Source: Microcaldota archaeon (GTDB lineage Archaea > Micrarchaeota > Micrarchaeia > Anstonellales > Bilamarchaeaceae). Taken from it: a stretch of DNA of 42,430 bases. This document shows, one piece after another, positions 1-42,430 of this stretch. The stretch is from contig JAHJDH010000024.1 of assembly GCA_018812625.1 (NCBI GenBank), forward strand, positions 1 to 42,430, written 5' to 3'. The notes under the pieces were generated by a model. It made no database searches, was not told the origin of the DNA, and worked only from the letters and a program-made list of their open reading frames with translations. How positions within the stretch are numbered: the first letter of the stretch is position 1; the number at the start of each line of letters is the position of its first letter. The translations under genes and the position numbers were made by a program.

Positions 1-1020
1 AGAGTGGTTGATGCGCCTGTTCCTGCAGTTGTTCCAAGAGTGCTTGATGCTGCAAGATCTGTCTCAGCTGCACTTGAGTCTATTCAGGATATCATTACTT
101 ATAGTTTAGATGAAGTTGAGCCAAGAATAGTGCTCTCAGAGGCTTATTCTCATGAAGCTCCACAGTTGATCCTGGCATCAGCTGAAGATGCCAGATCCCA
201 TAGCAGAGGAATGGCAGATGCACACGCTGCTATTCTCGCTGAGCGCGGGCCTGCTCCAACAGCACGTTCACGAGCTCTTGCGGTGCGTTCTGTTGATGCA
301 GATCTTGCAGAAGCAAATGCGCAATTATCTAGAGAAATCTCAGAAACATGGATAACAGAATCCTACTTAGGTTCATCTCTTGGAGGGAGATTTGAAAGAA
401 CTCCTCCGATTTTAACTACCGAACCTCCAGAATTCTTTGATCTTACAGACGATGCATTTTCCTATCGTGATTCAAGAGGCCTTTATTTTCGTGGCACAAG
501 TCATGTTGTGATAAGCTCTGAAGAGCATGATGAGTCTGACCGAAGAGTGCTGATTGCTCATGAACAATTGCATTATGCTGCATGGCTCGGTGGCGGGCGC
601 AGCATAAGGTGGTCTAGAGAAGAAGGAAGGGAAACTGTTCTTGGCTATGTGAGCTGGCTCCATGAAGGCCTTACTGAATTACATGCTCAGCAGCTTACTC
701 GGGAGCATGGACATGTTCCAACCAGGATTGGTTATCTGCTAGAAACTGCTGTCAGCTCTTACCTTCAGAGGCTTGTTGGCCCAAGAAGGCTTAGAGAAGC
801 TTATTTATCCGGTGATTTTAGTGAGGTTCGAAGAATGGTCAATGGAAGGCTTGGTGGAGAGACTTTTGATCGGCTTGCCAGAATGGAGAATGGCTATGAA
901 GCCCTGGTATTTCTAAGAAGCCGTCTTGATGCTGCTGGAATTGATTACAATGCATGGCACGATCCGTTATCAGATGTACAGCTTGTTTCTGTGGAATCTG
1001 AAGGCCGAACTGGAAATTAG
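1..1020 (+). CDS. Putative zincin-like metalloprotease (peptidase-MA-like), 5' end probably outside window
   Basis: Open frame runs to the window edge; HEQLH (HExxH) in LIAHEQLHYAA, followed downstream by WLHEGLTELHA resembling the gluzincin 'EGL.E' motif. Confidence 0.5.
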   Translation, partial: RVVDAPVPAVVPRVLDAARSVSAALESIQDIITYSLDEVEPRIVLSEAYSHEAPQLILASAEDARSHSRGMADAHAAILAERGPAPTARSRALAVRSVDADLAEANAQLSREISETWITESYLGSSLGGRFERTPPILTTEPPEFFDLTDDAFSYRDSRGLYFRGTSHVVISSEEHDESDRRVLIAHEQLHYAAWLGGGRSIRWSREEGRETVLGYVSWLHEGLTELHAQQLTREHGHVPTRIGYLLETAVSSYLQRLVGPRRLREAYLSGDFSEVRRMVNGRLGGETFDRLARMENGYEALVFLRSRLDAAGIDYNAWHDPLSDVQLVSVESEGRTGN

Positions 1021-1028
1021 GTGATGTT

Positions 1029-1268
1029 ATGGAAATTCATGAGACTGAAGAATATGGATCTGCTCTGATAAAAGTAAAATCCTGGAAGGAAAAAATTGAA
1101 AAATCCGACAGGGTTGGCCTATTCCGGATTCTTGATGAAAAGAAAATATTCTTTGCAAATATGAAGAAAACAAATCCCAACCTCTATTCAATATTCCAGA
1201 TAAATGACAAAGAAATCAGCGAAAGTGTAGCTGAAAAGCTATCTGCAGCCAAAATTACCATCGACTGA
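1029..1268 (+). CDS. Hypothetical protein, 79 aa
   Basis: ATG ORF directly downstream of the previous gene; no recognised motif. Confidence 0.5.
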   Translation: MEIHETEEYGSALIKVKSWKEKIEKSDRVGLFRILDEKKIFFANMKKTNPNLYSIFQINDKEISESVAEKLSAAKITID

Positions 1269-1309
1269 ACACATAAAAAAGTATGCTGTTAATCTAAAAG
1301 TGTTTATCT

Positions 1310-2221
1310 ATGCTGACCAGAGCAATTAGAAATCTCGGGAACTTTCTGTTCCTAAATATCCTAAATCGATGGGTTGCAGGAGCTAAGGCCGAGGATGCTA
1401 TTACCTACTGCCAGAGCCTGAAAACACCGTGCGTCATTCATTACCTTGGAGAATCACATACAGAAATTTCCCATGTGATGGATGCTGTTAAGGAATACAA
1501 ACATCTGATTGATCTTATTTCAAAGAATAAACTCAAGGCACAAATCAGCATCAAACCAACTCAATTTGGCTTTAATGTTCTTGAAAAAGAAGATTCAGAA
1601 AAATTCTGTTCTCATCAGATGCTTGAAGTCATAAAACATGCATCATCTAAAAAAATCCAAACCTGGCTTGATATGGAATATTCAGAAGTAACTGATTTTA
1701 CAATTCGTTTTTATCGCCGTTTTGCATCTAAATACAAGCTTGGAATCACGCTTCAGGCAAATCTCAAAAGAACTGAGAAAGACCTTCTTGATCTGGCCAA
1801 ATTCTCACAAAAAACAAATGTCAAGGTCCGTTTGGTAAAAGGAGCATATCCTGAAAATGATGAACTTGTTTTATCTGATTCACATGAAATCCACGTAAAA
1901 TATCTTGGCTTGATATCTCTTGCATTTGAGCAGACTACCAAAGATTTTGGGATCGTTGTTGCGTCTCACCATACTCAGGCACTTGAACTTGCACAAACTC
2001 TTCAGAAAACACATAAGAAAAAGTTTTTTGGGCTTGAGATACTTAAGGGAGTAATTCCAAATTATTCTAGCGAACTTAGGAAAAAGGGGGTGCTATTGAT
2101 TGAATATGTTCCTTATGGGGAGCATGTGTTTGCGTATTCCATAAGAAGAGCAGATAAAAAATATACCAATTCTATATTTCTTGTTCCTTTCTTTGATGCA
2201 TACAAGAAACTTTACAAGTGA
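1310..2221 (+). CDS. Proline dehydrogenase family protein
   Basis: PRODH signatures VRLVKGAYPE, VVASHHTQAL, FGLEILKGV, YVPYGEHVFAYSIRRA. Confidence 0.85.
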   Translation: MLTRAIRNLGNFLFLNILNRWVAGAKAEDAITYCQSLKTPCVIHYLGESHTEISHVMDAVKEYKHLIDLISKNKLKAQISIKPTQFGFNVLEKEDSEKFCSHQMLEVIKHASSKKIQTWLDMEYSEVTDFTIRFYRRFASKYKLGITLQANLKRTEKDLLDLAKFSQKTNVKVRLVKGAYPENDELVLSDSHEIHVKYLGLISLAFEQTTKDFGIVVASHHTQALELAQTLQKTHKKKFFGLEILKGVIPNYSSELRKKGVLLIEYVPYGEHVFAYSIRRADKKYTNSIFLVPFFDAYKKLYK

Positions 2222-2227
2222 TGAATT

Positions 2228-3019
2228 ATGAAAAACTACAAGCCTCTTGATCGTCAATACGATTATGTCAGTTCTCAAAGCAAGTTAATGTTTTCACAGG
2301 AGTGCGAGCTTCTAGAGGATCTTATTGCATTTTCCTTTGCAAGATATTTCCATCTTAATAAGGACGGGCTTAGTGATCTGGAACAAGAGCTTGCAGCTCT
2401 TTTTTACAGAAATTGCATTTATATTTCTGCAACTTATCGTCTTGTTACTAGCGGGCTTCTGGATCCTGCTGGAAATAATCTTCGAACTGTTTTTGAGACT
2501 ATTATCTGGCAATATGCATACAAGTGTGAGCTAGAAATTTTTGAAAATCAGAGAGAGATGAACCAGCTTGAAGAGCAAAAACTTGCTAATGAATGGTCTG
2601 GCACCAAAGAACGAAAACTTCAGAATCTGCGAAGAAAATATAGCTTCCAGAAAATGATGAAAAACATGTACTCAAAAGAAACATATGAGAATTTTTTCTT
2701 TAATCAATACTGGATTTTATCTCAAAAATCCCATGCAAGTGTATTTGGTGTAAACAATAATACTCCGTCAATGGAAGGAAAGACCACTTTAGAAAAGAAT
2801 CCAAAAGAACTTCAAAAAAATCTATCTGCTTCACTGTATTTTTGTGCAGAGAGCCTGATTTGCTTTCTCAACTGCTTTTCCAAAAGGCTTACCCAAGCGG
2901 AAATTGATCTTTCTTTGAAAAAACTCAATCAGGTAAATCAGATTATTTCGCCAACTGCCGGGCTTGCCCCTGATAAAAAGAACCTTGAATTCACGATTCA
3001 GTTTCGTGAGATTAATTAA
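2228..3019 (+). CDS. Hypothetical protein, 263 aa (possibly DUF5677-like)
   Basis: Long ORF starting 6 nt after the PRODH gene; helical, 'SHASVFGV'-type motif; weak family resemblance only. Confidence 0.55.
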   Translation: MKNYKPLDRQYDYVSSQSKLMFSQECELLEDLIAFSFARYFHLNKDGLSDLEQELAALFYRNCIYISATYRLVTSGLLDPAGNNLRTVFETIIWQYAYKCELEIFENQREMNQLEEQKLANEWSGTKERKLQNLRRKYSFQKMMKNMYSKETYENFFFNQYWILSQKSHASVFGVNNNTPSMEGKTTLEKNPKELQKNLSASLYFCAESLICFLNCFSKRLTQAEIDLSLKKLNQVNQIISPTAGLAPDKKNLEFTIQFREIN

Positions 3020-3041
3020 CTTATGCCGCCAAAAGGCCATT

Positions 3042-4028
3042 ATGGGCAAGCGAATTCTCATTGTAATCAACGCAGTAGTTTCGCTATTACTTGTTGCGCT
3101 GATTCTGCATTTGGTTGGGTTTGAGAATGTCATTTCTGAGCTTAGCAAGATTAACTTATGGTTTCTTTTTCTAAGTATTGCTTCTCTTTTTGCTATGGAT
3201 TTAGTAATGTCATACAGGATTCAGATTTTACTTAGGGAAGCTGGAGAATCAATCAAATTTTTCAATATTTTAAAATCTCATTTTGTTGGTATTCTCCTAG
3301 CTGACTTTTCTCCATCAAGAACTGGATATTTTGCAACTGCTGCTGCGCTAAAATATAATTATAACGTTCCATCAGACAAGGCACTTCTCTCTATTTTCGG
3401 TCCACAGATTTTTGATTTTGTTTTTAAGGTTGTAACTGGAAGCATTGCAATTCTGTACATATTATTTGTATTTATCGGACCTACAGATGGCTGGATATTG
3501 ATTCTTGGGGCAGTCGTAATCTCTTTGCTAATTGCATTGATGGTACTTATACTGTTTTCTAAGAGATTTCTTCTTTTGTTCTCATTTGTTGAATCGATTC
3601 CAATCATATCCAAGCTATACAAAGTAGTTGTGCGTATGCAGGATAGCTCTCATGTTATAGTGAAAAAAACTCCGCATATAATTGCCTTGATCCTAATAAG
3701 CTGGAACTTCAGGGCTCTATCTTGGTACTTTGCTGCAAAAACAGTTGGCATTAATCTGGAAACTGATTTCCCTGAATTTTTGGCATATTACTTTCTTCAG
3801 CCATTAATTACAATGCTGGAATTCATTCCTTCTCCAACAATTGCCGGTCTTGGATTAAGCGAGGGTGGGGCAACTCTTGTATTTGCTTTGTTCGGAGTTC
3901 TTCCTGCCAAAGCAGCGCTCTTTGCCTTGATTGCAAGGTTCAAAAGTACTCTTCTGCATCTGATTGCGGTTCCAGAGGCGCTCAAAGTTCCAAAAGGAAT
4001 GTCTGGTGACCTTGGACTGGATTCATAA
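3042..4028 (+). CDS. UPF0104 / lysylphosphatidylglycerol synthase transmembrane-like (flippase-like) protein
   Basis: Polytopic membrane protein; conserved FSPSRTGYFATAA and EFIPSPTIAGLGLSEGGATLVF segments typical of the family; start taken at internal ATG 3042. Confidence 0.8.
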   Translation: MGKRILIVINAVVSLLLVALILHLVGFENVISELSKINLWFLFLSIASLFAMDLVMSYRIQILLREAGESIKFFNILKSHFVGILLADFSPSRTGYFATAAALKYNYNVPSDKALLSIFGPQIFDFVFKVVTGSIAILYILFVFIGPTDGWILILGAVVISLLIALMVLILFSKRFLLLFSFVESIPIISKLYKVVVRMQDSSHVIVKKTPHIIALILISWNFRALSWYFAAKTVGINLETDFPEFLAYYFLQPLITMLEFIPSPTIAGLGLSEGGATLVFALFGVLPAKAALFALIARFKSTLLHLIAVPEALKVPKGMSGDLGLDS

Positions 4029-4649
4029 TCTGATCAGGAAACTAGTTCTATAGAGCCTTTTTCCTTCTTCAAGACCAACAAGTTTCCTTGTAATAGTTGC
4101 CTTTACTTTCAGCTCACTTAGAAGAACAATCACTGCCTTTGAGCTTCCGACATAAAGATCAAACCCGCCATGTTTTTCCTCTTCCTTTGTGATAAATGTT
4201 TTATTGCTTAATTTTTTGATGAACATATTTGCATATTTTTCAACTTTCTTTTCAGGGCCTCTTAATTGTACTATTCCTTGGAAATATCCTCCGCTGATTC
4301 TTGAGCAGTACTTGCACAATGTTGTGACCATCTCAAAGAGAATACTTCTTCTTACTGTGGTTTGTTTCCCATCTTTGACTACTGTGAACTCTGCTATGTG
4401 GTTCTCAAGATCAAAATTCCCATACTTAAAATCTCCCCTGCACTTTCCAATTACAAAATCGCTTATTTTTTTATCGCTATAAGCTGTCCATTCTCCGCCA
4501 ATCTTGAGTTTTTCGCATCCTTTACACTGCTCTAGCTTAAGCTTTGTTGGGCATTTGAGTTTGACTGGATAGCAATCGCTGCAGAATGCTTCAATGAATT
4601 CTTTTTCATCACCATGCTTGCCACATTTTGGGCAAATCAAATCAGACAT
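4023..4649 (-). CDS. NMD3-like protein (archaeal homologue of 60S export adaptor)
   Basis: N-terminal paired zinc-binding CxxC motifs (CPKCGKHG..CSDCYPVKLKCP...CKGCEKLKIGGEW) typical of NMD3. Confidence 0.8.
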   Translation of the reverse strand: MSDLICPKCGKHGDEKEFIEAFCSDCYPVKLKCPTKLKLEQCKGCEKLKIGGEWTAYSDKKISDFVIGKCRGDFKYGNFDLENHIAEFTVVKDGKQTTVRRSILFEMVTTLCKYCSRISGGYFQGIVQLRGPEKKVEKYANMFIKKLSNKTFITKEEEKHGGFDLYVGSSKAVIVLLSELKVKATITRKLVGLEEGKRLYRTSFLIRL

Positions 4650-4682
4650 GACTTTAAAAGTGTTGATAATGTATTAAAAGCG

Positions 4683-6434
4683 ATGACAAACATCAACAAG
4701 GCAGTAAGTTTGACTTCTTATCTTATTACCCTTCCAAAATCCCGATATATTGTTGCAGGAATAATAGCTCTTAGTCTGGTTTTTGGAATTTTACTGAACC
4801 TGGAAAAACCCATTGAACAAGCTGCTGCAAACGGGCTGATGGTTTTAGCTCTTCCGGCTCTCATCTCATCACTTGTAGTAAAAATTCTTATTCGGAAAAT
4901 GCCATATCGAAGAATAGCTGCAACTGCTCTTGGAGGAGAGATTGTCTATTCAATTGCCTATGGAATCAGTTTCCTGCTTGTTGGAGTAAATCCACTTTGG
5001 GCTCAATTAGTGATACTTGTTGGCTCTGCTCTTGTTTTTGTTTTATGGTATGTTATTGCGAGATTTGTCTTTATTCTGAAATACAGGTCAATTCTCTTTG
5101 CAATGATCCAGCTTTTGTTCTACTTGTTTTTCCTTGGAAGCAATCATGGTCTTTATTTTGCAGGTGAGCCGTTTATCGATCTTGCAGCCAAGTTCTACAT
5201 ATCCTCATTCGTTCTTCTTGGTGCAATTGCCTTGTTTTTCTTTATTATAAATGCTCCGATGAAAAAGAACTTTGGAATAAGAAGTACTGATGCCCTGTCT
5301 TATTTCTTTGGCCAGTGGCTCTATAATAATAAGGACATGGAAAAAGCGTTTATGCAAGTTGGAGAGCCGGTAAAAACACTGGTTTCTCTAATGGCATTTA
5401 AGAGGAAAAAAGACACTATTTTCTTTGTTACTCCATATGTTCATTTTGGTCCGTTTGGGAACCTTGGCGGAAGTGAATTTTCGCATCTTATCACAAAAGC
5501 AATGGATGAAAAATACAACTCAAGCACATTTGTTTTCCATGGAACTGTAACTCATGATCTAAACCCTGTTTCAACTTCGGAAATGGATAAAATTCTAACA
5601 CTAGTTGACAGCTCTCTAAAATCAGCAGTCTATAAAGATGCAAAAGTTTCTATTTCAACTGGTTCAATGAAAGAATGCCAGGCACAGGCTCTTCGGGTAA
5701 ACAATTCCTCAATGATAAGTCTCTCAAGAGCGCCAGAGCTCACAGAAGATATCAATTTTGGCCTTGGCCTTTCTTTGATGTTTGAAGCTCAAAAGCATGT
5801 AGAAGATGCAATGATAGTAGATCAGCACAATTCTGAGACTGGGGATATTACGAGCTTTGAGCCTGGAAGCCTGGTTGGGTTTGGCTATCTGAATGCCCTT
5901 AAGAATTCTTTAGCAGTTAAAGACTCGAAAAAACCTCTCAAAATCGGAGTTGCAACCAGGAAAATTGATTCTGAAGTTATTGGTGGCGCTGGAATCCGCG
6001 TTGCAGTATTTTCATCTTCTCCGGAATATGTGATTGTTCTAATTGATTCCAATGGAGTTACTCCGAATTTTAAAAATCAAATAGATAAAGAAGTGAAAAA
6101 AATTGGCAAATCCCTTGGAAGGGAATTTATTGTCGGAGTCTTTACTACTGATACTCACCAGACTAATATGGTCAAGGGAGTACTGAACCCTCTTGATACT
6201 GAGAAGTCTCTTATTCTTGCTATTAACAGCGCATGCAAGGAAGCAATTGAGGATATGCAAAGTGCAAAATTCTTCTCAGATACAGAGTGGCTTGATATTA
6301 ATGTTATTGGAGCAAAACAGTCTATTGAGCTTATTTCGACAGTCAATTCAATAGTTGCTGTTGCAAAAATTACCCTGCCGCTTATTTTGCTTGGTGCAAT
6401 TCTGCTTCTGATTGCAATTGCAACCAAGCTGTAG
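4683..6434 (+). CDS. DUF2070 family membrane protein
   Basis: Multi-TM N-terminus, large soluble domain (PYVHFGPFGNLGGSEFSHLI, VFHGTVTHDLNPVS), C-terminal TM; characteristic archaeal DUF2070 layout. Confidence 0.85.
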   Translation: MTNINKAVSLTSYLITLPKSRYIVAGIIALSLVFGILLNLEKPIEQAAANGLMVLALPALISSLVVKILIRKMPYRRIAATALGGEIVYSIAYGISFLLVGVNPLWAQLVILVGSALVFVLWYVIARFVFILKYRSILFAMIQLLFYLFFLGSNHGLYFAGEPFIDLAAKFYISSFVLLGAIALFFFIINAPMKKNFGIRSTDALSYFFGQWLYNNKDMEKAFMQVGEPVKTLVSLMAFKRKKDTIFFVTPYVHFGPFGNLGGSEFSHLITKAMDEKYNSSTFVFHGTVTHDLNPVSTSEMDKILTLVDSSLKSAVYKDAKVSISTGSMKECQAQALRVNNSSMISLSRAPELTEDINFGLGLSLMFEAQKHVEDAMIVDQHNSETGDITSFEPGSLVGFGYLNALKNSLAVKDSKKPLKIGVATRKIDSEVIGGAGIRVAVFSSSPEYVIVLIDSNGVTPNFKNQIDKEVKKIGKSLGREFIVGVFTTDTHQTNMVKGVLNPLDTEKSLILAINSACKEAIEDMQSAKFFSDTEWLDINVIGAKQSIELISTVNSIVAVAKITLPLILLGAILLLIAIATKL

Positions 6435-6510
6435 CTTCAATATATTTATATTATTTTCCTAGTATTACCACTATGTTTCTGATTAATCAGACTTATTCAT
6501 AGGTGTTTAT

Positions 6511-6696
6511 ATGACTCAACAACCAGTCCAAAGACTTTATCACGAGGTAAATCGACTCCGCAAAAAAGAAGGGCTTGAACCGATTAGCTTGCTTCATTTA
6601 GCGCACAAAGTATCCAGATTCCATACTGATCAAAATCAAAGAGTAGCAAAAGCACTGGATAATCTTGGAATGGCTGTTTTGCCAATCAAAAAGTAG
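6511..6696 (+). CDS. Small hypothetical protein, 61 aa
   Basis: ORF in a clear intergenic slot; charged/helical. Confidence 0.4.
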   Translation: MTQQPVQRLYHEVNRLRKKEGLEPISLLHLAHKVSRFHTDQNQRVAKALDNLGMAVLPIKK

Positions 6697-7899
6697 CTAT
6701 TCTTCAGAGCAGAACTCTTCAAGAGCATCAATTACTGCATCTCTTGCCAGGTCATCTCTTTGCTGGTCCGCCCGAGCAAATACCCAATCGAGAAGCTCTC
6801 TTTTTATCAAAACCCTATACAATCCAGAATCAGTCTTGTTTAATTCTCCTCTTCCACTTATTTCCTTTTCTCTAATTAATTTCATTGCAAATTCAATAAT
6901 CTTCTCATCACTCATTTTACTCCAAGGCCTTTTTTTCCCCTGTTTCTCCTCAAACCCAACATTACCCAGCAATCCTCTTTTCCACAAAACCTTGTACAAT
7001 CCAGGATCAACCTTCTCCAATTCATGCCTTCCAGTTATATCCTTCTCTCCTATCAAGTTCCTTGCAAATTCAACAATTTCATCATCATTCATATTCTCCC
7101 AAGACCTTTTCTTTCTGTGTTTCTCCTCAAATCCAACTTCGTCAAGTAGTATTCTTCTTCTCAAAACACCATACAACCCTGAATCAGCCTTCTCCAATTC
7201 TTTCCTTCCACTTATCACTTTCTCTTCCATCACATTCCTTGTAAACTCAACAAGTTCCTCATCACTCATGCCTATCCAGGATCTTTGTTTCTCTTCAAAA
7301 CCAATCTTACCAATCAATCCCCTATTTTTCAAAACATAATGCAATCTGGGATCAGCCTTCTCCAATTCTCCATTTCCACTTATCGCTCCTTCTTCCATTA
7401 TTTTTTGTGCAAACTCAATAAGTTCTTCATCGCCCATACACTTCCAAGATCTTTGTTTCTCCTCAAAATTAACAACTTCAACCAACTTTCTTTTCTTCAA
7501 AATCTTATGCAATCCTGGATATGCTTTTCTGAACTCAAATTTTGTCTTTATCCCTTTCTCTTCCATTATCGTTCTTGTGTATTCAACAAGTTCTTCATCA
7601 CGCATACATGCCCAAGATTTTCGTTTTACTTGTTTCTCCTCAAATCTAACCTTATCGAGTAATTTTCTTCTTCTCAAAATACTATACAATCCAGAATCAG
7701 AATCATACAATTCCTGCTTTCCGGTGATCTTCTTTTCTCTCATCACTTTTCTTGCAAATTCAACAATCTGTATATCTGTCATTTTTCTCCATAACCTTCC
7801 CCTAAAATCAGTGGGGATGTTAGACTGCAAGCCTTCAGCTAAAGGTTCTTTCTTAGAAGTCTTTGCTTTTTTTGCCGGAGGCCTTTGCAGTTTTCTCAT
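6697..7899 (-). CDS. Tandem-repeat protein, six ~56-59 aa repeats, unknown function
   Basis: Six repeats of consensus W..M.DEE(L/I)VEFAR.(I/V)M.EK.I.GR.EL.K.D.GLY.VL.KR.LLD.VGFEEK. Confidence 0.8.
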   Translation of the reverse strand: MRKLQRPPAKKAKTSKKEPLAEGLQSNIPTDFRGRLWRKMTDIQIVEFARKVMREKKITGKQELYDSDSGLYSILRRRKLLDKVRFEEKQVKRKSWACMRDEELVEYTRTIMEEKGIKTKFEFRKAYPGLHKILKKRKLVEVVNFEEKQRSWKCMGDEELIEFAQKIMEEGAISGNGELEKADPRLHYVLKNRGLIGKIGFEEKQRSWIGMSDEELVEFTRNVMEEKVISGRKELEKADSGLYGVLRRRILLDEVGFEEKHRKKRSWENMNDDEIVEFARNLIGEKDITGRHELEKVDPGLYKVLWKRGLLGNVGFEEKQGKKRPWSKMSDEKIIEFAMKLIREKEISGRGELNKTDSGLYRVLIKRELLDWVFARADQQRDDLARDAVIDALEEFCSEE

Positions 7900-7919
7900 A
7901 GGATTCGCTCATCCGGCCT

Positions 7920-8204
7920 TCATTTTCTTCCTGCGTTATCCTCGAATCCCAATTCGCAATCTGCTCCCTTTCTTCTCAAAGCCTCGTATAGTAATGGATC
8001 ATGTTTGTGCAATTGTATTCTCCGAGTTATTCCTTCTTTTTCCATCACTTCAATTGCATAATCAACAATTTGCCTATAGCTTATCTGCTCCAGCAATATC
8101 CTTCTCCTGGACAAAGGATTCTCAGTCTGCGATCCTTGGTTTAGGGGATCTTCAATAATCATAGTTGGTTTTGCCTTTCCTTTATCTTTGGATATATGTT
8201 TCAT
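7920..8204 (-). CDS. Single-repeat paralogue of the downstream tandem-repeat protein
   Basis: ISYRQIVDYAIEVMEKEGITRRIQLHKHDPLLYEALRRKG...LGFED matches the repeat consensus of 6697-7899; same strand, 20 nt gap. Confidence 0.7.
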   Translation of the reverse strand: MKHISKDKGKAKPTMIIEDPLNQGSQTENPLSRRRILLEQISYRQIVDYAIEVMEKEGITRRIQLHKHDPLLYEALRRKGADCELGFEDNAGRK

Positions 8205-8342
8205 TCTGGTCTGCCTCCTAAATTGCCATGATAATGTAATAACTACAACAAAACTAGTTAATTAAATCTACTTCTGGATTTTATGCAAAACATGAGAAAA
8301 ATTAGTAAAAACCTCGGCTATTGATTATTATCGAGGTTAATA

Positions 8343-8804
8343 TTAGTATGTTTTCCCAATTTTTCTTTTCCATTCCTTGAGAAGCTCAACACATTCTGCT
8401 CTCATGAAATCCCCTCTGATCTTAACTTTTGATTTTCCCTGTTTTTTCATCATCTTGCAGCTTATTGTAAGCTCTGAAAACCCAAGTTTTTTCACATCGG
8501 AAATAGTCGTTCCATAAACAATTGCACCAATTCTTGCCCAGTGGATTGCTGAAAAGCACATTGGACAAGGTTCAGTAGTCGAATAGATCGCGCAGCCAGA
8601 AAGGTCAAAAGTCCCTAATTTTTTGCATGCCTTTCTAATTGCATTGATCTCAGCATGGTTTGTAGAATCCTGCTTTTCAAAAACAGTATTGTGGCTGGCT
8701 GCAACTACTTTCCCATTTTTCACAATGCATGCTCCAAACGGAGAATTTCCCTTTGTAAATCCTTTCTGTGCAATTTTGATTGCATTTCTCATAAATTCCT
8801 TCAT
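8343..8804 (-). CDS. Cytidine/deoxycytidylate deaminase family protein (guanine deaminase-like)
   Basis: Zinc motifs HAEINAIRKA and TEPCPMCFSAIHWARI. Confidence 0.9.
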   Translation of the reverse strand: MKEFMRNAIKIAQKGFTKGNSPFGACIVKNGKVVAASHNTVFEKQDSTNHAEINAIRKACKKLGTFDLSGCAIYSTTEPCPMCFSAIHWARIGAIVYGTTISDVKKLGFSELTISCKMMKKQGKSKVKIRGDFMRAECVELLKEWKRKIGKTY

Positions 8805-9634
8805 GCTCCAAGCACCATCCTAAGTATGTCCCGGATTCCAGGCGCAAAGCCCATAATCATCAAAACAAGCGCAATGAAATATTTGTCTTCCTGATCCATT
8901 TTTTCTTCGCGAAGAACATGTATTGCTGCAAATGCAATAGCGCATTTAACTAAATAAAACACAAAAAATGTCCCTCCGAAATTTCCAATTGCAGCAGAGA
9001 AAACATGCTGTTCAAAATACTGGATTCCTGAAATCTTTGAGAAAAAATCTATTACAAAAAATGTTGCTGCCCCATCAAGAGCCTGGCCTGCAACAACGGC
9101 TGTATATATCTTGTCTTTGCAATATCTATATGCAATATATGCTGGAATAGCTGCAAGTATGAATATTGGAAGCGAATAAACCAGGTATTCCATAAATGGA
9201 AGAAGCAATAAGAAATGCGGAAGCCAGAGTCCAATACCAACCCATGCAAGAAGATCCATTCTTTTTATTCTGTAAAGTATTGCCATTGATATGAAAAGCA
9301 GCCCTGCAGTAACCAGGTAAATTCCAGGACTTACTGTGAGGTATCCATAAGCATAAATTCCGCTATCAAGCACAAATTCGTGAATTGGGGAGACTGCCTG
9401 GAAAACATTATTGTCAATTGCATCAGTCAGGCTGCGAAGAGTTGAGCCTAGCAAAACAAATGCAAGTATGCTTTTGACGAAATTCTCGTCTATTGCAATT
9501 TTTCCTTTGAGAACTCTGCTAATTAGATAAACCGATCCAATGGCAATTATTGCATAAACCAGGGTGTTTACCACATTATACCCTGTTTTACTCCAAATTG
9601 GATCAATAAAGTAATCAGTTATAAAATTTTCCAT
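8801..9634 (-). CDS. DUF63 family membrane protein
   Basis: Polytopic; N-terminal FITDYFIDPIWSKTGYNVVNTLVYA is typical of archaeal DUF63. Confidence 0.85.
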   Translation of the reverse strand: MENFITDYFIDPIWSKTGYNVVNTLVYAIIAIGSVYLISRVLKGKIAIDENFVKSILAFVLLGSTLRSLTDAIDNNVFQAVSPIHEFVLDSGIYAYGYLTVSPGIYLVTAGLLFISMAILYRIKRMDLLAWVGIGLWLPHFLLLLPFMEYLVYSLPIFILAAIPAYIAYRYCKDKIYTAVVAGQALDGAATFFVIDFFSKISGIQYFEQHVFSAAIGNFGGTFFVFYLVKCAIAFAAIHVLREEKMDQEDKYFIALVLMIMGFAPGIRDILRMVLGA

Positions 9635-9646
9635 CGTACCATCTGC

Positions 9647-9946
9647 ATGGACAATAGGCGCAAGAAAGTTATTAAATCAAGTGTCCGCTCTTCTGTAACT
9701 GATTTGGTGCGCATGGCCCAAAAGACATATAGTTCGAAGAATGCGACCAGATCGTCTAGATACATCAAGATGGCACTGGATTTAATCAAAAAACACAAGG
9801 TGCGCCTTCCAAAAGAACTCAAAAACAGTTTTTGTAAAAAATGCTGCATAGTATGGATTCCAGGCAAGACAATCAATGTCACTTATGACAAAAAGAACGA
9901 ATGCCTTCGGATCAAGTGCCAATGCGGACATTCAAAAAGGCTTTAA
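9647..9946 (+). CDS. rnp4: Ribonuclease P protein component 4 (Rpr2/Rpp21 family)
   Basis: R.A...Y...NATRSSRYI..AL.L..KHKVRLPKELKNSFCKKC...CQCGH: Rpr2 zinc-ribbon layout. Confidence 0.9.
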   Translation: MDNRRKKVIKSSVRSSVTDLVRMAQKTYSSKNATRSSRYIKMALDLIKKHKVRLPKELKNSFCKKCCIVWIPGKTINVTYDKKNECLRIKCQCGHSKRL

Positions 9947-9971
9947 ATAGCTCTTCGCACAAGGTTAGTTT

Positions 9972-10949
9972 ATGGATTGCCCTCACATCAAGTCATATCT
10001 ATTGAGTATAGAACAATTGATGCAGGATACCCTCAATGCAGAGGATGAGAGAATCTATGGTCTTCTTGCTCCTTATGTTATGCGTGGTGGAAAGAGAATT
10101 CGTCCAACTTTGGCTCTTCTTGCATGCGGTGCTACTGGCGGCAAATATGAATCAGTTCTTGAGCCTGCAGCAATCATTGAATTATTCCATAACTTTACTT
10201 TAATCCACGACGATATAGAAGATGATTCAGAGTTCAGGCGTGGCAAGCCCACACTCCACATAACCCACGGGCTTCCAATGGCATTGAATTCCGGTGATGC
10301 CCTCTACACACTAATCTGGAAAAAAATTGTTTCCCTGAATCTTGAGCCTGCAAAGCTTCTTGAGCTTCAAAAGCTCTATGCAAATGCCTTCAAGAAAGTT
10401 GTTGATGGCCAGGGAATCGAAATTTCGTGGATACAGTTCGACAAATTCGATGTTTCAGAAGAGGAGTATTTCCAGATGATTGGTGGCAAGACCTCTGCAC
10501 TGATAGGCCTTTCATGCGAACTTGGAGCACTATTTGGAGATGGCACTCACAATTCCAATTTCCGGGAATTTGGAGAAAATATTGGAGCAGCATTTCAGAT
10601 CCATGATGATATTCTGAATGTCACAGGCGATTTTGAGAAATATCAAAAAGAGATTGGGGGAGATATTTCAGAAGGCAAAAGAACTCTGATGGTTGTTCAC
10701 TGTTTGAAACATGCATCTGCTGCTGATAATGAAAAACTTATCTCTATTCTCAAAAGCCATTCTAAAGAAAAAAAAGATATTGACGCAGCAATTGCTCTTC
10801 TCAATAAATATGGTTCTATTGAATATGCAATACAATACTCCATTAAGCTCATCAAAGAATCAAAATTGGCAATTGAAAAGCTTCCGGATTCTGTTGATCG
10901 GCAATCTCTCCTCTCTTTGGCCGATTATGTGATTAGTCGTGAATTATGA
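9972..10949 (+). CDS. Polyprenyl/geranylgeranyl diphosphate synthase
   Basis: Aspartate-rich motifs HDDIEDDSEFRRGKPT and FQIHDDILNVTGD; GGKRIRP. Confidence 0.93.
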   Translation: MDCPHIKSYLLSIEQLMQDTLNAEDERIYGLLAPYVMRGGKRIRPTLALLACGATGGKYESVLEPAAIIELFHNFTLIHDDIEDDSEFRRGKPTLHITHGLPMALNSGDALYTLIWKKIVSLNLEPAKLLELQKLYANAFKKVVDGQGIEISWIQFDKFDVSEEEYFQMIGGKTSALIGLSCELGALFGDGTHNSNFREFGENIGAAFQIHDDILNVTGDFEKYQKEIGGDISEGKRTLMVVHCLKHASAADNEKLISILKSHSKEKKDIDAAIALLNKYGSIEYAIQYSIKLIKESKLAIEKLPDSVDRQSLLSLADYVISREL

Positions 10950-10984
10950 AAAAGTATTTAAATAAGTTTAACTGATTCTATGTG

Positions 10985-13090
10985 ATGAACTCCCATAAAA
11001 CCATTGTTACTCTACTATTATTGATTGGAATAGTGTCTGCATTCAATCCAACAGATTATTTCTATTCTAGTGAATCCGGTATAACAATTTCTTATAGTAA
11101 TTTTACTCTGGATTCTACCAGTTATTCAGTCGTGTCATTTGATGGACAGGAAACATTTTTGCTCAAAGAAGGAGAGCCGGTTTCTGATCAAGCTGAAATC
11201 GAATCCGTTATGTATGATTATTATATTCGGGAATACTATCCATCAGACGAAGATATAGAAGAATTAGAAGATCTTGTTAAAAAATTCAATGACAGCAGAA
11301 ACGATGGTTATGATTGGAAAAACAAAGAGGAATATCTCTGTAGAGATGATGTTCTTTTTGCCAATGGTAAAATTACGGTTTCAGGAAAACCAGTTACTTG
11401 TGTGGATGAAGAAACATGCCAGCAAAATGCAATGCTTTTATATGCTGCATATGGAGAAGGGCTTGGACTTGGTTCTGTAGACCCACTTTATGATGCGATC
11501 TATGCATTTGCACCATCAAGTTTTGCAATGGATCATATTCTGGGCAATTATTCTGATAAGCTGAGCAACCTGGATGAGGATTCACTTCTAGATACAATAT
11601 CCTACATTGAAGGAACGACTGGGGACCTTAAGGATTATTCCGGAGATATAGAATCAACTATCTTTAGAAGTCCAAGAAGAGATGATCAGGATGATAAGGA
11701 TGATTGTTATCTGAAATGCTTTGGTATTTGTCCATCATTTGATCTGGATCAGGATGCAATCGATGAAATAGATGATGCTATCAGTGCCCTTTCTACTAAA
11801 ATCGAACCACTCTCTGGTTATGAGGCAACATCTTCTTCAATTTATACTCAATCAAACTCAAGAATCAACTATTCAACTACTGAATCCGCAGCAGCAGAGT
11901 ACAATTCAAAATACGCCTCTCTAAATTCTTCTGCTGAACTTGCAGTTTCTCTTGGAGATGAGGCAACATTGCATATTCTAAATTCTACCCTTGAGCAGAA
12001 TCTTGATTTACTAAAAGGATTAAAAGTTACTATTCCAAACGACATTGAAGTCCGTGACTTTTCTTCTACTGCAGATGATCTTGACTCCTACGAGGAACTT
12101 ATTGGAAAAGTTCATGATTCTTCAGCTATATTACTTGAGCAATATAACAAAACCCGAAATGCAAAGAACATGTTAAATTCATTGATTCTGGTTCTGGATA
12201 CTAAAGATCTGGATCCTGTTTCTCTTAGCAGCCTGGAGCTTCTCAAGAATCAGACTGATGATATTGATGCACAATTCCATGATGGGATTGCACTAGATGA
12301 TCTTGTTTCGCTTGAAGAAGAATACCAAGAGCTAAATGTTGATGGCCAAATGCTTCTCAAAAAAGAAAGCACTATGCCAGCAACAAAGGTTCTTCTGCTT
12401 TTCAGAGGCTTTGCTAAAAATGTAAATCAAGGCATTGCAAGTGTTGCAGAAGATACAAATGTCCTTTCAAAAGAGGAGATTTCTGAAAACCCATATCTTG
12501 CTCTTGGCGGCTTCTCAACAATACTGTTCCTTTCACTTGGTTCTCTATTGCTACTGGCATTTCTCTACATTTTGGCAACCTCGAGATTCATTATTCCAAA
12601 AACCAATCACATTCTCGCAGCTGCATTTGCATCTGTAATTGTCATTTTGCTTGGATTTAGTGCATTCACATTCCTTTTCCTGAGCAAAACTTCTTCAGAT
12701 GCAACTTTGACTGAGTTCTTATCTGACTTTGAAGAAAAAAATGAAACTGCAATTTTTGTTGATCTTCAGGATACATCTTACTCTGATGCTATTGCAATGA
12801 AATCATGTGCAAGTACTCTTGCAACTACATTTACAGATAAGAACAAGAGTTGGACACTTTATACGGTGGACTCATCGAAATGCATGCTCACAGATTCAAA
12901 TGGTCAAAACAGATCATTAACTCTCAGTGAATGCCAGGATCAGTATGTGGTCGAGCCATCATCATTTGAACTTGGCTATTCAACGTCCAACGAACCTCCA
13001 AAATTCTCGATAATTTATGAAAATAAAGCTAAGATTAGGGCAAACTTGGATTATTATGATTCATGCCCAATAGCTTCTCTCTTCAGTTGA
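10985..13090 (+). CDS. Large membrane-anchored hypothetical protein (~701 aa), exported N-terminus, coiled-coil/helical
   Basis: Signal-like N-terminus, TM segments near C-terminus (FSTILFLSLGSLLLLAFLYIL; ILAAAFASVIVILLGFSAFTFLFL). Confidence 0.75.
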   Translation: MNSHKTIVTLLLLIGIVSAFNPTDYFYSSESGITISYSNFTLDSTSYSVVSFDGQETFLLKEGEPVSDQAEIESVMYDYYIREYYPSDEDIEELEDLVKKFNDSRNDGYDWKNKEEYLCRDDVLFANGKITVSGKPVTCVDEETCQQNAMLLYAAYGEGLGLGSVDPLYDAIYAFAPSSFAMDHILGNYSDKLSNLDEDSLLDTISYIEGTTGDLKDYSGDIESTIFRSPRRDDQDDKDDCYLKCFGICPSFDLDQDAIDEIDDAISALSTKIEPLSGYEATSSSIYTQSNSRINYSTTESAAAEYNSKYASLNSSAELAVSLGDEATLHILNSTLEQNLDLLKGLKVTIPNDIEVRDFSSTADDLDSYEELIGKVHDSSAILLEQYNKTRNAKNMLNSLILVLDTKDLDPVSLSSLELLKNQTDDIDAQFHDGIALDDLVSLEEEYQELNVDGQMLLKKESTMPATKVLLLFRGFAKNVNQGIASVAEDTNVLSKEEISENPYLALGGFSTILFLSLGSLLLLAFLYILATSRFIIPKTNHILAAAFASVIVILLGFSAFTFLFLSKTSSDATLTEFLSDFEEKNETAIFVDLQDTSYSDAIAMKSCASTLATTFTDKNKSWTLYTVDSSKCMLTDSNGQNRSLTLSECQDQYVVEPSSFELGYSTSNEPPKFSIIYENKAKIRANLDYYDSCPIASLFS

Positions 13091-13095
13091 TTTTC

Positions 13096-13719
13096 ATGGT
13101 AAAAAAGAAAACCAGGAAGAAAAAAACAGTAATGAAGAAAGAGCCAAAAAAGGCTCCTGAATCAACTACTGTCAAAAAAGAAGTAGTCATTGCAAAAGAG
13201 CCTGTTCTTCAAGAACCTCAAGAAACTGTTGTAACAAAAGATGTTTCTGAAAAAGGAAGCGGCCTCAAAACATTTGCACTTGCAATATTGTTTGTTGCAG
13301 TTGTAACTCTTGCGGTTTATGTTCTTTTTATCCAACCGACCGAAGGGTTTGTTCCGGGCTCAGAAGTGGACTCAGCAACATTCCTTCAAATCTTTGATTC
13401 TACTGAAAATATTTATATCGTCATGGATGTTCGTGGAGTTACTGACCCTCAGGTCAAACACAATGTTCTTCAATGCGGGGTTGACTTTGCAGCAAGCAGT
13501 GGTATGGGTCCTAAAAATGCAACTTACTTCTCTATAGGAGAGGAGGGATGCATTACTCCAAAAGGATCTTCAGAAGATGCGTACTGCTTCAATGAACTTA
13601 GACGCGGAGTGGCAATTTACATCCACGAAGGATCAACTACATCCTATCATAGCAACGGGATTCTTGTTGGAGTGGGCTCAAATTATTCACTCGGAACTTG
13701 CGGCATCCACAGGTCGTAG
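13096..13719 (+). CDS. Single-TM hypothetical protein with Lys-rich cytoplasmic tail
   Basis: KKKTRKKK... tail followed by TM LKTFALAILFVAVVTLAVYVLFI; start taken at ATG 13096. Confidence 0.65.
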   Translation: MVKKKTRKKKTVMKKEPKKAPESTTVKKEVVIAKEPVLQEPQETVVTKDVSEKGSGLKTFALAILFVAVVTLAVYVLFIQPTEGFVPGSEVDSATFLQIFDSTENIYIVMDVRGVTDPQVKHNVLQCGVDFAASSGMGPKNATYFSIGEEGCITPKGSSEDAYCFNELRRGVAIYIHEGSTTSYHSNGILVGVGSNYSLGTCGIHRS

Positions 13720-14196
13720 CTTAATGGATGTTTCAAAATTCCTATTTTTTATTACTTCTATTTCAAGATCAGTATGATCAATTCTTGTTTTTTCTCCAAA
13801 TCCGATTGTTTGGAAGTATGTTTGTTTATCTTCCATAAAGAAATCGAACTCTTGCTTTAGTACAATGCCATGGTGGCCAATATCAGCAATACTCACTTCC
13901 ATTGCTCCGTTTTTTTCTGGCATAAATCTCATAATAAATAAAATATCGCCTACATGTATGTCAACGTCACATGTTCTTTTTCCTATGCATCTGTTCAGTT
14001 TTCCAGAAATTACAGTAAGTCTTGTAATGTCCCCATGCTTTTGGGCGTCTGTTCCGCTTTGCAACTGTTCAACAATTGGCAGTTGTGTTGGAAGAGGAGT
14101 AGTCATCTGACCGCATGAACAGAGAAGTAATCCAGAAAGAGCAGCAGCTGCGGCTTTTGGAGCTACGCGATTTCTTAATGTTTTTTTAGAAATCAT
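13687..14196 (-). CDS. Putative lipoprotein, unknown function
   Basis: N-terminal ...AAAAALSGLLLCSCGQ lipobox-like motif; 3' end overlaps the convergent gene. Confidence 0.6.
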   Translation of the reverse strand: MISKKTLRNRVAPKAAAAALSGLLLCSCGQMTTPLPTQLPIVEQLQSGTDAQKHGDITRLTVISGKLNRCIGKRTCDVDIHVGDILFIMRFMPEKNGAMEVSIADIGHHGIVLKQEFDFFMEDKQTYFQTIGFGEKTRIDHTDLEIEVIKNRNFETSIKLRPVDAASSE

Positions 14197-14230
14197 ATAA
14201 ATTAGTGTGTATGTAAATGCTTATAAATGG

Positions 14231-15433
14231 TCATCTTGACTTGTATCTGAGAAATGCCCCAAGGCCTGCAAATCCATTTAGGAATTGAGCGCCCTCAGTA
14301 GTATTTGTTGAAATAATCTCTACTTCTATGTTGTTTGCCCTAGCAAGATCTGCAATTTCCTCAAGAAGAGATTGTTTTTCTCTTAATTTAAGTTCTCCAT
14401 CTCCAGATGGATTTGGAATGGTCTCTGGAACCTGGTCCCGAAATACTTTTCTTGCTTCATTTCCCTTTGAATCAGAATATGTTCCAACGATATGTTCTAC
14501 TCCCTCAGAAATCAAGACTTTATCTGCCTGCTTTGAAATTATTGCATTTCGAACTTGCGATTCACCATAAGTTGCAAGTCCGTCATGAACAACCTGATTA
14601 ATGAATCTGTCAATCAGGATTTTTTCCTTTATAGCTTCCTGCTCCAGGAGAATTGAATCGCACTTTGAAAGAATTTCCCGAACGCCATATTCATCGCTAT
14701 ATCCAACGTCGACAGTTCCAAGTATTTTTAGCTGATAGTTGTAGTATTTTTTCTCAATGAAATAATCCTTTATTGGTCCAGGGCCTCCAATTACTACTCC
14801 TTTGACCTTTCCAAGAAAAGCGCGGTCCATTGCTTCTCCTACTTTTTTATAGTAGTTTTCTTTTTGCTCTTCAACAAGCCTTTCATATCTCCTGGCACTC
14901 TGTCCTCCCTTTCTTACCTTTGCATGCGCAAGAGAATGAACCTTATCATCAATTTCAATATATGTTCCCTTTACTCTGGCGAGTGTGGCATCGCTTCCAT
15001 CAATTGCAACAATCCCATACGAATCAGTCGATTCTAACATGCGCAAAAGCGGCTCGAGGAAAAATTTGCTGTCGCAGCGGTAAGCTCCAATTGACAAAGG
15101 CTGAATTGGATTAACTGAAAAAAGCTCAATATCAATTTTTGCCGGGTTATCTGAAACGTTTCCTGCAAAAACTACAATTCCATCCTCTGGGGTTTTTTTG
15201 TATATCTTGAGATAGTTTAGTAATTTCTCAAGAGCCCCGCTGACGTTTAATTTTGTGGATTTTGACTTGATATTGCTTGCCTGGCCAAGTTCTTCACGGA
15301 GTTTGGTAGTTGTATCATGCAATGGAGAGCCTGCTGCTATGTATACTGAAATCAGTTCAGTTCCGCTTCCCCTATATGCCTCTAGTTTGCGTATCTGTTT
15401 TTTGAATAAATACATCTTTTCAGTTTCTGCCAT
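14231..15433 (-). CDS. prf1: Peptide chain release factor aRF1
   Basis: NIKS (ASNIKSKSTK) and GGQ (VRKGGQSARRYERL) motifs. Confidence 0.97.
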   Translation of the reverse strand: MAETEKMYLFKKQIRKLEAYRGSGTELISVYIAAGSPLHDTTTKLREELGQASNIKSKSTKLNVSGALEKLLNYLKIYKKTPEDGIVVFAGNVSDNPAKIDIELFSVNPIQPLSIGAYRCDSKFFLEPLLRMLESTDSYGIVAIDGSDATLARVKGTYIEIDDKVHSLAHAKVRKGGQSARRYERLVEEQKENYYKKVGEAMDRAFLGKVKGVVIGGPGPIKDYFIEKKYYNYQLKILGTVDVGYSDEYGVREILSKCDSILLEQEAIKEKILIDRFINQVVHDGLATYGESQVRNAIISKQADKVLISEGVEHIVGTYSDSKGNEARKVFRDQVPETIPNPSGDGELKLREKQSLLEEIADLARANNIEVEIISTNTTEGAQFLNGFAGLGAFLRYKSR

Positions 15434-16028
15434 AACTCCAACCTTTACAAAATAATAAAAAAAATTTTTTCTTTATTTCAACTCTTCCATCTTCAATATA
15501 ATATTTCATCTCTATAATTTTTAACTTGCCTTCTTTCTCGAGATCTCGAACTATTTCACTTCTTCTTCGAATTTCCTCACTCGCAACGTTCATGTTGAAA
15601 ACAACCGACTCCTCGATTTTATCTACTCCTCCCTTTTCAACAGCAGGTCTTATCTTCTCAAGAATCGCTGCAATATTTGGTGGACATGGTCCGCCTTGAC
15701 AAGCTGCAGTAACTGCTCCGCATTTCTCATGGCCAAGTATAACTAGTAATGGGGTGTGAAGATGCTCAACTCCATATTCAATTGATCCGAGTGCGAGTGT
15801 GTCAACACAGTGTCCAGCGTTCATGATTACAAAAATATCTCCGACATTCACATCGAATATGAATTCCGGAACTACTCTTGAGTCTGAACATCCGATCACT
15901 GTTGCAAATGGGTGCTGTCCTTCCTTAGTCGCTTCTCTGGCACTACCAACATCTTTTTCAGCCAGTTTGCCGCTCATATATCTCTTATTTCCATCTAACA
16001 ATTTGTTTATTGCACTCTCTGCGTCCAT
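15420..16028 (-). CDS. Beta-class carbonic anhydrase
   Basis: VIGCSDSRVVPE, ALGSIEYGVEHLHTPLLVILGHEKCGAV: C..D.R / H..C zinc site. Confidence 0.93.
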   Translation of the reverse strand: MDAESAINKLLDGNKRYMSGKLAEKDVGSAREATKEGQHPFATVIGCSDSRVVPEFIFDVNVGDIFVIMNAGHCVDTLALGSIEYGVEHLHTPLLVILGHEKCGAVTAACQGGPCPPNIAAILEKIRPAVEKGGVDKIEESVVFNMNVASEEIRRRSEIVRDLEKEGKLKIIEMKYYIEDGRVEIKKKFFLLFCKGWSYGRN

Positions 16029-16106
16029 AATTAATTCACCTATCTAATAATCCTGGAATTAATCTCAGCAGATATGTTTAAAATCCCTATTTACCATAAT
16101 ACTATC

Positions 16107-17219
16107 ATGTCTAGCCACATTAGAACACAAACTGGTAAAACTAGGGATGACGAAACCAAGAAAATATTGCATTTGCCTTTGAGCTCTTCACGTACACTTG
16201 AGCTTAAGGAAAAACACAGGGCAGGTGGACAAGGGGCATTAAATGCAAGAGAATCACGAGAGCTACTGCTAGGTGGAAATGTTGCTCACCAGGAAAAGGT
16301 TGTTGCTTCTGGAACTACTCCAAAAGCAAGATACAACAAGATCGTTGCCAAAGAAGCAGATTATCTGGTTGTTGCTTGTTCTGATGCAAGAAATCAAACA
16401 TTGGATTCTGAAGAAGATGCTGATAAATTAGTCGGACTTCAAATTCGGGTTGCAGGAAATGTTATTCCGAAGAGTGGAGTCTCAAGAGATGAAATCAAAG
16501 AAGCTGCAGAGGGACTTAGGGAAGGCGGGCTTGTTTTGATTACTGCTCATATTAATTGCGGTGCTGTTGCAGAGCATGTAAAATGGGAACATGGTGGATG
16601 CTGCGATACTGGCAGCGGACCTTTGAACAAATTGCTCGAGGCAGTAAAAGGAGAAAATCCAAAAGAAAACGCACTTGCACAGCTTGAGCATCTCAAGACA
16701 ATAGTCGGAGATGACAAATCTGTTGCTGCTGTTCTCTATGATTGGGAAGCTGGAACATATGAAATTCTCACTCCTGAGCCTTCTGAGCTAGTTGAAATTT
16801 TAACTTCTAAATGGGAAATGGCACACAAACGTGCAGATGATGGTACTTTGGGAGAAAGGCTTAGCGCAACTCAAAAACCACACGCAATAGTCATTGGAAG
16901 CAATGATATGCCATTTAGCGTTGATACTGTATTTGATTCAGAGCAGAACGCAATCTTCTCAACAACCGGCTCTAGCGGAGGACTTGACAATTATGATGAG
17001 GCTTCAATACTCTATGCAGTAGAGCACCTTGGAGTGCAGCATATTGCATTTGTTGCGCCAGAAAATGATTCCAATTCCGCAATGTTTGACAAGTGGGAAG
17101 CTGATATCAGATCAATGGGAGCTGTTGCAGAAAAGCTTGATTCTGGTGCATTGAAGATTACAAGATTCGGATACGATCTTTCAAACGGCGCATGCAAAGA
17201 TACACAGATGGCTGCATAG
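16107..17219 (+). CDS. Tandem beta-carbonic-anhydrase-like protein (domain 1 with ligands, domain 2 degenerate)
   Basis: Domain 1: VVACSDARNQ and ITAHINCGAVAEH. Domain 2: VIGSNDMPFSVDTVFD..EASILYAVEHLGVQHIAFVAPEND aligns with the beta-CA core but lacks C/R and HxxC ligands. Confidence 0.75.
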   Translation: MSSHIRTQTGKTRDDETKKILHLPLSSSRTLELKEKHRAGGQGALNARESRELLLGGNVAHQEKVVASGTTPKARYNKIVAKEADYLVVACSDARNQTLDSEEDADKLVGLQIRVAGNVIPKSGVSRDEIKEAAEGLREGGLVLITAHINCGAVAEHVKWEHGGCCDTGSGPLNKLLEAVKGENPKENALAQLEHLKTIVGDDKSVAAVLYDWEAGTYEILTPEPSELVEILTSKWEMAHKRADDGTLGERLSATQKPHAIVIGSNDMPFSVDTVFDSEQNAIFSTTGSSGGLDNYDEASILYAVEHLGVQHIAFVAPENDSNSAMFDKWEADIRSMGAVAEKLDSGALKITRFGYDLSNGACKDTQMAA

Positions 17220-17222
17220 TTG

Positions 17223-18110
17223 CTATTCTAAGATCTCGATGGAATCAACAACTCCATCGCCATCTTCATCATACCCTGCAACTACGTGATTCATTTTTTC
17301 ATCTTTAATGTCTATTTTTTCTTTTACAAGAGCAATAACAGCTGCTCTTGTTCCATGGCTGTTTAGTCCTCCTATCAGAAGAACTTTCTTGTTTTTGTTG
17401 TGTGGATTTTTAATCAGCTCAATAACCCCCACGTTCTCCTCATATTTCTTTCCTGTTATCTCGCTTTTTACAATGAAATTTTTCTCATCAAATTTGATTG
17501 GCAGTTTATCGTTTATGTCATGTACGAATGTATTGACCTTTGGACCGCCCGCGACAATAAGGTTTTTCTCTCTTAGTTCCTTGTTCATCCTAACATCAAG
17601 CGAATAAAGAGGAAAATCAAATGTTGCATGCTGGCCAAGATACATTGCAAGCTCCAGCATTCCATACTCGCTTCCTCTTGCTCTATATTTTCCATGGGGC
17701 TCTGGAGAACCTATGACAATAGAAGCATCAAAAAATCCATCTTTGATAAATGGCTGAATTATCTTTGGAACTGGTTTTGTTGTAATCGAACTTTCTTTCC
17801 ATTTTGTTTTGTTTATCACAATGGCAAGACTTTCTGCTCTGCTTCGGTATCTTTTTGCAATCCCCCCATTTCTCTCCTCATAATCAACAAACTCCAAAAG
17901 ATTTGCTTTCTCAAGAATTTTTATGTGATAATAAATCGTTTGCAAAGGCATTTTCAATTTGCGGGCAAGCTCTGCCGGATATGACGGCTCATTGCAGATC
18001 ATCTTCAAGATCTCAAGTCTATCTCTCGAGAGCGCACTGATAGTATTTGAATCAATGCTCAGACAACCCAGGGATTTTCCATCATCGTTAAACAGTCTCA
18101 TACGAACCAC
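17223..18110 (-). CDS. HTH transcriptional regulator (ArsR-like winged helix) with C-terminal S-layer-like domain
   Basis: LSRDRLEILKMICNEPSYPAELARKLKMPLQTIYYHIKILEKANLL winged helix; C-terminal VLLIGGLNSHGTRAAVIAL typical of archaeal S-layer-like C-termini. Confidence 0.75.
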   Translation of the reverse strand: MVRMRLFNDDGKSLGCLSIDSNTISALSRDRLEILKMICNEPSYPAELARKLKMPLQTIYYHIKILEKANLLEFVDYEERNGGIAKRYRSRAESLAIVINKTKWKESSITTKPVPKIIQPFIKDGFFDASIVIGSPEPHGKYRARGSEYGMLELAMYLGQHATFDFPLYSLDVRMNKELREKNLIVAGGPKVNTFVHDINDKLPIKFDEKNFIVKSEITGKKYEENVGVIELIKNPHNKNKKVLLIGGLNSHGTRAAVIALVKEKIDIKDEKMNHVVAGYDEDGDGVVDSIEILE

Positions 18111-18126
18111 TATGAAAATTTTTGAA

Positions 18127-18151
18127 TACTATTAAAGTTTTTTCAATAGTA
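18127..18151. promoter_or_regulatory. Candidate operator: TACTATT-N11-AATAGTA inverted repeat between divergent HTH regulator and glmS
   Basis: Perfect 7-bp arms directly upstream of a TATA-like gttttaaaaatac in front of glmS. Confidence 0.4.
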
Positions 18152-18194
18152 GTTTTAAAAATACTTTTGGTTTTACCTTTTCTGTGATTAATTT

Positions 18195-19916
18195 ATGTGC
18201 GGAATTATTGGTTATATCGGTTCAAACGTAGCTTCTCAAATTCTTACAGAAGGCCTCAAGAGACTTGAATATCGCGGGTATGATTCTGTTGGAATAGCAG
18301 TACTGGATAACTCCAGTCTTGAAATCCGCAAAGATATCGGAATGGTTGATGAAGTTTCAACTGCTCTTCAATTTACTAATGTTAATGGGCATATTGGTCT
18401 TGGACACACCAGATGGGCAACTCATGGATCTGTTTGTCGTGAAAATTCCCATCCTCATTTTGACTCCAGTAAAAAAATAGTTGCAGCACACAATGGGGTT
18501 ATTGAAAATTTTTCTAAACTCCGAGATGATTTACTGTCAAAAGGACACAAATTTGTATCTGATACTGATTCAGAACTTATCCCGCATCTAATCGAAGAAC
18601 ATGCAAAAGATTCCAATCTTCTAAAGGCATTTATCAAATCTGTTTTGGAGATACAAGGTTCCTATGCAATAGTCGCACTCAGTTCTGCTGATAGTGAGGA
18701 GCGATTATTTTTAGCTAGAAAAAACAGTCCGCTTATTATCGGAGTTGGGCAAGGGGAAATGTTCTGTGCATCTGACATATCTGCAATGCTCAAACATACC
18801 AAGACTTTTGTTCCTCTTGAAGAAGGAGACATTGCAATTCTCACAAAAACAGGATACAAGGTTTATTCAGTTGATGGATCAGAAGTTCAAAGAAAACAGA
18901 TAACAGTTGATTGGAACGAGGATATTGCTCAGAAAGGCGGCTATTCTCATTTCATGCTAAAGGAGATCCATGATCAAAAGCATTTTATCAATGAAAGTCT
19001 TGCAACAGATGTTACAGAAGCAAAAAAACTAATTGGAGAATATGAAAAGATACATGTTCTTGGCTGTGGTACTTCTTATCATGCTGGATTGATACTTGCT
19101 CATCTTCTTCCAGATAAAAATATCCATGCCTTTATTGCAAGCGATTATCCATTTGTAGCAAAACCAGATGAAAAAACATTAATCATAGCAATAAGTCAAA
19201 GCGGTGAAACTGCTGATATTCTGCAGGCACTTCGCTTTGCAAAAAACTCCTCAAAAATCGCAATAACAAATACTGTTGAATCTACAATAACTAGAATTTG
19301 CGATATTACTGTTTATCTTAATTCCGGCCCTGAAATTGGGGTTGCGGCAACCAAGACATTCACGTCTCAGCTTGCAGTAATTTTCAAGCTTGCTCGGGAA
19401 AAGCCTGTTGGTCTATCTGCTATCATCGAGAAAATGATTGAAAAAGAAAATGAAATCAAGGCAATTGCAGCAAAGCTTGCCGGAAGCGAGCACGCGTTTT
19501 TTTTAGCGCGAGGCCTCAATGTTCCAATTGCCAATGAGGGCTCTTTAAAATTCAAGGAAATTACGTATATCCATTCAGAGGCATATCCTGGTGGAGAGCT
19601 TAAGCATGGAACACTGAGCCTTATTACTGACGGAACTCCAATTATCGCTCTTGCTCCAAAAGATGAGACTGTAATAAAACTTCTTGGAAACATCAAAGAA
19701 GCAAAAGCAAGAGGCGGATTGATAATAAGTCTAACTAATGACGATAATGTAAAAGAAGAAAGTGATTTTGTTATCGGTCTTCCAGATATTGAAGTCTCAT
19801 TGTATCCGTTTGCACTAATTGTTCCATTGCAGCTACTTGCCTATCATGTGAGTGTGCTGCGCGGAATAAATCCGGATAGGCCAAGAAACCTGGCAAAGTC
19901 AGTTACTGTGGAGTAG
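18195..19916 (+). CDS. glmS: Glutamine--fructose-6-phosphate aminotransferase (isomerizing)
   Basis: MCGIIGYIG, RLEYRGYDSVGIA, GHTRWATHG, C-terminal SIS domains. Confidence 0.97.
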   Translation: MCGIIGYIGSNVASQILTEGLKRLEYRGYDSVGIAVLDNSSLEIRKDIGMVDEVSTALQFTNVNGHIGLGHTRWATHGSVCRENSHPHFDSSKKIVAAHNGVIENFSKLRDDLLSKGHKFVSDTDSELIPHLIEEHAKDSNLLKAFIKSVLEIQGSYAIVALSSADSEERLFLARKNSPLIIGVGQGEMFCASDISAMLKHTKTFVPLEEGDIAILTKTGYKVYSVDGSEVQRKQITVDWNEDIAQKGGYSHFMLKEIHDQKHFINESLATDVTEAKKLIGEYEKIHVLGCGTSYHAGLILAHLLPDKNIHAFIASDYPFVAKPDEKTLIIAISQSGETADILQALRFAKNSSKIAITNTVESTITRICDITVYLNSGPEIGVAATKTFTSQLAVIFKLAREKPVGLSAIIEKMIEKENEIKAIAAKLAGSEHAFFLARGLNVPIANEGSLKFKEITYIHSEAYPGGELKHGTLSLITDGTPIIALAPKDETVIKLLGNIKEAKARGGLIISLTNDDNVKEESDFVIGLPDIEVSLYPFALIVPLQLLAYHVSVLRGINPDRPRNLAKSVTVE

Positions 19917-19917
19917 C

Positions 19918-21588
19918 TTACCTTTTTTTCTTTTTGGCAAACCTTTGCTTTAGGAATCTTGTCCAAACCTGCCAAAGGACAATGATAATAACCAAAACTC
20001 CTCCAGCTAGAATGAATGGATTGACTCCACTTTCATTTACTGTGAACTTTACTGTTTTGTCATTGAATCCAATTTTCTTAACAGTTATGCTATGGCTTGA
20101 TGGTTCGTTTAGAGTTAGTGTAATGTTTTTGCCTGATTGTTTTCCTTCTCCACTATTGAGTGTCCATGTAAATCTTTCAACTGGAGAACCGTCGTCTCCA
20201 TCATTTACATAGATCGTGAATTCTTCTCCTTCTATAATGCTTGGAGGAACTCGGATTTTCAGGTCTGATAGTGCAGCATTTGGATCATGATTGATTGTAA
20301 CTTCAGTAAATGTTGGGCCGCTTTCCTGGCCGCTACCATCTGAAACCATACAGAAAATTGTGTTAAGTCCCATGTTGAAATTTTCACTTGGGTCCAGATA
20401 GTATATCCAATTGCTTTCTCCTGTTTCTGCTTCTTTCCATTCTCCATTGTTTATGCTTACCCAAACAGCAGCATTACCAGATTCTGAAACATAATTTCCA
20501 TTGACAACTACTTCCTTAAGTCCAATGAGATCTCCTTCCATTGGGTTGGTTAATGAACATGCTCTCTCAGTACTGTATGAATAAATGTTACTATCTCCAG
20601 ATCCGAATATCACTGAATTCAGGTAGAACAATGGACTTCCAACTGCTCCTGCAGAAGGTCCGCTCCAGAGTATGTCCCCATTTTCTCTTGAAATAGCGTA
20701 AATATTTCTGTCTCCTGCACCAACAAAGACAACATCAATACCGCCCATTCTTCCAAGTTCTGGCTGTGATTTAATTGCTAGCTGGGTTTTTGCTTCCCAA
20801 AGTATCCTTCCGTTTGAATCAACTGCATAAATCCTTCCATCATTGCTTCCGAAATATGCAGTATTTGAATCAACTACAGCACTGCCCAAAATCCAGTTTC
20901 GGCTTTGAACTTCCCAGTGTTTGAGTCCAGTGCTGACTCTGTAGGCATGCATTTTACTATCAAGCGCGCCAATGTAAACAACATCTCCTGAAACTATAGG
21001 ACGTGAGAGCCAGTATTTCCCCCCGCTAATACTTGTTTTCCAGAGGGTTTGACCGCTTTCGCTAATTTTAATTAGTTCATTATCATTTCCATAAATTACA
21101 AAACCACTGCCAGATGCCGGTGCAGTTAGAATTTGCTCTTCTTTAATATCTTCAAAACTTACTAACGTTGTTACAGTTCCTGCTTTGGACACTTTGTAAA
21201 CTCCACTATCAGCAGTTACAAATATGTCCTTATCATTTGCACTAGCTCCATAAATTCGTGAAGCATTGTAATCTGTTGTATTGAAATCAACCTGCCAGAT
21301 TACCTTTCCTCCTGCTCCTAATTTTGTCAATTTTGCTGATGTTGTTGAACTAACTACTGCATTGTCAAAAACAAAAACCTCATTTGGAACTATTCCAACA
21401 GAAGTGGACCATTTTCGAGCGCCGCTAACAGCATCAAGTGAATATATATTTCCATCATCAGAAGCAGTTACAATAGCGCCCTGATAAACTACAGGTTTGA
21501 TTGAAACTGAACCTTCAGTATCGAATTCCCAGACTAAAGAAGAAAAAGAAATCGAAATCAAAAGAAAAAGAACAAGGAGTTGTTTCAT
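19918..21588 (-). CDS. Secreted/membrane-anchored PQQ-like beta-propeller protein
   Basis: Signal peptide, repeated blades (GSNDGRIYAVDSNGRILWEAKTQ; GAGDRNIYAISRENGDILWS), C-terminal TM plus RFAKKKKR tail. Confidence 0.85.
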   Translation of the reverse strand: MKQLLVLFLLISISFSSLVWEFDTEGSVSIKPVVYQGAIVTASDDGNIYSLDAVSGARKWSTSVGIVPNEVFVFDNAVVSSTTSAKLTKLGAGGKVIWQVDFNTTDYNASRIYGASANDKDIFVTADSGVYKVSKAGTVTTLVSFEDIKEEQILTAPASGSGFVIYGNDNELIKISESGQTLWKTSISGGKYWLSRPIVSGDVVYIGALDSKMHAYRVSTGLKHWEVQSRNWILGSAVVDSNTAYFGSNDGRIYAVDSNGRILWEAKTQLAIKSQPELGRMGGIDVVFVGAGDRNIYAISRENGDILWSGPSAGAVGSPLFYLNSVIFGSGDSNIYSYSTERACSLTNPMEGDLIGLKEVVVNGNYVSESGNAAVWVSINNGEWKEAETGESNWIYYLDPSENFNMGLNTIFCMVSDGSGQESGPTFTEVTINHDPNAALSDLKIRVPPSIIEGEEFTIYVNDGDDGSPVERFTWTLNSGEGKQSGKNITLTLNEPSSHSITVKKIGFNDKTVKFTVNESGVNPFILAGGVLVIIIVLWQVWTRFLKQRFAKKKKR

Positions 21589-21592
21589 GGTT

Positions 21593-22057
21593 TCACATCA
21601 TAGAATCGTGTTTTCCTTCATTAACTTCTTTGATGACCTCTCTCGCATTCTTTGAATCAATAGTTACGCCCATACTAAGGCATGTTCCAAGAACTTCCTT
21701 GACAATCTCTTTTTTGTTGGATCCAAGTGAATTGCTCTTTGCTGTTGCAATTTTCACTATCTTTTCAAGTGAGATATCACCTGCAGGAGCTTCTCTGTTT
21801 CCAGCACCCTTCTCAATTCCAACTTCCTTTTTGATAATTTCACCTGTTGGGGGACTTCCAACTTCTACTGTGAACTCTTTGGTTGCTGGATCTACAATTA
21901 CCTTTACTGGAACTTTCATTCCTGCAAAATCTTTTGTTGATTCATTGATTTTTGCAACAACTTGTCCAATGTTGACTCCCATAGGGGCCAATGCAGGTGC
22001 CAGTGGCGGTCCTGCCGATGCTTTTCCACCTTCAACAATAACATCAATAGTTTTCAT
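21593..22057 (-). CDS. rpl11: Ribosomal protein L11 (uL11)
   Basis: VEGGKASAGPPLAPALAPMGVNIGQVVAKIN. Confidence 0.96.
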   Translation of the reverse strand: MKTIDVIVEGGKASAGPPLAPALAPMGVNIGQVVAKINESTKDFAGMKVPVKVIVDPATKEFTVEVGSPPTGEIIKKEVGIEKGAGNREAPAGDISLEKIVKIATAKSNSLGSNKKEIVKEVLGTCLSMGVTIDSKNAREVIKEVNEGKHDSMM

Positions 22058-22154
22058 TTCACAAAACCTCTAAATTATTAGTATGATTCGTCAGAGGTTA
22101 ATTGATTATGTTTATTTTATAAATCTATTACTCCTACGAATCTGTGCTCTTTGC

Positions 22155-22835
22155 TTATCCCCAACCCTCAATTTTTATTTGCTTTGGGCTGGCTCCGAGG
22201 GAGACAAGCTCATCCTTTCTTTCTTTTGCCATGCTAAGCGGTCCGCAAATCCACCAATTAAGATCAGCTGCATTTGGAACATGCCTTTCAATCATTTCTT
22301 TAGAAACTCTCCCAGTTTCGCCTTCCCAGTCCTCTCTAGTTAGAGTTATGATGATTTTGAATTTCCCATTTTTGTTAAATTTTTCAAGTTCTTCTCTATA
22401 TAATATAAAGTCTTTGGACCTTGTGCTGTAGAATAATGTGAATTCTCCTTCAATATTTCTTTTTTCAGCATCTCTCAAGATGCTCATCATTGGAGCAATG
22501 CCTGTTCCGCCTGCAATCATTCCGACTTTTTTCTCATCATTGTATGCAAAATGCCCGCCTGCTTGTTCGATTCCAACCACGTCTCCAACTTTCATTTGAT
22601 CCAGTTTTTTGGTGAGTTCTCCTCCTATAATTTTGATGCAAAATTCAAGTTCATCACCTGGAGCAGATGCTATGGAATAAGGTCTTTTTACTACACTTTC
22701 ATTATTTTCATCAAGCAAGTGGATAAATGCAAATTGGCCTGCTATATATTCAATTTCTCCTTCAATTGGCTTTAGTCTATATCTGTTTGTGAGTGGAGCG
22801 AGTGCTTTAATATCACTGATTTTGTATCTTTCCAT
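22155..22835 (-). CDS. FAD/NAD(P)-binding oxidoreductase (ferredoxin-NADP reductase family)
   Basis: RPYSIAS, GIAGGTGIAPMMSILRD, WWICGPLSM. Confidence 0.9.
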   Translation of the reverse strand: MERYKISDIKALAPLTNRYRLKPIEGEIEYIAGQFAFIHLLDENNESVVKRPYSIASAPGDELEFCIKIIGGELTKKLDQMKVGDVVGIEQAGGHFAYNDEKKVGMIAGGTGIAPMMSILRDAEKRNIEGEFTLFYSTRSKDFILYREELEKFNKNGKFKIIITLTREDWEGETGRVSKEMIERHVPNAADLNWWICGPLSMAKERKDELVSLGASPKQIKIEGWG

Positions 22836-22888
22836 ATCTACCTTCTCGTTCGAGTATATATTTAAATCTTATTTGTAATGTCTTGATT

Positions 22889-23626
22889 ATGGATGAAGAG
22901 TTATCTCGAGTATTCAAGTATTCTTTCGATTTCTACATGAAACGTCTGGGTCTAATTATAATCTTCTCAGTTCCGTTTATCATTTCCTCACTATTGTTGA
23001 TTTTAGTTGCTGCACCAACATATCTTGCTCTTGGCAGTGTTTTTCTCAGAATAGGAAGCATTCCTGAGCTTTCAATTTTTGATCTGCTCATAACTGTTGT
23101 TGTGTATGTTCTTTCTGTTTTCATTATTTCAGATACAATTGTTAATGTCAATATAATTATCAGGTCAAAGAGGACTCTAACCTCAATAAAATCTGAAATT
23201 GTGACTGCTCTTGGGAAATACGCAACCAGAATCTTTTATATATACACAATGATGTCTCTTCTTCTTTTCATTGCACAATTATTGCTCTATGAGAACCCAC
23301 TTCAAACATGGCTCTATCCATTGTTCCTGATTATGATCTCATTCTTCCTATTCTTTGTTCCTCCTGCGGTTGTAATTGATAATTCTGATACTCCAACTGC
23401 TATCAAAAGATCAGTTCAAATGGCCATAAAAAATCCAACAATGGTGATTATTTGGGCTTTAGTCGGACTTGTTTCAATGTCTTTAGTTGAGCAGATTACT
23501 TTTTTCATTCTTCCAAGTCCATTTTCCGGATATTTCATTCTTCTCGTAAATTCTCTCATTATACTGCCATTTTTGATTGTGCTTCAGACGCAGATGTATA
23601 TGGAGAAGTATCCACTCGCAAGATAA
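22889..23626 (+). CDS. Multi-TM membrane protein, unknown function
   Basis: Several hydrophobic segments; PAVVIDNSDTPTAIKRSVQMAIKNP loop. Confidence 0.65.
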   Translation: MDEELSRVFKYSFDFYMKRLGLIIIFSVPFIISSLLLILVAAPTYLALGSVFLRIGSIPELSIFDLLITVVVYVLSVFIISDTIVNVNIIIRSKRTLTSIKSEIVTALGKYATRIFYIYTMMSLLLFIAQLLLYENPLQTWLYPLFLIMISFFLFFVPPAVVIDNSDTPTAIKRSVQMAIKNPTMVIIWALVGLVSMSLVEQITFFILPSPFSGYFILLVNSLIILPFLIVLQTQMYMEKYPLAR

Positions 23627-23673
23627 CCTCATCTTTTTAAAAGTTTTCAAACATAGTATTTTGTGGTAATACC

Positions 23674-24783
23674 ATGATCAACTCAAAAAGAACTTTACGA
23701 ACAGCCTTGGCCATCACGGTTTCAGTAGCATTTGCACAATCATGTGCTATGAGAGCAAAAGAGCCTCTTGTAGATGCGAAAGCCCAACTTCCTAAACCAG
23801 TGTCAATTGCTGGAGTCTCTAATACTATTAGGTCCGTTGAAGAAAAACAAACAAAAAGCCACAAACAAAGGATGAGGGAAGCTATCAAAACAATAAGGCA
23901 TGGGACTGATCAAGAGAAATCAGCTGCGCTTGATGAACTAAAGAACAATGCAAATAATTCAACTATTCCTCTTCTACTCCATGAGCTGGATGATCAAAAT
24001 CAGTCTGCACATTCTATCATCGTCTTTGTATTGGGCAAGCTGAAGGCCAAATCAGCTGTTCCAAAACTCATAAAACTCGCAGAAACTTCTGAAGTTATCT
24101 TCGAATCAATAGAAGCTCTTGAAAAAATAGGTGACATGCGGGCAATTCCTGTTCTAAGCAAAAAAGCAATAGATCAAGATCCATATACTCAAGCATTATC
24201 AATCAGTGCACTTGGAACTCTTGGTGCTCATGAATCAGCATCTTTAATTCTCGATGCACTAAAGAGCAAATTTGAACCTGTACTTCTAAGCGCAACTCGG
24301 GCTATTGGAAAACTCGCAGATGAGAGGGCTATTCCAGATTTGATGGCTGCTCTTCTACACAGAAGCCCAGATATATCCTCTGCGGCAAGAGATTCTCTTG
24401 GAAAAATTGGAAAACCTGCACTACGTCCACTTCTAAGTGCTTTGCAAAATGCCACCATAAACGATCGGATATATCTGATTGAAGCTATTGCAGAAATTGG
24501 AACTGTTGGAATTCCTACACTGATTCAAGAAATTTACACTGCAAGTCCAACAGCAGCATATGGGATTGTAGTTGCTCTTGGAATAATCAAGGACAAGTCT
24601 ACTATCCCAACTTTGACTATGGCACTAGAACATCCAGAGCCTAATGTTCGTGGAACTGCAGCAAATTCTCTTCGAATTATAGGGGATAAATCAACCATAC
24701 CGGCTCTTGAAAAAGTCATTACAAACGATTCAAGTCCATTTGCAGTAGCAGCTGCACGTGCAGCAATAGAATCAATGCAATAA
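23674..24783 (+). CDS. HEAT/PBS-lyase repeat protein with lipoprotein-like N-terminus
   Basis: TVSVAFAQSCAMRAKEP N-terminus; repeated ~31-aa HEAT units (AIPVLSKKAI..; STIPTLTMALEHPEPNVRGTAANSLRIIGD). Confidence 0.8.
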   Translation: MINSKRTLRTALAITVSVAFAQSCAMRAKEPLVDAKAQLPKPVSIAGVSNTIRSVEEKQTKSHKQRMREAIKTIRHGTDQEKSAALDELKNNANNSTIPLLLHELDDQNQSAHSIIVFVLGKLKAKSAVPKLIKLAETSEVIFESIEALEKIGDMRAIPVLSKKAIDQDPYTQALSISALGTLGAHESASLILDALKSKFEPVLLSATRAIGKLADERAIPDLMAALLHRSPDISSAARDSLGKIGKPALRPLLSALQNATINDRIYLIEAIAEIGTVGIPTLIQEIYTASPTAAYGIVVALGIIKDKSTIPTLTMALEHPEPNVRGTAANSLRIIGDKSTIPALEKVITNDSSPFAVAAARAAIESMQ

Positions 24784-24820
24784 ATTTCTTTTTTAAAATT
24801 CTTTGTTTTCTATTTCAGTT

Positions 24821-25804
24821 ATGTCCAAGACCGAATCAAGAAAAAAAGATCATGTTGAGCTTGTAATTGAAAAAGGAGCACAATATGAAAAAACAACTGG
24901 TTTTGAAAAAATAGAATTTGTTCACAATGCACTTCCAGAGGTTTCTCTTGAAAAAATAGATCTTTCTATGAAGTTTCTGGGGTACAATCTGAAATATCCA
25001 GTTGTTATTACGGGAATGACTGGCGGATACTCTGATGCAAGTCGGATAAACAAAGGACTTGCAGAAACTGCACAAAAATATGGATTTGCATTTGGTCTTG
25101 GCTCGCAACGTGCAATGATCGAAAAGCCTGAACTTGCAAAAACCTACCAGGTTCGCGATGTTGCTCCTGATATCCCAGTCATATCCAATATCGGTGCATA
25201 TCAGCTCAAGAAATATTCTTTTGAGCAGATAGAGTCTCTTGTTGACTCGGTTGAAGCTGATGCTCTTGCTGTTCATCTAAATCCTCTTCAGGAAGTTATC
25301 CAAAGCGAAGGAGATACTGATTTTACTGGCATCATTGCTGCCATTTCAAAAACTGCTGAAAAACTTGATGTTCCTGTGATTGCAAAAGAAACCGGGGCTG
25401 GGATAAGTCAAAATGTTGCATTAAAGCTTAAATCTGCTGGCGTGAAATACCTTGATCTTGAAGGTTCTGGAGGAACTTCCTGGAGCAAGGTGGAATATCT
25501 TCGCTCTGCTGCTGTGCCTGGTTTTGAAAACTGGGGAATTCCAACTGTTCATTCTATTCTTGAATGCCGGGGAATTCTACCAATGATTGCAAGCGGTGGC
25601 ATTCGCTCTGGCATTGATGCTGCAAAATCAATTGCACTTGGTTCTGAACTCTCTGGCGCTGCATATCCGTTCATTAAGGCCTTTGATGCTGGTTCTCTCG
25701 AGAAATATGCATCAACATTTACTGCGCAGATGCGAATGTGCGCGTTTCTCACTGGTTGCAGCAATTATAAAGATCTTAGGACTGCCCGAACTGCGTTTAT
25801 CTGA
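24821..25804 (+). CDS. fni: Type 2 isopentenyl-diphosphate delta-isomerase
   Basis: RKKDHVELVIEKG, PVVITGMTGG, GLGSQRAMIE, HLNPLQEVIQSEGD, VIAKETGAGIS, IASGGIRSGIDAAKSIALGSELSGAAYPFI. Confidence 0.95.
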   Translation: MSKTESRKKDHVELVIEKGAQYEKTTGFEKIEFVHNALPEVSLEKIDLSMKFLGYNLKYPVVITGMTGGYSDASRINKGLAETAQKYGFAFGLGSQRAMIEKPELAKTYQVRDVAPDIPVISNIGAYQLKKYSFEQIESLVDSVEADALAVHLNPLQEVIQSEGDTDFTGIIAAISKTAEKLDVPVIAKETGAGISQNVALKLKSAGVKYLDLEGSGGTSWSKVEYLRSAAVPGFENWGIPTVHSILECRGILPMIASGGIRSGIDAAKSIALGSELSGAAYPFIKAFDAGSLEKYASTFTAQMRMCAFLTGCSNYKDLRTARTAFI

Positions 25805-25878
25805 GATTCTATTTCTTAGAATCTCAAGAACGAGGTTATCCAATTTTTTCCATTATCTTGTGGTTTTAAGTGGAAAAA

Positions 25879-25914
25879 CATATATTTAAAAGCTGTTTAT
25901 GCCATAATTGTATT
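25879..25914 (+). promoter_or_regulatory. Predicted TATA-like promoter for the RSH pair
   Basis: catatatttaaaagctg about 20-35 nt upstream of ATG 25915. Confidence 0.4.
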
Positions 25915-27255
25915 ATGTCCCCCACACTAAGAGCAGGCTCTGTAATGCAAAAACCTTCCAGTCCTGACTTTGTTAAAATATCTTCTAAAGGGCAGATAGA
26001 ATCAATTATGGGGGCAAAACAACTGTCTGGTGTTTCAGCACCAATAGTCTCGAGGCTGAAACAGGCAAAATCACATTATGAGGAGCTTGGAGCACATGAT
26101 GTATATGCTCACAATTGCCGTGTTCTCTTTGCAGCTGCAGAAGGAAAAATAGTTGATCTGCAGGCAACAGAAGAAGATGGTCTTTCTCTTAAAGTTGTTG
26201 ACCAGATTCTCTACCACTCAATAGCATCAGACTTATTCCTGCCAAATTCAGTCCAATTTTCAACTGACTTTATGCAAGCATTTACTCTTCAGAGACAGCT
26301 CAATGATCTTGATTCAACTAAATTTGATCGATCTGGAGAATATGTAAGGTTGCTCAATGATCCTTCAAACGATCTCACTGCCCTTCTGGTTGCTCTATAT
26401 ACCAGAATTGCAGACATGATGACAATCCACGCTCCAGAGACTACAAAAGCATCAAAAACAGTTATGCCGGGAGTATTCCCTCTTCACTCCAGTTGGAGAA
26501 CAGTTCAAAGAGCAATGGCAGAGCCTATGCTTAAGGTTTATTGTCCAATTGCAGATTGGGGAGGACAGACTCATGCATACAGGCAGATGAGGGATCATGC
26601 TGTTTTCTACCAGTACCCAGAGCAATTCCTTGAGCTTAGCAAAGAAGTACAAAAATATTCCGGAGCTGTTGCAAATACAAATGTTTTCCTTGCAAGAGTT
26701 CTTCAAAAAATGGCCAAAAAACTAGAACTAAATGTCATTATTGCAGAAGATTATCAAAAAGTTTCCAAACTCTTTTCTGAAGTTGGGCCAAATACAGTTG
26801 TTGTTGCGCTCAAGCCTTTCAAAGGAGTTGGTGGGCTTCTGCACAAATCAATCAAAAGAGACATTCCAGTAGAAAAGATTCATGATTGGTCAGGCCTTAC
26901 AGTTATCACAGACAATGAGCAGCAGATGTATGATGTCGTTGCGTTCCTTCAAAACGGGGGAGTCAGGTCAGCAGCCAAAAGTGTGGGGGTTGCTGATCTT
27001 TACATTCACGAGCCTACGGACTATGCAAGAAATCCAAAGCAAGTTACAAACTACCAGAGCGTTCACATTGACGTAGTTACTTCAAGTCCTCTTATGATGC
27101 CTGCAGAATTCATTGTAAGGACTCTTGACATGCACAAAAAAGCTGACGAGGGTGAGGCGTGCCATGATGGATACAAAGGGTCTCCACTTGTCAATGGCGA
27201 GAGGGCCAGATTGATGCAAAGACTTGCAGAGATCACAAAATCGCATTTCATATAG
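25915..27255 (+). CDS. RelA/SpoT homologue (RSH)-like protein 1: degenerate HD region plus synthetase-like domain
   Basis: HD-region remnants YAHNCRVLFAA, LYHSIASD, VALYTRIADMM, LKVYCPIADW; synthetase-like KPFKGVGGLLHKSIK...KIHDWSGLTVIT, NPKQVTNYQSVHIDV, AEFIVRTLDMHKKADEGEACHDGYKG. Confidence 0.75.
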   Translation: MSPTLRAGSVMQKPSSPDFVKISSKGQIESIMGAKQLSGVSAPIVSRLKQAKSHYEELGAHDVYAHNCRVLFAAAEGKIVDLQATEEDGLSLKVVDQILYHSIASDLFLPNSVQFSTDFMQAFTLQRQLNDLDSTKFDRSGEYVRLLNDPSNDLTALLVALYTRIADMMTIHAPETTKASKTVMPGVFPLHSSWRTVQRAMAEPMLKVYCPIADWGGQTHAYRQMRDHAVFYQYPEQFLELSKEVQKYSGAVANTNVFLARVLQKMAKKLELNVIIAEDYQKVSKLFSEVGPNTVVVALKPFKGVGGLLHKSIKRDIPVEKIHDWSGLTVITDNEQQMYDVVAFLQNGGVRSAAKSVGVADLYIHEPTDYARNPKQVTNYQSVHIDVVTSSPLMMPAEFIVRTLDMHKKADEGEACHDGYKGSPLVNGERARLMQRLAEITKSHFI

Positions 27256-27285
27256 TGTTACAAAAGTTTAAAAACAGGTTTTTAC

Positions 27286-28872
27286 ATGAATATAGACATG
27301 TCCCTAGCTAAAAATCTACCCAGTGGTAGAAATGTTCCTAAGCAGCTTCATGCTCAGATAGCTAGATGGTCTGCCACTTATCAAAAATTCGGGGGACAGG
27401 ATGCAGTTCCCCATGTCCTGAGAGTTCTTGACTCATCAATCAAACACAGTGTAGTAGAGCCAGAGAAAATCGGCAATATCAAAAAAGATCCAAAACAGCT
27501 CAACCTTCAGCTTGCAAGTGTTATACTGGCGCATGTGTTTCGAAGGAATTCTTCAAACAAAGCAGATTTTCCAACAGAAGATTTTGCAAGATTCCCGTAT
27601 GTTATGGAAGGCTTCAATACTTTTAATGCTCTGCGGAATAATGATCTGTCTAATCAAGATCCAGATGAATACAAGAGACTTTTAGCAGAACCTTCCCTTG
27701 GTTTACTTGCCAGAATGATTGATCTGCCACAATATGGTATGGGCTCTCATCGTTCTGAGGGTGAGCTGAGGCATCTTAATCCAGGTAGGTTCTATGTGTT
27801 TGATGGCTCACACGGCAAGTCAGAATATGAATTAATAGGAGAGGCTGCCAAAAAAGTATATTCTCCACTTGCTGATTTGCTTGGGTATAGAACTCTTGCA
27901 GGTCAGCTCTATCAGCTCTATTATTATCATGTTGATAAGAGCACATATGATGCAGTTATTAAATCACTCTTTCAATTAGAGCTTAGAATTGCAGCTACAT
28001 CTACTCTTTGTGATTATGCAATTTCTCTGCTTTCATACGAACTTCAACATAAAGGATATAAATTTTCTATTAACCGCCGCTTAGCAAAACACCCTGGAAA
28101 AGTTATGGAAAAAACAGATCGATACTCGCGCGAAAGCGGCAGAAAGATTCCTGATATCGTTTCCAATCTCAATGATCTGGTTGCATTTACTGTGGTGCTC
28201 AGATCCAGAAATGGAAAATTAATCACTCAAAATGATGTTCATGAGTTTGAGGATGTTGCAAGAATAATTGTAAAAATAGTTTCTTCTCTTCATCCAATCA
28301 GCCATGCTGGAAGATCAAACATGTTTACTGATATGGTAACTCATCCAAAACCCAATGGATACCAGTCTTTCCATGTTGATATGCCTTTGGAAGGAACTGA
28401 AGTAGTTAATCTTGAGGCAATTGTAAGAAACGGGAGGATGGAAGAATATAGTAAGACTGGAGGGGCTGCACATTACCTCTATAAAGGCGGAGGTGATCTT
28501 GCCAGATCCGTTTCAAATGCATATCATGGCATTATGGATGCAATGACCGGCAAGTCTAAAGTTGTTTCAGATTCAGTGAATCAAAGAATGATCAAAGTAA
28601 AAATCGACGGAACGATTCGTCAGAGGATGGTTGATCAACGTGCATGTGTTGGCGAGGCTCTTATCTGCGCAGATGTTGATCTTTCAAATGGTCTTATTCT
28701 TAAACCTAAAATTTCTCTTCTTGCTCCAATAAAAGGGATAGATACTCTGAATCTTGAGCATGCTCCAGTATCTGGACAGCTGCTTTCTCGAACAATGGTA
28801 CAATTACTATTGGAAAAATCAGTTACTCCTCATGCTCGAGAAAAACTTTTGGCATACCTCAAGCAATGCTAA
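27286..28872 (+). CDS. RSH-like protein 2: degenerate HD, synthetase-like domain, TGS-like C-terminus
   Basis: VPHVLRVL, ILAHVFRRN, AAKKVYSPLADLLGYRTLAGQLYQL; RLAKHPGKVMEK..LNDLVAFTVVL, HPKPNGYQSFHVD, VNLEAIVRNGRMEEYSKTGGAAHYLYKGGG; C-terminal IKVKIDGTIRQRMV...SVTPHAREKLLAYLK resembling TGS. Confidence 0.78.
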   Translation: MNIDMSLAKNLPSGRNVPKQLHAQIARWSATYQKFGGQDAVPHVLRVLDSSIKHSVVEPEKIGNIKKDPKQLNLQLASVILAHVFRRNSSNKADFPTEDFARFPYVMEGFNTFNALRNNDLSNQDPDEYKRLLAEPSLGLLARMIDLPQYGMGSHRSEGELRHLNPGRFYVFDGSHGKSEYELIGEAAKKVYSPLADLLGYRTLAGQLYQLYYYHVDKSTYDAVIKSLFQLELRIAATSTLCDYAISLLSYELQHKGYKFSINRRLAKHPGKVMEKTDRYSRESGRKIPDIVSNLNDLVAFTVVLRSRNGKLITQNDVHEFEDVARIIVKIVSSLHPISHAGRSNMFTDMVTHPKPNGYQSFHVDMPLEGTEVVNLEAIVRNGRMEEYSKTGGAAHYLYKGGGDLARSVSNAYHGIMDAMTGKSKVVSDSVNQRMIKVKIDGTIRQRMVDQRACVGEALICADVDLSNGLILKPKISLLAPIKGIDTLNLEHAPVSGQLLSRTMVQLLLEKSVTPHAREKLLAYLKQC

Positions 28873-29324
28873 ATCTGCGCAAAGTCTGTCAGTTTCTTGA
28901 CTACATTGAGAACCATGTTTGTGTTTGTCTTTTCAACTCCATTAATTGCAAGAATCCTTTTTACCAATGCTGAGAGCTCTCCTCTGCTTTTGCACATCAG
29001 AATCGCAGTTGCATCATATTGTCCTGTAGTATCATAAATTGAAGCAACTCCCTTTAGTTTGCTGATCTTATCCTGGATGCTGAGAAGGTCTCCTCTCATT
29101 GCAATCTGGACTATTGCCATAAATTCGAATCCTAATTTAAGATAATCAAAATTCGCTGAGTAGCCTGTAATCACACCTTCCTTCTCCATCCTTTTTATCC
29201 GATCTATCAAGGTCGCTGGACTCAGTTTGGTGCTTAGTGCCAGTTCCCGATATGAACGCCTGCAATTTTGTTTGAGTTCCTGCAAAATAAGTAGATCCGT
29301 CTTGTCCAATTGTTTGGAATTCAT
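28869..29324 (-). CDS. Lrp/AsnC family transcriptional regulator
   Basis: LDKTDLLILQELKQNCRRSYRELALSTKLSPATLIDRIKRMEKEGVITGYSA plus RAM domain. Confidence 0.95.
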   Translation of the reverse strand: MNSKQLDKTDLLILQELKQNCRRSYRELALSTKLSPATLIDRIKRMEKEGVITGYSANFDYLKLGFEFMAIVQIAMRGDLLSIQDKISKLKGVASIYDTTGQYDATAILMCKSRGELSALVKRILAINGVEKTNTNMVLNVVKKLTDFAQI

Positions 29325-29459
29325 CGATGTGCACCTTCATAATCTAAACATATGTAATGAATATTTATATAGTTATCTATCATTTGTTTGGTTTTTTATA
29401 AAAAACTAATAAATACAATGGAATTCTATCCAAATTCAATACAAATGAGAGGAATCAGC

Positions 29460-30785
29460 ATGAAAGATGAACTATTTGAAAGTATGGAATCTGATAATGT
29501 GAAGTTTGTGAATCTTCAGTTTACTGATATGTTTGGGATGGTAAAATCTATCTCAATTCCAATCAATCATCTTGAAAATTCATTTGACCATGGGACTTGG
29601 TTTGATGGATCTTCAATCGAAGGATTCGCAAGAATTCATGAGAGTGATATGTATCTCAAGCCAGATATGGAAACCTATGCCGTTCTTCCATGGCACAATT
29701 CTTCTGATGGGAATACTGCAAGATTTATCTGTGATGTTCACAAACCTGATGGTTCTCCGTTTGAGGGCGATCCTAGATATGTTCTCAAAAAAGTAATCCA
29801 GGAAGCAAAAGATCTTGGTTTTGATTATAATGTTGGCCCTGAACTTGAATTTTTCCTCTTTAAGCGAGAAAATGGAAAACTTCTTCCAATTCCGCACGAT
29901 AGTGGAAGTTATTTTGATCAGTCAAATGATTTGGCATATGATATTCGAAGAGATATGAACGTTACTCTTCAAAAATTTGGAATTAATGTTGAAGCGAGCC
30001 ATCATGAGGTTGCACTTGGGCAGCATGAAATTGATTTCAAATACGGCGATGCACTGTCAACTGCAGATAATGGAACTACTTTCAAGTTTGTTCTAAAGGC
30101 AATTGCACAGAAGCATGGACTGCATGCAACATTTATGCCAAAGCCCGTTCCTGGAATAAATGGTTCTGGAATGCATGTTCATCAAAGCCTGTTTAAAGAT
30201 GGAGAAAATGCCTTTTTTGATGAATCAAACAAATACCATCTCTCAAATCATGCCTATTCTTTTATTGCTGGCCAGCTTGCCCATGCAAAAGCAATGTCTG
30301 CAATTCTTTGTCCAACAATTAATTCATATAAGAGACTTGTTCCTGGATATGAGGCTCCAGTATATCTAAGCTGGGGCCATACAAATCGTTCTGCCCTAAT
30401 CAGAATCCCCAGATACTCAAAAGGAAAAAGTCAGTCTACAAGGTGCGAAATCCGCTGTCCTGATCCTAGCTGCAATCTTTATCTTGCATTTGCAGTTCTT
30501 CTAAAAACCGGGCTCGATGGCATGAAAAACAACATGATCCCTCCAGATTCAATAGAAGAGGATTTGTATGGATTTGATGATAAAAAACTTGAAGATATGA
30601 AAATCAATACTCTTCCAGATTCTCTGCAATCTGCTCTAAGAGAATTTAAGAGGGATGATGTGATCCGCGATGCTCTTGGCAAGCATACATTTGAGAAATA
30701 TATTGAAGCAAAAACAAAAGAATGGGATTCATACAAATTGCAGGTAACTCCATGGGAAATTGAAAATTATCTTGAGAAGTACTAG
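29460..30785 (+). CDS. glnA: Glutamine synthetase type I (start could be 29418 or 29448)
   Basis: WFDGSSIEGFARIHESDM, GPELEFFLF, HQSLFKDGENAFFD, YKRLVPGYEAPVYLSWG, RSALIRIPRY. Confidence 0.96.
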   Translation: MKDELFESMESDNVKFVNLQFTDMFGMVKSISIPINHLENSFDHGTWFDGSSIEGFARIHESDMYLKPDMETYAVLPWHNSSDGNTARFICDVHKPDGSPFEGDPRYVLKKVIQEAKDLGFDYNVGPELEFFLFKRENGKLLPIPHDSGSYFDQSNDLAYDIRRDMNVTLQKFGINVEASHHEVALGQHEIDFKYGDALSTADNGTTFKFVLKAIAQKHGLHATFMPKPVPGINGSGMHVHQSLFKDGENAFFDESNKYHLSNHAYSFIAGQLAHAKAMSAILCPTINSYKRLVPGYEAPVYLSWGHTNRSALIRIPRYSKGKSQSTRCEIRCPDPSCNLYLAFAVLLKTGLDGMKNNMIPPDSIEEDLYGFDDKKLEDMKINTLPDSLQSALREFKRDDVIRDALGKHTFEKYIEAKTKEWDSYKLQVTPWEIENYLEKY

Positions 30786-31738
30786 CGTGTTGCGTTTATG
30801 CAGCACCTTGTTCCAAGTGAATAATCCAGATAGTTGTATGCATGTAATTTTACCTCGCGATCGCACCCGCTTCTTCCCTTTCCACTAAATGGGTCTCCCA
30901 TAAACCATCCTCGTTGAAGTCCGTCAATTTCTTCTCCGCCTTCAATCCACTCAGAAAGATTACCATCCATATCAAATACTCCATATGCATTAGTGCATTC
31001 ATAGTGGTCTCCAGTTTTTGTTAAGTATCCTGGTTGGAGTAAAAGTCTTTCATCATTGAATTCGGCTCCTGCTCGCTTCAAGTGGGGTATATCTGGGAAA
31101 AATAAATCTAGAATATATGGTTCTTTACCTATATTGCATTTCCATTCGTCTCTTTTATTTCCATGTGGAAACTTAGTATTCTTTGGACCTTTACATGCTT
31201 TTTGCCATTCATCTAGTTTGCAAAGTCTTTTTCCAGCATTTTTGCATGCTGCTTCAGCACTAATCTGACTCATATGGCCTTGTGGAAAAACATCTGGCGC
31301 TGATACTGCCTTTAAATTAAGCCTTTTTCTTGTTGGTGATTTATTGAACGGATGCACTGTTCCATCTTTTTTATCAACTAAATGAACCTCCCACTTATCA
31401 ATGCAAAAATAACTAACTCTTGCCATTTCAGTTGGACAACCAGTTTTTTTTGGATGCTTTACTTTCGGCGCTGAAGTTTTTGCTTTACTTGCAGTGGATT
31501 CTGTCTTAGTTGAAGAAGTAGGTTTAGCCGAATGCACTGGTTTACTCTTTTGAGTAGTCTGCACTGGCTCTGTCATTGGAGCGTTTTGTTTTGTGCTCTT
31601 TTTTTCTTCATTACAGGAGGCTGATAAGAGAACTGAAGCAACTACTACTCTTGCAATCTGATTTTGCATTCTGCCTCTGTGTAAAAATCGACTCATGTTC
31701 CATATTGGCACTAAAAGTGTTAAAAACTGTACTATCAT
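30782..31738 (-). CDS. Putative lipoprotein with formylglycine-generating-enzyme-like (SUMF1/FGE-sulfatase) domain
   Basis: VVASVLLSASCNEE lipobox-like; M.RVSYFCIDKWEV, AEAACKNAGKRLCKLDEWQKACKG, GVFDMDGNLSEWIEGG, SLGTRCC. Confidence 0.8.
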   Translation of the reverse strand: MIVQFLTLLVPIWNMSRFLHRGRMQNQIARVVVASVLLSASCNEEKKSTKQNAPMTEPVQTTQKSKPVHSAKPTSSTKTESTASKAKTSAPKVKHPKKTGCPTEMARVSYFCIDKWEVHLVDKKDGTVHPFNKSPTRKRLNLKAVSAPDVFPQGHMSQISAEAACKNAGKRLCKLDEWQKACKGPKNTKFPHGNKRDEWKCNIGKEPYILDLFFPDIPHLKRAGAEFNDERLLLQPGYLTKTGDHYECTNAYGVFDMDGNLSEWIEGGEEIDGLQRGWFMGDPFSGKGRSGCDREVKLHAYNYLDYSLGTRCCINATR

Positions 31739-31766
31739 TATTTAGAAAATAAAAAGATGAGAAGAA

Positions 31767-32924
31767 TCAGCTTCTCTTTCTCATGTAGATGACAACTCCA
31801 ATAAGTATTGCCATAAGAACAGCGAGCCAGAAGAATGGCGATTCAAGCATTGTCTGGAAGAAATCCTTTTCAAGATCCTCTCCCAGTGTGACAAGAACAT
31901 CCTTCTTGACAATGACGTTTCCAGCACTATCCTTTAATGCAACGATGTAATTTCCGCCCATCATTACAGGGATTATAACATGGCTGTCATTATCTGGGTA
32001 ATCGCCTTCATCTCCCATTGGATCTATCGCGCCTATTCCACAGTCTACGCAACCTGGGGGAACATCAACGAGTATTCTATCACCAACTACTTCTGGGCTG
32101 ATGTCAAATACCTCGCATTCATGGTCAACGCAGTATTCTCCTTCTGGACATTGCAAACAGCTTTCATTGCGATCTCCGCATTCATATAGATTGCATGTGT
32201 GATTTGCAACAATTCCGCAGCATCCTGTAATCTCAGAACAAACTCTAAGTCCATCAGTGATTTCTACGCACTCTGCACTGTCTTTACAATCAGAATCAGT
32301 TTCGCATTCTGGTTTTGGCATGCAGCTTCCGCCACTGCAAGATTCTTCAGATCCACAATCACTGTCTCCTTCACATGGTTCTCTGCAGTAATGGTCAACA
32401 CAGCTTTCTTCGCCTTCGCATTCTGGACATAAATCCCCATCTCCGCATTCATATGGGTGGCATGTGTGGTCCTTTACTATTCCGCAGCATTCGACTTCTT
32501 CGCAGATATCTTCAACACAAACTTCTGTTCCTGGACAATCAATATCTTCATAACAGCCGCATTCACCGCAGTTGATCAGATGATCAATTTTTGTAAATGG
32601 AAGGTAATCTTCCTTTGATGCAATGATTCTAACTTTCCTGCTGCAGCCTTCAAAGAAGACGTGTCCATCGCTGTCAGTCAGTTCATCATCAAGAAGATGC
32701 TCGAGTGTATTTTCATCAAATACATCGACTTCTGCCCCTTCAACAGCCGTGCCATTTAGCATGGTAACTGTGATGATATTGACATCGCAGGTTCTGTTGA
32801 ATTCAACTATCAGATCCATGACATTGAAGTCATCATCATCTCCACCACTTCCACTATTGGCCGGGTCCGTGTGTGCAAATGTCAAACTAACAAGTGCAAG
32901 CAAAAATAAAATTGTTCTAGACAT
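31767..32924 (-). CDS. Cysteine-rich secreted protein with C-terminal TM anchor
   Basis: Signal peptide, >30 Cys, internally duplicated CCGIV..HTC..YECGD..C..C...E.CVDH.C module, C-terminal TM WLAVLMAILIGVVIYMRKRS. Confidence 0.8.
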   Translation of the reverse strand: MSRTILFLLALVSLTFAHTDPANSGSGGDDDDFNVMDLIVEFNRTCDVNIITVTMLNGTAVEGAEVDVFDENTLEHLLDDELTDSDGHVFFEGCSRKVRIIASKEDYLPFTKIDHLINCGECGCYEDIDCPGTEVCVEDICEEVECCGIVKDHTCHPYECGDGDLCPECEGEESCVDHYCREPCEGDSDCGSEESCSGGSCMPKPECETDSDCKDSAECVEITDGLRVCSEITGCCGIVANHTCNLYECGDRNESCLQCPEGEYCVDHECEVFDISPEVVGDRILVDVPPGCVDCGIGAIDPMGDEGDYPDNDSHVIIPVMMGGNYIVALKDSAGNVIVKKDVLVTLGEDLEKDFFQTMLESPFFWLAVLMAILIGVVIYMRKRS

Positions 32925-32967
32925 GCTCTAGAATACGTCTTGGGGGATTTTAATTCTTTTGTTATCT

Positions 32968-33239
32968 CTACCTATAGCGATTTTGAACAATTTTTATCAG
33001 TTCGTTAATTGGTTCAAGCATTTTGTTATCGATTTGCCCTATTAATTTTGCAACTGCATCTTCTGCGTCCTTACTCTTTTCTACTAATAACTGTGGGAAA
33101 GATTTTGTTCTTTCAGTTTGCTCTGGCATTGGCGCACTAGTTGAGTGTTTTTCTAAAATTTCAGCAACTTTTTCTTGTCTATTTTGTCTGGCTTATCTGA
33201 AGGAATTCTGTCAAGTTTCTTTAGAAGCATTCTTTTCAT
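32968..33239 (-). pseudogene. Frameshifted ORF: MKRMLLKKLDRIPSDKPDKIDKKK / VAEILEKHSTSAPMPEQTERTKSFPQLLVEKSKDAEDAVAKLIGQIDNKMLEPINELIKIVQNRYR
   Basis: ATGA overlap with the HEAT gene stop; frame breaks at an A5 run (T5 at 33169-33173 on +); adding one A joins two protein-like halves into one 90-aa frame. Confidence 0.5.
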
Positions 33240-34741
33240 TCTTTGTCTGGAGGTTTATCAGTAACTGATTCAACTGTTCCTTTGCCGCAATCTTTTTCTA
33301 TTCTTTTCCTTAGTGATTTGAAAAATGTTATCTGTTCTTCAAAATCAACTTCGCCTTTTGCACATGCGTCTGTAAATGTTTCAAGTCCAGATACTCCTGT
33401 TTTTGCAAGAGCCAAAGCAGTTCTCCGTAGTATGTTCGAATACTTATCCTCCAAAGCATCTACTGATCCAGGAACGGCAGCCCCTCCAATCCCCTCAAGA
33501 GCACTAGCAGCTAATCTTTGCACATCTGGATCATCATCCTCCAAAGCATCTAACAATCCAGGAACAGCAGGTTTTCCAATCTCTCCAAGGGCCAGAGCAG
33601 CATGCAATCGTACATCCTTATCCCTCAAAGTATCTATTAACGCCGGAACAGCTCGTTCATCTCCAATCTCTCCAAGAGCCCAAGCAGCACTCGCACGTAC
33701 ATTCTCATTTTTATCACTCAAAGCATCTATTAACAGCGGAACAGTTCGTCTATCTCCAATCTCTCCAAGAGCCACAGCAACATTCCATCGTACATTCTCA
33801 TTTTTATCACTCAAAGCATCTAACAATTCAGGAACAGTTTGTTTATCTTTAATCTCTTCAAGAGCCTCAATAGCACCATCCCGCACATTCCTATTTTTAT
33901 CACTCATAGCAACTAACAATTCAGGAACAGCAGGTGCCCCAATCTCTCCAAGAGCCTTAGCAGCACCCTCCCGCACTTCCCACTCTTTATCCTTCAAAGC
34001 ATCTATTAACGCCGGAACAGTTCGTCTATCTCCAATCTCTCCAAGAGCCTTAGCAGCACCCTCCCGCACTTCCCACTCTTTATCCTTCAAAGCATCTATT
34101 AACGCCGGAACAGTTCGTCTATCTCCAATCTCTCCAAGAAGTTCACAAGCACCAAATCTAATGTTTTCATTATTATTTTTCAAAGCAACTACTAATCCAT
34201 CAATGGCAGGTTCACCAATTTTTTTAAGAGCCTTATTAATACTAAATCGTACAGACCAATCAATATCTCCTAGAGCAGTTATCAATTCTTCTATAGAATG
34301 TGGATCGCCAATCTTTTCAAGAGCCAACGCGGCCTCCTGCCGCACCCACAAATTCCCTTCTTTCAAAGCACCTATCAATTCTGGAACAGCGCGTTTATCT
34401 CCAATTTCTCCAAGAATGTAAGCAGTATGTGCTCGCACTTCTGAATCTGAATCCTTTAGTAACTCAACCAATACATCTATTGCATGTTCATCTCCAATTT
34501 TTTCACGTCCATTCACAGAAATTTTTCCAAGTTCTGTTATAGCTTCCTTTTTTTCTTCATGATCTCCAGAACTGATTATTGATAGTTGGTCAATTACAGC
34601 CGCTGGAATCATCTGAGCATCACAACCTCTAACTGAGACTCCCATATCTAAGATTCTTGGCGAATGTTCAGTTCCAAAATCTCCTTTTGGTTTTTCTCTT
34701 TTTGGATCATTTGATTTAACATCTGATTTTTTTTGAGTCAT
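33236..34741 (-). CDS. HEAT/PBS-lyase repeat protein, ~501 aa
   Basis: Many ~31-aa GDRRTVPALIDALKDKEWEVREGAAKALGEI units. Confidence 0.92.
   Translation of the reverse strand: MTQKKSDVKSNDPKREKPKGDFGTEHSPRILDMGVSVRGCDAQMIPAAVIDQLSIISSGDHEEKKEAITELGKISVNGREKIGDEHAIDVLVELLKDSDSEVRAHTAYILGEIGDKRAVPELIGALKEGNLWVRQEAALALEKIGDPHSIEELITALGDIDWSVRFSINKALKKIGEPAIDGLVVALKNNNENIRFGACELLGEIGDRRTVPALIDALKDKEWEVREGAAKALGEIGDRRTVPALIDALKDKEWEVREGAAKALGEIGAPAVPELLVAMSDKNRNVRDGAIEALEEIKDKQTVPELLDALSDKNENVRWNVAVALGEIGDRRTVPLLIDALSDKNENVRASAAWALGEIGDERAVPALIDTLRDKDVRLHAALALGEIGKPAVPGLLDALEDDDPDVQRLAASALEGIGGAAVPGSVDALEDKYSNILRRTALALAKTGVSGLETFTDACAKGEVDFEEQITFFKSLRKRIEKDCGKGTVESVTDKPPDKE
33939..34139. repeat. 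Perfect 93-bp tandem duplication (plus partial third copy) inside the HEAT gene
   Basis: ccaatctctccaagagccttagcagcaccctcccgcacttcccactctttatccttcaaagcatctattaacgccggaacagttcgtctatct occurs twice in tandem with no mismatch. Confidence 0.9.
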
Positions 34742-34956
34742 ATTCGCACCATTTTTTTGAATGGCAAAGATTCATATGTACCATTTTCTAACAGTATTAA
34801 CTACACAAAACAAGATAATATAACCATCTATGGATTTTTTTGACAAAATTACAAAAATGAGTTGGGATTTGTATTTATCTAAAATTAAGAGATCTGATTG
34901 AAAGACACAACTCCTTTCTTTTGATTTTTTAAACATTTCTTCCCATTATCCATTAC

Positions 34957-35733
34957 ATGATTCTCAAAAGGCTCAATCGCACTGCTTTAGATGACGCCCG
35001 GCAAAGTTCTGCATCAGGAACAGAAGCAGAAACTATCCAAAGGTTTAGGGCAAAAATAGGTGCAATAAGAGAAGGCCATTCTAAATTAGTTGACAAACCG
35101 TTACTTGCTGCTACGGCAAGGATGCTCCATGCAGGTGCTGGAAAAACTGCAGGAAGGCTCGTTTCATTTGGTCTTAGAAACCGTTCTAAAAAGATATTTG
35201 AGCAAACATCTCCATTCGTTGAAGGAGGAAGCATGCTTTTGGATCTTGGATGTGGTGATGGGAAAGTTGGTGAGATGTTTGTGCAAGAGCATGGATGCAA
35301 AGTTACACTAATGGATATTATGGACTATCAAAAAACTGATTTGCCGTTTCACAAGTACAATGGAAGAGAAACAAGATTTATTGATGATCAGTTTGAACAT
35401 GTTCTGCTTGTGACAGTTTTGCACCATTCTGATGATCCGATAGCTGTTATGAGCGAGGCTCTTCGCGTTGCATCAAAAAGTGTTATCGTGATAGAATCAG
35501 TTTATTTCAACGAGATGCACAGGGTTTTCAATTCCTTTTTTGACTGGTTCTATAATCGGGTGCTCAATAGTCCTGAGGTTAATGTACCATTGAATTTCCT
35601 GCCTCCAAAAGCCTGGGTCTCTCTTTTTGAAGAACTTGGAGGTATAACCAAACATATGCAGCACTTTGGAATAGATATGCCAGTAGTTCCAGAATGGCAT
35701 ACTCTTTATGTAATCGAGAAAAAACAAGATTAG
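34957..35733 (+). CDS. Class I SAM-dependent methyltransferase
   Basis: MLLDLGCGDGKVGEMF motif I; HVLLVTVLHHSDDPIAVMSEALRV. Confidence 0.88.
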   Translation: MILKRLNRTALDDARQSSASGTEAETIQRFRAKIGAIREGHSKLVDKPLLAATARMLHAGAGKTAGRLVSFGLRNRSKKIFEQTSPFVEGGSMLLDLGCGDGKVGEMFVQEHGCKVTLMDIMDYQKTDLPFHKYNGRETRFIDDQFEHVLLVTVLHHSDDPIAVMSEALRVASKSVIVIESVYFNEMHRVFNSFFDWFYNRVLNSPEVNVPLNFLPPKAWVSLFEELGGITKHMQHFGIDMPVVPEWHTLYVIEKKQD

Positions 35734-35736
35734 AAT

Positions 35737-35866
35737 CGGGCCCGGAGGGATTTGAACCCTCGACCTGCGGATTAAAAGTCCGTCGCTCTACCAAGTTGCT
35801 CTGTACCTTTAGTTAAACAGCATCTCAAGTAAGCTTTTTCAAAAGGTACATCTGAGCTACGGGCCC
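35737..35866 (-). tRNA. tRNA-Lys (anticodon TTT) with 56-nt intron at 35796-35851 (position 15/16, D-loop)
   Basis: Spliced: GGGCCCGTAGCTCAG^CTTGGTAGAGCGACGGACTTTTAATCCGCAGGTCGAGGGTTCAAATCCCTCCGGGCCCG. Junctions fit a BHB: GCTC/GAGC 4-bp helix, AGA and AAC 3-nt bulges, 9-bp intron helix TGTACCTTT/AAAGGTACA. Confidence 0.95.
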
Positions 35867-35930
35867 AACATGTAGGAAGAAGTTTACCTGGAATCATTTA
35901 AAAATGCAACTATTGTAATTACAAAATAAG

Positions 35931-36075
35931 GCCGGGTTGGCAGATCGGTTATGCAGCCGCCTGCAGTTCGCTTTTCGAAGACATTTAATGTCGATGACGA
36001 GTATAAAGCGGCAGAGAGGGGTTCAAATCCTCAAAGATGTTTTATCTTATGGGAGAATATCTCCCTTACCCGGCT
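35931..36075 (+). tRNA. tRNA-Cys (anticodon GCA) with two introns: 35967-36006 (37/38) and 36027-36060 (58/59)
   Basis: Spliced: GCCGGGTTGGCAGATCGGTTATGCAGCCGCCTGCAG^AGCGGCAGAGAGGGGTTCAA^CTCCCTTACCCGGCT, 71 nt. Intron 2 fits a BHB (GTTC/GAAT helix, AAA and ATC bulges). Confidence 0.88.
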
Positions 36076-36077
36076 TT
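36065..36077. repeat. 13-bp direct repeat copy 1 (tRNA-Cys 3' end), cttacccggcttt
   Basis: Identical to 38036-38048. Confidence 0.85.
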
Positions 36078-36313
36078 CTTTTTTCCATTTACTATGACAA
36101 ATAGAATTATTGCTACGGCGTAAAGTCTACAAAGTCAACAAATATCCTTTTTTTGTTGACACATAGTTCATTGAGTGATACTCCCAAAGAGTATGCCCGC
36201 CAAAGTCGATGCAACGATTACTAGCAGGACGTACCCTCCCGTTTTTTTAGTCTGAAGATTTTGGATATCCCATTGTAAGAATAATCCAAATCTATATTTG
36301 ATTCACCTTGATT

Positions 36314-37300
36314 TCATACGATTGCATTGAACACGTATCCGATTATCATTGCAGCAAATAATGTAACTGCCAAAAACGCTGCGAGCAGCCTCCACTTCAA
36401 GATTTTGTTCAAAATTATCAATTCAGGAAGCGACACTGCGACGATTGCAGTCATAAATGCAAGAAGGTTTCCAAGTGGCATTCCTTTAAGGGCAAGAGCC
36501 TCAATAACTGGAACCACTCCAATGGAATTTGCGTAAAGCGGCGCGCCAACAATCACGGCTGCGGGAACAGACCACCAAGTTTTTGCAGAAAGATACTCAT
36601 CCACAAGACTTGCTGGAACAAAACCATGTATCAACGCTCCAATCCCGACTCCAAGAACAACATATGGAAAAACCTGCTTTGTTATAATCCATCCGTCCGC
36701 CCACCAAAATTTTGCAAGCTCCTTCAACCCGGGTTTCTTTCCATTGCCGTCTGTTTGCAAGGAATCATCCATCTTAGGGGACTTAAGCAAACTCTGATCA
36801 ATATATTTTTCAAGATTTATTTTCTGAATCAAAAAGCCGCCCGCCATTGCAAGAATAATCCCCAGGACATTGTAAATCAAGGTCACTTTTAAGCCAAAAA
36901 TAGCAGGAAAAAGGTAAAGTGATGCCTCGTTTATCAGAGGAGAGGATATAAGGAATGCAAAGGTCACTCCAATAGGTATCCGAACACGCATGAAGCCTAT
37001 GAAAAGAGGAATTGAAGAGCATGAGCAGAATGGGGTTATTACTCCTAGAAATGCAGCAAAAAGATAATCAAGACCAAACCAACGCCTTTTCGCAAGAATG
37101 TCCCTCACTTTTTCCATTGGAAAATAATATCTGATAACCGCCATCAGGTAATTTATGACAACAAGCATGAATCCTATTTTAATCAAATCATAAATAAAAA
37201 AATTGACCCCGTCACCGAGATATGTGCCATTGCCAATTCCGAGCAGGTCATAAGTTACCCAGTCAGCAAACCACTGGATGGGGAGGAATATGTCTACCAT
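36314..37300 (-). CDS. Permease (DUF318/ArsP-like family)
   Basis: Polytopic; GVITPFCSCSSIPLFIGFMRVRIPIGVTFAFLISSPLINEAS is the family's CSC motif. Confidence 0.88.
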   Translation of the reverse strand: MVDIFLPIQWFADWVTYDLLGIGNGTYLGDGVNFFIYDLIKIGFMLVVINYLMAVIRYYFPMEKVRDILAKRRWFGLDYLFAAFLGVITPFCSCSSIPLFIGFMRVRIPIGVTFAFLISSPLINEASLYLFPAIFGLKVTLIYNVLGIILAMAGGFLIQKINLEKYIDQSLLKSPKMDDSLQTDGNGKKPGLKELAKFWWADGWIITKQVFPYVVLGVGIGALIHGFVPASLVDEYLSAKTWWSVPAAVIVGAPLYANSIGVVPVIEALALKGMPLGNLLAFMTAIVAVSLPELIILNKILKWRLLAAFLAVTLFAAMIIGYVFNAIV

Positions 37301-37328
37301 ACTATCACTAAGTAAATTTCAGTCCAAC

Positions 37329-37562
37329 TTACTCCTTCAGCCATCCGACTATCTCCTTTACATCGGGAATCCGTCCGGACGCCTTCACTTTTCCGTCTAT
37401 CGCAATGGCCGGGGTGGACATGACGCCGAATTCTATTATCTTCGTCATGTCTGTTACCTTCGATATCTCAATTTTCATGCCTAGTTCTGATACCGCCTTC
37501 TTCGCGTTCTCCTCAAGCCGCCTGCAATTAGCGCACCCGCTTCCGAGTATTTCTATCTTCAT
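37329..37562 (-). CDS. Small thioredoxin-like protein (redox-active disulfide protein)
   Basis: MKIEILGSGCANCRRLEENAKKAV...GVMSTPAIAIDGKVKASGRIP: CxxC and cis-Pro. Confidence 0.9.
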   Translation of the reverse strand: MKIEILGSGCANCRRLEENAKKAVSELGMKIEISKVTDMTKIIEFGVMSTPAIAIDGKVKASGRIPDVKEIVGWLKE

Positions 37563-37563
37563 T

Positions 37564-37812
37564 TTACCACCTTGAAATGTCCTCAAGAACACGCTTCCCT
37601 TTCTCAGACAGGGAATACATGTGCCTTGTACTATCTTTCCTCAGATTAACGAGGCCGCTTTCACGCAAAACCTTAAGGTGTTGCGAAACCGCAGGCTGAG
37701 TCTTTCTTACTTTGCAAGGAAGCTTACATGCGCAGATCTCTTTTCCTTCCAGACATCGCATTATCTTAAAACGGGTCTCATCTGAAATTGCCTTGAGGAT
37801 ATTAACAGCCAT
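37564..37812 (-). CDS. ArsR/SmtB family regulator
   Basis: ISDETRFKIMRCLEGKEICACKLPCKVRKTQPAVSQHLKVLRESGLVNLRKDSTRHMYSL; Cys cluster CACKLPC. Confidence 0.92.
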   Translation of the reverse strand: MAVNILKAISDETRFKIMRCLEGKEICACKLPCKVRKTQPAVSQHLKVLRESGLVNLRKDSTRHMYSLSEKGKRVLEDISRW

Positions 37813-37840
37813 AAATATAAGTGGAAACTTATATATTTAA
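37812..37840. promoter_or_regulatory. Near-perfect palindrome abutting the arsR start codon (predicted ArsR operator/TATA region)
   Basis: TAAATATAAGT-GGAA-ACTTATATATTTA immediately upstream of the arsR ATG (minus strand). Confidence 0.65.
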
Positions 37841-38035
37841 ACCTGCGTTAAATTTTCATTTAATGTCAGAATTAGACAAAATAGACAAAATAAGCGTCTT
37901 TCTGTCTATTCTAGCCAATCTCAAATAAATGAAATTATATTAGCAAAATGGTTAAATATGCCCTCTGCATCATATTGCACATAGATGCTGGATATTGTAT
38001 GAAAAAGTAGGGATTTGTGCTAATTGGATAAAGTT

Positions 38036-38048
38036 CTTACCCGGCTTT
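38036..38048. repeat. 13-bp direct repeat copy 2, cttacccggcttt
   Basis: Identical to the 3' end of tRNA-Cys at 36065-36077. Confidence 0.85.
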
Positions 38049-38075
38049 TTCTTTTCTGCAGAGACGATTCAAATG

Positions 38076-39257
38076 ATGAGCAAGGAAGATATATCTAAGT
38101 TTAAAAAATCTCATTATGATCTGGAAAAACAAATCGACGAAATTGATCGAAATCAACTCTCTGCAATTGTGAAACTTTCAGAACAGTTAAAGGAAATACT
38201 CGACGATATTGAAGCAGTACTGGAGAGAGACAAGAGCCTTTGGAATCCAGACATTAGCACAAAAATCAAGTTAGCAAAAAGAGGCGCAAAGGTTGGCAAG
38301 AGATTAAAATATTTTGAAGATGATATCATCAAAGAGTTTGACAAAGGCAATCTCTCTAAGGAAAATGGCAGGAAATTCAGTTCAATCACAAAACAAATCA
38401 AGGCTAAAAAACTACCTCTTGCAAAAAAGGAATTTGAAGATCTATGGAAGATTGTTGAACTGAGCAAAACATATGAACTGTCTAAAGACGAGTTCGAAAG
38501 CAAGGGCAATATGCTTGAGAAAGAAAAATTCCGAGTAAAAAATATACTAGCTGAGGTCTCAAGACTCGAAAGACAAACCTTTGATTCTGAAAAGGTTCGC
38601 AAATACAATGAATTATTGAAGAATTTAGAAAATCTGGAAAAAATCAGGGTGGCATATCTGTTTTCCTTGACTTCAGAACCAATAACTGAATTGCTTGGGG
38701 ATATAGATAACTTGGGAGATCATATCTCTATGTTTCCAGAAAAAGAAAATATTGTGGATATTCTGAATTTCTTTTCTGAATATCCTGTTCTTGGAAAATA
38801 TAATGTAAGTCAAATCTGCGAGATGCTTACTTTTAGTGAAAAAAGAATCTCACATATCTGTTCTGAGACTTCCAGATTTAAAAAAATAATTCTGGCTAAC
38901 AGAAACTTGTTTGAAACATTGAATGGTCTTGAGCTAACAAATTTCATGGCAGTAGACGCTGAGAATGAAAAAGTACTGGATTTTTTTGCTGAAAAAATTG
39001 AAGGTGCAAGAAGTGTTGTTGAACGGATAAGGATACTGAGAAAAGAAAAAATTTCTTGCAAAGATGAATATGAAAAAAAGAAGGAGATTGAAGAAAGAAA
39101 AAACGAGCTTTCAAAATATTCAAAGGATGACCTGGAGAAAGAGTTGAAAGAGATAGAATTACTTCTTGAGTTCTTGTATTCCGCTCCAGAAGAAAAAGAA
39201 GAAAATGGGCTGTTTTCAAAGCTTTCATCTTTTTTCAAAACTAGGAAATCGGTATAA
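38076..39257 (+). CDS. Coiled-coil protein, unknown function
   Basis: Long Glu/Lys-rich helical ORF; start taken at ATG 38073/38076 because the upstream extension runs through the direct repeat. Confidence 0.7.
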   Translation: MSKEDISKFKKSHYDLEKQIDEIDRNQLSAIVKLSEQLKEILDDIEAVLERDKSLWNPDISTKIKLAKRGAKVGKRLKYFEDDIIKEFDKGNLSKENGRKFSSITKQIKAKKLPLAKKEFEDLWKIVELSKTYELSKDEFESKGNMLEKEKFRVKNILAEVSRLERQTFDSEKVRKYNELLKNLENLEKIRVAYLFSLTSEPITELLGDIDNLGDHISMFPEKENIVDILNFFSEYPVLGKYNVSQICEMLTFSEKRISHICSETSRFKKIILANRNLFETLNGLELTNFMAVDAENEKVLDFFAEKIEGARSVVERIRILRKEKISCKDEYEKKKEIEERKNELSKYSKDDLEKELKEIELLLEFLYSAPEEKEENGLFSKLSSFFKTRKSV

Positions 39258-39363
39258 GATAGCGATTGCAGATCATGTTCTGCATTTGAAGTCGACATAT
39301 CGCTCTCGAAGCCATATATTTTTATTTAATTACTGTGGGTATAGAATTAATCGGGGTGGAATC

Positions 39364-40134
39364 ATGGATACAATAGCTGCTCAAATTCATGGAAAAGAAT
39401 TGATAAGATTGCCATTTCGAGATCAAACTAGGAATCTTGTGGTTTTGAGAGGTAGAAATTCAACTGGAATTTTTAATGTCCATACAACGGTTGAAGCATT
39501 TAACGCTTTGCATGGAACTAATCTTAGAGTTGTGCCTCACGATGTTGCTGACGTTGCACTTAATGTTGGAGAAACCTGGAGAAGTCTTGCTTCATGTTTT
39601 GGTTTTGTGGTGGATGCTTCCATCGCTTATGAAAAACCAGGCACTAAATTAGGCGAAGAGATCGTTTTTTCCCTTGAAGACGAGCCGAGGGTAGTGTTGG
39701 CAACCGGCAAATATGAAGGAGAGGAGGATATTGCACTGGTCACTTTAGGATTAAGTGCAAAAGATTTCAAGAAAGATGGAAATTCGGTCGTTTTGGATAT
39801 TTCTGATGATAGATTAATCCCAGTTCCAAATTTCCCTTCTAATAGTGGATGGTACATGCCACACAATCGAACGGGCATTCCTCACGGAAGGGAGGTGGGA
39901 GAAAGCCGGGATGCTAGATATTTGAATAAATGGAACCGTTCATACGTGGGCCTTCTCGTCCGCCAGGTCGACGCCGACGGTTGCAACCTCAGGCAATATG
40001 CCGACGTTTACTCTAAGGCGTCTTGGAAGCATGCGGTGGTGGCAGAAGTTTCCGAACGGGACGCTGCAAAAATCGAGGCGCTTCTTGATTCTGCACCAAC
40101 ACAACAAACTGACAGAAATTTAAATAAAAAATAA
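39364..40134 (+). CDS. Hypothetical protein, 256 aa
   Basis: ATG ORF starting MDTIAAQIHGKELIRLPF; no recognised family. Confidence 0.65.
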   Translation: MDTIAAQIHGKELIRLPFRDQTRNLVVLRGRNSTGIFNVHTTVEAFNALHGTNLRVVPHDVADVALNVGETWRSLASCFGFVVDASIAYEKPGTKLGEEIVFSLEDEPRVVLATGKYEGEEDIALVTLGLSAKDFKKDGNSVVLDISDDRLIPVPNFPSNSGWYMPHNRTGIPHGREVGESRDARYLNKWNRSYVGLLVRQVDADGCNLRQYADVYSKASWKHAVVAEVSERDAAKIEALLDSAPTQQTDRNLNKK

Positions 40135-40269
40135 ACTCTATTTCAGAGAGTATTTCTGTTCTTATGGGCGTGTTAGAAAAAGATGAGAAGGTTCTGCCAT
40201 CACTCTTTAAAGATATTCCAGAGACAACCTAATTCTGAAAGTGATGTTGCACCATCATGGTTGATAATT

Positions 40270-41361
40270 ATGGATCTGCTTGAAAAACTAAAAGAAAAGA
40301 ATCTGAAAAAAGTTGCGGAAGAAATCACGCAGCAAGATCCTGAAAAGATTGTTCCTGCTCTTGTTGAACTAATTGAAAATGAGGAAGTAAGAGATAATGT
40401 CTGCTATATGCTTGCTGCTATAGTGAATAAGAATCCTGAGAGCAAGGCGATTCTGAATGCCATTCCAGTCTTTATTGAAATGCTGGATGATACGGACAAT
40501 ACTATCCGGGCCAACGCTTGTTTTTCTCTTCTTATTCTTGCTAATTACAATCCTAAAAACAAAGACATTGTAAATTCCGTTCCAGTATTGACCATAAAAC
40601 TCGAAGATCCAGAGCCTTCCGTAAGAAAGAATGCTGCAGGAACACTCGTATTCATAGCACAATACAATGGCAAAAAAGTTGCAGAAGCTATCCCTGCTTT
40701 GATCAAATTGCTTGAGGATAAAACTGAGAATGTCCGGATCAATGCTGCTAATGCCCTTGCTATGTCTTTCCAGGAAAATTCTGAAAACAAGGATCTTCTG
40801 AATGCAGCATCTAACTATCTTCAAATGTTTATGGAAATGATGGTCTCTGATAGCGAGATTGTACAGCAGAATGCTGCTCTTTTGATCGGCTATATTGCTC
40901 AAAAAAATCCAGAAGCGGTTTTGAGTAATGTTACGCAATTTATCCAGATGCTGGACAACAAAATCTGGAGAGTGCGTTGGAATTCTATAGGAATTCTCGG
41001 ATTAGTTCTGCTGAAATATCCTCAAGAAAAGGAAATTGTCCTTGCTATGCCAAGGTTCCTCGAGCTTATGGAAGATGAAAACACAATGGTGCGTTTTAAT
41101 GCTGTTGGGATTGTGGGATCTCTTGCACATAAAAACCCAAAAAGTAAGGAGATTTCAGATTCCATATCAAGATTGATAAAAGCACTGAAGGATGAGAGTG
41201 GGGATATAAGGCTCAGGGCTTCGGCTTGGCTTCCACTCATTGCAGAAAACAATGCAAAGTATCTCGAGAAGTCTATTCCGGCGCTAAGAGAATCACTGAA
41301 AGATGAGGATGAGAGGCTGCAAAAAAATATCAAAAAAGTACTTGAAAAATTGGGGGGATAG
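40270..41361 (+). CDS. HEAT/Armadillo-like repeat protein
   Basis: ~38-aa repeats ending VRKNAAGTLVFIAQYN, VRINAANALAMS, VRFNAVGIVGSLAHKNPK. Confidence 0.85.
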   Translation: MDLLEKLKEKNLKKVAEEITQQDPEKIVPALVELIENEEVRDNVCYMLAAIVNKNPESKAILNAIPVFIEMLDDTDNTIRANACFSLLILANYNPKNKDIVNSVPVLTIKLEDPEPSVRKNAAGTLVFIAQYNGKKVAEAIPALIKLLEDKTENVRINAANALAMSFQENSENKDLLNAASNYLQMFMEMMVSDSEIVQQNAALLIGYIAQKNPEAVLSNVTQFIQMLDNKIWRVRWNSIGILGLVLLKYPQEKEIVLAMPRFLELMEDENTMVRFNAVGIVGSLAHKNPKSKEISDSISRLIKALKDESGDIRLRASAWLPLIAENNAKYLEKSIPALRESLKDEDERLQKNIKKVLEKLGG

Positions 41362-41362
41362 T

Positions 41363-41608
41363 ATGATGCCACCGGTATGTAAAATTTGTAATAAAGATTT
41401 CAGAAACGAAGAAGAATGCGGTCTTCTTCATTTCAAGAAAACAGAAAAGGACGACGAATTTGATAGAAAATGCGAGGAAGATGGTTTTGTTGGGCATCCT
41501 CCATATGCTGCCTGGTTCTGCAAAGAGCACTACGAAGAAGCAAAGAAATTAATCAATCTCACTCTTGATGAAGCAATGGAAATTCTCAGAAAGAAATTCG
41601 ACTCCTAA
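41363..41608 (+). CDS. Small zinc-finger-like protein
   Basis: CKICNKDFRNEEECGLLHF...CEEDGFVGHPPYAAWFCKEHYEEA with Cys/His pairs. Confidence 0.6.
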   Translation: MMPPVCKICNKDFRNEEECGLLHFKKTEKDDEFDRKCEEDGFVGHPPYAAWFCKEHYEEAKKLINLTLDEAMEILRKKFDS

Positions 41609-41627
41609 AAATATTTTGGTGATACTC

Positions 41628-42167
41628 ATGAATCTACCCGAGAAATTGCGAAAATCCAAACTTGTAACTCTAGCATTTGAATTCTCACAAAAGGCCCACA
41701 CAGGCCAAAAAAGAGACAGTGGCGAGGAGTATATCGTACATCCATATCGAGTATGCATCTCTTTGTTCGAAGAATTTGGAATCGAAGATGAAAACCTGCT
41801 AGCAGCCGGGCTTTTGCATGATGTTATTGAAGATTCCAGTACCTCTCATGAACAATTGTCAAAACTATTCAATGAAAGAGTTGCAAACCTGGTTGATGCG
41901 GTTACAAAGAAAAAAGATTCTACTGATCCAAAATGGAAAGAAAAATACTACAAAAACATTCAAAATTCCGATGAACAAATTCAATTGCTAAAATTTGTTG
42001 ATCGTCTTGATAACATCAGAGACCTAATATCATGTCCGTCAAAAGAAAAACAGATACGTTATTTGAAGGAAACAAAAGAATTATTTCTTCCTTGGGCTAA
42101 GAAATTCAATGAAAAAGTTTATGAGAAACTAGTCCAAGAAATAGAAAAAATCGAGGTTTCAACATGA
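41628..42167 (+). CDS. HD-domain (p)ppGpp hydrolase-like protein (SpoT/MESH1-type small alarmone hydrolase)
   Basis: AFEFSQKAHTGQKRDSGEEYIVHPYRVCISL, LLAAGLLHDVIEDSSTSHEQLSKLFNERVANLVDAVTKK, LLKFVDRLDNIRDL. Confidence 0.85.
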   Translation: MNLPEKLRKSKLVTLAFEFSQKAHTGQKRDSGEEYIVHPYRVCISLFEEFGIEDENLLAAGLLHDVIEDSSTSHEQLSKLFNERVANLVDAVTKKKDSTDPKWKEKYYKNIQNSDEQIQLLKFVDRLDNIRDLISCPSKEKQIRYLKETKELFLPWAKKFNEKVYEKLVQEIEKIEVST

Positions 42168-42430
42168 AAAAATACCTGGTGTATGTTGATGACAATTTTC
42201 ATCATGGTAATGATGAAGAGAGATACAAGCTGGGGGACTTTGATACCTGTGCTGATGCTACTGCTGCATGCAGAAAAATAGTTGATGAATATTTTGAAAA
42301 AATCAAAGAAAAGAAGCACTCATTCAAGGAGCTTTGGCAGGACTACACTATGTATGGCGAGGATCCATTCATAGTATCGGATGATCAGGACTGCAAATTT
42401 TCTGCCTGGGATTATGCAAAAAAACGCTGC
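42164..42430 (+). CDS. Hypothetical protein, truncated by window end
   Basis: MKKYLVYVDDNFHHGNDEERYKLGDFDTCADATAACRKIVDEYFEK...; ATGA overlap with the HD hydrolase stop. Confidence 0.65.
   Translation, partial: MKKYLVYVDDNFHHGNDEERYKLGDFDTCADATAACRKIVDEYFEKIKEKKHSFKELWQDYTMYGEDPFIVSDDQDCKFSAWDYAKKRC

Follow-up and report, generated by a model that had tools for sequence, protein, structure and literature searches.

The window analysed here, a stretch of 42,430 nucleotides, is one complete contig of a 1.27 Mb MAG (43 contigs) whose host is a Micrarchaeota-type DPANN archaeon. Its forward strand carries two adjacent RelA/SpoT-like (RSH-like) genes. ORF1 (gene 1; 25,915–27,255; 446 aa), a member of the group we call clade A, encodes a pseudo-HD domain, an RSH linker and a synthetase domain and lacks a TGS domain. 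ORF2 (gene 2; 27,286–28,872; 528 aa), from clade B, encodes a pseudo-HD domain, a linker, a synthetase domain and a TGS-like segment, and its conserved start is probably the ATG at 27,298. Directly upstream of the pair lies a gene for a type 2 IPP isomerase-like (FMN) protein, idi2 (24,803–25,804, forward strand). The downstream neighbours are an Lrp/AsnC regulator gene (28,869–29,324, reverse strand), convergent to the pair, and the glutamine synthetase gene glnA (29,388–30,785, forward strand), from which the regulator gene diverges. All three neighbours are conserved, in the order idi2-RSH(-RSH)-Lrp-glnA. Among 20 close-family loci examined, the RSH gene stands immediately 3′ of a type 2 IPP isomerase gene in 15 and such a gene is found nearby in 17, with Lrp present in 12 and glutamine synthetase in 13. 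Because this synteny is kept in relatives, contamination was rejected as an explanation of the locus; relatives of the ORF1 type occur in Candidatus Micrarchaeota and in 'Candidatus ainarchaeum sp.'. Elsewhere in the window, HEAT-repeat proteins are encoded in three places (23,674–24,783, 33,236–34,741 and 40,183–41,361), the first of them a short way ahead of the RSH pair, flanked by idi2 and a gene for a membrane protein. An arsenic/metalloid-type cassette (36,314–37,812, reverse strand) has an ArsP-type permease, a thioredoxin-like protein and an ArsR-family regulator in a row.

Both ORFs match the Pfam RelA_SpoT profile PF04607 (45.9 bits for ORF1 and 44.5 bits for ORF2, with a cut-off of 27), being the sole two such matches in their own genome, and both match TIGR00691 from the linker onwards; neither gives a match to Pfam HD_4 or TGS. 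When an alignment of 25 archaeal members was compared by hhalign with six bacterial long RSHs, the family reached a probability of 99.9% and E=1.3e-33 over 393 columns that cover hydrolase, linker, synthetase and TGS, and the ORF1 clade by itself still gave E=2.1e-16. The long-RSH order of HD, linker and synthetase is thus present in the family, and the original prediction, which saw two adjacent ORFs of this order, is borne out by both the Pfam scores and the profile comparison. It is not plausible that two adjacent matches of such strength arose by chance, and the arrangement is repeated in six other genomes. The linker motifs that had been quoted are found in both proteins (VYCPIADW in ORF1, VYSPLADLLGY in ORF2), as are the YQS(V/F)H motif (YQSVH and YQSFH) and the catalytic-type Glu regions (EFIVRT and EAIVRN).

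The predicted structures agree with this assignment. AlphaFold (AF2) models of ORF1 and ORF2 have a mean pLDDT of 84 and 87, respectively. Searched against the PDB with Foldseek, the ORF2 model retrieves SpoT, RelA and Rel, with a best E of 3.7e-13 (SpoT, 7qpr) and a best target-normalised TM of 0.70 to T. thermophilus Rel with AMP and ppGpp (6s2u). The ORF1 model retrieves Rel and SpoT (best E 2.7e-8, B. subtilis Rel), with a target-normalised TM of 0.73 to B. subtilis Rel in the DarB complex (8acu_B), and also matches RelP/RelQ structures. Hence both ORFs have a RelA_SpoT match and a model with a synthetase fold, the two points on which the prediction was staked. Its TGS-like end of ORF2 stands in part: residues 433–492 (28,582–28,761, forward strand) align with the bacterial TGS region and are modelled as a beta-grasp of strand-strand-helix-strand-strand order, with weak Foldseek matches to ubiquitin-like and FERM F0 folds, but Pfam does not recognise the segment as TGS. 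ORF1 stops before this region, as proposed. No ZFD/RRM or ACT domain was found by Pfam in either protein, and the ORFs end at 446 and 528 aa; they are therefore long-RSH-like catalytic halves and not full long RSHs.

The hydrolase half is degraded. In ORF1 it spans 26,035–26,484 (forward strand) and keeps H81, H116 and D182 (residues numbered from position 25,870), with the HD aspartate and the ED pair lost. The bacterial HDxxED motif (LHDxxED) is replaced by LYHSIASD in ORF1 and by ILAHVFRRN in ORF2; the HD aspartate and the ED pair are gone throughout the family, and the hydrolase motifs of clade B are less regular. H81, H116 and D182 correspond to three of the four metal ligands and are invariant in 7/7 clade A sequences, and all 14 sequences of clades A and C keep the first-motif His, the second-motif His and the third-motif Asp. 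We place H116 in the register of the HD histidine partly because the second hydrolase motif of relatives in family f19 reads YHE or YHN. The earlier view that the HD motif is lost in both proteins thus holds for the HD aspartate and the ED pair, but three putative metal ligands survive in the clade of ORF1. Judged by these residues, hydrolysis by the pseudo-HD domains is unlikely and metal binding possible.

The synthetase half has kept its core. The RelA_SpoT domain of ORF1 (26,821–27,180, forward strand) has D339, Y395, E413 and H432 as invariant residues, and that of ORF2 (28,084–28,491, forward strand) has D297, Y359, E377 and H396. All 25 archaeal sequences share, without exception, two Lys, the guanine-stacking Tyr, the catalytic Asp and Glu (the metal residues) and the residues of G-x-A-x-H; the catalytic Asp and Glu are also present in the divergent clade D. 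No variation was seen in clade A at any of the 14 active-site positions chosen (P=1.4e-7 within the synthetase domain).

The adenine end of the site is different. In RelSeq/RelTt, adenine is sandwiched by R241/R249 and R269/R277 (PMC7983052), and it is at the latter, adenine-stacking position that ORF1 and ORF2 carry T344 and T302 (DWSGLTVI and DLVAFTVV), as the original prediction had noticed. Thr occupies this position in 7/7 sequences of clade A, 5/6 of clade B and 2/2 of clade D, and in 0/7 of clade C, which has R or K. In clades B and C the distance from the first clamp Arg to the Lys is greater by one residue (in ORF2, R265 precedes K268 by three residues); clade A has Lys here, except for a single Arg, and K315 of ORF1 is near this position. 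Moreover, the Gln of the E-x-Q motif is replaced by Ile in clades A and B (Leu in one clade B member), whereas clade C keeps R/K at the clamp together with E-x-Q. Most other RSH and SAS proteins of the phylum retain the Arg at the R277 position, the exceptions, with Thr or Met, being f19, G070 and G023. As these three lack the Arg and have the Gln, a strict linkage between loss of R277 and loss of the E-x-Q Gln was rejected; f19 retains E-x-Q and the first Arg. Neither ORF1 nor ORF2, then, has the two Arg that sandwich adenine. Since the clamp Arg belongs to the substrate site, its replacement weakens the case for ordinary ATP-dependent (p)ppGpp synthesis without touching membership in the RSH fold superfamily.

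ORF1 and ORF2 share 24% identity, and ORF1 has orthologues of 47–58% identity in six other genomes. In the trees, clade A comprises the ORF1 type of seven genomes, where it invariably precedes a second RSH gene; clade B comprises ORF2 and five others. Clade C supplies the second gene in G005, G007, G013 and G015, the sole gene found in G009 and G021, and a copy at a contig end in G012. For G008 and G010 the second gene is of the divergent clade D. All pairs therefore begin with a clade A gene, and gene 2 is drawn from clade B, C or D; identity between the archaeal clades is about 16–25% over the 25 aligned sequences. ORF1 and ORF2 are ancient paralogues and not a recent duplication, because their identity is low and the clade of gene 2 varies among genomes. 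Of the proposed duplicated archaeal RSH lineage, the paralogy therefore stands and the simple duplication does not. Pairwise dN/dS, counted where synonymous sites are unsaturated, is 0.10–0.28, which indicates purifying selection.

Of 301 genomes of the phylum, 33 have matches to the family profile (E<1e-20), and 23 of these 33 belong to the same family as the window. A scan of genome contigs with ORF2 as a single protein gave no match, and one with the ORF1-clade alignment gave six loci. RSH-type synthetase domains as such are found in 66 of the 301 genomes, so the assumption that RSHs are rare in archaea does not apply to this phylum; RelA/SpoT genes of DPANN archaea have, in addition, already been published (PMC8407392). 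The related families form a series, with f18 consisting of canonical bacterial-type long RSHs and f26 and f19 of shorter relatives. Three loci from another family of the phylum (L112, L113 and L114, in G100, G102 and G101, respectively) encode canonical long RSHs of about 650 aa that score >600 bits to the bacterial long-RSH profile and in which HDxxED reads HDVCRD, HDVCKD and HDVPRD. A distinct type of synthetase, with the motifs QRLKRVP and DIGGCRA, is seen at L041:6750-7826 and in G044, G064, G099, G108, G123, G149 and G196, i.e. in several families of the phylum.

Upstream of gene 1 lies a conserved promoter/operator of clade A genes (25,859–25,902, forward strand), TGTG-N8-TGG-AAAACATAT-TTTAAAAG, the last part being the TATA box. 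The consensus, TGTG...TGG(A/G)AAAACATAT..TTAAAA, is almost identical across seven species, with 27 invariant upstream columns for gene 1 against 3, the start ATG only, for gene 2. ORF2 has a TATA-like box of its own, TTTAAAA (27,267–27,273, forward strand), about 25–31 nt ahead of the ATG at 27,298, and most RSH genes of the set carry such a box about 25–33 nt ahead of their conserved ATG (exceptions include G012b, G013b, G001 and G022). This spacing is that expected for leaderless archaeal genes. A GTG frame that opens at 25,870 was rejected as a conserved N-terminal extension of ORF1, as it crosses the conserved promoter; we assign its start to the promoter because most RSH genes carry their TATA-like box at an equal distance from the conserved ATG. 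The upstream conservation suggests gene-specific regulation of gene 1 and speaks against a simple operon, although read-through may occur, and the element may be the operator of some regulator. Regulation of the two proteins as a heteromer, which the original prediction also considered, gains no support from these data, and each gene has its own TATA box. Used as a regulon marker in a search of the genome, it gave no other copy with fewer than two mismatches, and its matches were not much above the backward control.

About 13 kb from the pair, near the contig end, the window encodes a small alarmone hydrolase of the MESH1/SpoT-hydrolase type (41,565–42,167, forward strand; 200 aa). It looks intact, with the HP, HD, ED and D motifs present (HPYRV, LHDVIEDS, FVDRLDN), and scores 67.9 bits against PF13328 HD_4 and E 1.6e-21 against the hydrolase domain of S. 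aureus Rel (7oiw). Orthologues of 44–46% identity are found in G008 and G015, both pair-bearing, and in G017. The hydrolase is thus present in 3/7 pair-bearing genomes, and the other four, MAGs that are incomplete, show none. The G008 and G015 copies have EM in place of the ED pair and may therefore be weaker. On another contig of the same genome (G000:C43:30439-30564), the last 42 residues of the hydrolase are encoded a second time at 98% identity, possibly through an assembly overlap or as a fragment. An intact hydrolase in the same window, which the original prediction had not noticed, makes a split between synthetase and hydrolase plausible.

We propose that both ORFs encode divergent synthetases of RelA type [hS] whose donor pocket is modified and whose product is hydrolysed in trans, a reading to which we give somewhat better than even confidence. 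Both would be anciently diverged members of an archaeal (Micrarchaeota) RelA/SpoT lineage, in which a hydrolase fold that probably no longer hydrolyses is joined to a synthetase keeping the metal-binding and acceptor-nucleotide residues. Pyrophosphate transfer to a guanine nucleotide would most likely be retained by both proteins, with the adenine end of the donor gripped in another way, as Thr replaces one clamp Arg and the other is displaced. The product would be degraded in trans by the separate SpoT-like hydrolase. As each gene has its own promoter, the two synthetases could respond to different signals, gene 1 via its strongly conserved element.

Counting against this proposal, the hydrolase was found in just 3/7 pair-bearing genomes, although these MAGs are incomplete, and (p)ppGpp went undetected in the two RSH-less archaea tested (PMC8646023). 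Loss of the clamp Arg could weaken ATP binding enough to abolish synthesis. One or both proteins might be non-catalytic pseudo-synthetases, serving as regulatory subunits or as nucleotide-binding sensors for GTP or an alarmone, with ORF1 perhaps regulating whichever second protein lies beside it. The changed clamp residues in both ORFs would fit such a role, and so would the constant adjacency of gene 1 to a second RSH whose type varies and which, where it comes from clade C, keeps R/K and E-x-Q. Yet the catalytic Asp and Glu, which a pseudo-enzyme could dispense with, are invariant in 25/25 aligned sequences and are seen even in clade D, and the two genes have separate TATA boxes, so that we regard this explanation as rather unlikely. 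The fixed, non-random Thr at the R277 position of clade A (7/7), the Ile in place of the E-x-Q Gln in clades A and B and the Thr or Met at the same position in the neighbouring family f19 could also mean, in line with the changed substrate specificity that the original prediction envisaged, that the pocket now takes pyrophosphate from a donor other than ATP, or that the pair makes a different alarmone. However, the base need not change upon loss of one stacking Arg, and the changes are not tightly linked, as f19 shows by keeping E-x-Q and the first Arg; we deem this improbable.

A last reading, that these are decaying and functionless bacterial rel genes gained laterally, could point to the lost HD residues and to the canonical bacterial-type long RSHs of f18, which score >600 bits to the bacterial profile. 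It is strongly disfavoured by the conservation data and to us scarcely credible: the frames are open in the genomes examined, dN/dS is well below 1, the active site is invariant, and locus and promoter are conserved. The paired genes are real, conserved and probably functional.

Among known systems, the pair resembles E. coli RelA, a RelA[hS] long RSH, in its inactive HD domain, linker, active-type synthetase core and, for ORF2, TGS-like segment. It differs by an identity of only about 15% in a structure-based alignment, the missing recognisable ZFD/RRM/ACT C-terminus, the replaced adenine-clamp Arg, the tandem paralogues and the archaeal host. With bifunctional Rel (T. thermophilus, B. subtilis, S. 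equisimilis) it shares the fold of the catalytic half, and clade A also three of the four putative HD metal ligands; unlike these enzymes, it lacks the HD aspartate and ED pair, has Thr for R277/R269, and has R249/R241 shifted by one residue or replaced by Lys. The hydrolase at 41,565–42,167 resembles MESH1 and other small alarmone hydrolases in its full HP/HD/ED/D set, on a gene separate from the pair. CapRel/toxSAS proteins are toxic synthetases with an adjacent or fused antitoxin. They share the synthetase fold, and ORF1 has a weak Foldseek match to CapRel, but the pair shows no antitoxin partner, has a long-RSH layout and lies in a conserved housekeeping locus. A toxin-antitoxin or defence role was rejected, given the neighbours (idi2, a second RSH, Lrp and glnA) and a PADLOC match of only E=0.006 (ORF1).

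Archaea had no long RSHs in the survey of Atkinson et al. (2011; PMC3153485), and (p)ppGpp was undetected in Haloferax volcanii and Sulfolobus acidocaldarius, the two archaea tested, both of which lack RSHs (PMC8646023). A 2021 survey of DPANN archaea, likewise organisms with small genomes, listed RelA/SpoT for 69% of Diapherotrites and for part of the Woesearchaeota, Pacearchaeota and Nanoarchaeota, with a predicted origin by transfer from bacteria; the part of that survey considered here gives presence only and makes no mention of a tandem pair, a dead HD domain or an altered donor site (PMC8407392). In the open-access literature searched, we found no description of the tandem pair, the loss of the adenine-clamp Arg or the conserved locus.

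In summary, the RSH-type synthetases of this lineage have nitrogen-assimilation genes as neighbours in a conserved locus, and the same contig encodes a hydrolase. An archaeal stringent response, a starvation alarm of the bacterial style, thereby becomes directly testable with few genes, and the fixed Arg-to-Thr change offers a natural test of the role of the adenine clamp in RSH chemistry. If the donor pocket has indeed been remodelled, this would be an archaeal nucleotide alarm with its own chemistry and a separate hydrolase.

Follow-up and report, generated by a model that had tools for sequence, protein, structure and literature searches.

The window (the whole 42,430-nt stretch of DNA analysed here) belongs to a 1.27-Mb metagenome-assembled genome (MAG) of the Micrarchaeota (G000; 43 contigs, 85% complete). 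On it lie a tRNA-Lys(UUU) gene interrupted in its D-loop and a divergent tRNA-Cys(GCA) gene, as follows:

35866–35737, minus strand (contig C4): tRNA-Lys(UUU) gene with D-loop intron
35852–35866, minus strand: tRNA-Lys(UUU) exon 1, positions 1–15, GGGCCCGTAGCTCAG
35796–35851, minus strand: 56-nt D-loop intron at 15/16, compared below with orthologs with and without an intron
35737–35795, minus strand: tRNA-Lys(UUU) exon 2, position 16 to the discriminator, anticodon TTT
35897–35904, minus strand: TATA-like box TTTTTAAA, lying 38 nt before the start of tRNA-Lys(UUU), assigned by consensus match and position only
35931–36075, plus strand: tRNA-Cys(GCA), divergent neighbour, exons 35931–35966, 36007–36032 and 36067–36075
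35967–36006 and 36033–36066, plus strand: tRNA-Cys(GCA) introns, the first of 40 nt at 37/38, the second of 34 nt in the T-arm

With the intron removed, the tRNA-Lys(UUU) gene gives 74 nt that ARAGORN calls as tRNA-Lys(ttt), with a perfectly paired 7-bp acceptor stem (GGGCCCG/CGGGCCC) and a consensus D-loop restored by the 15/16 junctions. The first-pass annotation had read a tRNA-Lys with a 56-nt intron at 15/16, and this is borne out with exact coordinates. It had also warned that tRNA finders can miss such genes, as they do here: ARAGORN makes no tRNA call on the unspliced gene, and the Rfam tRNA model (cmscan) matches 35808–35737 at 34.2 bits, which places the 5' end wrongly, within the intron. 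Because such genes are missed by one program and misplaced by the other, Micrarchaeota tRNA sets can look falsely incomplete. Searches of the 85%-complete MAG with Rfam, with DNA and with a T-arm pattern turned up no other intact tRNA-Lys(TTT), whose presence had been named as an objection to a working gene at this position. The sole other tRNA-Lys found there has anticodon CUU (G000:C40, about 5754–5916; L055). Its exons are those of the window gene apart from the anticodon, and its two introns are at about 23/24 and 37/38, with positions 15/16 uninterrupted.

The junctions of the tRNA-Lys(UUU) intron are framed by these elements, all on the minus strand:

35854–35857: exon strand of the central helix, GCTC, positions 10–13, which is also the 5' strand of the D-stem
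35842–35850: 5' strand of the intron helix, TGTACCTTT
35802–35810: 3' strand of the intron helix, AAAGGTACA
35798–35801: intron GAGC, a copy of the 3' D-stem strand and predicted partner of positions 10–13 in the precursor
35785–35788: true 3' strand of the D-stem, GAGC, positions 22–25, predicted to be free in the precursor and paired after splicing

Together they form a 4-bp GCTC/GAGC helix, 3-nt bulges (AG^A and AA^C) at the junctions and a 9-bp intron helix. None of 50,000 mononucleotide shuffles of the intron reached an equal BHB score, and the predicted fold of the precursor lies 4.4 SD below those of dinucleotide shuffles. Ensemble prediction for the precursor pairs exon positions 10–13 with the intron GAGC (P about 0.997) and hardly ever with the true D-stem strand (P about 0.0002); for the spliced tRNA, the true D-stem is given a P of about 0.55. 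The motif had been described as a textbook BHB. The central helix, both bulges and the 9-bp helix are indeed present, but the outer helix is just 1 bp (0–3 bp across the 14 D-loop introns considered below), short of the strict hBHBh' motif, so the structure is better classed as a relaxed, bulge-helix-loop one. According to a review (PMC6379350), relaxed-motif introns are efficiently removed only by (alpha-beta)2 and epsilon2 endonucleases.

The broad-specificity endonuclease predicted by the first-pass annotation appears, from its sequence, to be encoded elsewhere in the genome (contig C22). This epsilon-type EndA has 389 aa in three units (alphaN, alpha and betaC), of which residues 5–389 align to residues 8–387 of the ARMAN-2 epsilon2 structure 4fz2 (E 2.6e-131). 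Its FRIY, MHS, AHSVKK and GTYK segments align with ARMAN-2 Y236, H251, K282 and K161; in the ARMAN-2 enzyme, Tyr236, His251 and Lys282 are the catalytic triad and Lys161 belongs to the ARMAN-specific loop (PMC6379350), so both the triad and the loop lysine are apparently kept. Nearly all relatives of this protein are in genomes named Candidatus Micrarchaeota. RtcB is also encoded in the host genome.

Given this pairing potential, the covariation described below and the enzyme genes, we infer that the gene is transcribed, cleaved at the predicted bonds and ligated in the following way. In the transcript, exon positions 10–13 (GCUC) would pair with the GAGC at the 3' end of the intron instead of with the real D-stem strand. 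The 9-bp intron helix would stack beside this GCUC/GAGC helix, and the resulting bulge-helix-loop would offer AG^A and AA^C to the epsilon EndA. Cleavage at both junctions would let the intron depart together with the decoy GAGC; RtcB would then join the exons, leaving GCUC to pair with positions 22–25 and complete the D-arm.

The D-loop intron of tRNA-Lys(UUU) had been read as a case of EndA-type archaeal splicing. This reading holds, and the case is not an isolated one: at least 14 genes with D-loop introns were counted among the roughly 38 tRNA genes that were recognised in the 85%-complete MAG, an inventory compiled by hand from searches and individual stretches that may be incomplete. These are Lys-UUU, Thr-CGU, Arg-UCU, Ala-CGC, Met-CAU, Ile-GAU, a gene read as Ile-UAU, Val-UAC, Val-GAC, Ser-CGA, Asp-GUC, His-GUG, Gln-CUG and Glu-CUC. 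In both Ile genes the intron is at the bond after position 17, and several of the 14 are interrupted again at 37/38 and in the T-arm. All models were confirmed as substrings of the genome. Of 16 spliced models ARAGORN accepted 15, a few of which carry an additional loop base at an anticodon junction, and rejected that of Ile-UAU. A single fixed-junction model for all D-loop introns was tried and failed in several genes, most of which were resolved by shifting the junctions a few bases. Three introns each, in the D-loop, anticodon loop and T-arm, were read in tRNA genes at G000:C23, about 77000–77300 (L148), and G000:C22, about 6800–7050 (L149), the latter rejected by ARAGORN after splicing.

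Across the 14 D-loop introns of this one genome, the intron tetramer tracks the D-stem of its own tRNA, with exon/intron combinations GCTC/GAGC, GTCG/CGAC or TGAC, GTCT/AGAC or GGAC, GTGT/GCGC, GCGT/GCGC and TCAG/CTGA. The summed motif score is 315, against a mean of 148 and a maximum of 257 when exons are swapped (none of 2,000 swaps reaches 315). Of all the evidence for use of the pairing, this exon-intron covariation is the strongest. Scripted scoring found no more than 1 bp of contiguous intron helix in four of the 14 (Val-GAC, Ser-CGA, Asp and Gln), and their junctions are therefore less certain. The copying of a D-stem strand by the intron is instructive as an arrangement that recurs across the genome, and it offers a simple explanation of how the D-loop can be a recurrent intron site, in that the motif's exon half is conserved tRNA sequence.

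The Lys locus was also compared across relatives. Its position is marked by a divergent tRNA-Cys acceptor sequence, which lies upstream of the Lys(UUU) gene at 10 of the 13 loci read in the genus. An intron at 15/16 is present in G000, G001, G004, G005, G014 and G015. G002, along with G021, G022, G024 and G019 from other genera of the family, has one after position 17 with a different central helix, TCAG/CTGA; less regular D-loop inserts are found in G006, G012 and G017; and the D-loop is uninterrupted in G010, G003, G013 and G016. The bond differs among sister species (15/16, after 17, or none). With tRNA-Cys marking the same locus, the 15/16 site is occupied in G005, G004, G015 and G014 and empty in G010, G013 and G016; G012 and G013 have upstream sequence and exons in common, with the insert in G012 alone. 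The mature D-loop is AGCTTGG in every case in which the junctions could be located, and exon 1 of the window gene is identical in intronless Lys(UUU) orthologs. Intron sequence varies between species, and the differing introns keep the junction pairing. Most genus orthologs also have a TATA-like box similar to TTTTTAAA at a similar distance from the tRNA. A GCTC/GAGC-class pattern was found in seven of the 17 genomes of the genus (counting that of the window) and is rare elsewhere among 301 Micrarchaeota genomes (seven hits for the reversed control); several matches outside the family, not closely inspected, look like chance. Occupied and empty versions of one locus in sister species make archaeal tRNA intron gain and loss directly testable.

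These comparisons bear on whether the gene works at all. It might be a dead tRNA-Lys(UUU) broken by an insertion, with a second, intact copy doing the work, and both the fragmented, 85%-complete state of the genome and the differences in intron sequence between species would fit such a history. This is nevertheless improbable in view of the failure of all three kinds of search to find another UUU gene, the perfect acceptor stem and consensus D-loop recovered at the junctions, the pairing kept by the differing introns of related species, and the TATA-like box. The source being a metagenome assembly, the 56-base insert could also be a chimera artefact, but independent MAGs of the genus have differing introns at this very bond, and their pairing matches, which makes this very improbable. 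That the real gene is instead an intronless tRNA starting within the "intron" at 35808 is scarcely credible: the cmscan match is full-length and above the gathering score, but it gives up the 7-bp acceptor stem for intron sequence, whereas the spliced model is canonical and has the exon 1 of tRNA-Lys(CUU) and of the intronless orthologs. The window thus very probably contains a working tRNA-Lys(UUU) gene whose D-loop is interrupted at 15/16 by an EndA-type intron; its transcription, cleavage and ligation are predicted.

The intron belongs to a known class, the relaxed EndA-type introns found in a lineage that has an epsilon endonuclease. In ARMAN-1 and -2 (Ca. Micrarchaeum), tRNA introns with relaxed BHB motifs (BHL/hBH) are cut by an epsilon2 EndA (Fujishima 2011 and Hirata 2012, as cited in PMC6379350 and PMC4033280). 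Phylum, three-unit endonuclease, relaxed motif class and non-canonical intron positions are all shared with the present genome; as far as the ARMAN systems are known from these citing papers, the difference here is a recurrent D-loop site (14 genes in one genome) with a central helix that copies the D-stem. Thermoproteales have non-canonical and multiple tRNA introns and large-scale intron transposition (Sugahara 2008 and Fujishima 2010, as cited in PMC4090602), and resemble this genome in having many genes with one to three introns and related introns in different isodecoders, but they belong to another phylum and have another type of endonuclease. The positions given for them in that review are 20/21, 22/23, 25/26, 29/30, 30/31, 45/46, 53/54, 56/57, 59/60, "etc.", and 3/4; 15/16 is absent from this list, which its "etc." marks as incomplete. 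Canonical archaeal introns at 37/38 are similar in BHB-type recognition, EndA and RtcB and differ in site and in the outer helix of the anticodon stem, which is absent here. A search of a limited literature collection found no paper on Micrarchaeota tRNA introns.

Many tRNA introns of the genus contain a hairpin, CTTTTnGnAAAA-n-CAAAAC. Of the 17 genus genomes, 15 have it, at four to 38 copies each (159 in total, against two for the reversed pattern). In the loci read (L157–L186 and L210–L269) it is in introns of many tRNAs and in both orientations. Among 119 distinct copies read, a scripted criterion places 68 between matching tRNA exons, often 4–7 nt from the exon end, a count that is approximate since exons of adjacent tRNAs can be matched to each other. 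A further 30 are flanked by a tRNA match on just one side and 21 by none, some of the latter being in tRNAs outside the reference set. In the broader motif nnnnCTTTTAGGAAAAGnnnn-nnCAAAAC, the arms vary and stay complementary. It is found a few bases from the junctions of D-loop, anticodon-loop and T-arm introns, sometimes twice, face to face, in one intron, and also just past tRNA 3' ends. Among the sites outside tRNAs are the 3' side of an SRP RNA (L165), sequences resembling intergenic DNA (L221, L224, L176 and L236) and a stretch matching the 3' region of 23S rRNA (L233; G014:C81:1569–2093), where 423 nt cover 241 model positions, which suggests an insert in the 3' part of this 23S rRNA. 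No transposase was seen consistently beside the non-tRNA copies.

Membership of the window Lys intron in this family could not be shown. Its similarity to other introns is weak (best pairwise shuffle p about 0.007–0.02, uncorrected), and its 3' part, AACTAAAGGTACAGAGCAA, resembles an Arg D-loop intron of G014. In the genome of the window, a plain 15-base hairpin pattern is no commoner than its reversed control, unlike the longer pattern with CAAAAC.

A second EndA-like protein (PF01974, 162 aa) is encoded on contig C26 of the host genome (L002, 1447–1935, minus strand) and was compared with 20 relatives (L270–L289); it is present in 16 of 17 genus genomes and in most of the family. In the alignment of these 21 sequences the catalytic His is replaced by Lys or Arg and the catalytic Lys is kept; Tyr is replaced by His in the genus. 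For the M. jannaschii EndA reference row, only columns inside the aligned part were used. The AlphaFold model has an EndA fold (pLDDT 89.5), with archaeal EndA chains as its best PDB matches, including the structural subunit of N. equitans. Any role for the protein as a partner in structure or substrate range is conjecture. It is possible, although somewhat doubtful, that the tRNA introns of the genus spread as a dispersed hairpin element and that an EndA-like partner without the catalytic His widens the range of substrates. Inverted ends of such an element would supply the intron helix, and an insertion would become splicable once its 3' end matched the exon.

The divergent neighbour of the Lys gene is called as tRNA-Cys(gca) once spliced, and no clear splicing motif was found for its T-arm insert. 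At four other loci (L059, L062, L069 and L071), a tRNA gene is adjoined by partial copies of its own end plus a small hairpin, one example being GGTCGCATT, repeated after tRNA-Gly.

Follow-up and report, generated by a model that had tools for sequence, protein, structure and literature searches.

A tRNA-Cys(GCA) gene with a canonical and a T-loop BHB-type intron in an intron-rich Micrarchaeota genome

The window, i.e. the whole stretch of 42,430 nucleotides that was analysed, carries on its forward strand a tRNA-Cys(GCA) gene of 145 nt (35931-36075) interrupted by two introns, next to a tRNA-Lys(TTT) gene (Table 1). An earlier note on this DNA had described introns of 40 nt at 37/38 and of 34 nt in the T-loop of tRNA-Cys, and three introns in the two adjacent genes. 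Both tRNA-Cys introns were confirmed base for base, and the single tRNA-Lys intron makes up the three. Exon 2 consists of A38, the 3' strand of the anticodon stem, a 4-nt variable region, the 5' strand of the T-stem and TTCAA, while exon 3 supplies CT, the T-stem strand CCCTT, the acceptor strand ACCCGGC and the discriminator T73. Removal of both introns returned a molecule of 71 nt with acceptor, anticodon and T-stems paired at 7/7, 5/5 and 5/5, respectively, thus restoring the fully paired acceptor and the TTCAACT T-loop that the note had proposed. The cloverleaf with its GCA anticodon, the T-loop of the form TTCRANY and the discriminator U73 identify a tRNA-Cys(GCA), and its two introns place it among the multi-intron tRNA genes (at least two introns).

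Table 1. Coordinates of the two tRNA genes and their introns in the window.
Feature	Position	Strand	Description
tRNA-Cys(GCA) exon 1	35931..35966	+	tRNA positions 1-37; GCCGGGTTGGCAGATCGGTTATGCAGCCGCCTGCAG; 82 orthologs
tRNA-Cys intron 1	35967..36006	+	40 nt, canonical 37/38, relaxed BHB, central helix 3/4
tRNA-Cys exon 2	36007..36026	+	tRNA positions 38-58; AGCGGCAGAGAGGGGTTCAA; equal length in 82/82 orthologs
tRNA-Cys intron 2	36027..36060	+	34 nt, T-loop 58/59, BHB 11/11 pairs
tRNA-Cys exon 3	36061..36075	+	tRNA positions 59-73; CTCCCTTACCCGGCT
tRNA-Lys(TTT) gene	35737..35866	-	divergent from tRNA-Cys, one D-loop intron
tRNA-Lys(TTT) D-loop intron	35796..35851	-	56 nt, strong BHB, central 4/4, inner 6/6

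When every pair of BHB-bearing excisions was allowed to compete in a free search, the best parse had precisely the two tRNA-Cys cuts of Table 1. When the 5' exon was held fixed and the downstream sequence was shuffled, an equally good cloverleaf was obtained in 0 of 20,000 shuffles. Scanning of the whole window gave 25 placements of the same quality, all starting at 35935-36007 on the forward strand over the real site, and none on the reverse strand. The shuffle and whole-window tests exclude a chance origin of the parse.

Both introns show the arrangement of the BHB type, with a 4-bp helix lying between two 3-nt bulges where exon meets intron; in intron 1 the form is relaxed. The BHB-compatible fold previously proposed for intron 2 (GTTC/GAAT) was recovered with 4/4 central, 4/4 inner and 3/3 outer pairs, and was matched by 4 of 1000 intron shuffles. 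Intron 1, described earlier as a relaxed BHB with one mismatch in the central helix, forms 9 of 11 pairs with C32.U as the sole central mismatch, a quality reached by 37 of 1000 shuffles; the same mismatched helix pair recurs in several congeners. About eight placements of the 34-nt excision yield an equally good cloverleaf, so the position of intron 2 is fixed by the BHB alone, which is complete at 58/59 only (11/11 pairs against 7/11 in the next best register).

The start of intron 2 can form a decoy T-arm, GAGGG-GTTCAAA-TCCTC. The local minimum-energy fold, made up of this pseudo T-arm and hairpins, showed a value of -16.7 kcal/mol versus -11.6 kcal/mol for the BHB, thus favouring the decoy by 5.1 kcal/mol. 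In the molecule without intron 1 the two folds showed values of -42.6 and -35.7 kcal/mol (6.9 in favour of the decoy), while in G007, G008 and G015 the gap is only about 1 kcal/mol. Since plain folding favours the decoy, the models imply either that the enzyme has to capture or induce the T-loop BHB, or that a less stable form of the motif is what is used. The same fold could be taken to indicate another site for the second intron, with an intact T-arm reading TTCAAAT-CCTC and excision of the 34 nt at about 64/65, a placement that is among the several giving an equally good mature cloverleaf. However, no BHB is present at that site, where 0/4 central pairs form versus 4/4 at 58/59, and the long T-loop introns of G005, G010 and G004 break right after TTCAA, leaving no such alternative. 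An intron at 64/65 was rejected on the lack of the BHB and is considered very unlikely.

The exons were further examined among orthologs, using a degenerate pattern of the tRNA-Cys 5' half with one mismatch allowed. The pattern matched 88 of 118 related genomes and its backwards control none; matches to other tRNAs, chance matches and one match at a contig end were left out. All 82 genes that were fetched parse into the same three exons, with a mature length of 71 nt and a 4-nt variable region. The stem pairs are formed in 71-73 of the 73 distinct mature sequences, with many double changes, the one exception being column pair 13:22, which is G.A throughout. The T-arm is uninterrupted in 58 of the 82 genes, thus confirming the exons independently, and carries an intron of 13-212 nt in the other 24, the window gene among them. 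Natural intron-minus T-arms read AAGGG-TTCGACT-CCCTT in G003 and AGGGG-TTCAATT-CCTCT in G009.

ARAGORN found neither of the two window tRNAs, and the RF00005 model returned 15.9 bits on the tRNA-Cys gene against a gathering score of 29, a warning that standard finders miss intron-bearing tRNA genes of this kind. This failure would agree with a decayed pseudogene carrying two chance insertions, but every stem is intact, both introns bear BHB motifs, congeners have the same two intron sites and the gene is the sole tRNA-Cys found in the genome, which makes decay more improbable still than an intron at 64/65. The earlier note had named a second, uninterrupted tRNA-Cys as one finding that would overturn its reading; one Cys-pattern match was found in the genome, although, as the latter is about 85% complete, another tRNA-Cys could be missing. 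Least likely of all are group I or other self-splicing introns. Group I introns are reported from archaea (PMC6125680, which names Micrarchaeota too), but at 34 and 40 nt the two introns are much too small, and Rfam returned no catalytic intron, by model match or catalytic core, in the window or 20 related loci, so that this candidate was rejected.

The same genome encodes an epsilon-type EndA of 389 aa, residues 5-389 of which align to the ARMAN-2 EndA (4fz2/9w2k) with E=2.6e-131. Its catalytic residues Y233/H248/K279 stand where ARMAN-2 has Y236/H251/K282, and the Y157-K158 pair of the ARMAN-specific loop (ASL) stands where ARMAN-2 has Y160-K161, the ARMAN-2 residues being those named in passages of PMC12397907. 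A three-unit protomer of about 390 aa with the catalytic Y/H/K and the ASL Tyr-Lys marks the protein as an epsilon2-type enzyme; the broad-specificity splicing endonuclease on which the earlier note had made its reading depend is therefore present at full length. EndA matches (E<=0.001) occur in 114 of the 118 related genomes, and the named relatives are nearly all Candidatus Micrarchaeota MAGs; the host is a Micrarchaeota (ARMAN-like) MAG with a tiny genome. RtcB is also encoded (E=1.6e-167). A second EndA-like protein of 162 aa (P0002, L023:1450-1935, reverse strand, contig C26 of G000) was aligned to M. jannaschii EndA; the Lys region is kept, and Tyr and His of the catalytic set seem replaced (H and K). 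This protein is likely a structural, non-catalytic paralogue, and weak small homologs of it occur in several relatives.

The tRNA-Cys exons, the intron borders, the BHB motifs and the endonuclease and ligase genes can all be read directly in the DNA. In a Micrarchaeota archaeon, the window gene would then be the functional tRNA-Cys(GCA), its two BHB-type introns being cut by EndA at 37/38 and 58/59, a reading to which we assign a probability of roughly 0.93. According to the proposed mechanism, the primary transcript would be cut at both sites by the epsilon2-type endonuclease of the same genome, with EndA presumably capturing or reshaping the T-loop BHB despite the decoy T-arm, and the exons would be joined, probably by RtcB, to yield the 71-nt tRNA-Cys. 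Both the occurrence and the order of splicing are deduced here from sequence.

The tRNA set of the genome was surveyed with RF00005 at E<=10 and manual parsing, plus pattern searches, a procedure that may be incomplete; free two-intron parsing over-fits one-intron genes and was applied only where simpler parses failed. The tRNA-model survey returned 30 tRNA genes, Cys included, 21 with introns and six with two, for a total of 27 introns or 0.90 per gene. The two-intron genes are Phe (30/31 and 37/38), Arg-TCT, Thr-CGT and Glu-CTC (D-loop and 37/38), Lys-CTT (D-arm and 37/38) and Cys (37/38 and 58/59). Three extra genes were recovered through an intron motif, namely Val-CAC with D-loop and T-loop introns, Ile-GAT with two introns and Arg-GCG with one, bringing the totals to 24 intron-bearing and eight two-intron genes out of 33. 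The intron-rich tRNA set surmised in the earlier note is thus borne out, and introns outside 37/38, which it had suggested looking for, proved common: most lie in the D-loop, and a second T-loop case occurs in tRNA-Val(CAC) (L198, reverse strand, near 5694 of G000 contig C25). A strong internal check on the parsing was provided by the two tRNA-Lys genes, (TTT) and (CTT), since their introns are differently placed and their spliced products differ in the anticodon only. The tRNA-Glu(CTC) contig ends G000:C14:1-110 and G010:C30:1-110 (L143, L175) are 100% identical over 107 nt, and the EndA proteins of these two species are 79% identical; strong conservation, transfer or a binning/assembly artefact are possible explanations for the identical ends.

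A repeated intron family, CTTTTAGGAAAAG, was found in the genus across isotypes and positions. It consists of a hairpin NNNCTTTT-NNN-AAAAGNNN followed by CAAAAC, i.e. a CTTTT-NNN-AAAAG hairpin with covarying flanks, and a second hairpin that mirrors the first is often present at the 3' end. Examples are L140, L143, L007, L137, L198, L199 and L200 in the genome itself and L168-L217 in congeners. With two mismatches, the pattern CTTTTAGGAAAAGNNNGNNCAAAAC gave 2-34 copies in 15 of 17 congeners, and its reversed control gave zero; with one mismatch, it matched 12 of 147 class members, of which eight belong to the genus, one to a sister genus (G017) and three are the distant genomes G129, G118 and G099. 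All four pairs next to CTTTT/AAAAG form in 66 of 74 copies, compared with 21% for swapped flanks, and double changes are numerous among them. An intact T-arm lies within 250 nt of 16 of 30 sampled copies versus 6 of 211 background windows, the remaining copies being mostly, as judged by eye, in tRNAs whose T-arm is interrupted or imperfect. Seven of the eight copies of the genome are located inside tRNA introns, both introns of tRNA-Val(CAC) belonging to the family, and the eighth begins a few nt after tRNA-Gly. At this last locus (L004, around 1574-1680; contig C23) the hairpin follows an intact tRNA-Gly(GCC) and precedes two more GTCGCATT-like tRNA 3' ends; it may represent an insertion that failed or went off target.

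Sequence similarity reaches about 80% over 137 nt between the copies in tRNA-Asp (L194) and tRNA-Glu (L208), which come from different species, and 95% over 166 nt between two copies of G014 whose host tRNAs are both Lys-like by their exons. The repetition suggests intron spreading. We tentatively propose, at slightly under even odds, that tRNA introns behave as a spreading element in the genus: the family would be copied into many isotypes at 37/38, the D-loop and the T-loop, the copies would gain host-pairing borders and become removable by the broad epsilon2 endonuclease, and the T-loop intron of tRNA-Cys would be among the outcomes. The family motif is absent from both window Cys introns, and the pattern has no match in contig C4. 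Rfam returned no such family among the 20 loci searched. A Y1 transposase (IS200/IS605 or RAYT-like) was considered as the mover and found unsupported, PF01797 being absent from the genome and present in 5 of 17 congeners. The intron-rich tRNA set and the repeated family are the part worth following up, being more striking than the single tRNA-Cys gene.

The orthologous series also bears on intron gain and loss. Within the genus, 13 of 15 tRNA-Cys genes carry the T-loop intron, the exceptions being G003 and G009. Since G009 is nested among carriers in the endonuclease tree, with support of 91/93 only, the intron was likely lost there; it was probably already in the genus ancestor and then lost at least once. 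Most T-loop carriers in the family of the window gene have a BHB at 58/59 that is perfect or nearly so. In family f14 and in G021 the counterpart lies one nt further, the BHB at 59/60 forming 9-10 pairs versus 4-7 at 58/59 in the former and 8 versus 5 in the latter; the very short T-loop introns of f14 (L125, L129-L132; 13-29 nt) fit 59/60. Because of this shifted counterpart, repeated and separate gains of T-loop introns are probable. At 37/38, several congeners (G001, G003, G004, G005, G009, G021) have an intron of the same type as window intron 1, sharing TTCGCTTTTCTGAG ... RATGA ... AGCATAA; CTGA stands opposite RATGA across the hairpin, with a kink-turn-like look, and no guide region was seen in the window intron or its orthologs. 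The CTTTTAGGAAAAG motif occupies this site in several congeners and is absent there in the window, so that different species have different introns at a single site. As the 82-member series includes cases in which the intron of a given site is there, missing, replaced by another or displaced by one nt, it allows gain and loss to be tested directly.

Multi-intron tRNAs are already listed for Micrarchaeota ARMAN-1 and ARMAN-2 in passages of PMC4033280, and the window tRNA-Cys is a new member of this group, with which it shares the phylum and an orthologous epsilon2-type EndA/VSEN (passages of PMC4033280, PMC6379350, PMC12397907). According to passages of PMC6379350 and PMC12397907, epsilon2 enzymes cut BHB and relaxed motifs alike, and ARMAN-2 pre-tRNA-Cys(GCA) is a tested, cleaved substrate; the passages of these three papers do not mention a 58/59 T-loop intron in tRNA-Cys. 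The earlier note had instead pointed to Thermoproteales as the group from which multi-intron tRNAs are best known. A parallel holds for intron density, which averages 0.84 per tRNA gene in that order and 0.21 in all archaea (PMC8450103) versus about 0.9 here, and for the occurrence of several BHB introns per gene at non-37/38 sites, but the parallel is unneeded, since the host belongs to Micrarchaeota, for which passages of PMC4033280 list such tRNAs already. Intron transposition has been described for Thermoproteales (PMC4090602), and the CTTTTAGGAAAAG family is likewise similar across isotypes and positions; however, the lineage is another one, the window Cys introns stand outside the family, and the likeness is drawn from the pattern of isotypes and positions. 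The tRNA set of this genome is among the most intron-crowded on record: Micrarchaeota tRNA disruption reaches the Thermoproteales level with a different endonuclease type, epsilon2 instead of (alpha beta)2, in keeping with the view that introns are able to accumulate where the endonuclease has a broad specificity.
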